A stretch of DNA of 64,000 nucleotides from contig NZ_JAAIKA010000002.1 of the NCBI RefSeq assembly GCF_011752015.1, positions 1 through 64,000 on the forward strand, given 5' to 3'. The stretch's first letter is position 1. Every line of letters starts with the position of its first letter. Both the position numbers and the translations under genes were made by a program. The DNA is from Canibacter zhoujuaniae. Its GTDB lineage: Bacteria > Actinomycetota > Actinomycetes > Actinomycetales > Microbacteriaceae. Below, piece after piece: positions 1 to 64,000 of this stretch. The notes under the pieces were generated by a model. That model was not told the origin of the DNA and ran no database searches. It saw only the letters and a list, made by a program, of their open reading frames with translations.

Positions 1-2033
1 CTGAGCCTGTTACTGCGGTTACTGGTGCTGATGGTAAGTACCGTTTTGAGCGTGTTGTGCCTGGTGATTACAAGGTGCGTGTTGCTCAGCCTGATGGTTT
101 TGTGCAGTCGTTTGGTCCTGGTGAGGGTGAGCTGTCTTTGACTTCGGGGACTGTGAGCCTTACGCCTGCGGCGATGACTAATTTGGATCAGGATTTTGGT
201 TTCTATCGTCCTGCTTCTATTGGTGATACTGTCTGGCTCGACGGTAACGATAATGGTGTTCGTGATGCTGGGGAGTCTGGTATTGCCGGTGTTGAGGTGC
301 ATCTACTTAATGCAGCTGGTGAGCCTGTGACCGATGCTGATGGTGAGCCTGTTGTTGTGACCACTGATGCTGAAGGGAAGTACAGTTTCCCTGGCTTGCG
401 TCCTGGCGACTATCAGGTGAAGCTAGTGCTGCCTTCTAAGAATGCGTATGCCGCGACTGTGACCGGCGCTGATAATAAGCTTGCTGAGCTGAATGCTGGT
501 GAGGGTGTTATTACTCCTGTGACTGTTGTTTCTGGTCAGGAGCGTCTGGACGTTGATGCTGCTGTGAAGAATGCTGGTGTGATTACCGGCAAGCTCTTCA
601 ACGATGACAACGGTGACGGTGTGCAGGATGCTGGTGAGGGTCCGTTCAATGGTGTGACTGTTGAGCTGGTTGATCCTGCTACCGGTAATGTCATTGCTAC
701 CGCTGTGACGAATGATGCTGGTGGGTATCGTTTTGCTAATCTTGCTCCTGGTGATTACCAGGTGCGGGTTAAGACGGATACTCTGCCTGCCGGTTACTCA
801 CAGTCTTCTGGCCCAGCAGCCGGTGGTGTTTACGATGTTGCTTTGAGCGATGAGACTGCTGAAAGCATGGTTGTGAACGATCGTGACTTTGGTTACGCGA
901 AACCGGTTAGGGTTGGTGACCGCGTCTGGCTCGATAAGGACGGTGACGGAATTCAGGATCCGGCTGAGCCTGGTCTTTCGGGTGTAGTTGTGAACCTGCT
1001 TGATCGTAATGGTGAGCCTGTGCTGAATGGTGATGGTGAGCCGTTGACTGCGACTACTAATGAGCAGGGTCTGTACAGCTTTGATGAGCTGCCTGCCGGC
1101 ACCTACACTGTGAAGTTTGATTTGCCTGCTGGGTTTACGGCTTCGCCAGCTGATGCTGGTAACGGCCGTGACGACTCACGCGGCGAGAGCTACACCTTCA
1201 CTATCAGTGGTAAGGATGTTGCGCGTAGCGATATTGACTTCGGTGTTGTTGGCACCGGCGTTATTACGGGCAGCATTTTCAACGACGGTGATCGCGACGG
1301 TGTTTTTGATGGGTCTGAGAAGACTTTCGAGAATGTTGTTGTAGGTCTTTATGATGCTGACGGTAATCCGGTGCTCGACTCTGAGGGTAAGCCGATTACT
1401 GCGGTTACTGATAAAGACGGCGGTTATGTAGTTGAGAAGCTGTGGCCGGGAGAGTACACCTTGCGCATTGTTGATGTGCCTGCTGGTTACAAGTTGACCA
1501 CTGATGAGGTGCTTTCGGTAGAGCTTACGCCTGAGCAGATGACTGCTGAGCAGCAGGACTTTGGTCTTGTTGGCGCTGGCAAGGTGACCGGCACTGTCTG
1601 GAATGATGCGGATCGCAGTAATCTGCCTGACCCAAGTAAGGGTTTCTCGAATGTGAAGGTTAACCTTTTCGATGCTCAGGGTGAGCTGATCGGGACTGCT
1701 GAGACTGATGAGAATGGTTTCTTTGAGTTCGGTGATCTTGAGCCTGGTAGCTACACGGTGAAGATTGATGCTGATACTGTGCCTGCTGGTTTTGAGTTCA
1801 GCTTTGGTGCTGACGGCTGGTCGGTTACCTTGGATGCAGGCAATGAGTGGACTGCTGAGGCTAATTTTGGTCTTGTGAAGTCGCCTGAGCCGATTAAGGC
1901 TGCGCCTCGGAAGCCAGGTTTGGCTATCACCGGTTCTAGTGGTGAGTTTGCTGTGATCGGTGTGATCTTGGTTGCGCTTGCTGCTGGTGTGCTGCTGGTG
2001 GCCGGTCGCCGCAAGGAGGAGCAGGAAAGCTAG
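1..2033 (+). CDS. Sortase-anchored surface protein with SdrD-like B repeats (5' partial)
   Basis: The reading frame is open from position 3 to the stop at 2031-2033, so the N-terminus lies outside the window; the first in-frame GTG (57) falls inside a repeat and is not the real start. Seen: one partial and five near-complete Cna_B/SdrD-type modules of about 110 residues. Each opens with a short strand, then an Asp/Asn/Gly-rich calcium-site-like stretch (e.g. DGNDNGVRD), then a GxYxFxxLxPGxYxVK strand. Two module types alternate: IGDTVWLD-like and GVITGKLFND-like. The C-terminus has the sorting signal LAITG (1920-1934), a hydrophobic segment and the tail GRRKEEQES. Family knowledge: such proteins are wall-linked by sortase and act as stalk or adhesin. 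Codon third positions are strikingly T-rich compared with the next genes. Ligand unknown. Confidence 0.9.
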   Translation, partial: EPVTAVTGADGKYRFERVVPGDYKVRVAQPDGFVQSFGPGEGELSLTSGTVSLTPAAMTNLDQDFGFYRPASIGDTVWLDGNDNGVRDAGESGIAGVEVHLLNAAGEPVTDADGEPVVVTTDAEGKYSFPGLRPGDYQVKLVLPSKNAYAATVTGADNKLAELNAGEGVITPVTVVSGQERLDVDAAVKNAGVITGKLFNDDNGDGVQDAGEGPFNGVTVELVDPATGNVIATAVTNDAGGYRFANLAPGDYQVRVKTDTLPAGYSQSSGPAAGGVYDVALSDETAESMVVNDRDFGYAKPVRVGDRVWLDKDGDGIQDPAEPGLSGVVVNLLDRNGEPVLNGDGEPLTATTNEQGLYSFDELPAGTYTVKFDLPAGFTASPADAGNGRDDSRGESYTFTISGKDVARSDIDFGVVGTGVITGSIFNDGDRDGVFDGSEKTFENVVVGLYDADGNPVLDSEGKPITAVTDKDGGYVVEKLWPGEYTLRIVDVPAGYKLTTDEVLSVELTPEQMTAEQQDFGLVGAGKVTGTVWNDADRSNLPDPSKGFSNVKVNLFDAQGELIGTAETDENGFFEFGDLEPGSYTVKIDADTVPAGFEFSFGADGWSVTLDAGNEWTAEANFGLVKSPEPIKAAPRKPGLAITGSSGEFAVIGVILVALAAGVLLVAGRRKEEQES

Positions 2034-2053
2034 CTAGCTGACTAGGTTAGTTG

Positions 2054-2084
2054 TTGGGGGTTCGGGTGTTACTCGGACCCCCAA
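2054..2084 (+). terminator. Stem-loop after the surface-protein gene
   Basis: An inverted repeat starts 20 bases after the stop codon. TTGGGGG at 2054-2060 pairs with CCCCCAA at 2078-2084, and the stem continues inward with wobble pairs to a short loop. The run of T expected of a classical intrinsic terminator is absent, so this is a probable rather than certain terminator. Confidence 0.5.
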
Positions 2085-2112
2085 ACTATTACCCCCAAGC
2101 CACCGCTATTTG

Positions 2113-2129
2113 TGAACGATTATCATTAA
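2113..2129 (+). promoter_or_regulatory. Candidate Zur (Fur-family) operator over the znuA promoter
   Basis: An AT-rich interrupted palindrome is centred on GATTATC (2118-2124) with matching flanks AA/TT and T/A. The stretch 2116-2128 matches 11 of 13 bases of a half of the classical Fur-box consensus. It overlaps a likely -10 element, TATCAT (2121-2126), so a bound repressor would block transcription of znuA. A Fur-family regulator is encoded at 5900, three genes after znuA. Inferred from sequence only. Confidence 0.55.
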
Positions 2130-2134
2130 GGGGT

Positions 2135-3223
2135 ATGCTGGAGGGTATGCTAAAAAACGGTTTACGAAAGAGAATCGCCACCCTAATCGGTGCTTTCGCA
2201 GTCTGCGGTCTCGCGCTTGCTGGATGCGCCACAGGCGGCACTTCTGACACCGGAGCACCACAGAGTAATGGCAGCGCAGAAGGCAAACTTAAAGTAGTTG
2301 CGAGCACCACCCAGGTGCAAGACTTTGTTGCGCAAATTGCCGGTGATCGTGTGCAACTCACCGGGCTTTTAAAACCGGGTGCCAGTGCGCACAATTTTGA
2401 TCCAACCCCAGCTGATCTAGTTGCACTCGGCGAGGCAGACATTCTCTTTCTAAACGGAGTCGGGCTTGAAGAATTTCTCGACTCGGCAATTAAATCGAGT
2501 GGCTTTCACGGCAAAATTGTGGAGGCGGCAGACGCTGTAGATCTAGAGGCCGCTGCAGAGATAACCGCAAAATCAGCCGCGCAGGGTGAGGCTGATCACG
2601 ACGGTCACGCTACCGAAGCTGAGGATCACGATCACGATCATGATCACGATCACGGTGGTGTCAATCCGCACATTTGGACAGCACCGAAAATGGCCCGGCA
2701 GATGCTTGACCCAATTGCAGAGGCGCTGAGTAAAGCAGACCCAGAAAACCGGGAGTACTATCACGAAAACGCGACAGCCTATGGTGAAAAACTAGCTGCG
2801 CTTGACAGCTGGATTGCGTCAGAATTCGCGAAGGTGGATCCTGCTAAAAAACGGTTTGTGAGCAGCCATAATGCGCTCCTGTACTACCTTGACAGTTATG
2901 GCATAGAGTTTGTTGGCAGCGTGATCCCGAGCTTTGAAGATAACTCCGAGCCGAGTGCTGCGGAAATTAACGAGCTTGTTGCCAACATTAAAAAATCGGG
3001 TGTGCAGGCTATCTTCTTTGAGTCAAGCGTTAGTGATCGGCTCAGCAAAACCGTTGCAAACGAGGCAAACGTGGTGCTTGTCACAGATCCGATTTATGCT
3101 GATGCTGTCGGTGTAGAACCGCCGGCAAACACCTACATCGGGGCAACGATCGCCAACACAGAAAATATCCTGCAGGCGTGGGGATACGATCCTTCTCCTG
3201 TGCCACAAGAAGTCACAAACTAG
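2135..3223 (+). CDS. znuA: Zinc ABC transporter substrate-binding lipoprotein ZnuA
   Basis: Binds zinc (possibly manganese) outside the membrane and delivers it to the ZnuBC transporter (cluster A-I binding protein). Seen: a lipoprotein signal ending in LALAGC, metal-ligand contexts SAHNFDP and NPHIW, SSHNAL further on, and between them a His/Asp-rich loop of alternating HD (DNA about 2590-2655) typical of zinc-specific family members. From ATG 2135 the product is 362 residues. ATG 2147 is an alternative, but the GGAGG before it is too close. The -10-like TATCAT 8 nt before ATG 2135 suggests a very short or absent leader. First gene of the zinc uptake operon and probably Zur-repressed. Confidence 0.92.
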   Translation: MLEGMLKNGLRKRIATLIGAFAVCGLALAGCATGGTSDTGAPQSNGSAEGKLKVVASTTQVQDFVAQIAGDRVQLTGLLKPGASAHNFDPTPADLVALGEADILFLNGVGLEEFLDSAIKSSGFHGKIVEAADAVDLEAAAEITAKSAAQGEADHDGHATEAEDHDHDHDHDHGGVNPHIWTAPKMARQMLDPIAEALSKADPENREYYHENATAYGEKLAALDSWIASEFAKVDPAKKRFVSSHNALLYYLDSYGIEFVGSVIPSFEDNSEPSAAEINELVANIKKSGVQAIFFESSVSDRLSKTVANEANVVLVTDPIYADAVGVEPPANTYIGATIANTENILQAWGYDPSPVPQEVTN

Positions 3224-3309
3224 TGCGGGAGTAAAAGGCGGCATTCGATCTGGCACAACCTGGTTCGATAACTGTCTAACCTCACACCCCAGGCAAGCGA
3301 TACAGCGAG

Positions 3310-4197
3310 ATGAGTAAAACTTTAACAAGACCGATCCCGCCACGAAAGCCTGCGCAGGCAGCAGCCGTGGTTGATCTGCGAGACGCCAGTTTTGGCTATG
3401 CTGGCAGAGCAGCGGCAACAAACATCACCGCCACCCTGCACGCGGGCGAGTCGGTTGCTTTAATCGGGCCAAACGGCAGCGGAAAATCGACGCTGCTGAA
3501 CGGTCTTGCCGGGCTTACTGAGCATCTTGGCGGCAGCGCGCAGGTGCTCGGGGTGCGGCCCGGATCCGCAAACAAACAACTGGGGCTGCTGCCTCAAGCA
3601 GACAGTCGCAACCTGCAGATTCCTGTGTCTGTGCAACAGGTCGTCGCAATGGGCCTCTACAGTCACCGCCGTGCGCTGCAACCGATCGGAAAAAACGGCA
3701 AAGCCGCCATCAGTGAAGCCTTGTCGACTGTAGGCCTGACAGAGCACGCGAAAAAACTTTTCTCAGACCTCTCCGGCGGGCAGCAGCAGCGTGCAATTCT
3801 TGCTCGCGCTCTCGTCGCAAAACCACGCCTACTGCTGCTAGATGAGCCGTTTAACGGTCTCGACCGGCCCAATCGCGACGCCTTACTGCGCACTATTACA
3901 GCTCTTAGAGAGAGCGGATGTGCCGTTGTTGTGAGCACGCACGACCTTGAGATAGCGCGAGATGCCTGCACTCACGTGATGCTCCTCGACCAGCGTATGA
4001 TCGCGTTCGGCACTATTGCCCAAGCGCTCACCCTTGAAAACGTCGCGGCCACATTCCACGACACAACTGTTGAGATAGACGCGCACAAACTCACTACTCG
4101 CCACGAAGACACCGGGCATCAGCACCACGTGCACCACGGCGACCACATTCACGAGATGCACACGCACGCCGCCGCAGATCCTGAAGAGTGCCCGTGA
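3310..4197 (+). CDS. znuC: Zinc ABC transporter ATP-binding protein ZnuC with His-rich tail
   Basis: ATPase that powers zinc import. Seen: Walker A GPNGSGKST at residues 53-61, signature LSGGQQQR, Walker B LLLLDEP and switch His in VSTHD. At 295 residues it is longer than a minimal ATPase (about 250) because of a C-terminal tail (about 265-295) carrying ten histidines, plausibly a metal-binding or sensing tail. An 86-nt gap separates it from znuA. The stop overlaps the next gene by GTGA or a few bases more, implying translational coupling. No strong Shine-Dalgarno precedes ATG 3310. Confidence 0.92.
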   Translation: MSKTLTRPIPPRKPAQAAAVVDLRDASFGYAGRAAATNITATLHAGESVALIGPNGSGKSTLLNGLAGLTEHLGGSAQVLGVRPGSANKQLGLLPQADSRNLQIPVSVQQVVAMGLYSHRRALQPIGKNGKAAISEALSTVGLTEHAKKLFSDLSGGQQQRAILARALVAKPRLLLLDEPFNGLDRPNRDALLRTITALRESGCAVVVSTHDLEIARDACTHVMLLDQRMIAFGTIAQALTLENVAATFHDTTVEIDAHKLTTRHEDTGHQHHVHHGDHIHEMHTHAAADPEECP

Positions 4198-5060
4198 CCT
4201 TCACAGACTTACTTGCCGCCTTTCAACTGCCGTTCATAATGCGCGGTTTATTAACCATGCTCATGCTCGCAGCTGCAGCCAGTATTATCGGGCTTTTCGT
4301 GAGTTTTCGAGACCTCGAGTTTGTCACTGACGGGCTCGTGCACGCGGTGTTTCCCGGTCTAGTAATCGGTTATATTATCGGCGGATCAGCGCTCCTCCTA
4401 CCTGGCGCCCTTGTTGCCGCAACGATCGCGGTCGTGCTTATCACCCTCCTCACGCAGCGCGGCAAGCTCGGTAATGATGCGGCTGTTGCTGTGATCCTCA
4501 CCAGCGCGTTCAGCCTCGGCATCGTGCTCGTTTCACGGCAGCAGGACTATGTGAGCGCCTTGAATGCGCTGCTGTTTGGGCATCTGCTGACCGTCACCGC
4601 GACGCAGCTGATCGCCCTTAGCTGTGTAGCGCTGCTCTCAGTGCTCATGATTCTCATGACTTGGCGACGACAGATCTTCCGTGCGCACGATGTGAGCGGT
4701 TTCCGTGCCGCCGGTTACAGTGTGCTGGCTACCGACCTCATCCTCGGGGTTGCGATTGCGTTTCTGATAGTGGCTGGTGTGCAAGCGCTCGGTAATCTGC
4801 TGGTTACAGCGCTGCTTATCGTGCCAACAGCAGCCGCTCGGCAGCTCACTAACAGACTCTGGGGAACGGTGCTCCTGGCGTTTCTGATCACCGCATTCGC
4901 TAGTTTCGTAGGCATTGCTTTTGCAATTTGGTCGTCATTCGCGCTGGGCGTAAACACCCCCGCGGGTGCAGCGGTAGTGCTTGCCCTCATCGCAATATAC
5001 GGGCTGACCCTGCTGCCTTCTCTAGCTCGCAAACTACAGAGCAGAAAGGTTGCGCAGTGA
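4188..5060 (+). CDS. znuB: Zinc ABC transporter permease ZnuB, first copy
   Basis: Integral membrane permease of the ABC-3 family (zinc/manganese/iron(II) uptake), 290 residues with eight or nine hydrophobic segments, including the family region FVTDGLVHAVFPGLVIGY. It begins inside the end of znuC: GTG 4188, or GTG 4194 giving the common GTGA overlap, with GAAGAG upstream. It is followed by a second, divergent permease gene, so the two probably form a heterodimeric channel as in TroCD/SitCD-type systems. Which of Zn or Mn is preferred cannot be read from the permease; the zur neighbour argues for Zn. Confidence 0.9.
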   Translation: MPVTFTDLLAAFQLPFIMRGLLTMLMLAAAASIIGLFVSFRDLEFVTDGLVHAVFPGLVIGYIIGGSALLLPGALVAATIAVVLITLLTQRGKLGNDAAVAVILTSAFSLGIVLVSRQQDYVSALNALLFGHLLTVTATQLIALSCVALLSVLMILMTWRRQIFRAHDVSGFRAAGYSVLATDLILGVAIAFLIVAGVQALGNLLVTALLIVPTAAARQLTNRLWGTVLLAFLITAFASFVGIAFAIWSSFALGVNTPAGAAVVLALIAIYGLTLLPSLARKLQSRKVAQ

Positions 5061-5848
5061 TACTAAGCTACCTCGAACGCGCAGCCGTTGAACTTCTGCT
5101 GCTCTCCATGCTTGCTGCAATAGTCGGGCCGCTGATTGTGATGCGTGGGCGGGCTTTCTACTCGGTAGCGCTCAGTCACGCAACCTTCCCTGGTGGCGTA
5201 ATAGCCGCAATGCTGGGGATTAATGTGCTTTTCGGGCAGGCGGTTGCTGCCCTCCTCTTGACAGTGTTGCTTGCTCTGCTCAGTCGTGTTAAGCGGCAGG
5301 GGGCGGGCACGGCAACGGGTATCGTGCTGGTTTTCGGTTTTGCGCTCGGATCCCTGCTCGCTTCCCTGCAGGGTGGCAGCTCAATTCCGGTTGAATCGCT
5401 GCTTATCGGTTCTCTATTCGGTGTGCAAACAACAGATATTGTGGTTGCCGCAGTAGTGCTCGGCTGCGTTGTCGCAGTGCTCGGTTTCACACATAGAGCA
5501 CTGTTTTATGACACATTCGATCGCATCGGGTTTCGAGCGGCGGGCGGCAATCCACTGCTGCCTGAGTTGGTTGCAACAGCCATCACCGCCGCAACAATCG
5601 TTGTGGCAATGCCGGCTGTGGGTGCAATTCTTGCGGTCTCGCTTGTTGTTGGGCCGGCCGCAACCGCACAGCTTTTAGTGCGAAACATCGCCTGGGTGCC
5701 GCCGGTCGCATTCATTTTGGCGGTTACCGCCAGCGCAGTCGGCCTGTGGCTGTCATGGCATTTTGCTGTTGCCGCCGGAGGCGCAATCGGACTTGTTGTC
5801 GCGCTGCTGTTTTTGCTGTCACTCGGTGTGCGCGCGATCCGCACCTGA
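5057..5848 (+). CDS. Zinc ABC transporter permease ZnuB, second copy
   Basis: Second ABC-3 family permease, 263 residues, with multiple transmembrane segments and the family stretch ALSHATFPGGVIAAMLGI. I chose GTG 5057 because it overlaps the previous stop by GTGA and has AGAAAGG a few bases upstream. The frame can be read back to 4928, but that part lies inside the first permease gene and is not plausible. Two adjacent non-identical permeases indicate a heterodimeric membrane domain. Last gene of the znu operon before zur. Confidence 0.9.
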   Translation: MILSYLERAAVELLLLSMLAAIVGPLIVMRGRAFYSVALSHATFPGGVIAAMLGINVLFGQAVAALLLTVLLALLSRVKRQGAGTATGIVLVFGFALGSLLASLQGGSSIPVESLLIGSLFGVQTTDIVVAAVVLGCVVAVLGFTHRALFYDTFDRIGFRAAGGNPLLPELVATAITAATIVVAMPAVGAILAVSLVVGPAATAQLLVRNIAWVPPVAFILAVTASAVGLWLSWHFAVAAGGAIGLVVALLFLLSLGVRAIRT

Positions 5849-5874
5849 CATATTTAAACTAAACACATTACAAT
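5845..5874 (+). promoter_or_regulatory. Candidate zur promoter
   Basis: CTGACA (5845-5850) and TACAAT (5869-5874) are separated by 18 bp and stand just before zur. The -10 matches the consensus at five of six positions. This would give zur its own transcription start about 20 nt upstream of its ATG. Confidence 0.45.
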
Positions 5875-5899
5875 CTTGTGCAGAGCCCTAGGAGTGAAA

Positions 5900-6286
5900 A
5901 TGGTTGTAAAGCGGAACACCTGGCAGCGTGAGGCTGTGCGGGCGGCCATGGCGGCCGAGACCGGGTTTGTGAGTGCCCAACAGCTGCACGACCGTTTGCG
6001 CGCTGAGGGCAGCACCATCGGGCTTGCAACCGTCTACCGTTCGCTCGCCACCCTGGTGGAACTGGGTGAGGCAGACATGCTGAACTCACCCGAGGGTGAA
6101 AACCTCTTTCGATTTTGCAGCACAGACCACCATCACCACCACCTCATTTGCCGCAAATGCGGGGCAGCGGTTGAGATTGCGGCCGCCCCAGTTGAACGCT
6201 GGGCGCAAGAAGAGGCAAAACGACACGGCTACAGTGACGTAAAGCACGTGATCGACATCTTCGGTATCTGCGCTAAATGTCGTTAA
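5900..6286 (+). CDS. zur: Fur-family transcriptional repressor, probably Zur
   Basis: 128-residue Fur-family protein. An N-terminal winged-helix part (TWQREAVRAAM... with the IGLATVYRSLATLVELGE recognition helix) is followed by a metal-binding dimerisation part with DHHHHHLICRKCG and a second pair CAKC near the C-terminus, the structural Cys4 zinc site. ATG 5900 is preferred because TAGGAG lies 6 nt upstream; the earlier GTG 5876 lacks a Shine-Dalgarno. Its place directly after the znu operon and before zinc-free ribosomal protein genes marks it as the zinc-responsive member (Zur) rather than Fur or PerR. Confidence 0.9.
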   Translation: MVVKRNTWQREAVRAAMAAETGFVSAQQLHDRLRAEGSTIGLATVYRSLATLVELGEADMLNSPEGENLFRFCSTDHHHHHLICRKCGAAVEIAAAPVERWAQEEAKRHGYSDVKHVIDIFGICAKCR

Positions 6287-6297
6287 TCTAGCGCGGT

Positions 6298-6340
6298 AAT
6301 CAAACTTGCGCAGGCTGTGCTAACTAGCGTAAGCTTGATT
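6298..6340 (+). repeat. Long inverted repeat between zur and rpmB
   Basis: Arms 6298-6311 and 6327-6340 (AATCAAACTTGCGC / GCGTAAGCTTGATT) pair over 14 positions with one mismatch and one wobble around a 15-nt loop. No T-run follows, so it may be a weak zur terminator or part of the rpmB control region. Confidence 0.55.
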
Positions 6341-6415
6341 CTTGGCTGTGTTCTCTCCTAGGAGCGCAGACCGTGACCCGTGCCAACCGGCCGGGACGCA
6401 GACAAGAGATCTTGG

Positions 6416-6436
6416 GAAGAATCACTGCGATTCTTC
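6416..6436 (+). promoter_or_regulatory. Perfect hairpin in the rpmB leader
   Basis: GAAGAATC (6416-6423) and GATTCTTC (6429-6436) are perfect 8-nt arms around a 5-nt loop. It ends about 6 nt before the GAGAGG Shine-Dalgarno of rpmB. It could be a translational control hairpin or a palindromic operator; the sequence alone does not decide. Confidence 0.45.
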
Positions 6437-6456
6437 GGTACTGAGAGGAAACATTT

Positions 6457-6693
6457 ATGGCAGCAGTGTGCCAGGTGACCGGAGCCGTTCCAGGCTTTGG
6501 CCACAACGTATCACACTCACACCGCCGCACCAAGCGTCGGTTTGATCCAAACATTCAGAAAAAGACCTACTTCGTGCCTTCACTCGGCCGCAAGGTTACC
6601 CTGACCCTGTCAGCAAAGGGAATCAAGGTTATCGATGCGCGCGGTATCGAAGCCGTAGTTGCAGATCTGCAGAAGCGTGGGGTGAAGCTCTAA
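6457..6693 (+). CDS. rpmB: 50S ribosomal protein L28, zinc-free form
   Basis: 78 residues, with the L28 signature [20 protein letters not shown]. Only one N-terminal cysteine is present (VCQVTG), so the CxxC pairs of the zinc-binding form are missing; this is the C-minus paralogue type. GAGAGG lies about 8 nt before the ATG. It starts a three-gene ribosomal operon (rpmB-rpmG-rpsN), all three zinc-independent, directly downstream of zur. Family knowledge: such sets replace zinc-containing paralogues when zinc is scarce, or serve as the only copy in Microbacteriaceae. Confidence 0.96.
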
Positions 6694-6694
6694 A

Positions 6695-6862
6695 ATGGCA
6701 AAAGCTCAAGACGTTCGCCCAATCATTAAACTGCGCTCTACCGCAGGCACCGGTTACACCTACGTAACCAAGAAGAACCGCCGCAACACTCCAGATCGAC
6801 TCGTGCTCAAGAAGTACGATCCGGTAGTTCGTAAGCACGTTGAATTCCGAGAGGAGCGCTAA
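6695..6862 (+). CDS. rpmG: 50S ribosomal protein L33, zinc-free form
   Basis: 55-residue protein beginning [18 protein letters not shown] and ending HVEFREER. It contains no cysteine, so the two CxxC knuckles of zinc-binding L33 are absent. It starts one base after the rpmB stop (6691-6693), which implies coupled translation, and its stop (6860-6862) is two bases before the rpsN ATG. Found by reading the sequence. Confidence 0.96.
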
Positions 6863-6864
6863 TC

Positions 6865-7170
6865 ATGGCGAAGAAAAGCATGATCGCTAAGAACAAACAG
6901 CGCCAGGAAGTTGTTGCGCGCTACGCAGAGCGTCGCGCAGAGCTGAAGAAAGCTCTCGTAGACCCAAACGGCACCCCTGAGAGCCGTGAAGCTGCTCGTC
7001 GTGGCCTGCAGAAGCTGCCACGCAACGCTTCTCCAGTGCGTGTGCGCAGCCGCGACGTAATCGACGGTCGTCCACGTGGCGTACTTTCAAAATACGGCGT
7101 CAGCCGTGTGCGTTTCCGCGATATGGCACACCGCGGTGAGCTGCCAGGCATCACCAAGTCAAGCTGGTAA
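6865..7170 (+). CDS. rpsN: 30S ribosomal protein S14, long zinc-free form
   Basis: 101 residues, the long S14 type, with NRxPR-like core [36 protein letters not shown] split over the expected positions. The CxxC...CxxC zinc ribbon of the short 61-residue S14 is absent. GAGAGGAGCG in the end of rpmG is its Shine-Dalgarno. It closes the rpmB-rpmG-rpsN operon and is followed by a strong terminator. The longer linker replaces the zinc-stabilised fold. Confidence 0.96.
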
Positions 7171-7192
7171 ACGCTTATACATATACTGACGT

Positions 7193-7230
7193 AAGGGCGG
7201 GCACTGTTAAGTGTCCGCCCTTATGCTTTT
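7193..7230 (+). terminator. Intrinsic terminator of the rpmB-rpmG-rpsN operon
   Basis: AAGGGCGGGCAC (7193-7204) pairs with GTGTCCGCCCTT (7211-7222) around a 6-nt loop, with one wobble or mismatch, and is followed by ATGCTTTT. GC-rich stem plus T-tract, 22 nt after the rpsN stop. Confidence 0.85.
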
Positions 7231-7299
7231 GCATTCTAGGTGTGCGCATGAAGCGGTATCGTTATGGATGGATTCAAAATCGAGAGCTGGGAGAAGTAA

Positions 7300-7599
7300 A
7301 TGCTGCGACACGTTGTGATGTGGAAAATGAACGGCGCCACCGTCGAGGCGCGAGCTGAGCAAGCCGCCGAGTGCGCTGCGGCGCTTAAGGCTATGGACGG
7401 TAAAATTCCGACTCTAGAGCATATAGAGGTGCATGCGGAGAGTCTTGGAGCTGAGGGCAACTGGGATTTAGTTTTAATCACTGACTTTGCAGACGCGGCA
7501 GCCCTTGCAGAATACAGCGTGCACCCGGAGCATCTGCAGGTTGTCGAGATAGTGAAACCGCGCTCTGCTGCGCGCGCCGCAGTTGACGCTGAATATTAA
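7300..7599 (+). CDS. Dabb (stress-responsive alpha-beta barrel) domain protein
   Basis: 99 residues. The start LRHVVMWKM, a mid-chain IEVHAESLG and the end LAEYSVHPEHLQVVEIVKP are typical of the Dabb ferredoxin-like family, which forms dimeric barrels. GGGAGAAG stands just before the ATG. The biochemical role of most members is unknown; some are stress-induced, others are polyketide cyclases. It stands alone between the rpsN terminator and hup. Confidence 0.85.
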   Translation: MLRHVVMWKMNGATVEARAEQAAECAAALKAMDGKIPTLEHIEVHAESLGAEGNWDLVLITDFADAAALAEYSVHPEHLQVVEIVKPRSAARAAVDAEY

Positions 7600-7891
7600 A
7601 GACGATGTAACCCTTGCGCCTATCTCAGCTATGGAAATCGAAGATATTTGCAAGCCTCGAAAACCGCAAAATCGGGTTAAAAACCATAAAAAACTCTGAG
7701 AAACCGGAAAATTGCGGGGCAAACACTAAAAAAGTCGCCGCAAAACACCGCTAATAGGCGATTACTGGGGTAAATTAGCGTCAGATCAACTGATCGACTC
7801 CGTGGCACCGTCACGGTGGAAACTCCCCTTGTGGGGCTTCCCTTGAGTCTTAAACAATTAGGGTGGATACCCCACTTTGAAAGGATGACAA

Positions 7892-8173
7892 ATGTCACTC
7901 AACAAGACTGAACTCGTTGCAAAGGTAGCTGCAGAGACCGGTCAGAGCCAGGCAGCAGTAAACAGCGTAATCGACGGTCTCTTCAGCGCAGTTGCTGAGA
8001 CCCTCGCTAACGGCGGTAAAGTTTCAATCCCAGGTTGGGTAACCTTCGACACCATCGAGACCGCTGCTCGCACCGGCCGCAACCCACAGACCGGCGAGAC
8101 CATCAACATTCCAGCTGGTAAGCGTGCAAAGGCTACCATCGGTTCAAAGCTGAAGGCAGCTGTTAAGAAGTAA
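7892..8173 (+). CDS. hup: HU-family DNA-binding protein
   Basis: 93 residues, starting MSLNKTELVAKVAAETG and containing the beta-arm region GRNPQTGETINIPAGKRAKATIGSKLKAAVKK. Nucleoid-associated dimer that bends DNA. It has no Lys/Ala-rich C-terminal extension of the mycobacterial HupB kind. GAAAGGA precedes the ATG. Codon use is that of a highly expressed gene. The 292 bases upstream (7600-7891) carry no gene; they contain several short palindromes (CCCCTTGTGGGG, CCGTG..CACGG) that may be promoter or leader structure. A strong terminator follows. Confidence 0.95.
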   Translation: MSLNKTELVAKVAAETGQSQAAVNSVIDGLFSAVAETLANGGKVSIPGWVTFDTIETAARTGRNPQTGETINIPAGKRAKATIGSKLKAAVKK

Positions 8174-8192
8174 ATCTTTTAAAAGAATTTAG

Positions 8193-8229
8193 ATCCCGGG
8201 GTCGCAGCTATCGCGGCCCCGGGATTTTT
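8193..8229 (+). terminator. Intrinsic terminator of hup
   Basis: ATCCCGGGGTCGC (8193-8205) pairs with GCGGCCCCGGGAT (8213-8225) around a 7-nt loop and is followed by T4-5. A textbook Rho-independent terminator 20 nt after the hup stop. Confidence 0.95.
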
Positions 8230-8237
8230 GTCTCCGG

Positions 8238-8243
8238 TAGGCT
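8238..8243 (+). promoter_or_regulatory. -10 element TAGGCT, leaderless start of the CopD/CtaG gene
   Basis: TAGGCT lies exactly 6 nt before GTG 8250 and no Shine-Dalgarno intervenes. The expected transcription start coincides with the start codon. Confidence 0.6.
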
Positions 8244-8249
8244 AGACGG

Positions 8250-10286
8250 GTGAGTAAATCTGTCCGTATCTTTATACCAGCGCTAATACTGCTGCTGGTG
8301 ACGACAGCGCTCACACTCGCCGCCGGTCTCGATATGGGTGGTGCTAGCGCTGCACGAGCGCTGCTGGATCCCGGTGTTTTTGTGCGTTATGCGGTGCCGG
8401 CCTCGCGCACGGTTGTAAACGTGGCTCTGGCGATAACGGTCGGCTCTCTCGTTCTTGCACTCTGGGCGCTCGACCCCAAGAGTAAACTGTGGGGAAAAAC
8501 GATCGACCTTGCCGCCGGTGCGGCAGCAGTGCTGACAGTTGCCGGGATGCTCGCAACAGTGACAACCTTTATTGATGTCAGCAATCAGAGCTTCAGCGCA
8601 GACGCACAGTTTGGCGCGGCGCTGCTTCAGTTCATTACCGAGTTCGAGCTTGGACAGTACTGGTTCTTACTGGTTTTAAGCGCGGCTCTCACAACTGTGC
8701 TCTGCTTTGGAATCCGCTCTCGGAAGCTCCTGCTGCTGCCGCTTCTCACAGCTGGGCTGACACTGCTGCCGCTTGCGGCGCAGGGCCATGCCGCTGGCGC
8801 AAGCGGGCATAGTCTCGCCGTCAACGCAATTTTTATGCACATAACAGGCGCTGCAGTCTGGCTCGGTGGGCTGGTAGCGGTGTCTTTAATAGCAAGCAGT
8901 GCAAAACCACAGCAGCTCGTGAATATCGTGCAGCGCTACTCATTTTTAGCGCTGTGGGCGTCGTTTATCGTCGCTGCATCCGGCGTCGTTAGCGGCGTTA
9001 TTCGCCTGTCAACTGTAGACGATATTTGGGGCACTGGTTACGGCAGGCTGCTGATCGCCAAAGCTGTCACCTTGGTGTTAGCTATTGCCTTCGGGGCGTG
9101 GCAACGGCTGCGCATTATTAACTCACTGGAACGTGCAGCAACCGGGGCGGTTGCCGGAAAGCAGGGGTTTGCCGCGATCCGCAAGACTTTTGTAGCTCTG
9201 GTGCTTTTGGAGCTTGCCGTGATGGGAGCAGCCTCTGGTTTTGCTGGTGCCCTCGGCCGCGCTGCAACCCCGCAACCTATCGAAGTAGCGCGTGAATCAC
9301 AGCGCGAAATCACCCCTGCAGAGTATCTAACGGGGGATCCGCTCCCGCCTGAGTTGACACCTGCAAGCATATTCAACGCGTGGAAATTCGATTTGCTGTG
9401 GGCTTCTTTCGCGCTAGGCGGTATTGCGCTCTATCTCTTCGGGGTGTGGCGCTTGCGAAAACGCGGCGATAGATGGCCGATTCTGCGCACTGCATCTTTC
9501 ATAACCGGAATGCTGCTTTTGGCATACGTCACGAACGGCTTCTTAAATGTTTATGAGGCATATCTGTTTAGCATGCACATGCTCGGGCACATGTTCCTGA
9601 CTATGTTGATTCCGACCCTCCTGGTGCTTGGCGCGCCGGTAACTCTGCTGCTGCGGGCGGCCGCAAAACGCCGCGACGGTTCTTGGGGTGCGCGTGAGTG
9701 GGTGCTGTGGCTGACTGAGACCCCGTGGGCAAAGTTTGTAACGCACCCGATTGTGGCGTGTTTTATTTTCGCAGCCTCACTCTGGGTGTTCTATTTCACG
9801 CCGGTGCTGCGCTGGGCGATGGAGTCCCACCTCGGGCACCAGTGGATGATTGTGCACTTTTTGCTCTCCGGCTATTTTTTCACCCTGACGCTGATCGGCA
9901 TAGATCCGGTGCCGAAACGCTATCCGCACACACTGCGCATGGTTTTATTACTCGTCACTATGGGGGCGCACGCCTTCTTTGGAGTTACGATCATGAGCGG
10001 CACCGGCCTGCTTGCGGCTGATTGGTTTGGTGCGATGGGGCGCACATGGGGGGCGGATCCTTTACGCGATCAGCAAAACGGCGGCGGTATCGCTTGGGGC
10101 ATTGGAGAGCTGCCAACTCTTTTGATTATGCTGGTCTTGGCGTGGCAGTGGGCGCGTTCGGATGAAAAAGAGCAGCGCCGCCGTGACCGCGCCGCTGAGC
10201 GCTCCGATGAGGCAGAGTTGCGCGCTTATAACGAGATGCTGCAGCAGCGTGCGGCACGCGACGCTGCAAAGCAAGCGCGCCGCTAA
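8250..10286 (+). CDS. Membrane protein fusing CopD-like and CtaG-like cytochrome c oxidase assembly domains
   Basis: 678 residues with about 14 hydrophobic segments. The first half resembles CopD copper-resistance proteins (GHSLAVNAIFMHITGAAVWLGGLV with conserved histidines, near residues 185-215). The second half resembles the Caa3-type oxidase assembly family CtaG (LFSMHMLGHMFLTMLIPTLLVLGAP, near 435-460, and HLGHQWMIVHFLLSGYFF). Both families handle copper for cytochrome oxidase maturation in the membrane. The soluble C-terminus is Arg/Glu/Ala-rich. GTG start with leaderless promoter geometry. Gene fusions of this type are common in Actinobacteria. Flanked by terminators, so a single-gene unit. 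Confidence 0.88.
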   Translation: MSKSVRIFIPALILLLVTTALTLAAGLDMGGASAARALLDPGVFVRYAVPASRTVVNVALAITVGSLVLALWALDPKSKLWGKTIDLAAGAAAVLTVAGMLATVTTFIDVSNQSFSADAQFGAALLQFITEFELGQYWFLLVLSAALTTVLCFGIRSRKLLLLPLLTAGLTLLPLAAQGHAAGASGHSLAVNAIFMHITGAAVWLGGLVAVSLIASSAKPQQLVNIVQRYSFLALWASFIVAASGVVSGVIRLSTVDDIWGTGYGRLLIAKAVTLVLAIAFGAWQRLRIINSLERAATGAVAGKQGFAAIRKTFVALVLLELAVMGAASGFAGALGRAATPQPIEVARESQREITPAEYLTGDPLPPELTPASIFNAWKFDLLWASFALGGIALYLFGVWRLRKRGDRWPILRTASFITGMLLLAYVTNGFLNVYEAYLFSMHMLGHMFLTMLIPTLLVLGAPVTLLLRAAAKRRDGSWGAREWVLWLTETPWAKFVTHPIVACFIFAASLWVFYFTPVLRWAMESHLGHQWMIVHFLLSGYFFTLTLIGIDPVPKRYPHTLRMVLLLVTMGAHAFFGVTIMSGTGLLAADWFGAMGRTWGADPLRDQQNGGGIAWGIGELPTLLIMLVLAWQWARSDEKEQRRRDRAAERSDEAELRAYNEMLQQRAARDAAKQARR

Positions 10287-10300
10287 CTGGAGCGTAAATA

Positions 10301-10345
10301 AAAACCGCCACAAGGGGGAGCTGGGAGGCTGCTTGTGGCGGTTTT
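10301..10345 (+). terminator. Intrinsic terminator after the CopD/CtaG gene
   Basis: AAAACCGCCACAAG (10301-10314) and CTTGTGGCGGTTTT (10332-10345) are perfect 14-nt arms around a 17-nt loop. The A and T ends make it usable on both strands. The remaining bases up to 10528 hold no gene that I can see, only the presumed promoter of the sigma factor gene. Confidence 0.9.
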
Positions 10346-10528
10346 ATAACCTGGGGGGATATTCGCGAATTCACCTATAGAGTGTTGCGTCAAGGCAGAA
10401 AGTGACAGCGTTTAAAAAAGTAATCTTCGGCGTGTCGCCTGGTATCGGCCGGATTTTACGCGTTTGCAGATGCGCCGGCTGATCGTGCAATAATGGAAGA
10501 GAGCCCATCTCTAGGGCGAAGGGCATTT

Positions 10529-12061
10529 ATGCGAAAGCTTAATTATTTTAATCCGAAGCGGGCAGAGCAAGAGCTGTTAACAGCGGCCCGACAGGGACAG
10601 GCTGATGCCTATTCTGCGCTGTGGAAAAAACACAATCGTGCGGTCACCGCCGCGATGCGCACACTGGCCTATGACAACGCTGAAGATGTCACCGCTGAGG
10701 CATTTGCTCAGGTTTGGGAGCGGCTCCAGAAAGACGCAGAACCAATAAAGAACTTCCGCGCCTACCTCATGACGGTTGCGCGCAATATCGCTGCGACTTG
10801 GTATCGTGACGCAACTAGGGAGCGGGCACGACTATTGCACGAGATCGCGTTGGATGCCGCCGATGTGTCGGTTGAGGAGCGTGAAAACCGCCGTGATATC
10901 GCTCTCGCCTTCAAACAGATTCCACCGCACTGGCAGGAGCTGCTGTGGCTGCTCGATGTTGAAAAGTTGCCTCGCACCCTCGTTGCAAATCGGCTTGGGC
11001 TCAGCCCGAACACCGTGACCGTAAATGCGCGTCGCGCACGCGAGCGCCTGCGTGAAGAGTGGCTGAGCGTGCAGCTGCCAGTGCAACTGATCGGATCCCA
11101 CTCTGACACGCTCAAAAATCTACCCAGATATGTGCGCGGATCACTCAGCGCAAAGATGCGTCAGCCTCTCGATGAGCATCTCGAACACTGTGAAAGCTGT
11201 GGGCGCATCTACGCCGCGCTCAGCGACTCTGACAACCGCCTGGGTCGGGCGGCTGTATTCGCGCTGTGGACGGGCGGCGTTGGCGTTGCTGTTGCGGCGG
11301 CGCAGGGCACTGCTGCGACAACCCCAGCTGCAGCAGCGGTCTTACACATAAAGAATTTTGTCCCCCAACAGTTGTTGAGCTCAACTGCGGTTGCGGCCGG
11401 TGTTGCCTTGGTAACAGTCGCCGGTGCGGCTGCGGCAGTCACGCTGCCCACCTCCCCAGCCACGCAGGAAGCTACCAGCTCTGACACCTCTAATTCTGCT
11501 GCTAGGGATAGCTCTAGCGACACACGCGCAAGCGGAGAGGAGGGCACACCGCTTGCAGACTTCGACGGTGTTGAGCTCGCAGTTGGCGATCTTGACGGTG
11601 ACGGCGTTGAAAACACCCCTGCGGATCACGCTATCGCCCACGCTCCAGATAACAGCGAAACTCCGCTTGAGCAATCCGGCGCAGTCGCTGGACCATTTTC
11701 ATTCACACAGACTGGTGCTGCTAACCCTCGTAACGAACGCGCAGCTGAGGCACCGACTGGTGCGCCCGTAGATGTTTCACAGGTAATGCCGGTTGGCGGG
11801 CCCGATCCGAAACCTATTACACAGGTGATCGTGCCAGAGCCTGCCGAAGAGCCCGTTGATGAAGATCCAATAACCGACGATTCTAGCGCCGTGCTTACGG
11901 AGCCAGAGTCGACGGAAGCTGAGCCGCCCACCCTAGACGTGGGTGAACCTGATTACTCAGAGACTTCTGACGGCTCGAGCTCACGCGACAGGTCGGCAAT
12001 CCTTGAGTGCGGTGACAGAGAGTTTCTTGGCGAACTTTCCTGTATTTTCAGTTTTCGCTAG
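10529..12061 (+). CDS. ECF-type sigma factor fused to a zinc-finger anti-sigma-like domain and extracellular tail
   Basis: 510 residues from ATG 10529 (GAAGGG 5 nt upstream); a longer start at 10493 adds 12 residues but has no Shine-Dalgarno. Seen, numbered from 10493: sigma region 2 at about 38-107 (DNAEDVTAEAFAQVWERL), region 4 at about 135-190 (VANRLGLSPNTVTVNARRAR), a HxxxCxxC motif at 229-236 typical of ZAS anti-sigma domains, two hydrophobic segments (about 252-272 and 298-317), then about 200 acidic Ser/Thr/Pro-rich residues ending with a cysteine pair 12 residues apart. Inferred: a membrane-tethered sigma factor carrying its own regulator. Regulon unknown. The TM topology is a prediction by eye. 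Confidence 0.82.
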   Translation: MRKLNYFNPKRAEQELLTAARQGQADAYSALWKKHNRAVTAAMRTLAYDNAEDVTAEAFAQVWERLQKDAEPIKNFRAYLMTVARNIAATWYRDATRERARLLHEIALDAADVSVEERENRRDIALAFKQIPPHWQELLWLLDVEKLPRTLVANRLGLSPNTVTVNARRARERLREEWLSVQLPVQLIGSHSDTLKNLPRYVRGSLSAKMRQPLDEHLEHCESCGRIYAALSDSDNRLGRAAVFALWTGGVGVAVAAAQGTAATTPAAAAVLHIKNFVPQQLLSSTAVAAGVALVTVAGAAAAVTLPTSPATQEATSSDTSNSAARDSSSDTRASGEEGTPLADFDGVELAVGDLDGDGVENTPADHAIAHAPDNSETPLEQSGAVAGPFSFTQTGAANPRNERAAEAPTGAPVDVSQVMPVGGPDPKPITQVIVPEPAEEPVDEDPITDDSSAVLTEPESTEAEPPTLDVGEPDYSETSDGSSSRDRSAILECGDREFLGELSCIFSFR

Positions 12062-12083
12062 TCGGGTAGGCTAACCAGTTATT

Positions 12084-12108
12084 TGCGCATCCCCCGAGAG
12101 AGGGCGCA
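12084..12108. terminator. Weak stem-loop between convergent genes
   Basis: TGCGC (12084-12088) and GCGCA (12104-12108), with CCC/GGG pairing inside, form a short hairpin between the sigma-factor stop and the stop of the RNA methyltransferase gene on the other strand. Possible shared terminator, low certainty. Confidence 0.35.
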
Positions 12109-12114
12109 CGAAAT

Positions 12115-13395
12115 CTAACGCTGGAAAAGGGTGATAGTCTCGAAGTGATGCGTGTGTGGGAACATATCCAGCCCGTGTATTTCTAAGAGATCGTATCCGT
12201 CAGCCAGCAGTGTCTGCGTATCACGCGCTAACGCTACCGGATCGCAAGCAACATAAACTATATTTTTCGGCTGCAGCGCTATTAGGCTTCCGGTTACGGC
12301 ATTACCCGCCCCCGCACGTGGCGGATCAATTATCACGGTGCCCTTTTTTAGACGGTCGCGCACTATCGCCGATCCCTTATATAGGTCACGTAAATAGTGC
12401 TCAACCTTGGCGGTTAGCGCCTGCGCGCCCGCAAAATCTGCGAGGTTTTCGGCAGCAAGATCGGTGGCAGACTCAACCGACTCGATAGAAGTAATTTTGG
12501 CTCGCTCACCGGCCGCGTCAATAAACGCTGCCGCCAGAAGACCAACCCCGCCATACAGATCAAGATTGTAACCAGTCGGGTCAACGGCATCACCGAGTGC
12601 GGTAACGGCCGCAGAGACCTCGCCGTATAACCGTTCTGCTGCGCCGCGGTGCACCTGCCAGAAGCCGCCAGCACGCACCTGAAAGTCACGGTTGTTAACG
12701 GCCTCATAAACCACGTCTGCCGCGCCAACGGGCGCCTTTTCACATCGGTAGGTCAGCAGCATACGCGGATCGTCGGCGCTTGGTGCCACCAAATCGACTC
12801 GTGTAACGTCAGGCATCCGTTCATCAAGCGGAGCAATTAAGCTGAGCTGATCAGAGGCGAGAGGCAGCGACTTGACAGGAATTACCCTGTGGCTGCGCGC
12901 GGCGTATGGGCCGACGATCCCGGTTTCAGGGTCGGTGTGCAAACTCACTCGGGTGCGCCACCCCAAACCGTTCTCGTAGTCGTCACCCAGCAGCGGGTCG
13001 ATGCTGACATTGGGGACGGCGTCGGCCGCGATCCGCCCCTGCCTGATCAGCGCGTCTCGCAACACCTGCGCTTTCAAATCACGCTGGTGACCGAGTGCGA
13101 TATGGCCGAATTCTGCGCCGCCCACACGGTCTTGCGGATCGCGGCTAATGTCGGCTTCAGCCCACACATGCGCTGTGCGGAAGGGCGACGGCTGCAAAAC
13201 CTGCACAGTGACTGCGCGAGCAAAATTCTTTTTAAGTTCAATAATGCGTGCGCGCACCTGCTCGCCCGGCAGAGTGTCTGAGACGAAAACAACGCGCCCG
13301 CTGCTGTGGCGCGCGACGCTGACGCCACCGTGGGCGATGCCTGTGATATCAAGGACGACATCATCTCCGACGTGCAGTTCTGCTGAAGTAGTCAT
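12115..13395 (-). CDS. TrmA/RlmD-family class I SAM-dependent RNA m5U methyltransferase
   Basis: 426 residues: an N-terminal TRAM RNA-binding domain (about 5-60), a central part, and a Rossmann methyltransferase with YGGVGLLAAAF (SAM loop), VIIDPPRAG and YVACDPVALARD with the catalytic cysteine at 384. Family role: C5-methylation of uridine in tRNA or rRNA. The [4Fe-4S]-binding cysteines of RlmD are replaced here (DRVGGAEFGH in place of a CGGC-type stretch), so no cluster is expected. It is transcribed away from maf, and its promoter TACACT lies 6 nt before the ATG, i.e. leaderless. Exact RNA target cannot be assigned. Confidence 0.87.
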   Translation of the reverse strand: MTTSAELHVGDDVVLDITGIAHGGVSVARHSSGRVVFVSDTLPGEQVRARIIELKKNFARAVTVQVLQPSPFRTAHVWAEADISRDPQDRVGGAEFGHIALGHQRDLKAQVLRDALIRQGRIAADAVPNVSIDPLLGDDYENGLGWRTRVSLHTDPETGIVGPYAARSHRVIPVKSLPLASDQLSLIAPLDERMPDVTRVDLVAPSADDPRMLLTYRCEKAPVGAADVVYEAVNNRDFQVRAGGFWQVHRGAAERLYGEVSAAVTALGDAVDPTGYNLDLYGGVGLLAAAFIDAAGERAKITSIESVESATDLAAENLADFAGAQALTAKVEHYLRDLYKGSAIVRDRLKKGTVIIDPPRAGAGNAVTGSLIALQPKNIVYVACDPVALARDTQTLLADGYDLLEIHGLDMFPHTHHFETITLFQR

Positions 13396-13401
13396 TTAAT
13401 T

Positions 13402-13407
13402 AGTGTA
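13402..13407 (-). promoter_or_regulatory. -10 element TACACT, leaderless start of the RNA methyltransferase gene
   Basis: On the minus strand TACACT is followed by AATTAA (6 nt) and then the ATG at 13395. No Shine-Dalgarno is present. Confidence 0.6.
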
Positions 13408-13430
13408 TCTAGGGTGTTAGCGCAGCGGCT

Positions 13431-13436
13431 TAGGAT
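13431..13436 (+). promoter_or_regulatory. -10 element TAGGAT, leaderless start of maf
   Basis: TAGGAT is followed by 6 nt and then ATG 13443. It is back to back with the minus-strand element at 13402-13407, so the two divergent promoters share a 47-bp spacer. Confidence 0.6.
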
Positions 13437-13442
13437 TGAAAT

Positions 13443-14084
13443 ATGCGTTTAGTTCTTGCCTCGACTTCTCCGGCGCGGCGCGCGGTGCTCACCGCCGCCG
13501 GCATTACCCCAGTTTGTTTTGCGCCCACTGTTGATGAGGCCGCCGCAGTTGCAGCTGCTGAGAATGAACAGGGCACGCCACTCACCGCAGCGGAAACAGT
13601 TGACCTTCTGGCAAAGCTGAAGGCGCGCGATGTTGCTGCCCGCTACGGCAGCACAGCTGACGGTCTGGTGCTCGGGGGAGACAGCGTTTTTCTGCTCGAC
13701 GGCGAGGTGCTCGGGAAGCCGCATTATCCTGATGTTGCCCTGGAACGTGCGAAAAAACATCGCGGGCGCACCGGCACTCTGCACTCCGGTCACTGCCTGC
13801 TTGAGGTTAAAAACGGTGAGATTGTTGGGGAGGCCACGCTCACCGACACGGCTCTTGTAACGCTTGCTCCCGATGTTACTGATGCGGAGCTTGCTGCCTA
13901 TGTTGCAAGCGGTGAACCCCTAAAGCTCGCTGGTGGATTCGCGATTGACGGTCGTGCTGGCGCGTTTATTAGCGGTATTCAGGGCAGCCCGAGCTGTGTT
14001 ATGGGGTTATCGCTGCCCGCCCTGCGTCAGCTGGTGCGTCGCTTAGGTTACGAATACACCGCCCTGTGGACTGCGTCTGCATAA
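13443..14084 (+). CDS. maf: Maf-family nucleoside triphosphate pyrophosphatase
   Basis: 213 residues with the Maf N-terminal motif LASTSPARRAVLTAAGI, the central GGDSVFLLDGEVLGKP and a late FAIDGRAGAFISGIQGSPSCVMGL. Family enzymes hydrolyse modified or non-canonical NTPs such as dTTP, UTP or m5UTP. The divergent RNA m5U methyltransferase neighbour is suggestive but not evidence of a link. No Shine-Dalgarno; leaderless geometry. Confidence 0.93.
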   Translation: MRLVLASTSPARRAVLTAAGITPVCFAPTVDEAAAVAAAENEQGTPLTAAETVDLLAKLKARDVAARYGSTADGLVLGGDSVFLLDGEVLGKPHYPDVALERAKKHRGRTGTLHSGHCLLEVKNGEIVGEATLTDTALVTLAPDVTDAELAAYVASGEPLKLAGGFAIDGRAGAFISGIQGSPSCVMGLSLPALRQLVRRLGYEYTALWTASA

Positions 14085-14127
14085 CTTCCGTTTGAGTATT
14101 ACAAAGCAGCGTTAAGACAGAGATAGT

Positions 14128-14170
14128 TTGCGCAGTAGAATTGCGAATGAACCGCAAATTTGCGGCGCAA
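14128..14170 (+). promoter_or_regulatory. Nested palindromes upstream of the class III aminotransferase gene
   Basis: A perfect 14-bp palindrome, CCGCAAATTTGCGG (14152-14165), is enclosed by TTGCGC (14128-14133) and GCGCAA (14165-14170), with a further TTGCGAA half-site between. This looks like a binding site for a dimeric regulator. A related TTGCG/CGCAA site lies at 15701-15712 before the transporter operon. Confidence 0.5.
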
Positions 14171-14192
14171 TAATTGAAGGGACCGATAACTG

Positions 14193-15590
14193 GTGGCAGA
14201 TTTTGTTGACATCCGAGGTGCAGAGCAAAACTTCGGCGACAATGCCGCACAGCGCGAAGTGCGCGCGAACGATCGTGGCTTTGTCTTTCACTCATGGAGT
14301 GCACAGGGTAAGATCGATCCGCTGCCCGTAGCCAAGGGCGAGGGTGTGCGTTTCTGGGACTACGACGGAAAAGAGTATCTCGACTTTTCTTCACAGCTTG
14401 TAAACCTGAACCTGGGTCACCAGCACCCTGATTTGGTGCAGGCTATCCAAGAGCAGGCGGGGCGGCTTGCAACCATTCAGCCAGCATTCGCTAACGATGC
14501 GCGCGGCGAATTAGCGCGTTTGATCGTTGAAAGCAGTTTTGAGGGTGCGCGTTCAGTGTTCTTTACCAACGGTGGTGCAGACGCGAACGAGTATGCGATT
14601 CGGCTGGCTCGGCACCATACCGGCAGGCAAAAAGTGCTGTCACGTTTCCGCAGCTATCACGGCTCAACAGGCACTGCGATCACGCTCACCGGTGAGCCCA
14701 GGCGGTGGGCAAACGGTGTGCTCGATATCAACGTTGTGCACTTCTTCGGGCCGTATGAGTATCGGTCAGAGTTTTATGCTGAGTCGCCAGAGCAGGAGGC
14801 TGAGCGCGCTTTACGGCACCTTGAGCACACTATTGAGCTTGAGGGCCCGGACACAATCGCCGCGGTCATCCTCGAGACAGCAACCGGCACAAACGGTGTT
14901 TTGGTGCCGCCGCCAGGCTATTTAGAGGGTGTGCGTGAGCTGACTAAAAAGCACGGCATCATGCTGATCTGCGATGAGGTGATGGTGGGCTTTGGCCGCT
15001 TGGGCAGCATGTTTGCTTTCCAGCAGTTTGGGATCACTCCGGATCTCGTGACCTTCGCGAAGGGTGTGAATTCAGGCTACGTTCCACTCGGCGGCGTAGT
15101 GATCAGCGAGGAGATCCACAACACCTTCTCAGAGCAAACCTTCTTCGGCGGCCTCACCTACTCAGGACACCCGCTTGCCTGCGCAGCTGGTGTGGCCACC
15201 TTTAATGTTTTCGAACGTGATGGCATTGTTGAGCGAGTGCGCGATTTGGGCGAGCGTGTTGTGCGCCCGGCACTTGAGCGGTTGGTCGAAAAGCATGAGT
15301 CGATTGGCGAAGTGCGCGGTCGTGGGCTGTTCTGGGCGTTGGAGCTGGTTGTTTCACGTGAAACACGTGAGCCGCTTGTGCCGTTCAATGCGGCAGGTGA
15401 CGCAGCTGCGCCTATGAACGCTGTTGCGGCAGCGTGTAAGAAAGCTGGTTTGTGGCCGTTCGTAGCCGGTAACCGTTTGCAGATTGCGCCGCCGTTGATC
15501 ATCTCGGAGGAAGATCTCGTGCGTGGCTTAGAGATTATTGACGGTGCGCTTGACGTTGCAGATGCTGAAGCGGCAAAGCTGCGTGGTTAA
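14193..15590 (+). CDS. Class III PLP-dependent aminotransferase (omega-amino acid:pyruvate type)
   Basis: 465 residues, fold type I, class III. Seen: FTNGGADANEYAIRLAR (PLP phosphate region), a CDEVMVGFGRLG motif with the PLP-binding aspartate, and TFAKGVNSGY with Schiff-base Lys 290. Overall it resembles taurine- or beta-alanine–pyruvate aminotransferases, but the amino donor cannot be fixed by eye. GTG start with GAAGGGA about 10 nt upstream. The region before it holds palindromic operator-like sequences. It is followed, about 170 nt later, by a peptide transporter operon with a similar upstream motif. Confidence 0.88.
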   Translation: MADFVDIRGAEQNFGDNAAQREVRANDRGFVFHSWSAQGKIDPLPVAKGEGVRFWDYDGKEYLDFSSQLVNLNLGHQHPDLVQAIQEQAGRLATIQPAFANDARGELARLIVESSFEGARSVFFTNGGADANEYAIRLARHHTGRQKVLSRFRSYHGSTGTAITLTGEPRRWANGVLDINVVHFFGPYEYRSEFYAESPEQEAERALRHLEHTIELEGPDTIAAVILETATGTNGVLVPPPGYLEGVRELTKKHGIMLICDEVMVGFGRLGSMFAFQQFGITPDLVTFAKGVNSGYVPLGGVVISEEIHNTFSEQTFFGGLTYSGHPLACAAGVATFNVFERDGIVERVRDLGERVVRPALERLVEKHESIGEVRGRGLFWALELVVSRETREPLVPFNAAGDAAAPMNAVAAACKKAGLWPFVAGNRLQIAPPLIISEEDLVRGLEIIDGALDVADAEAAKLRG

Positions 15591-15700
15591 ACCAGTTAGT
15601 TACTCAAAAATTTATTATCACCATTAGATAACGTTTTTGCCTGAGCTTAGGTAAAAGTGATTCAGCCTGATACTCCTAGTAGGCTTTTGGTGAAAGATAT

Positions 15701-15747
15701 TTGCGTGCGCAACGAAGCGATACTGTTGCAGGATGCGTTCGCAACAG
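15701..15747 (+). promoter_or_regulatory. Inverted repeats before the peptide-transporter operon
   Basis: TTGCG-TG-CGCAA (15701-15712) repeats the half-site seen at 14128-14170. A second inverted repeat, CTGTTGC (15723-15729) with GCAACAG (15741-15747), ends four nucleotides before the GGAGG Shine-Dalgarno of the binding-protein gene. Upstream, TAGGCT at 15680-15685 could be a -10. Candidate operator plus a leader hairpin. Confidence 0.45.
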
Positions 15748-15759
15748 CACGGAGGATAT

Positions 15760-17364
15760 ATGAAGAAAAAATTTTATGGCTCAATAGCTTTAGCTAGCAC
15801 AGCTGCGCTGCTGCTTGCTGGCTGCGCTGGGGGCGGCGACAACAGCGGTGGCTCAAGCAATGGAATTACCGTCGGCACAACCGAGGTGGTTACATCACTC
15901 GATCCCGCTGGTTCTTACGACAATGGTTCATTTGCCATCGCGACAAATGTTTACCCATTCCTGCTGAACAACCCAGTGGGTGAGGCAACTGTAGAGCCAG
16001 ACATCGCAGAGACGGCTGAGTTCACCGGCCCAACCGAATACACTGTCACCCTCAAGAAGGATCTGACTTTCGCGAACGGTCACGACCTCACAGCATCTGA
16101 TGTTGTGCACACATTTGAGCGTATGCTCAACATCGACGACGCAAACGGGCCGCAGAGCCTGCTAGAGGGTATGGAGTCTGTAAAAGCAACTGACGATCTC
16201 ACTGTTGTTTTCACCCTAAAAGCTGAGCACGATCAGACTTTCCCACAGATTCTGTCAAGCCCAGTGGCTCCGATCCTCGATGAGGAAGTATTCCCGGCTG
16301 ATAAGTTGCTTGACGATGCAGCCGTTATCGAAGCCAAGCCGTTTGCTGGTCAGTACACACTCGAGCGCTTCGACAAAGGCAACCTTGCCGTGTTTAAGGC
16401 TAACGACGCATACAAGGGCATTTGGGGTGCACCAAAGACTGAGCAGATTAACGTTCGCTACTTTGCAAACGAGTCAAACCTGAGCCAGGCTATCGAAACT
16501 AAAGCTGTTGATGTTGCATTCCGTTCACTCTCGGCAACCGATGTTGCAAAGTTTGAGAAGACTGACGGTCTGAACGTTGTGCACGGCCCCGGTGGCGAGA
16601 TTCGCTACATCGTGTTCAACTTCGACACCATGCCCTACGGAGCAGCAACTGCTGAAGCAGACGCTAACAAAGCTCTTGCTGTGCGCCAGGCGGTTGCAGA
16701 TTTGATCGACCGTGAAAAGATTGCGCACGAGGTGTTTAAGGACACCTACACCCCGCTCTACGGACATGTTCCTGCCGGGCTCGAGGGTGCTGCTGAACCG
16801 TTGAAGTCTCTGTACGGTGACGGTAACGGTGGCGCTGACGCTGCGAAAGCAGCTTCCCGCTTGGAAGCTGCCGGTGTTGAGACTCCGGTTACCCTTGACC
16901 TGCAGTATGTTGCTGAGCGCTACGGCGCTGCGGCCACCGAAGAGTATGCGCAGATTAAAGCAATGCTCGAAGCTGATGGTCTCTTCAACGTAAACCTGCA
17001 GACCACTGAATGGGGTGTCTACTCAAAGGAGTACAGCTCTGGTGCGTACCCAGCCTTCCAGCTCGGCTGGTTCCCTGACTACTCAGACGCTGATAACTAT
17101 CTCACGCCGTTCTTCCTTGAGGGTGGCTTCTTGAAGAACCACTACAACAACGAAGCGGTAAATACCCTGCTGCGTGAACAGGTGGCGACAGACGACGCCG
17201 CGAAACGCGCCTCACTCATTGAAGAGGTGCAGAACCTCACCGCTAACGATCTGCCAACCGTCCCACTGCTGCAGGGCGCACAGGTTGCAGTAGCGGTTGA
17301 TGGCATCAGCGGCGTTACCCTTGATCCATCATTTAAGTTCCGTTTTGGAACCCTCGCACGCTAG
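15760..17364 (+). CDS. Peptide ABC transporter substrate-binding lipoprotein (SBP family 5)
   Basis: 534 residues from ATG 15760, chosen because GGAGG lies 4 nt upstream and a lipoprotein signal MKKKFYGSIALAS...LLLAGC follows (lipidated Cys 22). The mature part has the DppA/OppA family layout, including EPDIAETAEF and LTFANGHDLTASDVVHTFERML near the N-terminal lobe. Captures oligopeptides, dipeptides or related cations at the outer membrane face for the permeases and ATPase encoded next. A stem-loop separates it from the permease gene, likely giving the binding protein in excess. Exact substrate unknown. Confidence 0.93.
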   Translation: MKKKFYGSIALASTAALLLAGCAGGGDNSGGSSNGITVGTTEVVTSLDPAGSYDNGSFAIATNVYPFLLNNPVGEATVEPDIAETAEFTGPTEYTVTLKKDLTFANGHDLTASDVVHTFERMLNIDDANGPQSLLEGMESVKATDDLTVVFTLKAEHDQTFPQILSSPVAPILDEEVFPADKLLDDAAVIEAKPFAGQYTLERFDKGNLAVFKANDAYKGIWGAPKTEQINVRYFANESNLSQAIETKAVDVAFRSLSATDVAKFEKTDGLNVVHGPGGEIRYIVFNFDTMPYGAATAEADANKALAVRQAVADLIDREKIAHEVFKDTYTPLYGHVPAGLEGAAEPLKSLYGDGNGGADAAKAASRLEAAGVETPVTLDLQYVAERYGAAATEEYAQIKAMLEADGLFNVNLQTTEWGVYSKEYSSGAYPAFQLGWFPDYSDADNYLTPFFLEGGFLKNHYNNEAVNTLLREQVATDDAAKRASLIEEVQNLTANDLPTVPLLQGAQVAVAVDGISGVTLDPSFKFRFGTLAR

Positions 17365-17384
17365 GTTAGTTAGCTGAGACAAGC

Positions 17385-17418
17385 GGGCGGGTCTCTCGAT
17401 ACTCTCGAGGACCCGCCC
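17385..17418 (+). terminator. Intra-operon stem-loop (attenuator or mRNA-stabilising)
   Basis: GGGCGGGT (17385-17392) pairs with ACCCGCCC (17411-17418), and the stem extends inward with TCTCGA/TCGAG. There is no T-run. Its place between a binding-protein gene and its permease gene fits partial termination or 3' end protection, a known way to raise binding-protein levels. Confidence 0.65.
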
Positions 17419-17446
17419 ACATTGGCTTTAACAGGAAAGCAAAAAT

Positions 17447-18526
17447 ATGGCTGCAGTAGCTGAGACGCAGGCAGTGTCTGCGACGAAAAAGAAGAAGTCG
17501 GGCGGTGGGCTCGGGCGCTACATTCTGTGGCGCGCTGTGCTGATCATTCCGACTGTGTTTATTTTGGTGACGATGGTGTTCCTTCTGATGCGCACCATCG
17601 GAGACCCAATCACCGCGTCTATTGGCGGAAAACTGCCACCCGATCAGCTCGCTGCCCGCATTGCGGCGGCCGGCTATGATCGGCCAGTTTTGGTGCAGTA
17701 CTTCGAGTACCTCGGGCAGGTTTTTACCGGTAATTTCGGCACCACAATCACAGACAACCGCCCGGTTACTGAAGTGCTGCTAACCTTCGGTTCGGCAACT
17801 TTGGAGCTTGCGTTTTACACGCTGATTGTTGCGTTTATTGTCGGTATCCCGCTCGGTATGGCCGCAGCCTACTACCGCGACAAGGGGCCGGATGCGGCGC
17901 TGCGCATGTTTGCGATCTTTACCTATGCAACCCCGGTCTTCTTCTCCGGTTTGATAATGAAGCTGATCTTTGGGGTCTGGCTTGGTTGGCTTCCTGTGTC
18001 GGGCCGCGCCTCGGTGAACACTGAGATCGACATCCAGCTGAATGTCGCAAACCCAACCGGTATTTACCTCATCGACGCCATCCAGACCGGGAATCCGGCA
18101 AACATTATCGATGTGCTGCGTCACGCGGTGCTGCCGGCGCTGACACTTGGCATGATGACAGCTGGTGTCTTCCTGCGTCTTGTGCGCACCAATATGATTG
18201 GCACTATCGGCCGTGAATACGTTGAGTCTGGCCGATCACGTGGTGTGTCTGAGTTCAGACTTATCACTAAACACGCATACCGGCCGGCCCTGATCCCAGT
18301 GATCACTGTGATTGGCCTGCAGATAGCGCTGCTACTCGGTGGCGCTGTGCTCACCGAAACCACATTTGAGTGGAAAGGTCTCGGCTTTCAGCTCGCCTAT
18401 TATCTTTCAGGCCGCGACTTTGTTGCTGTGCAGGGTATTGTGGCGATGCTGGCGGTCATCGTTGCGCTTTCCAACTTCATCGTGGATATACTTGCGGCGC
18501 TCATCGACCCACGAGTGAGGTACTAA
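17447..18526 (+). CDS. Peptide ABC transporter permease, DppB/OppB type
   Basis: 359 residues. After a Lys-rich start there are six hydrophobic segments. The BPD_transp_1 EAA region is near residue 265 (REYVESGRSRGVSEFRLITKHAYRPALIP, split here for length). N-terminal FLLMRTIGDPI and the region APDQLAARIAAAGYDRPVLVQYFEYL resemble DppB family proteins. GGAAAG precedes the ATG. It ends two bases before the ATG of the partner permease, so the two are translated together as the membrane heterodimer. Confidence 0.92.
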   Translation: MAAVAETQAVSATKKKKSGGGLGRYILWRAVLIIPTVFILVTMVFLLMRTIGDPITASIGGKLPPDQLAARIAAAGYDRPVLVQYFEYLGQVFTGNFGTTITDNRPVTEVLLTFGSATLELAFYTLIVAFIVGIPLGMAAAYYRDKGPDAALRMFAIFTYATPVFFSGLIMKLIFGVWLGWLPVSGRASVNTEIDIQLNVANPTGIYLIDAIQTGNPANIIDVLRHAVLPALTLGMMTAGVFLRLVRTNMIGTIGREYVESGRSRGVSEFRLITKHAYRPALIPVITVIGLQIALLLGGAVLTETTFEWKGLGFQLAYYLSGRDFVAVQGIVAMLAVIVALSNFIVDILAALIDPRVRY

Positions 18527-18528
18527 CT

Positions 18529-19575
18529 ATGACTGTAAAGAAATGGCACAACCTGCCACTGATTAAGCAGTATCGGATGTCTGTTGGCTGGCAGCGTTTT
18601 ATGCTCACGGTGGGTCTCGCGCTCGTCGGCCTGTTTGTGGTTGTTGCGGTGTTTGCCCCGCTGTTGGCGCCGTACTCACACAATCAGCTGTCAAACGAAA
18701 ACGGATCTTTTGGATCTCTGTCAGCGCCGAGCATAGCCCACCCGTTGGGCACAACTATCGCTGGATACGACGTGTTATCCCGTGTTATCTGGGGTAGCCG
18801 GACAGCGCTGTTCGTTATTGTAATCGCCGTGCTCGCATCTATCTTTATCGGCTCACTGCTCGGTCTTATTTCGGGTTACATTGGCGGTGTTATTGACCGT
18901 GTGCTCGTGATGATCTCTGATGCGGTGTATGCGTTCCCGTCACTGCTGCTTGCGATTGTGCTGTCGATTATGATCTCCGGCGGTCAATCGAGCATGTGGG
19001 GCGGTATATTGGCCGCGGGATTCTCGATCACAGTTGTGTTTATTCCGCAGTATTTCCGCGTCGTGCGGTCAGAAGTTGTGCGCATCAAAGCAGAAGCATT
19101 TGTGGAGTCTGCGCGCGTTGTTGGCGCAAGCCACATGCGGATCATGTTCCGCCACGTGTTCCGCAACTCGACCCGCTCGCTGCCGCTGGTGTTTACGCTG
19201 AACGCATCTGAGGCGATCCTGACTTTGGCAGGTCTTGGATTCTTGGGTTTCGGTATCGAGCCAAACTCTGCCTCTGAGTGGGGTTACGATCTGAACAAAT
19301 CACTCAGCGATGTAACAAACGGTGTCTGGTGGACGGCGCTGTGGCCTGGACTTGCAATTGTGCTCGTCGTGGTCGGACTCACCCTCACAGGTGAGTCACT
19401 CAACGATCTGGCAGACCCACGTCTGCGCAGCCGCCGACGTGCTGTTGCAGGATCGGGCACCGTCGCGAACACCTCTGTTGTGACAATACCTGATGTAGCG
19501 GCGGGCTCTGCTGCAGCCGGGGAGGTCGCGGCTGATCCGAAAGAAGCAGGCACGAGTGAAGGAGGTGCCCGATGA
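18529..19575 (+). CDS. Peptide ABC transporter permease, DppC/OppC type
   Basis: 348 residues. ATG 18529 is chosen because GAGGT lies upstream and it is two bases after the stop of the first permease; the frame extends back to 18370, but inside that gene. The EAA loop AEAFVESARVVGASHMRIM and about six membrane segments are visible. The C-terminal 50 residues are Ala/Ser-rich and charged. Its stop overlaps the ATPase gene by ATGA. Confidence 0.92.
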   Translation: MTVKKWHNLPLIKQYRMSVGWQRFMLTVGLALVGLFVVVAVFAPLLAPYSHNQLSNENGSFGSLSAPSIAHPLGTTIAGYDVLSRVIWGSRTALFVIVIAVLASIFIGSLLGLISGYIGGVIDRVLVMISDAVYAFPSLLLAIVLSIMISGGQSSMWGGILAAGFSITVVFIPQYFRVVRSEVVRIKAEAFVESARVVGASHMRIMFRHVFRNSTRSLPLVFTLNASEAILTLAGLGFLGFGIEPNSASEWGYDLNKSLSDVTNGVWWTALWPGLAIVLVVVGLTLTGESLNDLADPRLRSRRRAVAGSGTVANTSVVTIPDVAAGSAAAGEVAADPKEAGTSEGGAR

Positions 19576-21299
19576 ATCAGGTGCTAGATATTCAAAACCT
19601 TGAGGTTACTTTTTCGACCGACCGGGGGCCGGTAAAAGCGGTTGATGGCGTGTCACTGCAGGTTGCTCCGGGTCGAGTGCTTGCGGTGGTTGGCGAGTCT
19701 GGCTCGGGTAAAACCGTGTCGGCACGCACGGTTTTGGGCTTGCTGCCGGAGACCGCGGCTACAAACGGCGCTGTTTTGCTTGCGAACACCACTGAGCGCG
19801 GCGGCGTCAGCGATGTAATTACGCTGAGCAAAGATGAACTGCGAAAAGCGCGCGGGCGTGACGTGGCGATGGTCTTCCAAGAGCCGTCAACTGCGATGAA
19901 CCCGGTGTTTCCAATCTGGTGGCAGATTGCAGAGGGGTTGCGGGCGCACGGCAAATACACGAAAAAAGAGCTGCGCGCCAAGGTGCTTGAGATGCTGAAG
20001 CTGGTGGGTCTGCCAGACCCTGAAGCGCGTCTCGACTACTACCCACACCAGCTGTCTGGCGGGCAAAAACAGCGCGTCATGATTGCGATGGCGCTGGCCT
20101 TGCGCCCGGGTTTGATTGTTGCTGATGAGCCAACGACCGCGCTTGATGTGACGGTGCAGGCGGAAATTCTCGACCTCTTGCGCAGGCTGCGCGATGAGCT
20201 GGGAACAGCAATTCTGCTGATCACCCACAATATGGGTGTGGTAGCCGATCTGGCCGATGATGTTGCTGTGATGTATCAAGGCAAGGTTGTTGAGACCGGC
20301 TCGGTTGAGCAGATTTTTAAACACCCGCAGGAGGACTACACAAAGACTCTGCTCGGCGCTGTGCTGAAGCTCGGCGATGGGCGGATCCGTGCGGCCAGTG
20401 TGCATGAGGCTGAAGCTGCTGCGCATGCCGCAGGTATTGCACATGAGCCGAAGCCGAAGGGCGAAGTTTTAGTTGCAGCCCGCGGTCTAGAGATCCAGTA
20501 TCCGGGCCGCTTGGGGCGCCCCGGTTTTAAAGCTGTGCGCGGTGTTGACTTCGAAATTCGGGGCGGTGAGGTTTATGGCCTCGTCGGTGAGTCCGGCTCA
20601 GGTAAGTCAACAATTGGGCGCGCGATTGCGGGTCTCACCGAAGCTACTGGCGGGTCGTTGCAGGTTTTCGGCCACGAGATGGTCGGATTTAAAGAGAAGG
20701 CTTTTAAACCGCTGCGCAAAGACATTGGATTTGTTTTCCAGGATCCCGCATCAAGCTTTAATCCGCTGCTAACGATTGCTGAGAACGTTGCTGAACCGTT
20801 GATTGTGCACGGTAAAGCGAAAGACGCTTCTGCTGCTCGCGCGCGAGTCGATGAGCTGTTGGAGGCGGTGCAGCTGCCGCGGAGCTATGGTGACCGCTTC
20901 CCGCACGAGCTTTCCGGCGGGCAGCGCCAGCGTGCCTCATTAGCGCGAGGTTTGGCGCTTGATCCGAAACTGTTGATTGCTGATGAACCGACAAGTGCCT
21001 TAGACGTAAGCGTGCAGGCGCGTGTGCTTGAGCTGTTTGCGGAGTTGCAGCACGAACTGGGTTTCGCGTCTCTCTTCATCACCCACGATTTGGCTGTTGT
21101 TGATGCTTTGGCTGACACGGTGGGTGTGCTTTTCCACGGCGAGCTTGTTGAAGCAGGGCCGGCGCAGCAGGTGTTGAGCGATCCGCAGGAGCTTTACACG
21201 CAGCGTCTCTTAGCTTCACTGCCAGTGCCAGATCCTGCCGAGCAGGCAGAGCGTCGCGAGCTGGCACGGAAGCTGCGCGCCGCAGCTGGGATTAACTAA
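19572..21299 (+). CDS. Peptide ABC transporter ATPase, DppD-DppF fusion
   Basis: 575 residues containing two complete ATPase domains. Domain 1 has GESGSGKT (about residue 37) and LSGGQKQR; domain 2 has GESGSGKST (about 338) and LSGGQRQR, each with its own DEPT Walker B. The fusion replaces the separate DppD and DppF subunits, and is frequent in Actinobacteria. ATGA overlap with the preceding permease gene. It completes the operon SBP-permease-permease-ATPase and is followed by a very strong terminator. Confidence 0.95.
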   Translation: MNQVLDIQNLEVTFSTDRGPVKAVDGVSLQVAPGRVLAVVGESGSGKTVSARTVLGLLPETAATNGAVLLANTTERGGVSDVITLSKDELRKARGRDVAMVFQEPSTAMNPVFPIWWQIAEGLRAHGKYTKKELRAKVLEMLKLVGLPDPEARLDYYPHQLSGGQKQRVMIAMALALRPGLIVADEPTTALDVTVQAEILDLLRRLRDELGTAILLITHNMGVVADLADDVAVMYQGKVVETGSVEQIFKHPQEDYTKTLLGAVLKLGDGRIRAASVHEAEAAAHAAGIAHEPKPKGEVLVAARGLEIQYPGRLGRPGFKAVRGVDFEIRGGEVYGLVGESGSGKSTIGRAIAGLTEATGGSLQVFGHEMVGFKEKAFKPLRKDIGFVFQDPASSFNPLLTIAENVAEPLIVHGKAKDASAARARVDELLEAVQLPRSYGDRFPHELSGGQRQRASLARGLALDPKLLIADEPTSALDVSVQARVLELFAELQHELGFASLFITHDLAVVDALADTVGVLFHGELVEAGPAQQVLSDPQELYTQRLLASLPVPDPAEQAERRELARKLRAAAGIN

Positions 21300-21304
21300 C
21301 CGTT

Positions 21305-21354
21305 ACATCTAAAAAGCCGGTCTGCTTTACCATCCAGACCGGCTTTTTAGATGT
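21305..21354. terminator. Bidirectional intrinsic terminator
   Basis: Perfect 20-nt arms (21305-21324 and 21335-21354) around a 10-nt loop, with A5 on the left and T5 on the right. It serves the transporter operon on the plus strand and the aspartate aminotransferase gene on the minus strand, whose stop is 7 nt away. Confidence 0.95.
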
Positions 21355-21360
21355 CAGAGA

Positions 21361-22563
21361 CTATTTTGTGCCAAACAGTTTTTGCAGGCGCTGGATGCCC
21401 TCAACCAGCGCCTCATCGCCCAGGGCGTAACTGAAACGCAGATAGCCGCTCGGGCCGAACGCCTCGCCCGGCACCGCCGCGACCTCGGCCTCTTCAAGAA
21501 TGATGTCGGCGAGCTCAAGTGATGTCTGCGGGGTCTTGCCGGCAACCTCAGTGCCGAGCACCTCAGAAACATCGACGTAAGCGTAGAAAGCGCCCTCAGG
21601 CATTGGGCAGTTGAAACCACGCACTTTATTTAGCTCAGCAACGATGAGCGCACGACGACGCTCAAAGGCCTGACGCATTTCTTCAATCGGCGCAGTGTCG
21701 CCCGTCAAAGCCTCAATCGTTGCGCGCTGCGCAATGTTGTTGACGTTGCTGCAGAGGTGTGACTGGAGATTCGCGGCAACCTTAATTGCGTCAGCAGGGC
21801 CGACCATCCACCCCAAACGCCAACCGGTCATAGCGTAGGTTTTAGCGACACCGTTCACAAGCAGTGTTTGCTCAGCGAGCTCTGGCACAGCTTCAACAAT
21901 TGAGACAGCCTTTACGCCACCGTAGGTGAGATTTTGGTAGATCTCATCGGTAATCACCCACACGCCGTTTGCGAGCGCCCATTCACCGATAGCCTTTGTC
22001 TCTTCAAAGTTGTAGACAGCCCCGGTTGGGTTTGATGGTGACACGAACACAACAGCTTTAGTGCGCTCTGTACGGGCAGCCTCAAGCTGCTCGACAGTGA
22101 CCTTATAGTTTTGATCTGCCCCTGCATAAATCGGCACGGCAACCCCGTCAGCCAGTGCAATCGCCTCAGGGTAGCTGGTCCAGTACGGGCCAGGCAAAAT
22201 AACCTCATCGCCGGGGTTAATAATTGCTTGGAAAGCCATATAAACCGCCTGCTTACCGCCGTTGGTGACGATAATCTGTGCAGGATCCACCTCAATGCCA
22301 CTGTCGCGCTTAGTCTTCTCGGCAATTGCCTTGCGCAATTCTGGGAGACCCGTTGCCGCGGTGTAGCGGAAGTTTGCCGGATCATCGAGCGCAGCGCGTG
22401 CTGCATCTACGATGTGGGGTGGGGTTGGGAAATCAGGCTCACCCGCAGCGTAACTAATTACCGGGCGACCCTCGGCTTTGAGGGCTTTCGCTTTTGCGTC
22501 AACCTTGAGCGTTGCTGACTCGGCGATTGCCGCCATCTTCTTTGAAACACGTTCCCTTGTCAT
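21361..22563 (-). CDS. aspC: Aspartate aminotransferase, class I (AspC/AAT-Ib type)
   Basis: 400 residues. Seen: [11 protein letters not shown], the [13 protein letters not shown] phosphate-binding region, [21 protein letters not shown] and the PLP lysine in [16 protein letters not shown] (Lys 241). This matches the prokaryotic subgroup Ib aspartate aminotransferases, which transfer amino groups between aspartate or glutamate and oxo acids. The minus-strand promoter TATGAT lies 6 nt before the ATG with no Shine-Dalgarno. It is transcribed away from the tRNA-Trp/secE block. Confidence 0.93.
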
Positions 22564-22569
22564 GTCTTT

Positions 22570-22575
22570 ATCATA
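22570..22575 (-). promoter_or_regulatory. -10 element TATGAT, leaderless start of aspC
   Basis: Minus-strand TATGAT followed by AAAGAC and the ATG at 22563. One mismatch to TATAAT. Confidence 0.6.
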
Positions 22576-22610
22576 GTGCAGTTAGACAATCGGAGCGTTA
22601 TACCGTATGC

Positions 22611-22639
22611 TTGACAGGTGCTAGTAAATAGCATTAATT
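22611..22639 (+). promoter_or_regulatory. Promoter of tRNA-Trp-secE-nusG
   Basis: Consensus -35 TTGACA (22611-22616), 17-bp spacer, then TTAATT (22634-22639) or ATTAAT one base earlier. Good sigma-70-type promoter ahead of tRNA-Trp. Confidence 0.6.
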
Positions 22640-22662
22640 TTTATGTCCGCAACACATAAAAA
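22638..22662 (+). repeat. AT-rich perfect inverted repeat before tRNA-Trp
   Basis: TTTTTATGT (22638-22646) and ACATAAAAA (22654-22662) are perfect arms around CCGCAAC. It lies between the promoter and the tRNA, in the transcribed 5' part. Function unknown. Confidence 0.5.
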
Positions 22663-22670
22663 TCACCCAA

Positions 22671-22743
22671 AGGGCGGTGGCTCAATTGGTAGAGCAGCGG
22701 TCTCCAAAACCGCAGGTTGCAGGTTCGAGTCCTGTCCGCCCTG
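22671..22743 (+). tRNA. tRNA-Trp (anticodon CCA)
   Basis: 73 nt. Acceptor AGGGCGG/CCGCCCT, D-arm GCTC...GAGC, anticodon stem GCGGT/ACCGC with loop CTCCAAA (anticodon 22704-22706), T-arm with TTCGAGT, discriminator G. CCA is not encoded (G-CA-A follows). Linked to secE as in most Gram-positive bacteria. Confidence 0.97.
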
Positions 22744-22784
22744 CAAATAACTCACACAGTGGGTTGGTTAAGAGAGGAAAATGC

Positions 22785-23042
22785 GTGAGCAGCACTGAGA
22801 TCCAGGCATCTGCGGCGGGTCGGGCAGCAGGCAAAAAGCCAAATATTTTTGCGCGCATCATTCTCTTCATCAAGCAGGTTTTTGTTGAGCTGAAGAAGGT
22901 AACCACTCCAACTCGTAAAGAGCTTTGGAAGTATTTCCTTGTGGTGCTCGGGTTTGTTGTGCTGATGATGCTGTTTGTGACAGTCATCGACCAGTTGTTT
23001 GGTTTGGCGACCTCATTCCTGTTCGACGGCTCAAGCTACTAA
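22785..23042 (+). CDS. secE: Preprotein translocase subunit SecE
   Basis: 85 residues with a short cytoplasmic part, the conserved VFVELKKVTTPTRKELWKY stretch and one C-terminal transmembrane helix, as in single-span SecE. GTG 22785 is the start: GAGAGG lies 7 nt upstream and the family N-terminus fits. The frame reads back through tRNA-Trp, which cannot be coding. SecE clamps SecY in the membrane translocon. Upstream of nusG as is nearly universal. Confidence 0.95.
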   Translation: MSSTEIQASAAGRAAGKKPNIFARIILFIKQVFVELKKVTTPTRKELWKYFLVVLGFVVLMMLFVTVIDQLFGLATSFLFDGSSY

Positions 23043-23075
23043 GAGCTTGCTCAATAGCTATTAAGGAGCGATTGT

Positions 23076-23810
23076 ATGACTTCTGAAAATAACGTGGAGG
23101 AAACCCTCGAAAACGCGCTTGACAAAGCTGCTGTGGAGGCGAATGGCGAGGCCACTGCTGCCGCTGTTGATGCAGATAGCGCAGAGGGTGAGGATCGCGC
23201 AGTTGATCCTTACAAAGAATTTAAGCGCGAGCTGCGCCGCAAGCCCGGTAAATGGTACGTCATTCACAGCTACGCGGGCTATGAGCGCAAGGTAAAGCAG
23301 AATCTGTGGCACCGTCGCGAGATCATGAAGGCGACCGAAGACATCTACGAAGTAGAAGTGCCTATGGAAGAAGTCATGGAGGTGCGCAACGGCCAGCGAA
23401 AGATGGTTTCGCGTGTGCGCATTCCCGGCTATGTGATGGTGCGCATGAACCTGAATGAGACAACCTGGTCTGTTGTGCGCCACACACCTGGTGTTACCGG
23501 ATTCGTTGGTAACGCACAGGATCCAATTCCGCTGCGCTTCAACGAAGCTTTCGAGATGCTGAAGTCAACGGTTGAGATTGATGGCGAAGGCAAGGGCGAG
23601 GCGGCTGCGCGTGCTGCCGCTGCTGGCAATGTTGACATTGATTTCGAGCGCGGCGAGACCATCACCATCACCGGTGGCCCATTCGCTGGCTACCCAGCAA
23701 CGATCAACGAGATCAATGCGGCAGCCGGCAAGGTTGTTGTGCTTGTTGCGATGTTTGACCGTGAAACCGCGGTTGAGCTCGGGTTCGACCAGATTGAAAA
23801 GATGGTCTAA
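23076..23810 (+). CDS. nusG: Transcription termination/antitermination factor NusG
   Basis: 244 residues. An acidic, poorly conserved N-terminal extension of about 60 residues (usual in Actinobacteria) is followed by the NGN domain, KWYVIHSYAGYERKVKQNL onward, and the C-terminal KOW domain (ITGGPFAGYPATINEINAA... ending FDQIEKMV). Binds RNA polymerase and couples it to Rho or the ribosome. TAAGGAG precedes the ATG. An insert of about 25 Ala/Glu/Gly-rich residues lies between NGN and KOW. Confidence 0.96.
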   Translation: MTSENNVEETLENALDKAAVEANGEATAAAVDADSAEGEDRAVDPYKEFKRELRRKPGKWYVIHSYAGYERKVKQNLWHRREIMKATEDIYEVEVPMEEVMEVRNGQRKMVSRVRIPGYVMVRMNLNETTWSVVRHTPGVTGFVGNAQDPIPLRFNEAFEMLKSTVEIDGEGKGEAAARAAAAGNVDIDFERGETITITGGPFAGYPATINEINAAAGKVVVLVAMFDRETAVELGFDQIEKMV

Positions 23811-23993
23811 AATTAGAGACTTGTGCATCGATTTTCGGTGCACTTACTTGCCAGCTTGGTAAGTAACCTTCACCGCATCGGTGAAGTGCCCCAAAACTCA
23901 CGTGTTTCGGGGCGCGCCACAACGGCGCAACTACCGCCGACAGAAATACTGTCGCGTGGGAGAGGCCCACGGGCTTCGATGAAAGGAAAACTC
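23811..23993 (+). promoter_or_regulatory. Structured leader of the rplK-rplA operon
   Basis: 183 non-coding bases rich in inverted repeats: TTACTT..AAGTAA, TTCACCGCATCGGTGAA, GCCCC..GGGGC, GCGCCACAACGGCGC and TGGGAGAGGCCCA. Family knowledge: L1 represses this operon by binding a leader structure that mimics its 23S rRNA site; the last hairpin, directly upstream of the Shine-Dalgarno, is the natural candidate. Promoter position not clear. Confidence 0.5.
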
Positions 23994-24416
23994 ATGGCGA
24001 AGAAAGTTGTGGGTCTGATTAAACTTCAGATCCCTGCTGGCGCCGCTAACCCAGCACCTCCTGTAGGTCCTGCGCTCGGTCAGCACAGCGTCAACATCAT
24101 GGAATTCTGCAAGGCATACAACGCAGCGACTGAATCACAGCGCGGCAACATTATTCCTGTAGAGATTTCTGTTTACGATGATCGTTCATTCGATTTCGTG
24201 CTTAAAACTCCACCAGCAGCTGAGCTCTTGAAGAAGGCTGCAGGCGTGCAGAAGGGTTCAGGCACCCCGCACACCGTGAAGGTCGCAAAGGTTACTCGCG
24301 ACCAGGTACGTCAGATCGCAGAGCAGAAGATGGCTGATCTAAACGCTAACGATCTTGACGCAGCAGAACTTATCATCGCGGGCACCGCTCGCTCAATGGG
24401 CATTACGGTCGAATAG
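23994..24416 (+). CDS. rplK: 50S ribosomal protein L11
   Basis: 140 residues, [16 protein letters not shown] start, [22 protein letters not shown] proline-rich hinge region and C-terminal RNA-binding domain ending [14 protein letters not shown] 23994 is preceded by GAAAGGA; the frame continues upstream to 23823, but that is leader RNA. Binds the GTPase-associated centre of 23S rRNA with L10/L12. Confidence 0.97.
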
Positions 24417-24430
24417 GAGGGGCGTAGAAA

Positions 24431-25120
24431 ATGGCTCAGAAGTCAAAGGCATACCGCGCCGCTGCCGAAAAGATCGAGGCAGGCAAACTTTACACTCCAG
24501 CAGAGGCAGTAACCCTCGCTAAGGAGACCGGCTCAGCAAAGACTGACAGCACCGTTGAGGTTGCTGTGAAGCTCGGCGTTGATCCACGCAAGGCTGATCA
24601 GATGGTGCGCGGCACCGTTTCTCTGCCACACGGCACCGGTAAGACCGCACGTGTGATCGTTTTCGCTATTGGCCCTGCTGCTGAGGCAGCTATCGCTGCT
24701 GGCGCAGACGAGGTGGGCGGCGATGAGCTTATCGAAAAGGTTGCTGCAGGCTGGACCGACTTCGATTCAGCAGTTGCAACTCCCGACATGATGGGTAAGG
24801 TTGGTCGTCTTGGTAAGGTGCTCGGTCCACGTGGCCTGATGCCAAACCCAAAGACCGGCACTGTTACCCCAAATGCTGCACAGGCTGTGACAGACATTAA
24901 GGGCGGTAAGATCGAGTTCCGCGTTGACAAGCACGCTAACGTGCACTTCATCGTTGGTAAAGCATCATTCAGCCCAGAGCAGCTGACTGACAACATCAAT
25001 GCTGCGCTGGAAGAGATTGCACGTCTTAAGCCAGCATCATCGAAGGGTAAATACTTTATCAAGGGTGCGGTTTCAACCACCTTTGGTCCTGGTATCCCGC
25101 TCGATGTAACCGGTCTCTAA
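24431..25120 (+). CDS. rplA: 50S ribosomal protein L1
   Basis: 229 residues, with the L1 signatures [21 protein letters not shown] and [20 protein letters not shown]. Forms the mobile L1 stalk and represses its own operon. Strong AGGAGGGG Shine-Dalgarno 14 nt after rplK. A terminator follows, so rplJ-rplL are not co-transcribed here and are not in the adjacent sequence. Confidence 0.97.
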
Positions 25121-25137
25121 ACACTGGTTGATTGTTT

Positions 25138-25174
25138 TTGGGGCTCCGCCGCACGGTGGGGCCCCAATTTTTTT
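25138..25174 (+). terminator. Intrinsic terminator of rplK-rplA
   Basis: TTGGGGC (25138-25144) pairs with GCCCCAA (25161-25167), inner CC/GG pairs extend the stem, and seven T follow. Typical Rho-independent terminator. Confidence 0.93.
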
Positions 25175-25330
25175 ATGAAAGTTCTTTGTATCGGGCGGCT
25201 CAGCCTTAACCAAACTCTTACGGGTCGGCAATGTTTGTAACAAACTGTGGGTAATCGTAAAACATGTGAGGATTTCCACAGATCCACCTGCAGTTAAACA
25301 CCTGCACAATAACTATGTTTGGCTGGTGGT

Positions 25331-25804
25331 ATGAGTTTAGACACAACCGCAGTTATGCAGATCGTTTTTGGTGCGACTGTGCTGCTTGTGTGCGCTGCGA
25401 TTGTGACGCTCATAATCTGCCAACAGCGACGACGTAAATTCTGTCGCGACTATGGAGTGCCGAAAAATGTTAGCTGGCAACTAATCTGGCTGTTTCCGCT
25501 GGGGCGTGAATATATAGCGCAGTTGCGAGCGGCGCATGTCACTAATATTGCGGATATCTCTGAGACGGTTGGTGAGATGCCGAGAGATGCCTGGGCAGAG
25601 ATAAAACTGCCGGAGACAGCTGTCGCGCAGCTTAGGGGGCTAAGCAGCAGCGACCGCAGCGAGCAGACAACAAGCTACAGTTCAGGCAAATCGTTGCCGC
25701 AGCAGCGAAAACTTAAAGTCTGCTACACAGACGAAGATCTCACTGCGAAATACGAAACAATATTTGAGACGGCCAGAGACGATGTGCGGGCGCATTACAA
25801 TTAA
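25331..25804 (+). CDS. Small membrane-anchored protein of unknown function
   Basis: 157 residues from ATG 25331 (a TTG start at 25319 is also possible); no Shine-Dalgarno is visible for either. One hydrophobic helix (about residues 8-30) is followed by an Arg-rich cytoplasmic turn (CQQRRRKFCRDYG), a KNVSWQLIWLFPLGREYIAQLR stretch, a Ser/Gln-rich linker and a charged C-terminus. I do not recognise a family. It is followed 14 nt later by purK, so the two may be co-transcribed. The 210 bases before it contain only the rplA terminator and AT-rich sequence. Confidence 0.65.
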   Translation: MSLDTTAVMQIVFGATVLLVCAAIVTLIICQQRRRKFCRDYGVPKNVSWQLIWLFPLGREYIAQLRAAHVTNIADISETVGEMPRDAWAEIKLPETAVAQLRGLSSSDRSEQTTSYSSGKSLPQQRKLKVCYTDEDLTAKYETIFETARDDVRAHYN

Positions 25805-25818
25805 CTAGGAGGTAAACG

Positions 25819-27075
25819 TTGACGACACCACTGAATGCAGATGCTCCCGGTAAAATACGTGTTGGCGTAATCGGAGCGGGGCAGTTAGCGCGCATGATGG
25901 TGCCCCCAGCAATTCATCTGGGGCTCGATATTAGTGTTCTCGCAGAGGGGCCGAATATGAGCGCCGCTCGTGCAGCTGATGCAGAGGGCGACTATCGCGA
26001 CCTTGAAACGGTGCGTGAGTTTGCTAAGACAGTTGATGTTGTCACCTTCGACCACGAGCATGTGCCACCAGCCATTCTTGAAGCGCTTGAATCCGACGGT
26101 GTGCGGGTGCATCCAACCCCCGCCGCGCTGCAGTACGCGCAAGACAAAATTTTGATGCGCCAAAAGCTCACAGAAATTGGTGCGCCGGTGCCTGAGTGGG
26201 CATCAGTTTCTGATCCTGATGAACTGACTGCGTTTATAGCTGAGCACGGCGGGTGTGCGGTCGTGAAAACAGCTCGCGGTGGCTACGACGGTAAGGGAGT
26301 TAGAGTCGTTAGTTCCGCTGCTGAGGTGGCTGATTGGTTCGCCGCACTAGCAAACACCGATACGGAAAAAGCAGAAAATGAGCCAGGCCAGGCTGCACAA
26401 GCGCTTCTGGTTGAAGAGCTTGTTGACTTTACGCGTGAACTGTCGCAGCTTGTCGCACGGCGCCCAAGCGGCGAGATCGCAGCTTGGGAGGTTGTTGAAA
26501 CTGTGCAGCGCGACGGTGTGTGCGCTGAGGTTGTTTCCCCCGCGGTAGAGCGAACCGCAAACGAACAAACCGCTGCCGCACAGACAGCAAAACCGTCGGC
26601 AGGCGACAGCCAAAACACTGCGCTGGCAAACACTGCTCGCAGCATTGGTGAACAGATTGCTACAGGGCTTGGTGTGACGGGTGTTATGGCGGTTGAAATG
26701 TTTGAAACAGCAGACGGTCGCTTACTGGTTAATGAGCTGGCGATGCGCCCGCACAATTCCGGACACTTCTCAATCGAGGGAAGTGTCACCAGCCAGTTTG
26801 AGCAGCACCTGCGTGCGGTTACAGACCTACCGCTTGGTAGCACAGCAGCCACAGCAAAAGTTGCGGTTATGATCAATGTGCTCGGCGGGCCGGCTGAAGG
26901 CCCGATGCCGGTGCGCTACCATGAGGCGCTCGCAGCATTCCCGCGCGCTAAATTTCACTCATACGGTAAAGATCCACGCCCCGGTCGCAAAGTTGGTCAC
27001 GTCACTGTGACTGGGAGTGATCTGGCAGAGACTCTTGATTATGCGCGGGCAGCTGCCGCCGTTTTCAACAACTAA
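25819..27075 (+). CDS. purK: N5-carboxyaminoimidazole ribonucleotide synthase PurK
   Basis: 418 residues, ATP-grasp enzyme of purine synthesis converting AIR, bicarbonate and ATP to N5-CAIR. Seen: GVIGAGQLARMM, VTFDHEHVP, KTARGGYDGKGV and EMFETADGRLLVNELAMRPHNSGH split over the usual positions. TTG start, decided by the strong AGGAGG 6 nt upstream. An insertion of about 45 polar residues around 235-275 (rich in Ala, Thr, Gln) makes it longer than the typical 370-390. purE follows 31 nt later. Confidence 0.95.
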   Translation: MTTPLNADAPGKIRVGVIGAGQLARMMVPPAIHLGLDISVLAEGPNMSAARAADAEGDYRDLETVREFAKTVDVVTFDHEHVPPAILEALESDGVRVHPTPAALQYAQDKILMRQKLTEIGAPVPEWASVSDPDELTAFIAEHGGCAVVKTARGGYDGKGVRVVSSAAEVADWFAALANTDTEKAENEPGQAAQALLVEELVDFTRELSQLVARRPSGEIAAWEVVETVQRDGVCAEVVSPAVERTANEQTAAAQTAKPSAGDSQNTALANTARSIGEQIATGLGVTGVMAVEMFETADGRLLVNELAMRPHNSGHFSIEGSVTSQFEQHLRAVTDLPLGSTAATAKVAVMINVLGGPAEGPMPVRYHEALAAFPRAKFHSYGKDPRPGRKVGHVTVTGSDLAETLDYARAAAAVFNN

Positions 27076-27106
27076 CTTCTAACCCCAATAAGCTGCAGGA
27101 GAAAAG

Positions 27107-27616
27107 ATGTCGCAAACGCCACTGGTCGGAGTAATTATGGGATCCGACTCTGACTACCGAGTTATGGCAGATGCTGTGGCGATACTGCGAGAGTTTGGTA
27201 TCGCACACGAAGTGTCGGTTGTGAGCGCCCATCGCACGCCAGAGAAAATGGTCGATTATGCCCGGTCAGCAGCTGCACGTGGTTTGCAAGTAATTATTGC
27301 TGGCGCCGGTGGGGCTGCCCACCTGCCGGGAATGGTTGCCTCAATGACCACACTGCCGGTTATCGGTGTGCCAGTGCCGCTAGATAAGCTTGACGGCCTA
27401 GATTCACTGCTTTCGATAGTGCAGATGCCCGGCGGAATACCGGTAGCAACTGTCTCGATCGGCGGTGCGAAAAATGCTGGAATTCTTGCCGCACGTATTA
27501 TTGGTGCAAACGACCAGGCGGTGAGCCAGAAACTCGCGCAGTATGCGAGCAGTTTGGAGCAGCAGGTGGCCGCTAAAGATCAAGCGCTGCAAGAGCGGGT
27601 TGCGGCTGAGGCCTAG
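27107..27616 (+). CDS. purE: N5-CAIR mutase PurE
   Basis: 169 residues, class I Pur[39 protein letters not shown] and the [17 protein letters not shown] stretch give the octamer core and active site. Converts N5-CAIR to CAIR. AGGAG lies 6 nt before the ATG. The last 25 residues form a charged helix. Ends 6 nt before the stop of the convergent glycosyltransferase gene. Confidence 0.96.
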
Positions 27617-27622
27617 GAGCGC

Positions 27623-28732
27623 TTAAATCTCAGCGTGAATCTGCCAGATTTCACGGGCGACTCGATCCCATGAGTAGACGCCACTACGATCTGCGGCTAG
27701 CACCTGAAGCGTTTGCAACTGCGCGCTAGCCTGGGAGTCGCTATCGAAAAGATCTTGTAGCAGGCGCTCAAGTGTCTCCTGATTGCTGAATACGACACTG
27801 CCTTCCTGCGCAAATTCAGTGACCTCATCGTGCTCAGCGTGCGCAATTGGGATGCCAGCCTCAAGCGCAGCATACACCTCATAGCCAGCCTCTAAGTGCT
27901 GCTGCGGCAGCACTAAGAGCTCTGCTCCAGCAAGCACAGCACCAATATCTGTCGCTGCTTCAAGTGCTGGGTAGCAGACCCGATTATCTGCGGCAGCTGG
28001 TGTAGCGCTGTCGGCAGTAGCCGATTGATCCGAAAGAAAATTAAAACTTGTGTCGAGCACCACCAATTGCGGTGCCCCGCGCACAGCGGTAACCGCTTTC
28101 ACCAATGATTCCAATTCTGCGCTGCCGGCCGCCGCAGTGGTGACAATATAGTGTTTCGGCAGACTAAGTTCTTGACGACGCTTTTTCGCGTTATCGCCGG
28201 GCAGAAACTCGGTAGGGGCCGCCAACGGAACAACATTGACACGCGTGGCACCGTGCTGCGCCTGCAATTTTTCTGCAAGCGTGTGGGAGGTTGCGAGAAT
28301 TCTGTTCGCATTTTTTATTGCACGTTTCAAAAGCGCCCGCGGTGCACGGGTAACAGGATTGAGCGGTGAACCGACGCTCGCCTCTGGCAGATGCGTCACG
28401 GACACGGTGACTTGGGTGCCATCCGCATTCGAAAGCGGGCTCGTTGGAGCCAGGGGTGTTAGGGCGTGCACAAACTCACCGCTCAAAGGATTCGCTGCTG
28501 CGCTAGCACGCCACACTACTGGCAGAGTTTTTGCCGCTAACGGAATTTCAGAAATAGTCAGATTCGGATCGGAAATCTGAGGCAGCTGCGAGCCGCGCGG
28601 GAGCAGATACTCAATTTTGCAACCGCGGGGTGCTGTTGCAAGCAGAGCCGCTGTGAGATCTTGCAACGCAAAGCGATTTGCTTCGTGATCGTGATCAAAA
28701 AACGTCTCACCTATGACGTTTAGAACAGTCAT
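27623..28732 (-). CDS. Glycosyltransferase, GT4-like
   Basis: 369 residues. Layout of GT-B enzymes: N-terminal half with VTHLPEASVGSPLNPVTRAPRALLKRAIKNANRILATSHT (split motifs), where SHTLAEKLQ resembles the 'S.. ..' acceptor-side loop, and a C-terminal half ending with LVLPQQHLEAGYEVYAALEAGIPIAHAEHDEVTEF, the EXnE-type GT4 signature. SD GGGAGGA 5 nt before the ATG. Probably transfers a hexose to a lipid-linked or protein-linked glycan; donor and acceptor are not predictable. First gene of the polysaccharide region. Confidence 0.8.
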   Translation of the reverse strand: MTVLNVIGETFFDHDHEANRFALQDLTAALLATAPRGCKIEYLLPRGSQLPQISDPNLTISEIPLAAKTLPVVWRASAAANPLSGEFVHALTPLAPTSPLSNADGTQVTVSVTHLPEASVGSPLNPVTRAPRALLKRAIKNANRILATSHTLAEKLQAQHGATRVNVVPLAAPTEFLPGDNAKKRRQELSLPKHYIVTTAAAGSAELESLVKAVTAVRGAPQLVVLDTSFNFLSDQSATADSATPAAADNRVCYPALEAATDIGAVLAGAELLVLPQQHLEAGYEVYAALEAGIPIAHAEHDEVTEFAQEGSVVFSNQETLERLLQDLFDSDSQASAQLQTLQVLAADRSGVYSWDRVAREIWQIHAEI

Positions 28733-28862
28733 CGGAATCCTCCCGAAAGCAAATCAATACAGTGTTAATTTTAGAGCGCAGATGCTAGAGAATTGCTGGT
28801 GACGCACCACCGCAACAGACATCTAAGAGTGGCTAGCACACACAGCGCAATAAAATCACAGG

Positions 28863-28868
28863 TACCCT
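28863..28868 (+). promoter_or_regulatory. -10 element TACCCT before galE
   Basis: TACCCT, 7-nt gap, ATG 28876, no Shine-Dalgarno: leaderless geometry. An overlapping TATAGT directly adjacent to the ATG would be too close to act. Confidence 0.5.
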
Positions 28869-28875
28869 TATAGTT

Positions 28876-29925
28876 ATGCGCGTTTTACTGACCGGCGGCG
28901 CCGGCTACATTGGCTCACACACGGCTGTTGTTCTCGCCGAACGCGGGCACGAAGTCGTGATTGTTGATGACTACTCAAATGCTCACCCAGAGGCGGTGCG
29001 GCGCGTTGCTGAAATTGTGGGCAAAGCTGTGCCGATGGTGGAGGCGGATCTTGCGAACCAAAAGGCCGCCGCACAAGCGTTTACAGATGCCGCTGCGGCT
29101 CTTGGCGGTGAATTAGACGCGGTGATCCACTTCGCGGGTTTAAAAGCTGTTGGTGAGTCCGTTGCGCAGCCAACCCGCTACTACCGCACAAACATTAACT
29201 CAACACTAAACGTGCTCGATCAGATGCGTGCGCACAGCATCAATCGCTTGGTTTTCTCAAGCTCAGCAACGGTCTACGGAGACCCTGAGACGAACCCGAT
29301 CGCTGAGACACAGCAGGTTGGGGTCGGTCTCACAAACCCCTACGGCTGGTCCAAGGCAATGAATGAGCAGATTATTCGTGATGCGGCGGTTGTGCAAAAG
29401 GGGTTCAGAGCGGTGCTGTTGCGCTACTTCAACCCGGTGGGTGCCCATGAATCTGGACGCATCGGCGAAGACCCGAGCGGTATTCCAAACAATCTCATGC
29501 CGTTTGTCGCGCAGGTTGCTGTGGGTAAAAGAGAGCAGCTGTCTGTTTTCGGCAGCTCATACCCAACACCTGATGGAACGGGCGTGCGTGACTACATCCA
29601 CGTTATGGATCTTGCTGAGGGGCACGCCGCAGCGCTAGAGGCTGCGGGCGAGGGGGTTGCTGAATACAATCTCGGGAGCGGCAAAGGATCGAGCGTGCTT
29701 GAGGTTGTTGCAGCTTTTGAACAGGCAAGCGGCAGGCCTGTGCCGTATCAGATTGTGGACGCCCGGCCCGGTGATGTGGCAGAGTGTGTGGCGGATCCGC
29801 GGAAAGCTAACTCCGAACTAAACTGGCAGACTACCCGCTCACTAGCTGACGCCTGTGCTGACTCATGGCGTTGGCAGTCGCAAAACCCGAACGGCTATGC
29901 AAAAGACGGGGAGGTGACTGCATAA
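28876..29925 (+). CDS. galE: UDP-glucose 4-epimerase GalE
   Basis: 349 residues, extended short-chain dehydrogenase. NAD-binding TGGAGYIGS (6-14), catalytic Ser in SSSATVYG and Tyr 156/Lys 160 in NPYGWSK. Interconverts UDP-Glc and UDP-Gal (or the GlcNAc pair). With Glf (50939) this provides UDP-galactofuranose for wall glycan. Leaderless start. Its stop overlaps the next ATG by one base (TAATG). Confidence 0.95.
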   Translation: MRVLLTGGAGYIGSHTAVVLAERGHEVVIVDDYSNAHPEAVRRVAEIVGKAVPMVEADLANQKAAAQAFTDAAAALGGELDAVIHFAGLKAVGESVAQPTRYYRTNINSTLNVLDQMRAHSINRLVFSSSATVYGDPETNPIAETQQVGVGLTNPYGWSKAMNEQIIRDAAVVQKGFRAVLLRYFNPVGAHESGRIGEDPSGIPNNLMPFVAQVAVGKREQLSVFGSSYPTPDGTGVRDYIHVMDLAEGHAAALEAAGEGVAEYNLGSGKGSSVLEVVAAFEQASGRPVPYQIVDARPGDVAECVADPRKANSELNWQTTRSLADACADSWRWQSQNPNGYAKDGEVTA

Positions 29926-31313
29926 TGGCCACAAGCCAGCTCGCAGCGCAGTTGGAACAACCGTTAAGGTATCCAGATACCAATTCAGAACCGTTTATGA
30001 CCAAGCGCGCTCGCTGGTTGGTTGTGCTCGGCTTCCTGCTGCCGGGCACCGCGCAGATTACCGCGGGTAAAAAGAAACTAGGCCGCTTCGGGCTGGCAGC
30101 TTCAATTTTTATGTGGTCTTTACTGGCGCTTGCCGCGCTGGGTTTCTTTCTCTCGCGCAGTTTTCTTATAAACCTACTCACGAACACTTGGGTGCTGCTG
30201 GTAATCCAGATACTGCTGATCGGTTATGCGGTGCTGTGGCTGGTGTTGGGTCTTGACACGCTGCGAATGGTGCGCGTGCGCAAGGTGAAGAGCGCGTGGC
30301 GACTCCCCGTTGTGCTGCTCTCACTCGTGCTGACAGTTGTGCCAGCGCTGGGAGCCGGGTGGGCGGCCAACACTATTAACGCCGGGCGCGGGCTTATCAA
30401 TGATCTCTTCCAAAACCACCAAGCCGCGGTGGAACCGGTGGACGGGCGCTACAACATTCTGCTGCTCGGCACCGACGCTGGCGCAGATCGTGAGGGTATT
30501 CGTCCTGACAGTATTTCGTTAGTCAGCGTTGATGCTGAAACTGGGCAGGCGCTAATTATCGGTCTGCCGCGCAATCTTGAACACGCGCCGTTCCCAGAAT
30601 CCAGCCCGATGCACACCCTGCACCCGGACGGCTTTGGTATCGGCACCTACTGCTACACCGGTGAGTGCTATCTGAACCACATCTACACCGAGGTGCAGGA
30701 GTTCACTCCAGAGCTCTACCCGAAAGCAACTAAACGAAGCTCGACTCCGGGCATTGAGGGCACAAAAGATGCCGTTGAGGGCGCCACAGGTTTGCATGTG
30801 CAGTTCTATGTGCTTATCAACATGGACAGTTTTGAACGTTTGATTGATGCTCTCGGCGGAGTGGATATTAATGTGAAAGAGCCTCTGCCGATCGGTGGTG
30901 ATGCTTACGGGAACGGTGTTGAAGGATACGTTGAAGCGGGGCAGCGCCGACTGAGCGGCTTTGAAGCAATCTGGTATGCGCGCAGCCGCTATGGCTCAGA
31001 CCGTGGTGACTATGACCGCATGGAGCGCCAGCGCGAACTGCAGGCGGCTATTGTGGCGCAGATGACACCGGAGAATGTGCTGCTGCGTTTCCAGGAGATT
31101 GCTGCCTCTGGCAGCTACATTGCAGACACCGATATTCCAAAATCGATGCTCGGCACATTTTCTGAACTTGTTATGAAGACAAAAGAATATCCAGTGCAGC
31201 GTCTGGAACTGGTGCCGCCAGCAGTAGACACCGCTGATCCAGACTATGCGACTGTGCAGCAGCTTGTGCGAGACGCGGTTGCAACTGCCTCAGCACCAGA
31301 AGAAACAGAGTAG
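29925..31313 (+). CDS. LytR-CpsA-Psr (LCP) family glycopolymer ligase
   Basis: 462 residues from ATG 29925, chosen for GAGGTG 8 nt upstream and the TAATG junction with galE. Three hydrophobic segments lie in the first 150 residues; the extracellular LCP domain then starts NILLLGTDAGADREG and continues with RPDSISLVSVD, IGLPRNL and LIDALGGVDINV, with the conserved Arg/Asp set (GFEAIWYARSRYGSDRGDYDRMERQREL in parts). Family enzymes move glycopolymers from polyprenyl-pyrophosphate to peptidoglycan. Its place in the cluster fits attachment of the polysaccharide made here. Confidence 0.92.
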   Translation: MATSQLAAQLEQPLRYPDTNSEPFMTKRARWLVVLGFLLPGTAQITAGKKKLGRFGLAASIFMWSLLALAALGFFLSRSFLINLLTNTWVLLVIQILLIGYAVLWLVLGLDTLRMVRVRKVKSAWRLPVVLLSLVLTVVPALGAGWAANTINAGRGLINDLFQNHQAAVEPVDGRYNILLLGTDAGADREGIRPDSISLVSVDAETGQALIIGLPRNLEHAPFPESSPMHTLHPDGFGIGTYCYTGECYLNHIYTEVQEFTPELYPKATKRSSTPGIEGTKDAVEGATGLHVQFYVLINMDSFERLIDALGGVDINVKEPLPIGGDAYGNGVEGYVEAGQRRLSGFEAIWYARSRYGSDRGDYDRMERQRELQAAIVAQMTPENVLLRFQEIAASGSYIADTDIPKSMLGTFSELVMKTKEYPVQRLELVPPAVDTADPDYATVQQLVRDAVATASAPEETE

Positions 31314-31318
31314 CTACA

Positions 31319-32356
31319 GTGAATCCAGTTGAAATGCATGTCACCGCGGTGCTGGTGTCATACAACCGCAAGGAACTTTTGCGCGAAGCGCTCGCCGCGC
31401 TGGGTGCCCAAACCCGACGCCCAGACAGACTGATAGTCGTCGATAACGCCAGTGATGACGGCGCTACTGAGCTGGCAGCCGATTTTATTGCCGTTTGGGG
31501 CAACCGCGGCAGGCTGATTCAGCTCACACAGAATACTGGCGGCGCCGGTGGTTTTACGGTGGGTATCGCAGCCGCGCTGCTGCCGGATAGTGACGGTCGG
31601 ATGAGCGACTGGGTCTGGGTTATGGATGATGACACGGTGCCACACCCTGATGCCCTTGAAAACGCGCTGCAGGCGCATGCTCGTTTCGCTGCAGCCGGTC
31701 AAGATTCGCTCGCTGTTATGGGGTCGCGGGTCGTTTGGACGGACGGCAATAACCACCCGATGAACACCCCTAAGCCAAAGATTCTCGCCGCTGACCGTGA
31801 GAAAAAGCGTGCGGCCGCTGCCGGCGGCACTGAGATCCGCTCTATTTCTTTCGTATCCGCATTTCTTAGAGTGCCGCGAATTCTTGCAGAAGGGCTTCCC
31901 GTTGCAGACTACTTTCTCTGGAACGATGATTTTGAATACTCCGCCCGGCTGTTGCGTGGCGCGCGAGGTCTTTTCGTGCCAGACTCGGTTGTCACACATA
32001 AAACTAAACTTCGTGGCTCTAGCGACACAGACCCGGGTGAGCGCTTCTACTTTGAAGTGCGCAACAAGACCTGGGTGTTTAATCAGTCGCGCGCGTTAAA
32101 GCTCTGGGAGCGTAACGCCTATCGGGCAGCAACAGTTAGGCGCTGGCTGCGCACAGTAAAAAATTCCACGAATCGCAAACAGCTCGCGAACTGTCTGCGC
32201 AGGGGTTTACGTGACGGGATCGGCACAAAACCACGCTACAACAGTGAGGTGCTACTGGGTGCTGGGGTGCCGGATGATGTGGCGGCGGTCATCGCGCACC
32301 TAGAAGAGCCCACCTTCAAGAGAAAGACCGCAGCCGGCTGGAGCAGCAAAGCATGA
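31319..32356 (+). CDS. GT2 glycosyltransferase, galactofuranosyl/rhamnosyltransferase-like
   Basis: 345 residues. GT-A fold: AVLVSYNRKELLREAL, VVDNASDDG, NTGGAGGFTVG and the DDD metal motif in WVWVMDDDTVPHPDAL, then WNDDFEY as the catalytic-base region. NTGGAGGF is the hallmark of GlfT-like and WbbL/RfbF-like enzymes. GTG 31319 gives a short gap after the LCP gene; ATG 31334 is an alternative, and no good Shine-Dalgarno decides. Likely extends a galactofuranose or rhamnose chain. ATGA overlap with the next gene. Confidence 0.85.
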   Translation: MNPVEMHVTAVLVSYNRKELLREALAALGAQTRRPDRLIVVDNASDDGATELAADFIAVWGNRGRLIQLTQNTGGAGGFTVGIAAALLPDSDGRMSDWVWVMDDDTVPHPDALENALQAHARFAAAGQDSLAVMGSRVVWTDGNNHPMNTPKPKILAADREKKRAAAAGGTEIRSISFVSAFLRVPRILAEGLPVADYFLWNDDFEYSARLLRGARGLFVPDSVVTHKTKLRGSSDTDPGERFYFEVRNKTWVFNQSRALKLWERNAYRAATVRRWLRTVKNSTNRKQLANCLRRGLRDGIGTKPRYNSEVLLGAGVPDDVAAVIAHLEEPTFKRKTAAGWSSKA

Positions 32357-33243
32357 GTGACGCTAAGCAGACAGAGAACACACTGAAAACTGCTCCTTTT
32401 ACTCTGCTGATGAGTGTTTATGCCGGTGATACCGCCCACGATTTGAAACGCGCCTTCGAAAGCTCCGTGCAGGAACAAACCTTAGCCCCCGCAGAAGCGG
32501 TGATCGTGCAAGACGGGCCGGTGAGCCCGGAGCTTGCGGCAATGCTTGAAACAATCGCGGCAGCAGCGCCGATCCGCACAAAAATCATAAAACTTGCGCG
32601 CAATCAGGGGCTTGGCGCCGCGCTCAATAACGGCCTTGCAGCCTGCAGTTACGAGTATGTTGCGCGCATGGACGCCGACGATGTGAGCCTGCCTGAGCGA
32701 TTCGCCACCCAATGGGCGCGGGTGCAGCGTGACAACCTTGACCTGCTCGGCACCGGCATGTATGAGTTCAGCAGCAACCATACAACGCCCGGGATGCGTC
32801 GAGTGCCGCCCACCGGCGCCGCTATCCGGACACACATCCGGACGCACAATCCCGTAAACCACCCAACCATGCTGTACCGCAAAAGCGCGGTTGAAGCGGT
32901 TGGCGGTTATGACGAGATGGGATCGATGGAAGATTACTACCTCGTTATCCGGATGCTCGCAAACGGGGCCAAAGTCGATAATCTTGCTGAACCGCTGCTG
33001 GCATACAACGTTGGCGACACGACAGCGAGCGGAGTTTATAAGCGCCGTGGCGGTATCGAACCATTGATAACCGAGGTGCGCATTCAATGGCAGTTGCTGC
33101 GGGCGGGGTTTATCGGCCCTGTGCGTTTCATTGTGAACAGCGCTGTTAAGGGCACCTATCGCTTGCTTCCGGCAGGTTTGAAGCGTAGGCTTTTTAGTCG
33201 TTTTGTGGCAAACGGTCTGCCGGGCGAAAGGGGAACAAAATGA
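32353..33243 (+). CDS. GT2 glycosyltransferase
   Basis: 296 residues, GT-A fold: TLLMSVYAGDTAHDLKRAFESSVQEQT, IVQDGPVS, LARNQGLGAALNNGL and the DXD motif ARMDADDVSLPERF. NHPTMLYRKSAVEAVGGYDE and SMEDYYLVIRML follow, the usual acceptor and base regions. Similar to capsule and LOS GT2 enzymes. Start codon overlaps the previous stop (ATGA) and its own stop overlaps the next start (ATGA): tightly coupled. Confidence 0.88.
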   Translation: MSDAKQTENTLKTAPFTLLMSVYAGDTAHDLKRAFESSVQEQTLAPAEAVIVQDGPVSPELAAMLETIAAAAPIRTKIIKLARNQGLGAALNNGLAACSYEYVARMDADDVSLPERFATQWARVQRDNLDLLGTGMYEFSSNHTTPGMRRVPPTGAAIRTHIRTHNPVNHPTMLYRKSAVEAVGGYDEMGSMEDYYLVIRMLANGAKVDNLAEPLLAYNVGDTTASGVYKRRGGIEPLITEVRIQWQLLRAGFIGPVRFIVNSAVKGTYRLLPAGLKRRLFSRFVANGLPGERGTK

Positions 33244-34565
33244 TCGCTGACCCGCTCGATACAACAGTAACTTTGCTGCAAGATCTGATTCGTGCAGCGT
33301 GTGTAAACGACGGCGCAGACCAAGCCGGACAGGAAATTCGGGCAGTCCGGGTGCTGCAAGACTTCCTTGCCGGGTCTGACGCCGAGATTGAGGTCTATGA
33401 AGCACTGCCGGGCCGTGGCTCGCTGGTAGCGCGCGTGAAAGGCACCGATCCTAACGCACCAAAGGTTGGCATGCTCGGCCACCTTGACGTTGTTCCAGTT
33501 GAGCGTGAGGCCTGGGAGCGCGACCCCTTCGGCGGCGATCTCATCGACGGTGAAGTTTGGGGTCGGGGCGCGGTCGATATGCTCTTTCTGACCGCCTCAT
33601 TTGCGACTGTTCTGCGTGAAGTCGCGCTCGCGGCTAAAGACGGTCGCCCACCACGCGGGGATCTGCTGCTGATCGCTGTAGCCGACGAAGAAGCAGGCGG
33701 TGAGCGCGGCATTAAATGGCTTTTGCAAAACGCCCCAATCATGCGTGAGGTAACAGAGATTATCGGTGAATCCGGCGGCATGCGGTTCGGTAATCACCTG
33801 GCTATCGAAGTGGGGGAAAAGGGCAGCGCCGGCCGCAAAATTAAGGTTAAAGGTGTGCCCGCCCACGCTTCTATTCCTTTCGGATCAAATGGCGCGGTTT
33901 CGGTTTTGGCAGAAGCAGAACGACTTTTGCGCGAAGCTAAAGCCCCTGTAGTTTTGGGTGAAACATGGCAGGCGTTTGTGACCGCTCGCGTCAGTGATGA
34001 AACCGTAGCTGAAAAGCTGCGGCACCCGAGCACCGTTGCAGAAGGGATCGCACAGCTCGGTGTCATTGCTGGCTATGCGCATGCAATTTCGCGCACGACG
34101 TTTGCGCCAACCAAGGTAAGCGCGGGATCCGCACACAATGTGATTCCCGCAAGCGGCACACTAACCCTAGATATTCGCACTCTGCCCGGTGTTAACGACG
34201 CAGCGGTTGATGAGATTTTGCGTGACACACTCGCGCCTTTGGGTGCAGATTTTGAGATTAAACACCTGCTCGGGTGGGCGGCCACACAGTCGCCAACCGA
34301 CTCCGATCTTTTTCAGGTGCTGAGTGAGGTTGCAACTGAGGTTTCAGGCGCCCCCACGATCCCGCTCCTCGCCGCTGGCGGCAGCGACTGCCGCTTTTAC
34401 AGAGAGCTTGGCATTCCGGCTTATGGGTTTGCCGTGCTCAGCCCGCAGTGGACGTATGAACAGTACCGTGAACGCATTCACGCGCACAATGAGCGTATCG
34501 ACGTTGAATCGATCAACCTCACCCTAACCGCACTGCGCGCCGCAGTGGGACGCAGAATCGGATAG
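33240..34565 (+). CDS. M20-family metallopeptidase / deacylase
   Basis: 441 residues, dinuclear zinc hydrolase of the M20/M25/M40 group. Metal and catalytic sites: GHLDVVPVE, WGRGAVDML, ADEEAGGERG and, late, AGGSDCRFYRELGIPAYGF with its ligand region HAHNERIDVESI. Family members are aminoacylases, carboxypeptidases or dipeptidases. It is translationally coupled (ATGA) to a glycosyltransferase gene, an odd partner; it might cut an amide in wall precursor metabolism or simply be a passenger. Substrate not predictable. Confidence 0.88.
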   Translation: MIADPLDTTVTLLQDLIRAACVNDGADQAGQEIRAVRVLQDFLAGSDAEIEVYEALPGRGSLVARVKGTDPNAPKVGMLGHLDVVPVEREAWERDPFGGDLIDGEVWGRGAVDMLFLTASFATVLREVALAAKDGRPPRGDLLLIAVADEEAGGERGIKWLLQNAPIMREVTEIIGESGGMRFGNHLAIEVGEKGSAGRKIKVKGVPAHASIPFGSNGAVSVLAEAERLLREAKAPVVLGETWQAFVTARVSDETVAEKLRHPSTVAEGIAQLGVIAGYAHAISRTTFAPTKVSAGSAHNVIPASGTLTLDIRTLPGVNDAAVDEILRDTLAPLGADFEIKHLLGWAATQSPTDSDLFQVLSEVATEVSGAPTIPLLAAGGSDCRFYRELGIPAYGFAVLSPQWTYEQYRERIHAHNERIDVESINLTLTALRAAVGRRIG

Positions 34566-34589
34566 CGCGAGTTTCACACTTTACGCTAC

Positions 34590-35399
34590 CTATCTGCGGT
34601 TGTGCTCCCGCATGAACTCGACAGCCTCGTCAATCGGGCCGTCAAACGCTTTGCGGCCGTGATCTAGCACGATCCCGCGCTCGCAGAGACGCTTCACCTG
34701 CTTTGCATTGTGGCTCACAATAAACATGGTGGTGTTGCGTTCCTTCAGCTCTTCCAGCCGATCCATACACTTATTAGCGAAATTTGCGTCACCGACAGCA
34801 AGCACCTCGTCAACAAGCAGCGTGTCTACCTGTGTGTGGATCGCTACTGCGAAACCGAGTCTTGCGTACATGCCGGAAGAATAGAATTTTACTTCAGTGT
34901 CGATGTATTCACCGATCTCAGCGAACTCTTGGATCGCATCGAATTTCGCATCAACCTCTTCGCGGCTCATACCCAAAATTGCGGCGTTGAGATACACATT
35001 TTTGCGCCCGGAAAGATCCGGGTGAAAGCCCGCGCCAACCTCAAGCAGGCCGCCCAGTGTGCCGCGGGTGCGCACCCATCCGCCGTCGGGTTGCATAACA
35101 CCCGAGAGCAGCTTTAGGGTGGTTGATTTGCCTGAACCGTTGTGCCCCATAACCGCGACGGACTGCCCTTCGGGAACGGAAAATGTGAGGTCTTTTAATG
35201 CCTCGAATTTGCTGGATGTTTGCTTGCCACGAATCTTTGCAACAAAGGTTTCCTTCATTGACTGAGTGTGTTTAATTGCAAAGGTTTTGGTGACTCCGTT
35301 GAGCACAATTCTCGGGGGAGAAGTGTCGCCGGGCCGCGGTGCCTCCATCGGATTTGGGAGGTTTGGATCAACAACCGGGAAGTTAGAGTCGCTGTGCAA
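34590..35399 (-). CDS. wzt: Polysaccharide ABC exporter ATPase, Wzt/TagH type
   Basis: 269 residues. Walker A GHNGSGKST, LGGLLEVGAGFHPDLSGRKN, the atypical signature YSSGM and DTLLVDEVLAVGDANF are typical of O-antigen and teichoic acid exporters. I chose TTG 35399 because GGAGGG lies 5 nt upstream; ATG 35348 has no Shine-Dalgarno and the upstream frame to 35435 is inside the permease gene. It overlaps the permease gene by 17 bases. The carbohydrate-binding C-terminal domain of some Wzt proteins is absent, suggesting export without terminal-cap recognition. Confidence 0.92.
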   Translation of the reverse strand: MHSDSNFPVVDPNLPNPMEAPRPGDTSPPRIVLNGVTKTFAIKHTQSMKETFVAKIRGKQTSSKFEALKDLTFSVPEGQSVAVMGHNGSGKSTTLKLLSGVMQPDGGWVRTRGTLGGLLEVGAGFHPDLSGRKNVYLNAAILGMSREEVDAKFDAIQEFAEIGEYIDTEVKFYSSGMYARLGFAVAIHTQVDTLLVDEVLAVGDANFANKCMDRLEELKERNTTMFIVSHNAKQVKRLCERGIVLDHGRKAFDGPIDEAVEFMREHNRR

Positions 35400-36339
35400 A
35401 GATACCCTCCATCTTACGGAATGACAGCTGCCCAAAGAACAGGCTCAGAATCGAAATACCAACTGCTGCGAGAATATAGATCGACATATGCCCTGGACGT
35501 TCAGCGCCTGGTGATATTGGTAACCAAATACCATCGTGTATCAGCTCGATCGCAACGGTTACCGGATTTGACATATAGATGTGGTAGAACCAACTCGGTG
35601 CAATGTCGCGAATCATTTGGAAGCTGTAGAGCACCGGGCTGGCCCAGGTGGAATACATAAGAATTAGGTCAACAATATTCTTTGCATCGCGGTAAATAGC
35701 GTTGATACCGCCGAAGAACATGCCGACACCCAGCCCAAAGACGAGCAGTAGCAGCACGCCGCCGAGAAGCGATAAGAGGGCGGTGAAGCTGAACTTCCAG
35801 CCAAAGATAATTGCGATTATGAGCAGCAGCGAGGCTTGTGGCAGAAAGTGCACCATTGCCACCAGGGTTGACGAAACAGGGAAGAGCTCGCGCGGCAGAA
35901 AAATTTTGCGCACAAGGCCTCTGTTGTCGACGATACTCGAGGTGGCGTTTCTGAGAATTTCAGAAAATAGGCCGACCCCAACGATGCCGCAGAACAGGTA
36001 GATGGGATAGAAGTCGATGCCGCGAGTTGCGCCGAACACCAGCCCCACTACGAGGTAGTACATCAAAAACTGTGCTGCTGGTCGAATATACGACCACACC
36101 CAGCCGAGCACGGAACCGTAATACCGTGTCGCGATTCCTTTATTGGTCAGGAGGGAGAGCAGATAGCGGTTTTTGAAGACGTCTATGAGGCCGCGGCTGT
36201 GACCGGGGCGGCGAAACTCAGGGTGGTTTTTATACTGCGCATAGTGTGCAGACATTGCCTGCTCACGCTGCTCAGCAATTTCTGGTCGCAGCGAGGGAAT
36301 GGTTGCCTCGTATGAGTATGATTCAGTGGAGTCGCTCAT
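35383..36339 (-). CDS. wzm: Polysaccharide ABC exporter permease, Wzm/TagG type
   Basis: 318 residues, ABC-2 membrane family. A long hydrophilic N-terminus of about 75 residues is followed by six membrane segments, with YYGSVLGWVWSYIRPAAQFLMYYLVVGLVFG and NAIYRDAKNIVDLILMYSTWASPVLYSF in parts as the typical stretches. With the ATPase it moves lipid-linked polysaccharide across the membrane. The 5' neighbour, an LpxA-like gene, ends 5 nt before its ATG. Confidence 0.92.
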   Translation of the reverse strand: MSDSTESYSYEATIPSLRPEIAEQREQAMSAHYAQYKNHPEFRRPGHSRGLIDVFKNRYLLSLLTNKGIATRYYGSVLGWVWSYIRPAAQFLMYYLVVGLVFGATRGIDFYPIYLFCGIVGVGLFSEILRNATSSIVDNRGLVRKIFLPRELFPVSSTLVAMVHFLPQASLLLIIAIIFGWKFSFTALLSLLGGVLLLLVFGLGVGMFFGGINAIYRDAKNIVDLILMYSTWASPVLYSFQMIRDIAPSWFYHIYMSNPVTVAIELIHDGIWLPISPGAERPGHMSIYILAAVGISILSLFFGQLSFRKMEGIFAQRL

Positions 36340-36344
36340 CGTGC

Positions 36345-37064
36345 CTACCCAACCTGCATAACCTTATCGCTGGCACGCTCAGCCCACCAGTCAACGAGTT
36401 CTTGCAGTGATTCGAGTTTTTGTTGCAGCTCTGCTGCTGTTAGGGGTGTCTGGTTTTGATAGGCGAGCGCGAGAGTCTCACTCAGTTCTGGTGCGAACCC
36501 CGCACGCTGAAGACCAACAGTGTTAATGCCTTTGATGCGTGGTGGGGTGCCGAAGACTTTCGCGAACGGCGGCACATCCGCGGTTACCGGTGTGCCCATG
36601 CCGACCATTGCGCCGCCGCCGATCACCCTGCGCTGATGCACGACCGCATTCATGCCAATGTTGACCCGCTCGCCAATTTCGCAGTGCCCGCCAATCGAGA
36701 CACCCGCGGAAACGGTGGTGCCATCACCGATCTGTACGTCGTGCGCCAGATAGGCACGATTTAGGATCCAAGCATCTTTGCCCACATATGTTGGGCGGTG
36801 GCTCCCCTGATGAATAACCGCAAGTTCGCGCACCACCGCACCGGCTGCGATAACCACGCCAGCTCCACCGGTCTGGCCGGCCCAAGCGGCGTTTTGCGGC
36901 AGAGAGGAAATTTCTGCGGGCGCACCAATCTGCGCCCCCGATCCAATAAAGACGTTGTCGCCGATGGTTGCAGGGCCGAGTATCACCGCGCCGGGGCCGA
37001 TTTTCACATTCTGACCGAGCGTGACGTTTTCGCCGATATATGCGCTTTCAGCTATATGGGACAT
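36345..37064 (-). CDS. LpxA-like left-handed beta-helix N-acyltransferase
   Basis: 239 residues made of hexapeptide repeats ([IV]G-type turns) followed by a short alpha-helical C-terminus. It aligns by eye with LpxA rather than with small sugar acetyltransferases: LNRAYLAHDVQIGDG, VSIGGHCEIGE, NAVVHQRRVIGGGAMVG, ADVPPFAKVFGTPPRIKG-INTVGLQRAGF. The LpxA catalytic His is kept (His 108 in AHD), as are those equivalent to His 144 and 160 (127, 143); E. coli LpxA His 122 is Tyr here. No lipid A exists in this organism, so the acceptor is probably a UDP-3-amino sugar made by the adjacent Gfo/Idh enzyme and the DegT aminotransferase. The acyl group is unknown (acetyl most likely). Confidence 0.82.
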   Translation of the reverse strand: MSHIAESAYIGENVTLGQNVKIGPGAVILGPATIGDNVFIGSGAQIGAPAEISSLPQNAAWAGQTGGAGVVIAAGAVVRELAVIHQGSHRPTYVGKDAWILNRAYLAHDVQIGDGTTVSAGVSIGGHCEIGERVNIGMNAVVHQRRVIGGGAMVGMGTPVTADVPPFAKVFGTPPRIKGINTVGLQRAGFAPELSETLALAYQNQTPLTAAELQQKLESLQELVDWWAERASDKVMQVG

Positions 37065-37066
37065 AG

Positions 37067-38053
37067 TTACATCAATTCTATGGTTTTACCAGACTTGCCT
37101 GACTCTAAAGCGGCTTCTACGATGCGCAGAGTCTCAAGACCTTCACGCAGGGTGACATGATCCTGACGAACGCCCAGAATCGCATCACGGAAAGCTTCAT
37201 GCTCGTTCTTTAGCGGTTCTGTCTTATTCAAAGCAAAACGGGTTACGGTGCCTTCGCTGACGCCGCGGAAACTGGTAACGGCGTGCCAGTCTCCCTCGCC
37301 AACACCGTTTTCGTAGTATGTGAGGTCAGCGGTGAGGGTGTCGGCCACCATAGCGCCACGCTCACCTGTCACAACGACGGTGCGCTCCTTAAACGGAGTG
37401 AGCCAGTTAACGATGTGGTTGACCATAATGCCGTTTTCAAGCTTGCCGGTGATTGCGACCATATCCTCATGTTCGCGCCCCGAGCGATGGGTTGTTTCTG
37501 CCGCAACATGTTGGTAAGCAGACTGAGCAAGCCACGCGGTGAGATCAATATCGTGACTGCCAATATCTTTCACAACACCAACGTCTGCAATGCGGACTGG
37601 GAAAGGCCCCTGACGGCGGGTTTGGATCTGATACACCTCGCCAAGCTCACCGTCTGCTATCCGCTTACGCAGCTCAATTAGCGCCGGGTTGAAGCGTTCA
37701 ATATGGCCGACAGCTGCGGTGAGATTAGCCTCTTCAAACGCAGTCACCAGCCGCTCTGCCGCTTCTAAGTTGTGCGCGACCGGCTTTTCAATCAAAGAGT
37801 GCACCCCGGCAGCGGCGAGCTTCAGCCCAACGGCTTCGTGGAATCCGGTCGGCACGGCAACAACCGCTACTTCGATACCGGCGCTGATCAGGCCGTCAAC
37901 AGAGTCGAAGAGTGGCGTGCTACCAGCGACATTGTGCGGATCGCCCATCGCGTCGGCAACAGCAACTAGCTCGGCACCTTCGAGTTCGCGGATGACGCGG
38001 GCGTGGTGACGTCCCATCATACCTAAGCCGATGAGGCCGTATTTTAATGCCAT
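37067..38053 (-). CDS. Gfo/Idh/MocA-family nucleotide-sugar dehydrogenase (WlbA/WbpB/GnnA-like)
   Basis: 328 residues from ATG 38053 (GAGGAA upstream; the frame to 38104 reaches into the neighbouring gene). Rossmann motif GLIGLGMMGRHHARV, EKPVAHNLEAAERL with the catalytic-site lysine, GHIERFNPA and DIGSHDIDL. The RFNP motif marks enzymes that oxidise C3 of UDP-GlcNAc (GnnA) or UDP-GlcNAcA (WlbA/WbpB). It is two bases upstream of the LpxA-like gene and so co-translated. Needs a DegT aminotransferase as partner, found at 41351. Confidence 0.87.
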   Translation of the reverse strand: MALKYGLIGLGMMGRHHARVIRELEGAELVAVADAMGDPHNVAGSTPLFDSVDGLISAGIEVAVVAVPTGFHEAVGLKLAAAGVHSLIEKPVAHNLEAAERLVTAFEEANLTAAVGHIERFNPALIELRKRIADGELGEVYQIQTRRQGPFPVRIADVGVVKDIGSHDIDLTAWLAQSAYQHVAAETTHRSGREHEDMVAITGKLENGIMVNHIVNWLTPFKERTVVVTGERGAMVADTLTADLTYYENGVGEGDWHAVTSFRGVSEGTVTRFALNKTEPLKNEHEAFRDAILGVRQDHVTLREGLETLRIVEAALESGKSGKTIELM

Positions 38054-38094
38054 GTTATTCCTCTTTTCTTCGTGCCTTAATGCTAGCGCTACGA

Positions 38095-40197
38095 TCAGTT
38101 GCAACCGGTAATTTCGTAGAGTTTAGCGTCTCCTTCTGCATCAATTTGCGTCAGGATCGGAGACCTATCCAAATAGTTGAGACCTGGGAAGTCTTCCGGA
38201 TTAATGGGTTTTTGCCTTGGAATCATTTCACCGTCAAACTCGGTTGCGGTAGTTTCGACAGGAAGGGTGAGGGTGATAGGTTTTACAACTTCACCATTCT
38301 CATCAACCTCTGTTTTAATAGCGTGCAGAATTCCCTGGTGGATGAGATCCTCTACCTCATCTTGATCTCGAACCTCATAGATCACAGGACCGAAGTCGAG
38401 CATATGGGTAATTCCGAGTTGGCTGGTGAGAGTGCAAGCTTCTGCGGCTGGCAGAGTAGCAAATTCGTGTGCGAGCTTAACATTCTCAGGTGTGGTTTGG
38501 AAGCGCAGGTGTTTGAACAGAGTGTCACGGTTGCTAATTGCCTGCGCGAAGCTCGTTCCCGTCCAAGGGTTACCCGCGATCAGAGCATCCTCAGGAAGCT
38601 CATCAGGCAGCCGCTTAAGGAGCTGCAGCTCATCATCCGATACAAAAGCGATATTTTCCGGATCAGCGAAGGTCGAGTATATGTCGTGCAGCTGATTGTA
38701 TATTGAGGCGCCTTTGCCAGCGCTAAACAGCAACCCAAACACAACTGCAATAGCGATAGCGGGCTGCATTGATTCTCGCCAGCCCGCTACAGGCTTAAGG
38801 TCCGCTGCACTGCTGAGCTTACCAATTATCCACCCGACAGTGATTGCCGCAAGCGGGATAGCGAAAATTGGAATATAAGCCGCTAGGCGATGCGCATCGT
38901 TGTACCAAATTCCTGTAATGAATGTGCGCAGAGGGTCTGGGAAGCTGACCGCCACAATATAAAGGGCGCCTGAGATAGCCCAAGAGACAATGAGCCAGAT
39001 ATGTTTGCGCATCAGGATTAGCAACAGTAGGCCGCTCACCGTCAGTAATGAAATGGGGACAGCAACCGCATTGTTATTTAGAACGGTGTTAAAAAGGAAC
39101 TGCGCAAGCGCTATGAATGGTGTTCTATTAAACTGCCTGTCGTTGTCTCCAGTTCTGAGCACCACGAATGCGACTGTGAGAGCTGACACAACCGCAATAG
39201 TTAACGCACCGACAGCGTATTTCTCTCGAGCATCAGCGTATTTGAAGCTGCGGATTAGTGCCGTAACCAGCAGTGGCAGCATAAATATGAGCGCAGCGAT
39301 AGCAGAGCTAGGGTGAGCGAAAGCAGACGCCCCCAAGGCACCGGCGGCAAAAACTAGATACCCGATTTTAGTGTTTGATGTGCGGTTTGGATAGATGTTT
39401 AGCGCTCGCAGCACAGCACCGAGCGCAATGGGGATAAGAGCGGTCCCGAGCAGAGAAGGGTAGAGGATCCCCCAGGAGAGGAGATGGTAGGGGAAGTTCG
39501 GAAATAAGCCAGCGAGCAGAGCGGTTGCGAACTGGTATCGTTTTCCGTTTGGCAAAATCGGTGAGACAAAGAACAGAATTGCTACCGGCCAGACAATGCC
39601 TGCCACAGCAAAAGTTAGCCCGTTGGTGGCGGCAGCAACGCTTGCGCCGCTCAACTGGCTTATCAACGCCACAGTCGCGTGCCAGAGAGTTGGATAGAAG
39701 GATCCAGTCGTGCCGTCAGTGCTGGTCAGTGAGAAATTAAGGGGGGAGGGGCTAGCGCCCTCCAAAATATGGTTGACAGCGTTTAGATGGAAGAGGTTGT
39801 CGAAGCTGCGTGAGAAATTTTCTGGATCTCCAATGTTGTTAATAACGCTTTGTGAGAAAACCGCCAGGGTGACAAGCGGCGGAACAACAGCTAGCAGAGT
39901 GACAGATACGGGACGGGGATCCTGCGACGCATAATCTGAGTGTGTCAGCCAGCGCCTAAACGGCAGCAGAGCTATTCCGACTATGACTCCCACGATGAGA
40001 GGGAGCAAAATATTCCATTTGACGGCAAATGCACCTGCAGCTAGTGTGCTTATTCCAATTACTGCGAATGATGCTGCAATGCTGCACGCCCAAAACGCAA
40101 TGCCTGTCAGGCGCAGTGAGATTGCTGTGAGCAAACCGGGGATAGTGATAACAGCAATACTTACTATGAAAATTAGTCCGAAAGCGAGCCAGCTCAC
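38095..40197 (-). CDS. Large multi-span membrane protein, DUF6541-like (putative GT-C glycosyltransferase)
   Basis: 700 residues with about 14 hydrophobic segments followed by a soluble C-terminal part of about 180 residues. An extracellular loop SFDNLFHLNAVNHILEGASPSPL and later WHATVALISQL resemble the first-loop region of GT-C enzymes that use polyprenyl-phosphate sugars. GTG start with AAGGGTGAT upstream. It lies downstream of a DUF2304 gene and a dolichyl-phosphate-mannose-synthase-like gene, the usual company of such proteins. Family identification by overall look, no strong motif. Confidence 0.7.
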   Translation of the reverse strand: MSWLAFGLIFIVSIAVITIPGLLTAISLRLTGIAFWACSIAASFAVIGISTLAAGAFAVKWNILLPLIVGVIVGIALLPFRRWLTHSDYASQDPRPVSVTLLAVVPPLVTLAVFSQSVINNIGDPENFSRSFDNLFHLNAVNHILEGASPSPLNFSLTSTDGTTGSFYPTLWHATVALISQLSGASVAAATNGLTFAVAGIVWPVAILFFVSPILPNGKRYQFATALLAGLFPNFPYHLLSWGILYPSLLGTALIPIALGAVLRALNIYPNRTSNTKIGYLVFAAGALGASAFAHPSSAIAALIFMLPLLVTALIRSFKYADAREKYAVGALTIAVVSALTVAFVVLRTGDNDRQFNRTPFIALAQFLFNTVLNNNAVAVPISLLTVSGLLLLILMRKHIWLIVSWAISGALYIVAVSFPDPLRTFITGIWYNDAHRLAAYIPIFAIPLAAITVGWIIGKLSSAADLKPVAGWRESMQPAIAIAVVFGLLFSAGKGASIYNQLHDIYSTFADPENIAFVSDDELQLLKRLPDELPEDALIAGNPWTGTSFAQAISNRDTLFKHLRFQTTPENVKLAHEFATLPAAEACTLTSQLGITHMLDFGPVIYEVRDQDEVEDLIHQGILHAIKTEVDENGEVVKPITLTLPVETTATEFDGEMIPRQKPINPEDFPGLNYLDRSPILTQIDAEGDAKLYEITGCN

Positions 40198-40223
40198 AAT
40201 ATCACCCTTAAAGTCTGCTGCGA

Positions 40224-40565
40224 CTACTTAGATTGGTAGCGCTTGTTTGCCTCGGACAGTGCCATGGCACGCGCGAGCTTGGTAACCCGCGCGTCACTTC
40301 TAGCTTTTGCGCGAATTACAGCGCCTCCGAATAGCACTGCGGCAATAATAAAAAGATACAGTAGCAAATCAGTGCCGCGACCGACACCTAGAAAATTGGC
40401 TATTTTCGAGATTAAGCCTGGAAAGAGAATCGAGACGATTGCGAGCAGCGCGAAAGCTAATGCTGCAAGTCTTTTGATGGCGAGCTGTTTCTCGCCACGG
40501 AGTGCTCTGAGAGTGAATACTACGCCGAGTATCACCGCAACGATCAGAAGAATCTGAATTGCCAT
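40224..40565 (-). CDS. DUF2304 family small membrane protein
   Basis: 113 residues with three hydrophobic helices and a basic C-terminus. Pattern IQILLIVAVILGVVFTL...RGEKQLAIKRLAALAF...VGRGTDLLLYLFII is that of DUF2304, which is nearly always next to a polyprenyl-phosphate glycosyltransferase. Its ATG overlaps the stop of the GT2 gene by one base (TAATG). Likely anchors or assists the GT2 enzyme at the membrane. Confidence 0.85.
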   Translation of the reverse strand: MAIQILLIVAVILGVVFTLRALRGEKQLAIKRLAALAFALLAIVSILFPGLISKIANFLGVGRGTDLLLYLFIIAAVLFGGAVIRAKARSDARVTKLARAMALSEANKRYQSK

Positions 40566-41251
40566 TAACGCACCACCAAGTCAATCAAGATATTTACTGA
40601 GTTTAAGAGTGACTGACCCTTAGCTTTTGAATAGCTGGTGTAGAGCACCTCGACAGGTTCTTCAGCCCAGGGTAGATCGCACTTTCCGAGCTGAATAATA
40701 ATTTCAGTGCCGTGCGCCATGCGATCCTGTTTGAGCTCGATTTTTTTAAGCGCGTCGCGGCGAATTAGTCGTAACCCGTTGTGCGCATCGGTGAGTTTCA
40801 TGCTGGTGGCAAGATTCGTAACGAAAGCAGCGGTTTTCAAAACGAGTTTTTTAAGTGCTCCGGGTTGGGTGCGCGTATCCAGGAATCTAGATCCGACTAC
40901 AATCGCTAAATTTTCACGTCGCGCCCGTTCGAGCATGCGCAGCGCGTCCTCAACCCGGTGTTGACCGTCAGCATCAAAGGTAATGACGTAGTCTGCGTTT
41001 TGCTGCAGCGCAAATTCAAACCCGGTTTGCAGGGCGGCGCCCTGGCCGAGGTTAATTGGGTGATTGATCACGAAAGCGCCCGCCTGTTTTGCGAGCGTTG
41101 CTGACGCATCCGTGCTGCCGTCGTCGACACAAATAACGTGTTTAAAATGCTGTTTTAACTCTCCAATAACTTCAGCTATGACCGTGGCTTCGTTGTAGAG
41201 CGGGATCACCACGAAGGTGTCGTGATTGAGTGCACTCTGGGTCATCGGCAT
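40565..41251 (-). CDS. Polyprenyl-phosphate glycosyltransferase (GT2, DPM1-like)
   Basis: 228 residues. FVVIPLYNEATVIAEVIGEL, VDDGSTDASA, NLGQGAALQTGFEFAL and the DXD motif TFDADGQHRVEDAL identify dolichyl-phosphate-mannose-synthase-like GT2 enzymes; late RLIRRDAL fits too. No C-terminal membrane helices, so the DUF2304 partner may supply the anchor. Two in-frame ATGs, 41251 and 41245; neither has a clear Shine-Dalgarno. Makes a lipid-phosphate sugar for the GT-C-like protein at 38095. Confidence 0.88.
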   Translation of the reverse strand: MPMTQSALNHDTFVVIPLYNEATVIAEVIGELKQHFKHVICVDDGSTDASATLAKQAGAFVINHPINLGQGAALQTGFEFALQQNADYVITFDADGQHRVEDALRMLERARRENLAIVVGSRFLDTRTQPGALKKLVLKTAAFVTNLATSMKLTDAHNGLRLIRRDALKKIELKQDRMAHGTEIIIQLGKCDLPWAEEPVEVLYTSYSKAKGQSLLNSVNILIDLVVR

Positions 41252-41350
41252 GTGTCTATTCTCTCAGAGAGCGATTCAAAACGTTGTAAATTCGCAATAT
41301 AGGGGTAATCTCGCTAGTGAATACTCATTATTTATGAAAGGTTGGGCGTT

Positions 41351-42460
41351 ATGACCGACTTTATTCCAGCGGCAAAACCGCTTATCGGTGATGAAGAGCG
41401 TGCGGCGGTAGATCGTGTGCTGCGCAGCGGCATGATTGCGCAGGGGCCAGAGGTTGCGGCCTTCGAGGAAGAGTTCGCTGAGCACTTTGTGCGCGGTCGT
41501 GCAACAGTAGCGGTCAACAGTGGCACAAGCGGCCAGCACCTTGGTCTGCTCGCCAGTGGGATCGGCCCCGGTGATGAAGTGATCGTGCCATCATTCACTT
41601 TTGCGGCTACGGGTAACTCTGTCGCACTTACGGGCGCAACCCCTGTTTTTGCTGATATTGAGCCGGATACATTTACGCTCGATCCGGCAAGTGTGCGCGC
41701 TGCGGTGACCGAACACACTAAGGGGATCATGCCGGTGCACCTCTACGGTCACCCATTCATGGTCGATGAGATTCAGGCAATCGCAGACGAGTTTGACCTA
41801 CAGATTTTTGAAGATGCGGCGCAGGCGCACGGTGCTTCCCTAAACGGCCGCCCGGTTGGCACCTTCGGTTCTTTTGCAATGTTCAGCCTCTACCCAACTA
41901 AGAACATGACCAGCGGTGAAGGCGGCATGGTGAGCTGTGCGACTGAAACAATCGCGCGTAATGTGCGTTTGCTGCGTAATCAGGGAATGGAAACACAGTA
42001 CGCGAACGAGGTTGTCGGCTTCAACGCTCGCATGACAGATATTCACGCGGCAATAGGCCGTGTGCAACTGACAAAGGTTGATGGGTGGACCGAGCAGCGA
42101 CAGCGCAACGCACGCTTTTTGAGCGATGCGCTCGCAAACGTGCCGGGTGTGACCGTGCCGGTTGTGCGCGAGGGAGCTGTGCATGTGTACCATCAGTACA
42201 CAATCCGTGTTGATGCGGCCGAACGCGATCGCTTGCAGCGTGCGCTGCGTGAAGAGCACAATGTTGGCACAGGTGTTTACTACCCGATCCCGAATCACCG
42301 TCTGCCATCGCTTGAGAAGTTTGCACCCGGTTTAGAGCTGCCAGAAACCGAGAAGGCGGCTGCAGAGGTGCTCTCACTGCCTGTGCACCCATCTCTATCG
42401 CAGGCGGATTTGGATCGGATCGTATCCGGAGTAAGCGCCGTGCTCGGGGCTGGCGCTTAA
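41351..42460 (+). CDS. DegT/DnrJ/EryC1/StrS sugar aminotransferase (WbpE/GnnB-like)
   Basis: 369 residues, PLP-dependent. NSGTSGQHLGLLASGIGPGDEVIVP (parts), FEDAAQAHGA and the PLP lysine at 184 in SLYPTKNMTSGEGGM. The LYPTKNM-GEGG form is that of enzymes acting on UDP-3-keto sugars (WbpE, GnnB) in O-antigen and related pathways. ATG 41351 with AAAGG about 9 nt upstream; TTG 41342 is less likely. It probably aminates the 3-keto product of the Gfo/Idh enzyme encoded on the other strand. Shares a palindromic TTAA with the stop of the convergent gene. Confidence 0.9.
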   Translation: MTDFIPAAKPLIGDEERAAVDRVLRSGMIAQGPEVAAFEEEFAEHFVRGRATVAVNSGTSGQHLGLLASGIGPGDEVIVPSFTFAATGNSVALTGATPVFADIEPDTFTLDPASVRAAVTEHTKGIMPVHLYGHPFMVDEIQAIADEFDLQIFEDAAQAHGASLNGRPVGTFGSFAMFSLYPTKNMTSGEGGMVSCATETIARNVRLLRNQGMETQYANEVVGFNARMTDIHAAIGRVQLTKVDGWTEQRQRNARFLSDALANVPGVTVPVVREGAVHVYHQYTIRVDAAERDRLQRALREEHNVGTGVYYPIPNHRLPSLEKFAPGLELPETEKAAAEVLSLPVHPSLSQADLDRIVSGVSAVLGAGA

Positions 42461-43602
42461 GACGCCGCCGCTTTTTCAAGCACGTTAACAACTGTTCTTC
42501 CCGCCGCCTTAAGAGAGAAATTCTCAGCAGTCCAATCTGCTACCGCGCGGCGGGAAGAATCGTGCAGAGGTGCGTTTGCGAACTGGAGCATTGCCTCATA
42601 TATTTCGTCAACTGCATAGTTGGTGTGAAGGCTAAACAGCTCGGGGTTTTCATCGAGAAAATCTTTGGTCGGGCCGACACCTGAAAATATGACGGGGCAG
42701 CCCGCGGCAAGCGACGAATAAATTTTTGTCGTGAATGCAAACTCGTAGCCACCTTGCGGATCTAAGGTCGCTAGGCTCGCTGTTGCAGATTGCAGCAACG
42801 GGAGTAGCTCACTGACCGGACGCGGATCAAGTATTTCAACACGATCTGCGATATTTAACTCGTGCGCGGCGGCCATAATTTCGTCTTTAACTGTGGAGTT
42901 GCCAACAAAAATGAGACGAAACTCTGGCTTTTGGTGCAGCAGTTTCGCAAATGCTGGGATCAGAATTTGTGCCCCGTGCAGTTCAGTGAATGTTCCGGCA
43001 TAAATAAAATAGGGTGAGATTGGGGCCTGTGAATAGTGGAAAGAGTCAGTATCAGCTCCTGTGCCAGCCACGATCACCTCTGCCGCCGGTGCCAGCTCTA
43101 AAATACGATTGCGCGCGTTAGATGAAACGGTCGTCAACGCTTTAGCGCCGTTCAGCGCAAACTTCTCGATCCGACGTAAAATACTAAGCACCGTCTGTGA
43201 CTTAGTGGCGTGCGCTGCCGCCTCCGACCACAGGTCTGCAGCTCGATAGACGTAGGGGATCCCACGCATTTTGCAGATCACCCGTGCCACCGCTCCCGTA
43301 GTTGGCGGCGGCTCAACAAAAACAACATCCGGTTTTTTAGAAAATAGCAGTCTGCACGCAAGCGGAATATCGAAGCTCATGTATTGGATGTAGCCGCGGA
43401 CGTATCCCTCACGGTCACGCAGGACCGGGAATGACTTTATTTTTTCCAAGGTTGGCAGTCGTTTGCGACGCTTGGGCAGGTTCACTGTGAGCACGCGAAC
43501 ACTGTGACCACGGGAGGTTGCTTCATCAACCACGGCGCCTAAATAGATGGGGGCGGCCCCTGGCTCGGGTCTATAAATTCGGCTGGCAATAACAATATCC
43601 AT
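42457..43602 (-). CDS. GT4 glycosyltransferase, WbuB/CapM-like
   Basis: 381 residues, GT-B fold. N-terminal IVIASRIYRPEPGAAPIYLGAVVDEATSRGH, membrane-facing YRAADLWSEAA, C-terminal FIYAGTFTELHGAQILIPAFAKL and the EX7E-like region YEFAFTTKIYSSLAAGCPVIFSG. Such enzymes often add N-acetylated amino sugars (e.g. FucNAc, QuiNAc) to polyprenyl-PP intermediates. Convergent with the DegT gene with a 4-nt overlap. Confidence 0.88.
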   Translation of the reverse strand: MDIVIASRIYRPEPGAAPIYLGAVVDEATSRGHSVRVLTVNLPKRRKRLPTLEKIKSFPVLRDREGYVRGYIQYMSFDIPLACRLLFSKKPDVVFVEPPPTTGAVARVICKMRGIPYVYRAADLWSEAAAHATKSQTVLSILRRIEKFALNGAKALTTVSSNARNRILELAPAAEVIVAGTGADTDSFHYSQAPISPYFIYAGTFTELHGAQILIPAFAKLLHQKPEFRLIFVGNSTVKDEIMAAAHELNIADRVEILDPRPVSELLPLLQSATASLATLDPQGGYEFAFTTKIYSSLAAGCPVIFSGVGPTKDFLDENPELFSLHTNYAVDEIYEAMLQFANAPLHDSSRRAVADWTAENFSLKAAGRTVVNVLEKAAAS

Positions 43603-43643
43603 GGCTGTTAGCTATTCTACGGCGGTCTGCGAGCTTAACCCAG

Positions 43644-43649
43644 TACGAT
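43644..43649 (+). promoter_or_regulatory. -10 element TACGAT, leaderless start of the ABC exporter gene
   Basis: TACGAT followed by 7 nt and ATG 43657, no Shine-Dalgarno. Confidence 0.5.
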
Positions 43650-43656
43650 TCAACAT

Positions 43657-45447
43657 ATGAGTGTTAAGTATGCGGCTGTTGATTTCCGGAAAATTCTGAC
43701 GTACCTTCCGGCCGGTACTAAACGCTATATGATCGTTTACTCTCTCGTTGCCTCGTTGCTTTCGCTGTTAGACGTGGCGGCGCTGATGGCTCTGGCCTTT
43801 TCTGTTTCTGCGGTGCTTGCCGGAAAACCAATTGTGGTGCCGGTTTTAGAGTGGTCGTTTGGGTCAGAGTATTACCTGCATGTAATTGCCACCATTTCTT
43901 TTGTGATTCTTTTAAAGACTGTTCTCTCGCTTTTGCAGCAGTGGTTTGCGACGCGAAAATTTGCCGCGTTTGAGATGAGTCTTGGTAAAAGACTGTTTGA
44001 CGCCTATTTGGGGGCGCCGTGGGTAGAGCGGTTGAGCAGAAGCACCTCACAGCTTGTAAGAATGGCAGACGTCGGTGTGGCAACGATTAACGCCGGTATG
44101 ATCTTGCCGATTTTGGGTCTGCCCTCAATGATTGTTTCGGCTGTTGTCGTGGTTGTGATTTTATTCGTTGTGCAACCGGTAACAGCTATTGCGACGCTAA
44201 CCTATCTGGGTCTAATTGCCCTTTGTATATATCTGTTGCTCTCGCGACGCACACAGGAAGCTGGTCGAGTTAATCGTGATTATTCCTTTAAAGCCGCAGG
44301 TTTAATGACAGATATGGTGGGGGCGCTTAAAGAAGTGACCCTGCGCAATAAGTTTGGCGAGGTTTCTGAGGTAGTTCAAGACAGTCGTTTTCACGCGACA
44401 AGAGCACGAGCAAACCTGCAGTTTTTGGGATCGATTCCCAAATTTATAATGGACTTCGCTCTCATCGGTGGGTTTTTAATTATCGGCGGAGTTACTTTCT
44501 TCGTTGAGGGAACCTATGAATCTGCAATAAATGCGGTAGTGCTTTTCGCTGTTTCTGCAATTCGCTTGATTCCTGCGTTGACGGGTTTCCAAGGGACGAT
44601 CAACGTTCTGAATGCGAACGGCCCGCAGGTGCGAGCTGTGATTAGAGATATTGAGGAAGCAGAACGCTATATAGAGCTGCGTGAAACAGTGGGCCGTGAA
44701 AAGCTGAATTCTGACCCTAAAATGCTCTCTATTCAGAACATAAGTTTCACCTATCCGAACCGTGAAACACCAGCTATTGACCGCGTTTCTGTGGATATAA
44801 AAATGGGCTCCTCTGTGGCTTTTGTTGGTGAATCTGGCTCTGGTAAAAGCACCCTTGTTGACATACTGCTTGGGCTGTTCGTGCCGCAAGAGGGGAGCAT
44901 TTTAGTTAACGAACAAAACCTCTCAGATGTTTTGGCAGACTGGCGTTCTCGTGTGGGCTATGTGCCGCAGGAGGTATCACTGTTTGATGGAACAATTGAG
45001 CAAAATGTCGCACTGACCTGGAAAGGTGAAATTGACCGAGATCGGGTTATCGAGTCTCTGAAAAAAGCTCAGTTGTGGGAGGCCACGCAAGCACGGCCGG
45101 GTGGGCTGAAAGCGACTATCGGTGAACGCGGCATTGGTCTTTCAGGCGGTCAACGGCAGCGTCTTGGTATTGCCCGCGCACTGTACGCTGATCCGTCTGT
45201 GCTTATTCTGGATGAAGCAACCAGCGCCTTAGACACCGAAACAGAAGCAGAAATTTCAAAAGCTATTCGTGAGTTGCGTGGTGAAGTAACAGTAATCGCG
45301 ATTGCGCACCGACTTTCTACGGTGCGTGACTTTGATTGCCTGCACTATATGGAGCATGGAAAAGTGCTTGCCAGCGGTCGCTTCGATGAAGTTGTTGCAC
45401 AAGTGCCAGCTTTTGCGCGCCAGGCGACACTTTCGGGGCTGCTTTAA
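43657..45447 (+). CDS. ABC exporter with fused membrane and ATPase domains (MsbA/PglK-like)
   Basis: 596 residues: an N-terminal six-helix membrane domain (about 20-330) and an ATPase with GESGSGKST, LSGGQRQR, LILDEATSALDTETEAE and the switch His in IAIAHRLST. In a glycan cluster the likely job is flipping of a lipid-linked oligosaccharide, as PglK does, but peptide or lipid export cannot be excluded. The gene is visibly richer in A+T than the flanking housekeeping genes. Leaderless start; two GT2 genes follow in the same operon (AAGGAGGG before the first). Confidence 0.9.
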   Translation: MSVKYAAVDFRKILTYLPAGTKRYMIVYSLVASLLSLLDVAALMALAFSVSAVLAGKPIVVPVLEWSFGSEYYLHVIATISFVILLKTVLSLLQQWFATRKFAAFEMSLGKRLFDAYLGAPWVERLSRSTSQLVRMADVGVATINAGMILPILGLPSMIVSAVVVVVILFVVQPVTAIATLTYLGLIALCIYLLLSRRTQEAGRVNRDYSFKAAGLMTDMVGALKEVTLRNKFGEVSEVVQDSRFHATRARANLQFLGSIPKFIMDFALIGGFLIIGGVTFFVEGTYESAINAVVLFAVSAIRLIPALTGFQGTINVLNANGPQVRAVIRDIEEAERYIELRETVGREKLNSDPKMLSIQNISFTYPNRETPAIDRVSVDIKMGSSVAFVGESGSGKSTLVDILLGLFVPQEGSILVNEQNLSDVLADWRSRVGYVPQEVSLFDGTIEQNVALTWKGEIDRDRVIESLKKAQLWEATQARPGGLKATIGERGIGLSGGQRQRLGIARALYADPSVLILDEATSALDTETEAEISKAIRELRGEVTVIAIAHRLSTVRDFDCLHYMEHGKVLASGRFDEVVAQVPAFARQATLSGLL

Positions 45448-45456
45448 GGAGGGCAA

Positions 45457-46476
45457 ATGGAGCAGCAGATAGATATTGTGATTGCCGCTCACGATCCCGC
45501 TAGGCCGGTGCAGCGCGCAGTTGACTCGGTTTTAGCCTGCCCGGCTGCCCGTGTGATTTTGGTTGCCCACAACACAGACCCAACTGCGTTTGGGTTAAAA
45601 GAGCACCCTCGCTTAATTTTTATGCGGCTAGACGGTAGCCCGGGTATTCCTGGCGCACCAAAAAACGCCGGTCTTGCGCGCGCAAACCTGCCCTGGGTGG
45701 GGTTGCTAGATTCGGATGACTATTTTGAAGAGGGCGCATTGGAGGCGATGCTGCAGCATGCTATTGCAGAGAATGCAGATGCGGTGCTAGCGCCACTTCT
45801 GATAGTTGGAAACCGTCACAGAAGCAGGCTTCCCTCTTTGCGCAGCAGCGGCTTAACAGCGGTGCGAGACGAACTTTTTTATAGGACGGGCCCGCTCGGT
45901 ATTTTCAAACAACAGCTGATGAATGACGCGCCTGACTTTAACACCTGCTACAAGACTGGTGAAGATCTGCGTGTTACCGCTTACCTCTGGTCAAACGCAC
46001 GCAATATAGTTTTTCACTGGAATGACCCAGCCTATGTCGTAACTAATGACGCACACACCAGGGCCAGCACAACAAAACGTTCGATCGCAGAGACCGGTGC
46101 GCCGTGGCTTGCTGTTTGGGATGAACCATTTATTGCAAACTGGCCAAAACGCCTGAAGGTTGCGTTGGCAACAAAGCTTCTTCGTGCGAATTATCTGCAA
46201 TTCGATCGTTCAAACTTAAGCGCAGATGAAGAAACTTGGGCTGAGAATTTTCTAAAACGTCTGCGTGAGGTTGCGCCGTTAGCTTTTAAACACATTGCGG
46301 AATATGAGTGGAACGGTCAGCCGCATAAATTCTCACTTCGCGACCTACTTTTCTACAGACATTCAATATCGCGGTGGGAATTCATTAAAAAAATACAGTG
46401 GATGCAAGATGCTGCCGCAGAACTTAAAGGTAAATTGTTGCGGGGACGGGTTAATCCTAGGAGGAAACTAAACTAA
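45457..46476 (+). CDS. GT2-like glycosyltransferase, first of a tandem pair
   Basis: 339 residues. DIVIAAHDPARPVQRAVDSVL, PGIPGAPKNAGLARA and the SDD motif LLDSDDYFEEGALEAM give a GT-A fold. Shared with the next gene: FYRT.PLGI.K, a central acidic D.RVTA.LW and the signature WNDPAYVV. Strong Shine-Dalgarno AAGGAGGG. The pair is distinct from ordinary GT2 enzymes by the short nucleotide-binding loop (VAHN in place of VDDGS). Its stop overlaps the next ATG by one base. Confidence 0.82.
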   Translation: MEQQIDIVIAAHDPARPVQRAVDSVLACPAARVILVAHNTDPTAFGLKEHPRLIFMRLDGSPGIPGAPKNAGLARANLPWVGLLDSDDYFEEGALEAMLQHAIAENADAVLAPLLIVGNRHRSRLPSLRSSGLTAVRDELFYRTGPLGIFKQQLMNDAPDFNTCYKTGEDLRVTAYLWSNARNIVFHWNDPAYVVTNDAHTRASTTKRSIAETGAPWLAVWDEPFIANWPKRLKVALATKLLRANYLQFDRSNLSADEETWAENFLKRLREVAPLAFKHIAEYEWNGQPHKFSLRDLLFYRHSISRWEFIKKIQWMQDAAAELKGKLLRGRVNPRRKLN

Positions 46477-47540
46477 TGCAACGGCCAGACATTACTATTG
46501 TTGTTCCAGTTCACGATAAGGAGCGACCAATTCGCCGCGCTGTGGAATCGATCCTCCTTGATGAGCGCGCGATACCACTGGTTATTGCGCACAATTTACA
46601 GCCAGCAGAATTAGATTTGCCCGCTGATCCGAGAGTTCGAGTGGTCGAACTTGCAGGCAGTAAAGGAATGCCCGGTGCCTGCTTTGACCTCGGAATAGCC
46701 GAAGCTGAAACAGAGTGGGTTGGCATTATGGGGTCAGACGACTGGTTTGAACAAGGGGCCTTGGCTGCGATGCGGAAACGTGCAGCCACAGACGGTGCAG
46801 ATGCCGTGATTGCGCCATTAAAAAATCAGGGGACTCCTTCTAACGTTATTCGCCCACTCACCTTAAGGAAGAAGAATCTTCGCGCAGCCAGGGATCGCGT
46901 CTTTTATCGCACAGCCCCGTTGGGAATTTATAAGACAGCTGTAATGCGAAAACCTGAATATCGTTTCGGTGCGGTGTTTCCGGCTGGCTCTGATATGCGT
47001 GTTACCGCGGCACTTTGGACGAGCGGGCACAAGGTTTCTTACTACTGGAACGATCCTGCGTATGTGGTTGGGGCTGACGCCAAAACACGTGTCACTTTTA
47101 CTCCGCGGCCACTAGATTTTACGGGCGCACCCTACCTCGGGCTGTTTGAAGAAGATGCGGTTAAAAGATTCTCAGCTGCAGAAAAACACGCCTTAGCGGT
47201 GAAGATGGTTAATGTGCATGTTATGAGCGCGGTGATGCTGCGACCAAATAAGTCTGACTGGCAGGGCAACGATTTTGTTTGGTTGTGCGACTACGTAGAG
47301 AAGTTGAAACAGTTTGATCCGCGCCTGCACCGCGCAATTTCACGGCGTGACCGCTGGATTTTGCAGGCTCTCTACGAACGCAATATCGACATGCTAGTAG
47401 AGGCGAACCAGCGCAGACTGCATGCTCGCATGTGGAACAAACTTTTGCCGATGAACGTATTTTGGGCTCTTGCAGACCGTCAGGCTGCGTTGCGGTTGGC
47501 AATAGTTGGTGTGCTTGCGGCCCGCAGCACGCGATTCTAG
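46476..47540 (+). CDS. GT2-like glycosyltransferase, second of a tandem pair
   Basis: 354 residues, clearly a paralogue of the preceding gene (DITIVVPVHDKERPIRRAVESIL, IMGSDDWFEQGALAAM, FYRTAPLGIYK, SDMRVTAALW, WNDPAYVVGAD). TAATG junction upstream, with AGGAGG about 9 nt before. Probably adds the following sugar in the same chain. Convergent with the GT4 gene at 47537, sharing a palindromic CTAG that holds both stop codons. Confidence 0.82.
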   Translation: MQRPDITIVVPVHDKERPIRRAVESILLDERAIPLVIAHNLQPAELDLPADPRVRVVELAGSKGMPGACFDLGIAEAETEWVGIMGSDDWFEQGALAAMRKRAATDGADAVIAPLKNQGTPSNVIRPLTLRKKNLRAARDRVFYRTAPLGIYKTAVMRKPEYRFGAVFPAGSDMRVTAALWTSGHKVSYYWNDPAYVVGADAKTRVTFTPRPLDFTGAPYLGLFEEDAVKRFSAAEKHALAVKMVNVHVMSAVMLRPNKSDWQGNDFVWLCDYVEKLKQFDPRLHRAISRRDRWILQALYERNIDMLVEANQRRLHARMWNKLLPMNVFWALADRQAALRLAIVGVLAARSTRF

Positions 47541-48520
47541 CTCGCTGGGTTTCTTGAAACTCTCTCATAGATGCTGAGCAGCTGCTGCAGCACTGTATCA
47601 GGGCTGTGGGTGGCTTTGACCCACGCCTTAGCGGCGGTGGCATCTGTTCCTAAAGCAGCCTTTACGATCTCTGCAAGCTCTGCAACCTGATCTGTAATAG
47701 TGCTCGGGTCAGCAGGACGAGCGTCGAATGTAAAGACCGGGGCGCTCTCTTCGTTCGCCATGGCAATTAGAGGTCGCCCGACAGCCATGGTTTGATAATC
47801 GGTCATTGAAAAGGCCGGGAACTTAAGCTGCCCCACAACCGCTTCTGCGCTGGCGAGAAATTTTTGAAATTCTTCAGCCGACATTAACGGGTGCAATACA
47901 ACACCAGCTGATCCCGCTGCGGCGGCATCTGAGCCCCAGTCGAGCCCGTGCACCTCGAAACCGTCTGAAATTAACCTCTTCGCCAGGGGGATCAATAGTT
48001 CGACACCTTTTGTGCTGTCCCATCTAGAAGAAAAAACTATCCTTCCAGGGGCGGGTGTAACCGCAGTGGTGAGCGGAGTTAAAAATGTTTGTGGGACTGG
48101 ATTCGGTAGCCACACTGCGTCCGGGCGAATTTCACGCACCCAGCCTAATAAATCAGGTGTGGCGCAGATAACCGTCTGCGCGTCACGGAGGGTTTTGTTG
48201 ATTATCTGGCGGAGGCCGGGTTTTTGCCAATCTCGGCGAATGTCGGATCCGTGCAGATGCACGATAAATGGGCGCTTCCCCCAAACCATATAGCCGTTTG
48301 TTGCAAAGTGTAGGTGCAATAGATCGTACTTATGAGACTCTTTGCGCCACGCTATTAAATCACAGAGGCGACTCCACAGCACTCTAACTGGATTTCCACG
48401 CCCAGGTGGGATTCTGCGCAGATCCCAAGAGAGATTCTGAGCTCTAGCTGCAGCTACAAGAGTACTCGGAACACCAGCAACCTCATTGATATGAGCTACG
48501 CTGAAGCCGTCGGTCTGCAT
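47537..48520 (-). CDS. GT4-like glycosyltransferase, second of a minus-strand pair
   Basis: 327 residues, GT-B fold. LLHLHFATNGYMV, FIVHLHGSDIRRDW, IVFSSRWDSTKGVELL (glycine loop), VHGLDWGSDAAAAGS and a C-terminal FSMTDYQTMAVGRPLIAM, which stands where the EX7E motif normally sits but lacks the first Glu. Paralogue of the gene upstream at 48520. ATG overlaps its stop (TAATG). Confidence 0.8.
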   Translation of the reverse strand: MQTDGFSVAHINEVAGVPSTLVAAARAQNLSWDLRRIPPGRGNPVRVLWSRLCDLIAWRKESHKYDLLHLHFATNGYMVWGKRPFIVHLHGSDIRRDWQKPGLRQIINKTLRDAQTVICATPDLLGWVREIRPDAVWLPNPVPQTFLTPLTTAVTPAPGRIVFSSRWDSTKGVELLIPLAKRLISDGFEVHGLDWGSDAAAAGSAGVVLHPLMSAEEFQKFLASAEAVVGQLKFPAFSMTDYQTMAVGRPLIAMANEESAPVFTFDARPADPSTITDQVAELAEIVKAALGTDATAAKAWVKATHSPDTVLQQLLSIYERVSRNPAS

Positions 48521-49512
48521 TAAGCCGCAAACTTTCTATAGAGGCTTTGCAACATAGGAATGTAAGGATCGGGTAGATGATGATCAAGCACCCACTGCCT
48601 GCCATTTAGGTTGTTTGCTGCGGCGACAGGATCGTGCAGCGCTGGCCCTATTTGCTCAACCACATCTGCAACCGAGCCTTCAAATACGGGAGGGGTTGAG
48701 CCGTCATCGGGGCGGGGTAGCCGTGATCCGAGAACCGCTACGGGCAACCCCATAGCCATAGCCTCAAACTCTGACACTCCGAGCATCGGGTTTGCCTGCC
48801 CGATCGCGACTGTGGCGCCGCCTATCCACTGCATGTAGCTAGTGTGATCCATTTTAGGCACCAAACGCACCCCGAGTTTTGCGGCTGCAGCGGCGTCAGC
48901 ACCCCAGTCTAAGCCTTCAATAGTGGCCTCTGGATAAGCCTTCGTTAAGGCCTTAATGAGCGGCCACTGCCGGCTCGCGCCCTTAATCTCTTCCCAGCGT
49001 GACAGGAAGATAATTTTCGGAGCTTGGTTGCTGTCAGGTTGCCAGGTGGTGAGCCTATCGGGATCAATAAATGCCGGCATAAACTGTGCATCGGGGCGGG
49101 CTTCTTCAGCGTTTTCCTGTGTGTCCAGATTCGTGTAAAACACAGCTTCGGCCTGGTCTATATACCCCTGCATTCGTGATTTGCGCCGGCCTCTTGCCCA
49201 GTGGGTGCGGATATCGGTTCCGTGCAAATGAAGCAGAAGAGGCCTTTTCGGCATCGGCTTCCGCCGCGCCTCAGACACCGCTGTGCCATAGTGCACATGC
49301 AGCACATCAGATTCTCTAATTGCGCGCATGTGCCCCAGACGTAGTTTTGCTTGAAAAAGCATATTCGCTACACGATTTTTTGGACGATTTGTTGGGCGCA
49401 CTGCTTCAGCACCTAGATAGCCCCAGTCGTAACCCACTCTGCCGGCGGCCTTCACTAGCGCCGCGCCGACATCGGCGCAGTCGTGGAAGTGGAGCACTCG
49501 CGGTTCTGACAT
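48520..49512 (-). CDS. GT4-like glycosyltransferase, first of a minus-strand pair
   Basis: 330 residues. DVLHVHYGTAVSEAR, LLLHLHGTDIRTHW, IIFLSRWEEIKGASRQW, IEGLDWGADAAAAAK and LGVSEFEAMAMGLPVAVLG with an E-F-E pair near the usual donor site. Homologous to the following gene over its whole length. Start ATG 49512; no strong Shine-Dalgarno. Sugar specificity unknown. Confidence 0.8.
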   Translation of the reverse strand: MSEPRVLHFHDCADVGAALVKAAGRVGYDWGYLGAEAVRPTNRPKNRVANMLFQAKLRLGHMRAIRESDVLHVHYGTAVSEARRKPMPKRPLLLHLHGTDIRTHWARGRRKSRMQGYIDQAEAVFYTNLDTQENAEEARPDAQFMPAFIDPDRLTTWQPDSNQAPKIIFLSRWEEIKGASRQWPLIKALTKAYPEATIEGLDWGADAAAAAKLGVRLVPKMDHTSYMQWIGGATVAIGQANPMLGVSEFEAMAMGLPVAVLGSRLPRPDDGSTPPVFEGSVADVVEQIGPALHDPVAAANNLNGRQWVLDHHLPDPYIPMLQSLYRKFAA

Positions 49513-49561
49513 GGATATCCATTCTCTCGTATTGTCTCCATCATATCTAGCGAGAAGCGGC

Positions 49562-49567
49562 TAAAAT
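49562..49567 (+). promoter_or_regulatory. -10 element TAAAAT, leaderless start of the nucleotide-sugar dehydrogenase gene
   Basis: TAAAAT (five of six consensus bases), 6-nt gap, ATG 49574. Same arrangement as at 50927-50932. Confidence 0.65.
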
Positions 49568-49573
49568 GAGCCT

Positions 49574-50863
49574 ATGAAAATTGCTGTTGTTGCTACCGGA
49601 AAAATCGGTCTCCCGCTTGCCACTCAGTATGCCTCGATGGGGCATGAGGTGGTTGGTGTTGATGTTAACCAGGCGCTGGTTGATTGCATTAATCGGGGGG
49701 AAGAACCGTTTCCTGGTGAGGCTGGTTTGGCAGAGAAACTTGCCGAGCAGGTGCCTGCCGGTAAGTTGCGCGCAACAACAGATTACGCTGCCGCAATTCC
49801 GGGCGCTGACGCCGTTGTTATCGTGGTGCCGCTGTTAGTGGATGAGGAGACCTGGCAGCCGGACTTTGGCTGGATGGACGCTGCAACGCGCTCTCTTGCA
49901 GAAAACCTCACTCCCGGCACACTTATTTCCTATGAAACAACGCTGCCGGTGGGCACCACACGCGGTCGCTGGATGCCAATGATTGAAGAGATTTCAGGTC
50001 TGAAAGAGGGCGAAGACTTCTTCCTGGTTTTCTCTCCTGAGCGTGTGCTGACCGGCCGAGTCTATGCTGATCTGAAGAAATACCCGAAGCTTGTTGGCGG
50101 TCTGAGCGAGGCCGGCACCAAAAAAGCGATCGAGTTTTACGAGTCGGTGCTGACATTTGACGAGCGGCCAGATCTCGCACAGTCAAACGGCGTGTGGGAT
50201 ATGGGCACCGCCGAGGCGGCCGAGATGGCGAAACTTGCAGAAACCACATACCGCGACGTGAATATCGGTCTGGCGAATCAGTTCGCGCGCTATGCAGACA
50301 CTGTTGGGGTTGATGTTTACAAGGTGATCGAGGCATGCAATTCGCAACCGTTCAGCCACATTCACCGCCCGGGTATTGCTGTTGGTGGGCACTGCATCCC
50401 TGTTTATCCGCGACTGTATCTATCAACAGACCCGGCTGCAGATATTGTGCGCACCGCCCGTAACTACAACGCTACGATGCCAAGTTATGTGGTTGATCGG
50501 GTGCAGCAGATAGTTGGGGATCTGACGGGTCAGACGGTTGTTGTGCTCGGCGCTTCCTACCGCGGTGGGGTGAAAGAAACCGCTGTTTCGGGCGTTTTTC
50601 CAACAGTTGCAGAGCTAAAGGCGCGAGGCGCAAATGTGCTTGTGCACGATCCGCTGTTTAATGCGGCAGAGCTTGCTGCGCACGGCTTTGATGCATACGA
50701 GCTCGGTAATCCGGTTGATGTTGCAATTTTGCAGGCGGATCACGCTGAATACCTCGACCTGACCGCTGCGGATCTGCCGGGCATCAAACTCTTCGCTGAC
50801 GGCCGCAACTTCACCAAACCTGAAGCGTGGGTCGGCACCCCACGTATCGTTATTGGCGGTTAA
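49574..50863 (+). CDS. UDP-N-acetyl-hexosamine 6-dehydrogenase (WbpA/WecC-like)
   Basis: 429 residues of the UDP-glucose/GDP-mannose dehydrogenase family. NAD site VVATGKIGLPLATQYA (a G-K-I-G-L-P form), SYETTLPVGTT, active-site Lys 220 in EMAKLAETTYRDVNIGLANQF and catalytic Cys 274 in GGHCIPVYPR. The NTYRDVNI-like stretch is that of the UDP-GlcNAc and UDP-ManNAc 6-dehydrogenases rather than UDP-Glc enzymes. Two-fold oxidation at C6 gives a UDP-N-acetylhexosaminuronic acid. With the Gfo/Idh, DegT and LpxA-like enzymes it may make UDP-2,3-diacetamido-uronic acid. Confidence 0.88.
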   Translation: MKIAVVATGKIGLPLATQYASMGHEVVGVDVNQALVDCINRGEEPFPGEAGLAEKLAEQVPAGKLRATTDYAAAIPGADAVVIVVPLLVDEETWQPDFGWMDAATRSLAENLTPGTLISYETTLPVGTTRGRWMPMIEEISGLKEGEDFFLVFSPERVLTGRVYADLKKYPKLVGGLSEAGTKKAIEFYESVLTFDERPDLAQSNGVWDMGTAEAAEMAKLAETTYRDVNIGLANQFARYADTVGVDVYKVIEACNSQPFSHIHRPGIAVGGHCIPVYPRLYLSTDPAADIVRTARNYNATMPSYVVDRVQQIVGDLTGQTVVVLGASYRGGVKETAVSGVFPTVAELKARGANVLVHDPLFNAAELAAHGFDAYELGNPVDVAILQADHAEYLDLTAADLPGIKLFADGRNFTKPEAWVGTPRIVIGG

Positions 50864-50926
50864 ACGCTCTACGGCTATTTTTTAGGAACCTCACCGTTAC
50901 TGCAACGGAAATGATTTTTGGGCGGA

Positions 50927-52081
<1,155 letters not shown>

Positions 52082-52128
52082 CAGACACAGATAGCTGAGA
52101 TGCTTGGCTGCGCTGCTGCTAGTTATCG

Positions 52129-53490
52129 CTAAGCGGTTGTTTTGTGCGCGATTGGAACCTGACTCCATGGCACACGTACGGGCTCCTCGAAACGGCTCGG
52201 CAGCTCATAATCTAGGCGACACTTAACCGCGAGCAGCACGAGCAGCACCCAGCCGCCTTCCACCAGTAGCCTGCTCTCTGCGAGAGATTGGGTGAGCAGC
52301 GCGACAAAAACGAGCAGGGGGAACAGCGCGCTAGTTGCGTAAGGCAGCGGTGCTCCAACCCCGCGCCGTGGCTGATCAATTGCGCGGCACCACACACGCT
52401 GCAGGGTTATGAGCACGAGCACCGTGAACACCGCAAGCCCGACATAGCCAAGCTGCAGCCACACATCCAGCCAGGCGTTGTGAGCGTGCATAACCGGCAG
52501 GCCTGCCTTTTGATCGAGAGATTTAAAAGGCTCCACCCATGGAGTCCAATAGCTGACCCAGCCCCAACCAAACCAGGGGTGCTCAGCAGCAAGTGCCGTA
52601 ACTTTCGACCAGATTTCAAGCCGTCCAGTTAAATCGGGGCTCTTCCCGAGGAGCGGTAGCCAAACTGCACGCCCGAAGATTCCAAAGGCAATTACCCCCG
52701 CAAGGAGTATGCCGCCGACGGAATATACAGGTGCGCGGCGCACACCAGCGCGGCGTGCCCACAGCGCAAAAAGAAGAGTGCATGAAACCACTAGCAGCGC
52801 GATCCAAACGGTTGCAGAGCGGGTGAGTGCCAGCACCCCAAGCGAAACAAACACCCAGAACCAACCGTTAGCCGGTCGCACCAGGCCGCCACGCAATTGG
52901 ATTGCGAAAACTATTAAGCCGAGCAGCGCGAGAAAACCGAGCAGGGCAGAGTTTGCCACCACACCCTGAATAGGGCCGCCCTCAAACAGCAGTGAGCGAC
53001 TCCAATACAGGAGTTTTGAGACTTTTCCGGAGTCGGGCACGTCTACGAAACCCATAAAAATAGGCTCACCAAAGACCATCTCAACGAACAGCTCAAATAG
53101 CAGAGAGAGCCCGAGCAGGTAGCGCAGCGCTGTGCCGAGTGTGCGCAGCACCTCGTGCCACGTCAGGATAGAGGCCAATATCACCGCAATCACAGTGGTC
53201 GCGAGCTGCGCGAGAAACCCGAGCACCGTTTCAAAACGGTAAGCAGACCAAGTCACCGACAGCAGTGCGAGCAGCAGGAAGGTGAACAGCGGCTTGGGCA
53301 CCCTGTACCACTTGAAATTAGCCGGTTTCAAACGCACAAAGAGAACAACACCGACTGCAATAAGCACAACAGCTGAGCCTAAATAGAGCGGCCAGCCGCC
53401 GATACTGCGCAGCGCGTTAGAGCCGAGCTGGTGCAAAAACACAAACACCGCGAAAGCGCTGATCCCTATCCGAGTGCGAGTGTCTGACAT
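52129..53490 (-). CDS. O-antigen ligase/polymerase family membrane protein (Wzy/WaaL-like)
   Basis: 453 residues with about ten to twelve hydrophobic helices and one larger extracellular loop. LTRSATVWIALLVVSCTLLFAL and, in the loop, GRLEIWSKVTALAAEHPWFGWGWVSYW with HAHNAWLDVWLQLGYVGL, the pattern of Wzy_C-type polymerases and ligases. Either polymerises the repeat units or attaches glycan to a carrier. Leaderless minus-strand promoter TACGAT. Last gene of the polysaccharide region. Confidence 0.87.
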   Translation of the reverse strand: MSDTRTRIGISAFAVFVFLHQLGSNALRSIGGWPLYLGSAVVLIAVGVVLFVRLKPANFKWYRVPKPLFTFLLLALLSVTWSAYRFETVLGFLAQLATTVIAVILASILTWHEVLRTLGTALRYLLGLSLLFELFVEMVFGEPIFMGFVDVPDSGKVSKLLYWSRSLLFEGGPIQGVVANSALLGFLALLGLIVFAIQLRGGLVRPANGWFWVFVSLGVLALTRSATVWIALLVVSCTLLFALWARRAGVRRAPVYSVGGILLAGVIAFGIFGRAVWLPLLGKSPDLTGRLEIWSKVTALAAEHPWFGWGWVSYWTPWVEPFKSLDQKAGLPVMHAHNAWLDVWLQLGYVGLAVFTVLVLITLQRVWCRAIDQPRRGVGAPLPYATSALFPLLVFVALLTQSLAESRLLVEGGWVLLVLLAVKCRLDYELPSRFEEPVRVPWSQVPIAHKTTA

Positions 53491-53496
53491 ATTTTT

Positions 53497-53502
53497 ATCG
53501 TA
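53497..53502 (-). promoter_or_regulatory. -10 element TACGAT, leaderless start of the Wzy/WaaL-like gene
   Basis: Minus-strand TACGAT followed by AAAAAT and the ATG at 53490. Confidence 0.6.
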
Positions 53503-53517
53503 CCGGGCGGAGTTAGC

Positions 53518-54411
53518 TTATAGGCCGGAGTATGCGTGCAAACCGTTAAACATGGTGTTTACAATTGCGAAATTGAATATCACCGTCGCATAAGCGATGA
53601 TCGACAGCCAGGCAGAGCGGGTGCCGCGCCAACCGCGTGTGGCACGGGCGTGGATAAAACCGGCGTAGAGCACCCAGATGACGAAGCTCCACACTTCTTT
53701 AACATCCCAGCCCCAGTAGCGGCTCCACGCGTTTTCAGCCCAGATAGCGCCTGCAACCAGTGTGAAAGACCAGAACACGAAGCCGATAATCGCCACTCGA
53801 TAACTTAGATCTTCGAGGCGCACCGCATCAGGAATTCCGCGCAAGAAGGGGAGGATCTGCTTTCCTTCTTTTTCCTTGTTCGCGCGTCTTGTTTGCAGCA
53901 ACTGCAGCACTGACATACCAAACGAGAGCGTCAAGAACCCGACAGCGAGAACCGCCACCAGGATGTGGATTACGAGCCAGTAGGAGTCAAGCGCTGCCTG
54001 CAGCGGCACAATTTCGACGTAGTAGTTAACTTTTGTGATGCCTAAGAACAGCGTCACAAGACCTGTGATAAGGGTGCCGAGATAGCGTACCTCAACCACG
54101 AACTGCGCAAACAGATAGACGCCCACCATCACAAAAGTTCCGGTCAGCGCAAATTCATACATATTCGCCCAGGGCACGCGCTCGGCTCCGATGCCGCGTA
54201 AAACGGTTGCTGTGCCGTGCAATAAGAAAGCAACAATCGTCAGGGCAAACCCCGTGCGTGCCCACCGGGTTGGCTTGATTGTAGCCTCTGCGGTCTCTGC
54301 AGCCTGTGCGCGCCCCGCCAGATCAAAGGCATAGAAGATGAAGGCGAGAGCGTAAACCGCCATCGCAGAATACAGTGCGGTTACTGAATAGCTTTCAAGA
54401 GTCTCGAGCAC
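53518..54411 (-). CDS. ccsB: Cytochrome c biogenesis protein CcsB
   Basis: 297 residues, about eight membrane helices, with the haem-handling tryptophan-rich motif WGWDVKEVWSFVIWVLY and conserved histidines (IHILVAV, FIHARATRGW, GLHAYSGL). CcsB/ResC with ResB forms the system II haem ligation machinery for extracellular c-type cytochromes; ResB is not in the window. GTG start; TAAGAT lies upstream but 9 nt away. Normally downstream of resB, here it stands alone. Confidence 0.93.
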   Translation of the reverse strand: MLETLESYSVTALYSAMAVYALAFIFYAFDLAGRAQAAETAEATIKPTRWARTGFALTIVAFLLHGTATVLRGIGAERVPWANMYEFALTGTFVMVGVYLFAQFVVEVRYLGTLITGLVTLFLGITKVNYYVEIVPLQAALDSYWLVIHILVAVLAVGFLTLSFGMSVLQLLQTRRANKEKEGKQILPFLRGIPDAVRLEDLSYRVAIIGFVFWSFTLVAGAIWAENAWSRYWGWDVKEVWSFVIWVLYAGFIHARATRGWRGTRSAWLSIIAYATVIFNFAIVNTMFNGLHAYSGL

Positions 54412-54441
54412 AACTACTAATCTTACTTGCGAAGCCTGAAA

Positions 54442-55866
54442 TTAAACAGTGTCAGACCACTCCGCCACGATGCCGCCGGCTGCCTCAAGTTGTGCGGCCA
54501 GAGCGAGCAGCATTCCTTCGGCGCCACGTTTTGCAACGAACTGGATCCCGATTGGTACGCCCGCAGCGCTGAACCCTGCGTGGATGCTCATCGCCGGATG
54601 CCCGGTCACGTTAAAGAGAGCAGCATTCGCAATATCCTTACGCGCAAGGGTTAGTGATGCACGCCAACTGAGATTCGCGTAGGCGTGCGCCTTCTCCGGG
54701 AGATCGACCTGGGTGGGCAGAGCGATGAGATCGGCTCCTTGAAACAGCTCATCTACAGCGTGCGCAAGTTTTTCTGCACGCAGCTGCGCCTGCCGCACAG
54801 CAAATGGGGGCACTAGCATGCCAACGCGTGCGGTTTTCTTTGTGCGGGAGGTGAGGTTGCGCCTAAACTGCACCTGCTTTGTTTCGACGTGCATGCCGGA
54901 CAGATGCAGCGGCACAAATGCGTTGGATGGATCCGGCCAGCGAAACTGTGTCTGCTTCACCTCATGGCCGAGTGCGGTCAGGCGGGGCAGGAATGCCTGC
55001 ATCGCCATCCCAACTTCGGTATTAATGCGTATTCCCCTAAGGATCGGCGCTAACGCAAAACGAACTCGAAGATTTCTATTATTCACGCCATAGAACTTGC
55101 CGGTTGCGCCGGCGCTTACTGCTTCGGTGAATGACTGTGTGGGGGAGTCGAGACGCCACACGTCGTGTGGCTCGTTGCCGCTTATGGTGTCGAGTGTTGT
55201 GGCCATGTCTTGGGCGGTGCGTGTTATTGCGCCGAAAGTGGCTAGACCGTGCCAATGTTCGGTGAGCGGTGCGCTTGAGATGCGGCCGCGAGTGGGTTTG
55301 AGGCCAAATACTCCGCACGCTGCGGCTGGGATGCGCAGCGATCCGCCGCCGTCAGCGCCGAGGGCGACAGGAACCATTCCTGTGGCAACCGCAACTGCCG
55401 ACCCCGCGCTGGAACCGCCAGGCGAATAATTCGGGTTCCATGGGTTGAGAGTGGCGCCATGGTATTCACTTTCACCCGCGGGGAACTGCCCAAACTCGGG
55501 CATATTAGTGCGAGCAACTACTACCGCGCCGGCATCACGCAGCTTCGTTATGACGGGGGCTGTAAACGCTGTGGGGTTGAGGTTACCGCACCCGCCAAGG
55601 GTGGTTACATCTCCGGCAATGTCATATTCTTCTTTAACCACGACGGGCACACCAGCCAGTGGGTGGGTGGGCTGTGCAGCTTCATGTAGATTTTTGTCGA
55701 CTGCGGCGGCCTCTGCTGTAGCACTATCACGCACAACTGTAATCGCATTAAAACGGTGGTCGAGTGTGGCGATCCGCTGCTTGGCAGCCTGCACCTGCGA
55801 TACCGCAGTGCTCTCGCCAGCGCGCACCTGGGCGGTTATTTGCGTGGCGGAGTGAAAGCTTGTCAT
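54442..55866 (-). CDS. Amidase-signature family hydrolase
   Basis: 474 residues. Ser-cisSer-Lys triad visible: Lys in VVVKEEYDIAGD, GGSSAGSAVAVATGM and GGGSLRIPAAACG. FGLKPTRGRIS follows. Hydrolyses an amide such as an aryl- or acylamide; it is not in a gat operon, so it is unlikely to be GatA. Minus-strand TAAACT lies 6 nt before the ATG: leaderless. Confidence 0.9.
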   Translation of the reverse strand: MTSFHSATQITAQVRAGESTAVSQVQAAKQRIATLDHRFNAITVVRDSATAEAAAVDKNLHEAAQPTHPLAGVPVVVKEEYDIAGDVTTLGGCGNLNPTAFTAPVITKLRDAGAVVVARTNMPEFGQFPAGESEYHGATLNPWNPNYSPGGSSAGSAVAVATGMVPVALGADGGGSLRIPAAACGVFGLKPTRGRISSAPLTEHWHGLATFGAITRTAQDMATTLDTISGNEPHDVWRLDSPTQSFTEAVSAGATGKFYGVNNRNLRVRFALAPILRGIRINTEVGMAMQAFLPRLTALGHEVKQTQFRWPDPSNAFVPLHLSGMHVETKQVQFRRNLTSRTKKTARVGMLVPPFAVRQAQLRAEKLAHAVDELFQGADLIALPTQVDLPEKAHAYANLSWRASLTLARKDIANAALFNVTGHPAMSIHAGFSAAGVPIGIQFVAKRGAEGMLLALAAQLEAAGGIVAEWSDTV

Positions 55867-55872
55867 AGCTGT

Positions 55873-55878
55873 AGTTTA
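55873..55878 (-). promoter_or_regulatory. -10 element TAAACT, leaderless start of the amidase gene
   Basis: Minus-strand TAAACT followed by ACAGCT and the ATG at 55866. Confidence 0.6.
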
Positions 55879-55919
55879 GCTGCGGTCTGTTTTAGAAGAA
55901 GCGCATTTGGTGTTTTAAT

Positions 55920-56060
55920 CTACTTTGGCCAAGCAAGCCAAATAGCTAAAGCGAGGCTCAAAACCCCAGGCAGCAAAGCAAAAAGCCAGAGTTTGTTTTC
56001 TTTAGCCTTTAATGCACCTAAAAGAATCAAAGCCAGTCTGATGATGGCAGAAAGCACCAT
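55920..56060 (-). CDS. Putative 46-residue membrane peptide downstream of tRNA-Thr
   Basis: Short frame found by reading the gap. MVLSAIIRLALILLGALKAK, a polar ENK turn, and a second hydrophobic stretch ending AIWLAWPK: two helices in a hairpin. A stop codon directly precedes the ATG, so this start is the only one. There is no Shine-Dalgarno, and it starts 11 nt after the tRNA-Thr CCA on the same strand. Coding status uncertain; composition is strongly non-random for a membrane peptide. Confidence 0.4.
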   Translation of the reverse strand: MVLSAIIRLALILLGALKAKENKLWLFALLPGVLSLALAIWLAWPK

Positions 56061-56070
56061 GACTCAAAAA

Positions 56071-56146
56071 TGGAGCCGCCTATCGGACTCGAACCGATGA
56101 CCTTCGCTTTACAAGAGCACTGCGCTACCAACTGCGCCAAGGCGGC
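56071..56146 (-). tRNA. tRNA-Thr (anticodon TGT)
   Basis: Minus strand, 73 nt plus an encoded CCA (56071-56073). Acceptor GCCGCCT/AGGCGGC, D-arm GCGC..GCGC, anticodon loop CTTGTAA with anticodon TGT, T-arm ATCGG-TTCGAGT-CCGAT. The outermost anticodon-stem pair is a G·A mismatch and the next a T·G wobble, slightly unusual. Followed by TTTTT. Confidence 0.94.
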
Positions 56147-56221
56147 ATGCGCTAAAAACAAGCGCGGTTAAAATTATAGCCGGTCGAAACCCGTTTTGCA
56201 CAAGTTGCGACCGGCTAAAAA

Positions 56222-57145
56222 TTATCCGTTTGCTGCTTTAGCGTCTTGGATTGTTTTCAACAGGAACTGTTCGAGGTCACCATCGCGCTGTGGCACCCAC
56301 TGTTCGCCATTGACAAGCACGGTCGGAGTTGACACAAGAATCTGTGGTTTCCCCTCTTCCTGCAGCTCGCCAGTGGTTGGGTTGCCAACCAAACGTGAGC
56401 CTTCGTTTAGGCCGATAATGCCCTCGCTGGTTACCTGGTTGGTAACCCGTGAAGTGAAAGAACCGAAGGGGCGACTGTTTACACAGCTGGTTAGCTCTGC
56501 AGTCTTCTCAGCGCCGGCAGAGACCGCAAGATCCAAAAGCTCCTGGTCTTTAAGACCCGGGGTGCCCTCTGCTGGTTGTTTTTCAAACAGAGCCCTTTGC
56601 ACTTTAAATGCGTGTTCTGGCTGCTTATCGACGACGCATGAGAAGAGGTTAGCGGCGCGGGTTGAGTAGCGGGTTCCTGCGCTGGATGCATCCAAGAAGT
56701 TGAGTGGTGTCACCTCGAAGGTGAGATCACCAGCAGCGGCCTGCTTTTCTAACAGCTCCCCGTAACGCTGTTCAAACGCCCCACAAGCAGGGCAAATAAA
56801 GTCGAGGTAGAGCTGCACATGCACAGGACGTTCCGCAGTGTTAATAGCGGTCGGCACGAAGCTCTCGTCGGCAGCTAAGGCCGGAGTTTTTTCAACCTGC
56901 AGATCTTTCCCGAACACAACCCCGCCAGACTGCATGTTTGCCGCGCTGACAGCAGGGCCTTCAGGGCGCACCTGCTGCGCGATTGCAAGACCGGCAAGCA
57001 CTAACACGCCAACAACAACCAGAGCAACGAGCGCTTGAATAGTGATACGGTTGCGTTTAGCTTTCTTCGCCTCCTGTTCGCGCGCCAGTCGAGCCTGTTC
57101 GCGCGCCAGATTACGGCGTTCCTGCTTACTGAGATTCTGGTTCAT
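56222..57145 (-). CDS. Membrane-anchored DsbA-like thiol oxidoreductase
   Basis: 307 residues: a charged, coiled N-terminus of about 33 residues, one membrane helix (about 36-57), then an extracellular thioredoxin-fold domain with CPAC in LYLDFICPACGAFEQRYG and the cis-Pro region STPTVLVNG. Two further cysteines (FSCVVD, TSCVNS) may form a structural disulfide, as in mycobacterial DsbA-like proteins. Introduces disulfides into secreted proteins. Next to secA, which feeds it substrates. Confidence 0.92.
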   Translation of the reverse strand: MNQNLSKQERRNLAREQARLAREQEAKKAKRNRITIQALVALVVVGVLVLAGLAIAQQVRPEGPAVSAANMQSGGVVFGKDLQVEKTPALAADESFVPTAINTAERPVHVQLYLDFICPACGAFEQRYGELLEKQAAAGDLTFEVTPLNFLDASSAGTRYSTRAANLFSCVVDKQPEHAFKVQRALFEKQPAEGTPGLKDQELLDLAVSAGAEKTAELTSCVNSRPFGSFTSRVTNQVTSEGIIGLNEGSRLVGNPTTGELQEEGKPQILVSTPTVLVNGEQWVPQRDGDLEQFLLKTIQDAKAANG

Positions 57146-57173
57146 CGTTAGATTTGTTTCCCCTTCTGAAGTC

Positions 57174-59798
57174 TTAGCGCTGTTCCCCGGTTGTGTGTGC
57201 TGTGCCGTCCTCGTCAGGAGCGGTGTAGCTCAACTCAGATTCATCCGGAGTGGTTTCTTCCTCAAGGCCTGCGCCTGCGAGTTCAACATGGTCGGCTTCC
57301 TTGCGCACCTGCACCTGCAGGTTGTGAATCATACCCAAAGATTCTTCTTTGATCTGATCCGTCATTGCCTGGAAGAGCTCATATCCCTCGCGCTGGTATT
57401 CAACGAGCGGATCGCGCTGTGCCATAGCGCGCAACCCGATGCCCTCTTTGAGATATTCCATCTCGTAAAGATGATCACGCCAGTGACGGTCGATAGTGGC
57501 GAGCACAACACGACGTTCTAGCTCACGCATACCGATTTCGCCGAGTTCTTCCTCGCGCGCCTTATAGGCGTGTTCGGCATCTGAAATTAGTTCACGACTG
57601 ATGTAGTCAGCGCCGTTTTTACCGAACTTTCCGCCCGCTGCCGCAAGCAGTTCATCAGCGGTAATTCCCATTGGGTAGAGGCGACCCAGCTCGTTCCAGA
57701 TACCGTCAAGATCCCAGCCGCCGTCAGCGTTCTGGTGTGCGTTAACAATATTGCGGATGGTGTCTTCTCTAAACTGAGTCACCCGATCACGAATATCGTC
57801 ACCGTCCAAAATTTGCTCACGATCGGCGTAGATAGCCTGCCGCTGACGGTTTAAAACATCGTCATATTTGAGCACATTCTTGCGGATCTCGGCGTTCCTC
57901 GTCTCAACCTGCGTCTGTGCCGACTGAATACCGCGGCTCATGATCTTGCCTTCGAGCACTGCGTCGTCGGGAATGCGTGGATTATTCATCATAGTGCTTG
58001 CCAGACCAGACTGGAAGAGACGCATCAGATGGTCGGTCAGAGACAGGTAGAAGCGGCTCTCGCCAGGATCGCCCTGACGGCCGGCACGACCTCGCAACTG
58101 GTTATCGATGCGACGTGACTCGTGACGTTCGGTGCCGAGCACATAGAGACCTCCGGCAGCGATTACTTTTTCAGCCTCTTTGGCAACAGCGTCTTTGGTG
58201 TTTTCGAAAACCTCGTCCCAAGCAGCTTCGTACTCTTCAGGGTTTTCTTCGGTTGAGAATCCTCGTGCCGTCATCTCCTGCACCGCAAGAAACTCTGCGT
58301 TACCTCCGAGCATAATGTCGGTGCCGCGACCGGCCATATTGGTGGCTACGGTTACCGCACCCAGGCGACCGGCCTGGGCTACGATGGCCGCCTCACGTGC
58401 GTGGTTTTTTGCGTTCAGCACCTCGTGGCGGATGCCCTTCTTCGCCAACAGACGCGAGAGGTATTCGCTTTTTTCCACCGAGGTGGTGCCAACTAGCACA
58501 GGTTGACCCTTAGCGTGACGCTCAACAATATCGTTTACTATCATGTCGAACTTCACCTGCTCGTTTTTATAAACGAGGTCTGGCTGGTCGACGCGCTGCA
58601 TTGGGCGGTTGGTCGGAATTGGCACAACACCCAGTTTGTAGGTGCTCATAAACTCTGCGGCTTCGGTTTCAGCCGTACCGGTCATGCCGGAGAGCTTTTC
58701 GTAGAGGCGGAAATAGTTCTGCAGAGTAACGGTTGCCAGCATCTGGTTTTCCGCTTTTACCTGGACACCCTCTTTGGCTTCAATCGCCTGGTGCATTCCC
58801 TCGTTGTAGCGGCGCCCCGGCAGGATACGGCCGGTGTGCTCATCAACGATCATCACCTCGCCGTCCAGCACGACGTAGTCCTTATCGCGAGTGAACAGCG
58901 CGTTAGCTTTAATCGAGTTATTCAAAAACGAAATGAGCGGGGTGTTGACTGACTCGTAAAGGTTTTCGATACCGAGGTAGTCTTCAACCTTTTCGATGCC
59001 TGGTTCGAGCACTCCAACGGTGCGCTTCTTTTCATCAACCTCATAATCAACGCCGGCAACCAGTGTTTTTGCAATTTTCGCAAAGTCTGCGTACCACCGG
59101 TTTGCATCCCCCGATGAAGGGCCAGAAATAATCAGCGGTGTGCGGGCCTCATCGATCAGAATCGAGTCAACCTCGTCAATAATGGCGAAGTAGTGACCGC
59201 GCTGTACGCGGGCGTCGGCGCTTGAAGCCATGTTGTCGCGCAGATAGTCGAAACCGAACTCGTTGTTCGTGCCGTAAGTGATATCTGCGTCATACTGTTT
59301 CCGGCGTTCTGCGGGGCTCTGGTTTGAGATGATGCAGCCCGTGGTCATACCCAGTGCGCGGAACACGCGACCCATTAGATCTGACTGATACTGCGCCAAA
59401 TAGTCGTTTACGGTAATAACATGCACGCCGCGACCGGTGAGAGCATTTAGATATGCCGGCATAGTTGCCACAAGGGTTTTACCCTCACCGGTTTTCATCT
59501 CAGAGATATTGCCGAGATGCAGGTTTGCGCCACCCATGATCTGTACCGGATAGGGGCGCAAACCGATTGTGCGTTTTGCCGCCTCACGCACAGCCGCAAA
59601 TGCTTCGGCCATAATGTCGTCGAGAGTTTCGCCAGCTTCGAGGCGCTGCCGAAACTCGGCTGTCTCTTCACGCAGCTCTTCGTCTGTTAACTCCTCGTAA
59701 AGTGGCTCTAGGTCTTCAACCTGCTTCGCAATCTTCTCAAGTTGTTTGCGAATACGACCCTCTCCAACACGGAGAATTTTCTCTATCACATTTGCCAC
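57174..59798 (-). CDS. secA: Preprotein translocase ATPase SecA
   Basis: 874 residues from GTG 59798, which fits the family N-terminus ([14 protein letters not shown]) and has GGAG 6 nt upstream; a further 21 residues can be read from ATG 59861 but look non-native. Walker [25 protein letters not shown], the helicase [10 protein letters not shown] region and [18 protein letters not shown]. The C-terminus lacks the CxCx8CC/H zinc motif that binds SecB, as usual in Actinobacteria. Drives export through SecYEG (SecE at 22785). Confidence 0.97.
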
Positions 59799-59884
59799 GT
59801 GCGGCTCCATCAGGGTGTGCGTTAGTAAACCGTCTGCCGGGTTGGCAGACATACGTGACAAATTCTACCAATGCTGTCTGGGAA

Positions 59885-60508
59885 CTACTCAGCCGCATCA
59901 TCAAGCGAGATGACACCGTAGTTCCAGCCCTTGCGCCGATATACAACGCTTGGACGACCGTTAGCAGCATCAATAAACAGATAGAAATCGTGCCCGACCA
60001 GCTCCATCTGATCAACAGCCGCCTCTGCGGTCATCTCGACAGCTGGAAAACTCTTTGTGCGAATAAAAATGGGGGTGTAATCATCTTCCTGACCGTTTTC
60101 ATCTCGCCCAGCATCGCCGGTGTGTAAACCAAACGCCTCAGGTGGTGCTGCTTCAATATCCAAACCAGCAAAAGCGCCATCAGCAACTGAAATCTTCCCT
60201 TTGCGGTGGTCAACCTTACGCTTGTCTTTTGCGCGTCGCACACGCTCCAGCACACGACCGTATGCGATATCGAACGCTGAGAATTTATCTCCGGATGTTG
60301 CCTCAGCGCGAATTACTGAACCGGGAACGACAATCGTGATCTCAACACGGTCACCGTGCTCGGGGCTTTTATCACTTGTGCGTGACACCCGCACCTCAAA
60401 CTTTTGTGCCTTTGGTAGGAGAGAGGCAATCTTCTCTGTCTTGGCACCTACATAATCTTCAAAACGATCGGTGATGCTGACGTTACGTCCGCGAATGATG
60501 ACGTCCAT
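59885..60508 (-). CDS. hpf: Ribosome hibernation promoting factor, long form
   Basis: 207 residues: an N-terminal S30AE/YfiA domain (about 1-100, MDVIIRGRNVSITDRFEDYV) and a C-terminal dimerisation domain (RTKSFPAVEMTAEAAVDQMELVGHDFYLF region). Long HPF alone joins 70S ribosomes to 100S dimers in stationary phase. AGGAGG 8 nt before the ATG. Same strand as secA, as in related genomes. Confidence 0.96.
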   Translation of the reverse strand: MDVIIRGRNVSITDRFEDYVGAKTEKIASLLPKAQKFEVRVSRTSDKSPEHGDRVEITIVVPGSVIRAEATSGDKFSAFDIAYGRVLERVRRAKDKRKVDHRKGKISVADGAFAGLDIEAAPPEAFGLHTGDAGRDENGQEDDYTPIFIRTKSFPAVEMTAEAAVDQMELVGHDFYLFIDAANGRPSVVYRRKGWNYGVISLDDAAE

Positions 60509-60610
60509 GATGGCCCTCCTTCAGTGCTACGCAAGGCGGGTGCCACCCAGGGTTGGGGGCAACTCTGCCCGCCTTAACCAAACCATACTCCCCTAAAGAT
60601 GAGTTTTCAA

Positions 60611-61360
60611 TCAAAACTTGTGACGTTTGGCGCTGCACAGTGTCACAGCCCCAAAAATCTTGCATCCCGTATCTGCAAGAACACTCGCCGCCGCGCTCAA
60701 AGTTGCCCCTGTTGTGCAGACATCGTCAACCAACAGTAACTGCGCTAATGGATATCGTTTGCGCAGACGTTGGAAATTACGTCGGTTGACTCGCACCCGC
60801 CGCGCGTTTCTCTCCCGATCACCCGCAGAGCTACCAACCTGGGAAGTGCGAAAGTAACTCGCGCGCAGCAACCAACAAACTGGAATTCGTGCCGCAGTAG
60901 CGTCACGAAAGCGCAGCAGCAACCGTAGGTGATTGTAGCCGCGCTCACGAGTTTTGCTGCGGCGCGAGGGCATCGGCACCAACACCAACTGCGGCGCAGC
61001 GGGGATTTTAGAGACAGCGCCGTTTAGAATAACCCCCAGCAGTTTCGCATACTGTGTTGCCCCCTGATGTTTGTAGCGCAGCAGACACTCTTTCAGAACA
61101 CCTTCATAGCTTGCGAGATACCAAACTGAGAGGCCCTGAGCAGAATCTGACGTGCGGTAATAGACGGTGCGCGATTGCAGACTCTCTTGACTGAGTGCTC
61201 GAATTTGGTGTCGACAGTAGTGGCACAGGAACCTGTCAAAACGGCCGCAGCCAAAACAGTTGCTGGGAAACAGCAGTGCTCGCAGATCAAGGAGCACGCG
61301 ATACCAATAGGGGTGTGCAGTCATAAAATAATGGTTGTGCAAGCTGGCCCCTGCCAGCAC
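60611..61360 (-). CDS. ComF-family phosphoribosyltransferase-like protein
   Basis: Up to 249 residues; ATG 61324 (237 residues) is an equally good start and neither has a Shine-Dalgarno. N-terminal CxxC pairs (NCFGCGRF, CHYC) form a zinc ribbon; the C-terminal PRTase loop is LLLVDDVCTTGATLSAA. ComF proteins assist DNA uptake or repair in some bacteria; the substrate is unknown. Between hpf and lpqB as in related Actinobacteria. Confidence 0.9.
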   Translation of the reverse strand: MLAGASLHNHYFMTAHPYWYRVLLDLRALLFPSNCFGCGRFDRFLCHYCRHQIRALSQESLQSRTVYYRTSDSAQGLSVWYLASYEGVLKECLLRYKHQGATQYAKLLGVILNGAVSKIPAAPQLVLVPMPSRRSKTRERGYNHLRLLLRFRDATAARIPVCWLLRASYFRTSQVGSSAGDRERNARRVRVNRRNFQRLRKRYPLAQLLLVDDVCTTGATLSAAASVLADTGCKIFGAVTLCSAKRHKF

Positions 61361-61398
61361 AAAGTTCTGAAAATCTGTGGATAATCTGTGCGAGAAAC

Positions 61399-63072
61399 TC
61401 AGATACGTTTGGCCAGCAGCGCGATCTCGCTGGCAGCCTGCGTCCAGCCGTTGGCACCCTGCGGGCGTAGCACAGTTCCGTCTGTATCAAGAACTCGCAA
61501 TCCGCGGCTGCTGTCTGCGGCGGCCACGCTAATACCGTTCGGCACTACGCCACGGTCGGTCGGCAACAAGCCGACACCGCCCACTGTCACCTTTGCCGCC
61601 TCGCTCACGCGGGACAGCACAACAAAGCGACTGCCGTCGATCCAGTCAATATCAACCGCATTACCGGTCTGAGTGAGCACTAGGTGAGCGGCGGGATCCA
61701 ATCCGTTTGGGGCCCCGTGCGCATCACGGCTGATACCTGATACAAGCACACTGGTTTGTGAGTTGCGGGTGACGAGCATCGCGAGCAGATTGCCGTCAGC
61801 AGAGACGCGAATTTGCTGCAGCCCGTCCAACTCCACCGCCGGAACTTGGAACTCGGTGGGTGCGCCCTCGCCGTTCTGCACGAAAATCTGACTGCTGCTA
61901 CCGGGGGCAGCCGTCCAGACGTAACCCCACGGGTCTAGTGAGGGGTTTAACAGATCCTTACGTGCATCAACCAAAGTCTCGCTATCGCCCTGCACAAGAT
62001 GCACGCCCTTTGTTGTTAGCACCGCTGCGCGATCACCGGCGATATTCACCATTGCATCAAGGGGTTTTAACTTTTGCAGAGGCTCTGCCAACGCAGTCTG
62101 CCCCTCGATTAGTGAGCCGCGCAGCTCACCGAAGCTATTATTGCGCAGCGCGTAGGGGAACTTACTAAGCTCTTCTTCCTGCTTTGTCGCAACCCAGCCC
62201 TCTCTGACACTGCGGTTGCTTGCGGTTGAGATTGTGTAGTGATCGAGCACCCCAAGTGGCGCGAGCGTTGCGTTTAACTGGGCAGCGAAAGTGTCTATCG
62301 CGGTGTCGCTTAATTCAGCAAATGCGCTCGATAGCTCAACATTGATGCGACCGTCGTCGATCAGTGGCGGTGACTGCAGCGCAACAGAGTTTGGAATAGC
62401 CGGGCTGTAGGCGAGCTGATGCATTGCAGAGGGCCCTGCAAGCAGTTGCTCAAGCACCCGCTGCATCAGCAGGGTATCGTTTACAAACCAGCGTTGATCG
62501 GCGAAAAGTGTGCCGGTGCTGTCGGGATAGTACAGGCTAATTTGCATCCACACAGTGGTAAACATGCTTCGATCGAGCACGATTCCGACGGGCGCGCGAG
62601 AGATGCGCCACTCGTTGCCGACCCGCTCAAACTCAAAATTTAGTTCGCTTGTTTGGCTCTGCGTTGGGTTGACGGTGAGGATGCCATTGCGATCAACCTG
62701 GGCGATGGTTGAAATCGAAACTGAGGCGGATGTTTCGCTAATCTGCTGAAAAGGTCTGGTGCCCTCATCGATCAAAGCGATAGCTCGTGGCTCCCAAACG
62801 TCAGCAAAAGCGGGAGTTAGGTATTCACGGGCGACAGCATAATCGTGGTTGGCTGATGAGGCGGCCACGAGGAAACCGCGCAACACCTCCTCCTGCGTTG
62901 CGCCGGGGAGCGGGCCGCTCGGATCAAAAACCACCTGTTCGTCAGTCTGTTTTAGATTGCTGAGCCCCGTTTGTACACTGCCAGAGGACGGCACACCAGC
63001 ACAGCCTACTAATGCTAATGCGCTTGTGAGAAGCACAGTCAGCAGTACAAAAATTTTCTTGAAACGGTGCAC
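61399..63072 (-). CDS. lpqB: Lipoprotein LpqB, MtrAB accessory
   Basis: 557 residues from GTG 63072, which overlaps the mtrB stop (TAGTG) and has GGAGGG upstream; the longer frame to 63096 lies in mtrB. Lipoprotein signal with LALVGC (lipidated Cys 24), then a GerMN domain (about 200-320; VNDTLLMQRVLEQLLAGPS) and a C-terminal beta-propeller. LpqB binds the extracellular part of MtrB and modulates its signalling in cell-wall and division control. Confidence 0.94.
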   Translation of the reverse strand: MHRFKKIFVLLTVLLTSALALVGCAGVPSSGSVQTGLSNLKQTDEQVVFDPSGPLPGATQEEVLRGFLVAASSANHDYAVAREYLTPAFADVWEPRAIALIDEGTRPFQQISETSASVSISTIAQVDRNGILTVNPTQSQTSELNFEFERVGNEWRISRAPVGIVLDRSMFTTVWMQISLYYPDSTGTLFADQRWFVNDTLLMQRVLEQLLAGPSAMHQLAYSPAIPNSVALQSPPLIDDGRINVELSSAFAELSDTAIDTFAAQLNATLAPLGVLDHYTISTASNRSVREGWVATKQEEELSKFPYALRNNSFGELRGSLIEGQTALAEPLQKLKPLDAMVNIAGDRAAVLTTKGVHLVQGDSETLVDARKDLLNPSLDPWGYVWTAAPGSSSQIFVQNGEGAPTEFQVPAVELDGLQQIRVSADGNLLAMLVTRNSQTSVLVSGISRDAHGAPNGLDPAAHLVLTQTGNAVDIDWIDGSRFVVLSRVSEAAKVTVGGVGLLPTDRGVVPNGISVAAADSSRGLRVLDTDGTVLRPQGANGWTQAASEIALLAKRI

Positions 63073-64000
63073 TAGCGCCCTCCCTTCGAGAGCCATCGGC
63101 GCGGACGATCCAACCAGCCGGTTTGCTCTGACTGTGTAGCAGGGTCTGCAACATCTGCGGGGGTCAGCGGCAGCGGCGACAAAAACGTGTCTTGGTTGTC
63201 ATTTTTCGGGAGGGTCAGCCTGAAGTTGGCGCCGGCATCTGGAGCAGACCAGACATCAAGCACACCGCCGTGTGCCTCAGCATCTTCACGAGCGATTGCA
63301 AGCCCTAACCCGGTGCCGCCGAGAGTGCGCTTGCGGCTCGGATCTGCGCGCCAAAAACGATCAAAGACGCGATCCACCTGCGCTTCGGTCATGCCGATAC
63401 CGTAGTCGCGTACCGTAATCGCAACGGCGCTTGAGTTGGAATCCAGCGTGACGATAATTGGGCGCCCCTCACCGTGTTCAATTGCGTTACCCACTAGATT
63501 GCGCACAATGCGACTAATGCGGCGCGGGTCTATTTCAATGGCGTTGTATGCCCCGAGTGGGCGCACCTCGATGATGCTTTGTGAGAGCGGCTGCAGTTGC
63601 TCGACCTGTTCCTGCACAAGCTGCACCAGTGATGTGGGCTCAGTGTCCAGCTGGACACGACCGGCATCGTAGCGTGAAATTTCGAGCAGATCATCAAGCA
63701 GCATGCCGAAGCGAGTGAGTTGTTCACCCATCACGCTCGCTGCTCGTTTCTCAACAGGTGGGAGATTTTCAGAATTTGTCAGCACCTCGCTTGCCAGGCG
63801 GATCGTGGTGAGCGGGGTGCGCAACTCGTGCGAAACGTCTGAGACGAAACGCTGCTGCATAACCGAGAGAGTGTCAAGCTCACTAATCCTGGCGCTTAGG
63901 GTGTCTGCCATCGTATTGAAGTTATTGCTTAGAGCATCAAAAGCGAAGTCACCCTGCTGTTCCATACGCGCCTTGGCGTCGCCTGAGGCGAGACGTTTAG
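63072..64000 (-). CDS. mtrB: Sensor histidine kinase MtrB (5' part outside window)
   Basis: The frame stays open to the window end, so only the C-terminal 309 residues or so are present: the end of the HAMP domain (RLASGDAKARMEQQGDF), the phospho-accepting H-box VSHELRTPLTTIR, N-box NLVGNAIEHGEG, and DYGIGM and GGTGLGLAIAREDAEAHGG of the ATP-binding domain. Partner of response regulator MtrA; controls wall metabolism and division genes. One-base overlap with lpqB. Confidence 0.95.
   Translation of the reverse strand, partial: KRLASGDAKARMEQQGDFAFDALSNNFNTMADTLSARISELDTLSVMQQRFVSDVSHELRTPLTTIRLASEVLTNSENLPPVEKRAASVMGEQLTRFGMLLDDLLEISRYDAGRVQLDTEPTSLVQLVQEQVEQLQPLSQSIIEVRPLGAYNAIEIDPRRISRIVRNLVGNAIEHGEGRPIIVTLDSNSSAVAITVRDYGIGMTEAQVDRVFDRFWRADPSRKRTLGGTGLGLAIAREDAEAHGGVLDVWSAPDAGANFRLTLPKNDNQDTFLSPLPLTPADVADPATQSEQTGWLDRPRRWLSKGGR

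Follow-up and report, generated by a model that had tools for sequence, protein, structure and literature searches.

An LpxA-fold protein encoded among wall-glycan genes of Canibacter zhoujuaniae is a predicted N-acetyltransferase of amino sugar nucleotides

What does a protein with the fold and the catalytic residues of LpxA do in a bacterium that does not make lipid A? Canibacter zhoujuaniae, whose 1.47-Mb genome has its close relatives in Leucobacter and other Microbacteriaceae, encodes such a protein at positions 36345 to 37064, reverse strand, of the window (the whole stretch of 64,000 nucleotides that was analysed). The reading frame is confirmed as real and specifies 239 residues. It starts 2 bp past a Gfo/Idh oxidoreductase gene and stops 5 bp ahead of an ABC permease gene, the LpxA-like gene and both neighbours being spaced as in an operon. 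In agreement with the premise of an earlier note that this bacterium lacks lipid A, searches of the whole genome returned no match to LpxC (PF03331) or to LpxB (PF02684), the genomic partners of LpxA, and the control genomes were positive for both. Our literature search found no publication that describes LpxA-like N-acetyltransferases from Actinobacteria.

Domain, model and structure matches mark the product as a predicted LpxA-fold N-acetyltransferase. Pfam detected hexapeptide repeats (Hexapep, 1e-27) and the LpxA C-terminal domain PF13720 (37.3 bits versus a cut-off of 24.5), to which no other protein of the genome matched. The LpxA models of NCBIfam were the best and spanned residues 4-222, but they scored below their cut-offs (158 versus 226 bits and 150 versus 231 bits), so that the protein misses the curated LpxA equivalog threshold. 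The NeuD model reached 103 bits versus a cut-off of 160.8, with its best stretch confined to residues 70-175, and a NeuD/PglD identity was rejected because the N-terminal nucleotide-binding alpha/beta domain is missing, the predicted model beginning directly in the beta-helix. This model, computed with AlphaFold2 from a 57-sequence alignment (mean pLDDT 96), was compared with solved structures using Foldseek and VIA-align. LpxA structures came first (Z about 30, 1.8-2.1 Å over approximately 228 residues, C-terminal helices included), followed by the Psychrobacter cryohalolentis protein Pcryo_0615 (PDB 8e62; Z 25.7, 1.7 Å, 181/183 residues) and, further down the matches listed, by LpxD (about 23), QdtC (20.1) and WlbB (3mqg; 19.6 over 159 residues). 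PglD and NeuD folds do not appear among the 50 fold matches listed, which says nothing either way. The ranking of LpxA above WlbB and QdtC indicates that the fold is LpxA-type rather than WbpD- or NeuD-type, and the whole length is matched better by LpxA than by any acetyltransferase among the matches listed; an LpxA-type fold in a predicted model does not, however, settle the donor.

At the level of sequence, the closest solved protein is Pcryo_0615 (99 bits with phmmer, 178 bits with a profile). A WbpD/WlbB identity was accordingly rejected, since WlbB reaches only 31 bits versus 99 for 8e62 and a Z of 19.6 versus 30 for LpxA. According to the title of the PDB entry and that of the paper it cites, from which alone we take its role, Pcryo_0615 is an N-acetyltransferase for 2,3-diacetamido-2,3-dideoxy-glucuronic acid. 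The comparison with NeuD- and WbpD-type enzymes, which the earlier note had named as a possible refutation, is thus split, the fold favouring LpxA over WlbB and QdtC and the nearest sequence being that of an acetyltransferase. In an unrooted maximum-likelihood tree, a branch with 100/100 support separated seven LpxAs from 33 actinobacterial proteins and Pcryo_0615, leaving the window protein outside the bona fide LpxA clade (n=7), and this clade was unchanged when LpxD was added. Pcryo_0615 forms a long branch and pairs with LpxD once LpxD is included; because its placement is unsure, we used only the split between LpxA and the rest.

The active site retains the catalytic His-Asp pair of LpxA, its oxyanion Gly-His and most of its UDP contacts. 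We compared 57 aligned actinobacterial family members with seven solved LpxAs (E. coli, Proteus, Burkholderia, Campylobacter, Helicobacter, Leptospira and Francisella). Our alignment agrees with the earlier note that His 108, 127 and 143 correspond to E. coli LpxA H125, H144 and H160, and that the segment INTVGLQRAGF matches LpxA, where it aligns with VNIEGLKRRGF; the LpxA-type fold, the intact catalytic dyad and the LpxA C-terminal domain put forward there were likewise all confirmed. The catalytic base H108 (codon 36741..36743, reverse strand; conserved in 57/57) is followed by its dyad partner D109, and the equivalents of H125, D126, G143, H160 and Q161 are invariant in the family. The UDP contacts are mostly kept (Q161, N198 and R204 equivalents), whereas K76 and R205 are not retained; MAFFT set the LpxA loop containing Q73, D74 and K76 in two ways, and only the absence of K76 is used here.

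The acyl channel, by contrast, departs from LpxA. In the E. coli enzyme the acyl chain runs up a cleft in which G173 and H191 cap its length, and its 3-hydroxyl group is selected by H122, Q73 and, through a water, H99 (PMC6286764). The window protein carries Y105 (36750..36752) in place of H122, the contact to the acyl 3-hydroxyl, M138 (36651..36653) in place of G155, M156 (36597..36599) in place of the hydrocarbon-ruler glycine G173 and P174 (36543..36545), part of a G-x-P turn, in place of the channel cap H191, all codons lying on the reverse strand. Across the family, in E. coli numbering, position 122 is Tyr in 53/57 members, position 152 is Asn (Ile in LpxA) in 56/57, and all 57 have a bulky M, L, I or V at 155, Met at 173 and Pro at 191. 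Pcryo_0615 has the same residues as the window protein (Y, N, M, M and P), and the seven LpxAs have H, I/V/F/N, G/S, G/H and H/K/R/P/G, respectively. Asn occurs at 152 in Helicobacter pylori LpxA and Pro at 191 in that of Leptospira, and the LpxA of Pseudomonas aeruginosa works with C10 chains although its ruler residue is Met (PMC6820557); consequently, neither M173 nor P191 alone excludes an acyl-ACP donor, and in the alignment it is the combination of five residues, not single positions, that separates the groups. Judged from these substitutions, the fat-binding channel looks blocked. The G-x-P turn of the family may be akin to the Asn-Pro turn of CoA-dependent hexapeptide acetyltransferases, which it resembles and which in Pcryo_0637-type enzymes goes cis on CoA binding (PMC8040287).

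A further difference lies in the C-terminal helical domain (residues 182-239; 36348..36521, reverse strand), which was delimited by the Pfam match and the model. The segment equivalent to E. coli residues 198-220 (helix 1-2) has a net charge of +1 to +4 in the seven LpxAs, but is mostly negative in the family (mean -1.2), net negative in the window protein by charge count and -3 in Pcryo_0615. In LpxA, ACP is assumed to dock near this segment; if it does, a segment that is no longer basic speaks against ACP as the donor. The earlier note's proposal of an acyl chain delivered by ACP is therefore not borne out for long chains, the channel positions being filled or changed as in Pcryo_0615 and helix 1-2 not being basic. 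The note's contrast with acetyltransferases, said to be devoid of this C-terminal part, is only partly correct, as the solved acetyltransferase Pcryo_0615 keeps the first helices.

The neighbouring genes suggest which sugar is involved. In Gram-negative bacteria the gnnA/gnnB pair supplies LpxA, and the gnnA-gnnB-lpxA set is known from diamino lipid A. The upstream Gfo/Idh oxidoreductase (37067..38104, reverse strand) is a predicted GnnA-like UDP-GlcNAc 3-dehydrogenase: its best NCBIfam model is NF040723, albeit below cut-off (222 bits versus 450), UDP-GlcNAc 3-dehydrogenase being the top model, always below cut-off, in both clades, and among PDB entries it is matched best by 7bvj, the GnnA of Acidithiobacillus ferrooxidans (83 bits versus 64 for WlbA 3q2k). 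The structure model of this oxidoreductase rests on 5 sequences (pLDDT 47), and its fold search served only for the title of 7bvj. A DegT/DnrJ aminotransferase (41342..42460, forward strand) has a predicted GnnB/WbpE role, based on its domain match and the presence of a relative at 69/80 loci. GnnA and GnnB together convert UDP-GlcNAc to a 2,3-diamino sugar nucleotide (PMC8036547). Downstream lie the genes for a polysaccharide ABC exporter, with Wzm as permease (35383-36339) and Wzt as ATPase (34590-35435), both on the reverse strand and recognized by Pfam and NCBIfam. The part of the conserved cassette at 38095..41251, on the same strand, encodes a DUF6541 membrane protein, a DUF2304 protein and a PpgS-like polyprenyl-phosphate glycosyltransferase; the two DUF proteins travel with such a glycosyltransferase both here and at another locus (L094:7783-9771). 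Elsewhere in the window (28876-31313 and 49574-53490) are genes for GalE, an LCP ligase, a nucleotide-sugar 6-dehydrogenase, UDP-galactopyranose mutase and a Wzy_C protein, and the wall-glycan cluster probably uses galactofuranose.

To see how far this arrangement is conserved, we surveyed the 10-kb neighbourhood of the LpxA-like gene at 80 loci from Leucobacter, Lentzea, Saccharothrix, Agromyces, Microbacterium, Cellulomonas and others. Besides the DegT gene, a Gfo/Idh gene (65/80) and a PpgS-type glycosyltransferase gene (57/80) were common, and the full Leucobacter cassette comprises DegT, PpgS, DUF2304, DUF6541, Gfo/Idh, LpxA-like, Wzm and Wzt. Six loci with full flanks have neither DegT nor Gfo/Idh nearby. 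At seven Leucobacter loci (L051, L052, L055, L057, L058, L067 and L068) the LpxA-like gene is accompanied by DegT (80-84% identical), but the genomes concerned encode no close orthologue of Gfo/Idh, their best matches to it being only about 28-35% identical; these loci have no evident candidate for the 3-keto step, which we count against our preferred explanation below. Two other genomes of the genus (G005 and G151) have no LpxA-like match, which shows that not every member of the genus carries the cassette. Some loci (L046, L048, L074, L088 and similar ones) have a second DegT gene along with an epimerase/dehydratase and a small hexapeptide protein of 141-145 residues, a set that resembles a Qdt/Fdt-like pathway for a dTDP-3-amino sugar, separate from the one discussed here.

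We conclude that the protein is very probably an LpxA-fold N-acetyltransferase that transfers acetyl to some amino sugar nucleotide for a wall glycan. Its specific reaction is probably the acetyl-CoA-dependent 3-N-acetylation of UDP-GlcNAc3N to UDP-GlcNAc3NAc for an exported glycan, although our confidence in this is distinctly lower. We infer the donor, the exact acceptor, the trimer and the fate of the sugar as follows. The linked GnnA-like dehydrogenase would oxidize C3 of UDP-GlcNAc, and the DegT enzyme would aminate the 3-keto sugar to UDP-2-acetamido-3-amino-2,3-dideoxy-glucose (UDP-GlcNAc3N). The LpxA-type enzyme, a left-handed beta-helix and presumably a trimer, would then transfer acetyl from acetyl-CoA to the 3-amine, with His108-Asp109 as the base and the amide of Gly126 as the oxyanion hole, and the product, UDP-2,3-diacetamido-2,3-dideoxy-glucose, would enter the surrounding wall-glycan cluster and ABC export.

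The nearest competing acceptor is the uronic acid UDP-GlcNAc3NA, which the enzyme would acetylate in a WbpD role within a Wbp-like pathway. We consider this unlikely, though it is the strongest of the alternatives. A nucleotide-sugar 6-dehydrogenase does lie in the same cluster (49574-50863; 308 bits to TIGR03026) and could supply UDP-GlcNAcA and hence a uronate acceptor in this genome, a point counted against UDP-GlcNAc3N; the titles for Pcryo_0615 name a uronate, and a ManNAc3NAcA teichuronic acid has been found in Streptomyces (PMC13274773). Yet a relative of this dehydrogenase occurs within 10 kb at only 4/80 loci, and Leucobacter sp. OH1287 (G088) has DegT, Gfo/Idh and the LpxA-like gene with no nucleotide-sugar 6-dehydrogenase above cut-off, which suggests that the pathway can do without oxidation at C6. 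Together with the absence of a PF02350 2-epimerase from the whole genome, these observations favour UDP-GlcNAc3N over the uronate, as does the closer match of the Gfo/Idh protein to GnnA than to WlbA. Least probable of all is the acetylation of another sugar nucleotide, for instance of a 4-amino sugar or by O-acetylation, with DegT acting at C4. The best NCBIfam models for the DegT protein are indeed the C4 aminotransferases ArnB and PseC, and Gfo/Idh is missing from some Leucobacter loci, but those matches fall far under the cut-off (275 versus 631), a 3-dehydrogenase partner is the rule and LpxA-type geometry acts at C3.

An alternative donor, the one suggested in the earlier note, would make the protein an acyl-ACP-dependent acyltransferase that attaches an acyl chain of short or medium length (C4-C10) to the 3-amine of UDP-GlcNAc3N and so yields a lipid-modified diamino sugar in the wall. 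The full LpxA fold with its C-terminal helices, the presence of GnnA-like and DegT genes close by, which also accompany N-acylating LpxAs, and the acceptance of C10 by the P. aeruginosa enzyme despite its ruler Met all speak for it; these points also count against our preferred explanation. Against it stand the five channel positions, which fit an N-acetyltransferase and not LpxA, the lost charge of helix 1-2, the position of the protein on the non-LpxA side of the tree, a genome that has neither LpxC nor LpxB, and annotated neighbours within the window among which we saw no ACP or FabZ gene. We regard acyl transfer from ACP as improbable.

Acetylation of UDP-GlcNAc3N thus remains the preferred reading, and neither its chemistry nor the fold would be new, given the solved precedent Pcryo_0615. 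The two proteins share the altered channel residues, the catalytic dyad and the LpxA-type fold, but Pcryo_0615 is shorter (189 residues), with a shortened C-terminal domain and fewer N-terminal coils, and belongs to a Gram-negative O-antigen system with, per its title, a uronic acid acceptor. With LpxA the window protein has in common the whole fold and the equivalents of H125-D126, G143, H144, H160, Q161, N198 and R204, but not H122, G155, G173, K76 or R205, nor the basic C-terminal helix segment, which here is acidic. With WbpD/WlbB (3mqg and 3mqh) it would share the 3-N-acetylation of a UDP-2-acetamido-3-amino sugar. The GnnA/GnnB/LpxA sets of A. ferrooxidans and Leptospira bring the same three gene types together, whereas here they adjoin wall-glycan export genes in a Gram-positive bacterium and the channel is acetyltransferase-like.

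Wall-glycan clusters of Actinomycetota thus contain a gnnA-gnnB-lpxA set with an altered acyl channel, in the present case in a genome that lacks LpxC and LpxB, and reuse of this set for a wall sugar would be a neat but modest finding. In the annotation of Gram-positive genomes such genes should not be named LpxA, and the signature Y122, N152, M/L155, M173 and P191 may set LpxA-fold acetyltransferases apart from LpxA. Our reading predicts that a 2,3-diacetamido sugar would be found in the walls of Leucobacter and Lentzea.
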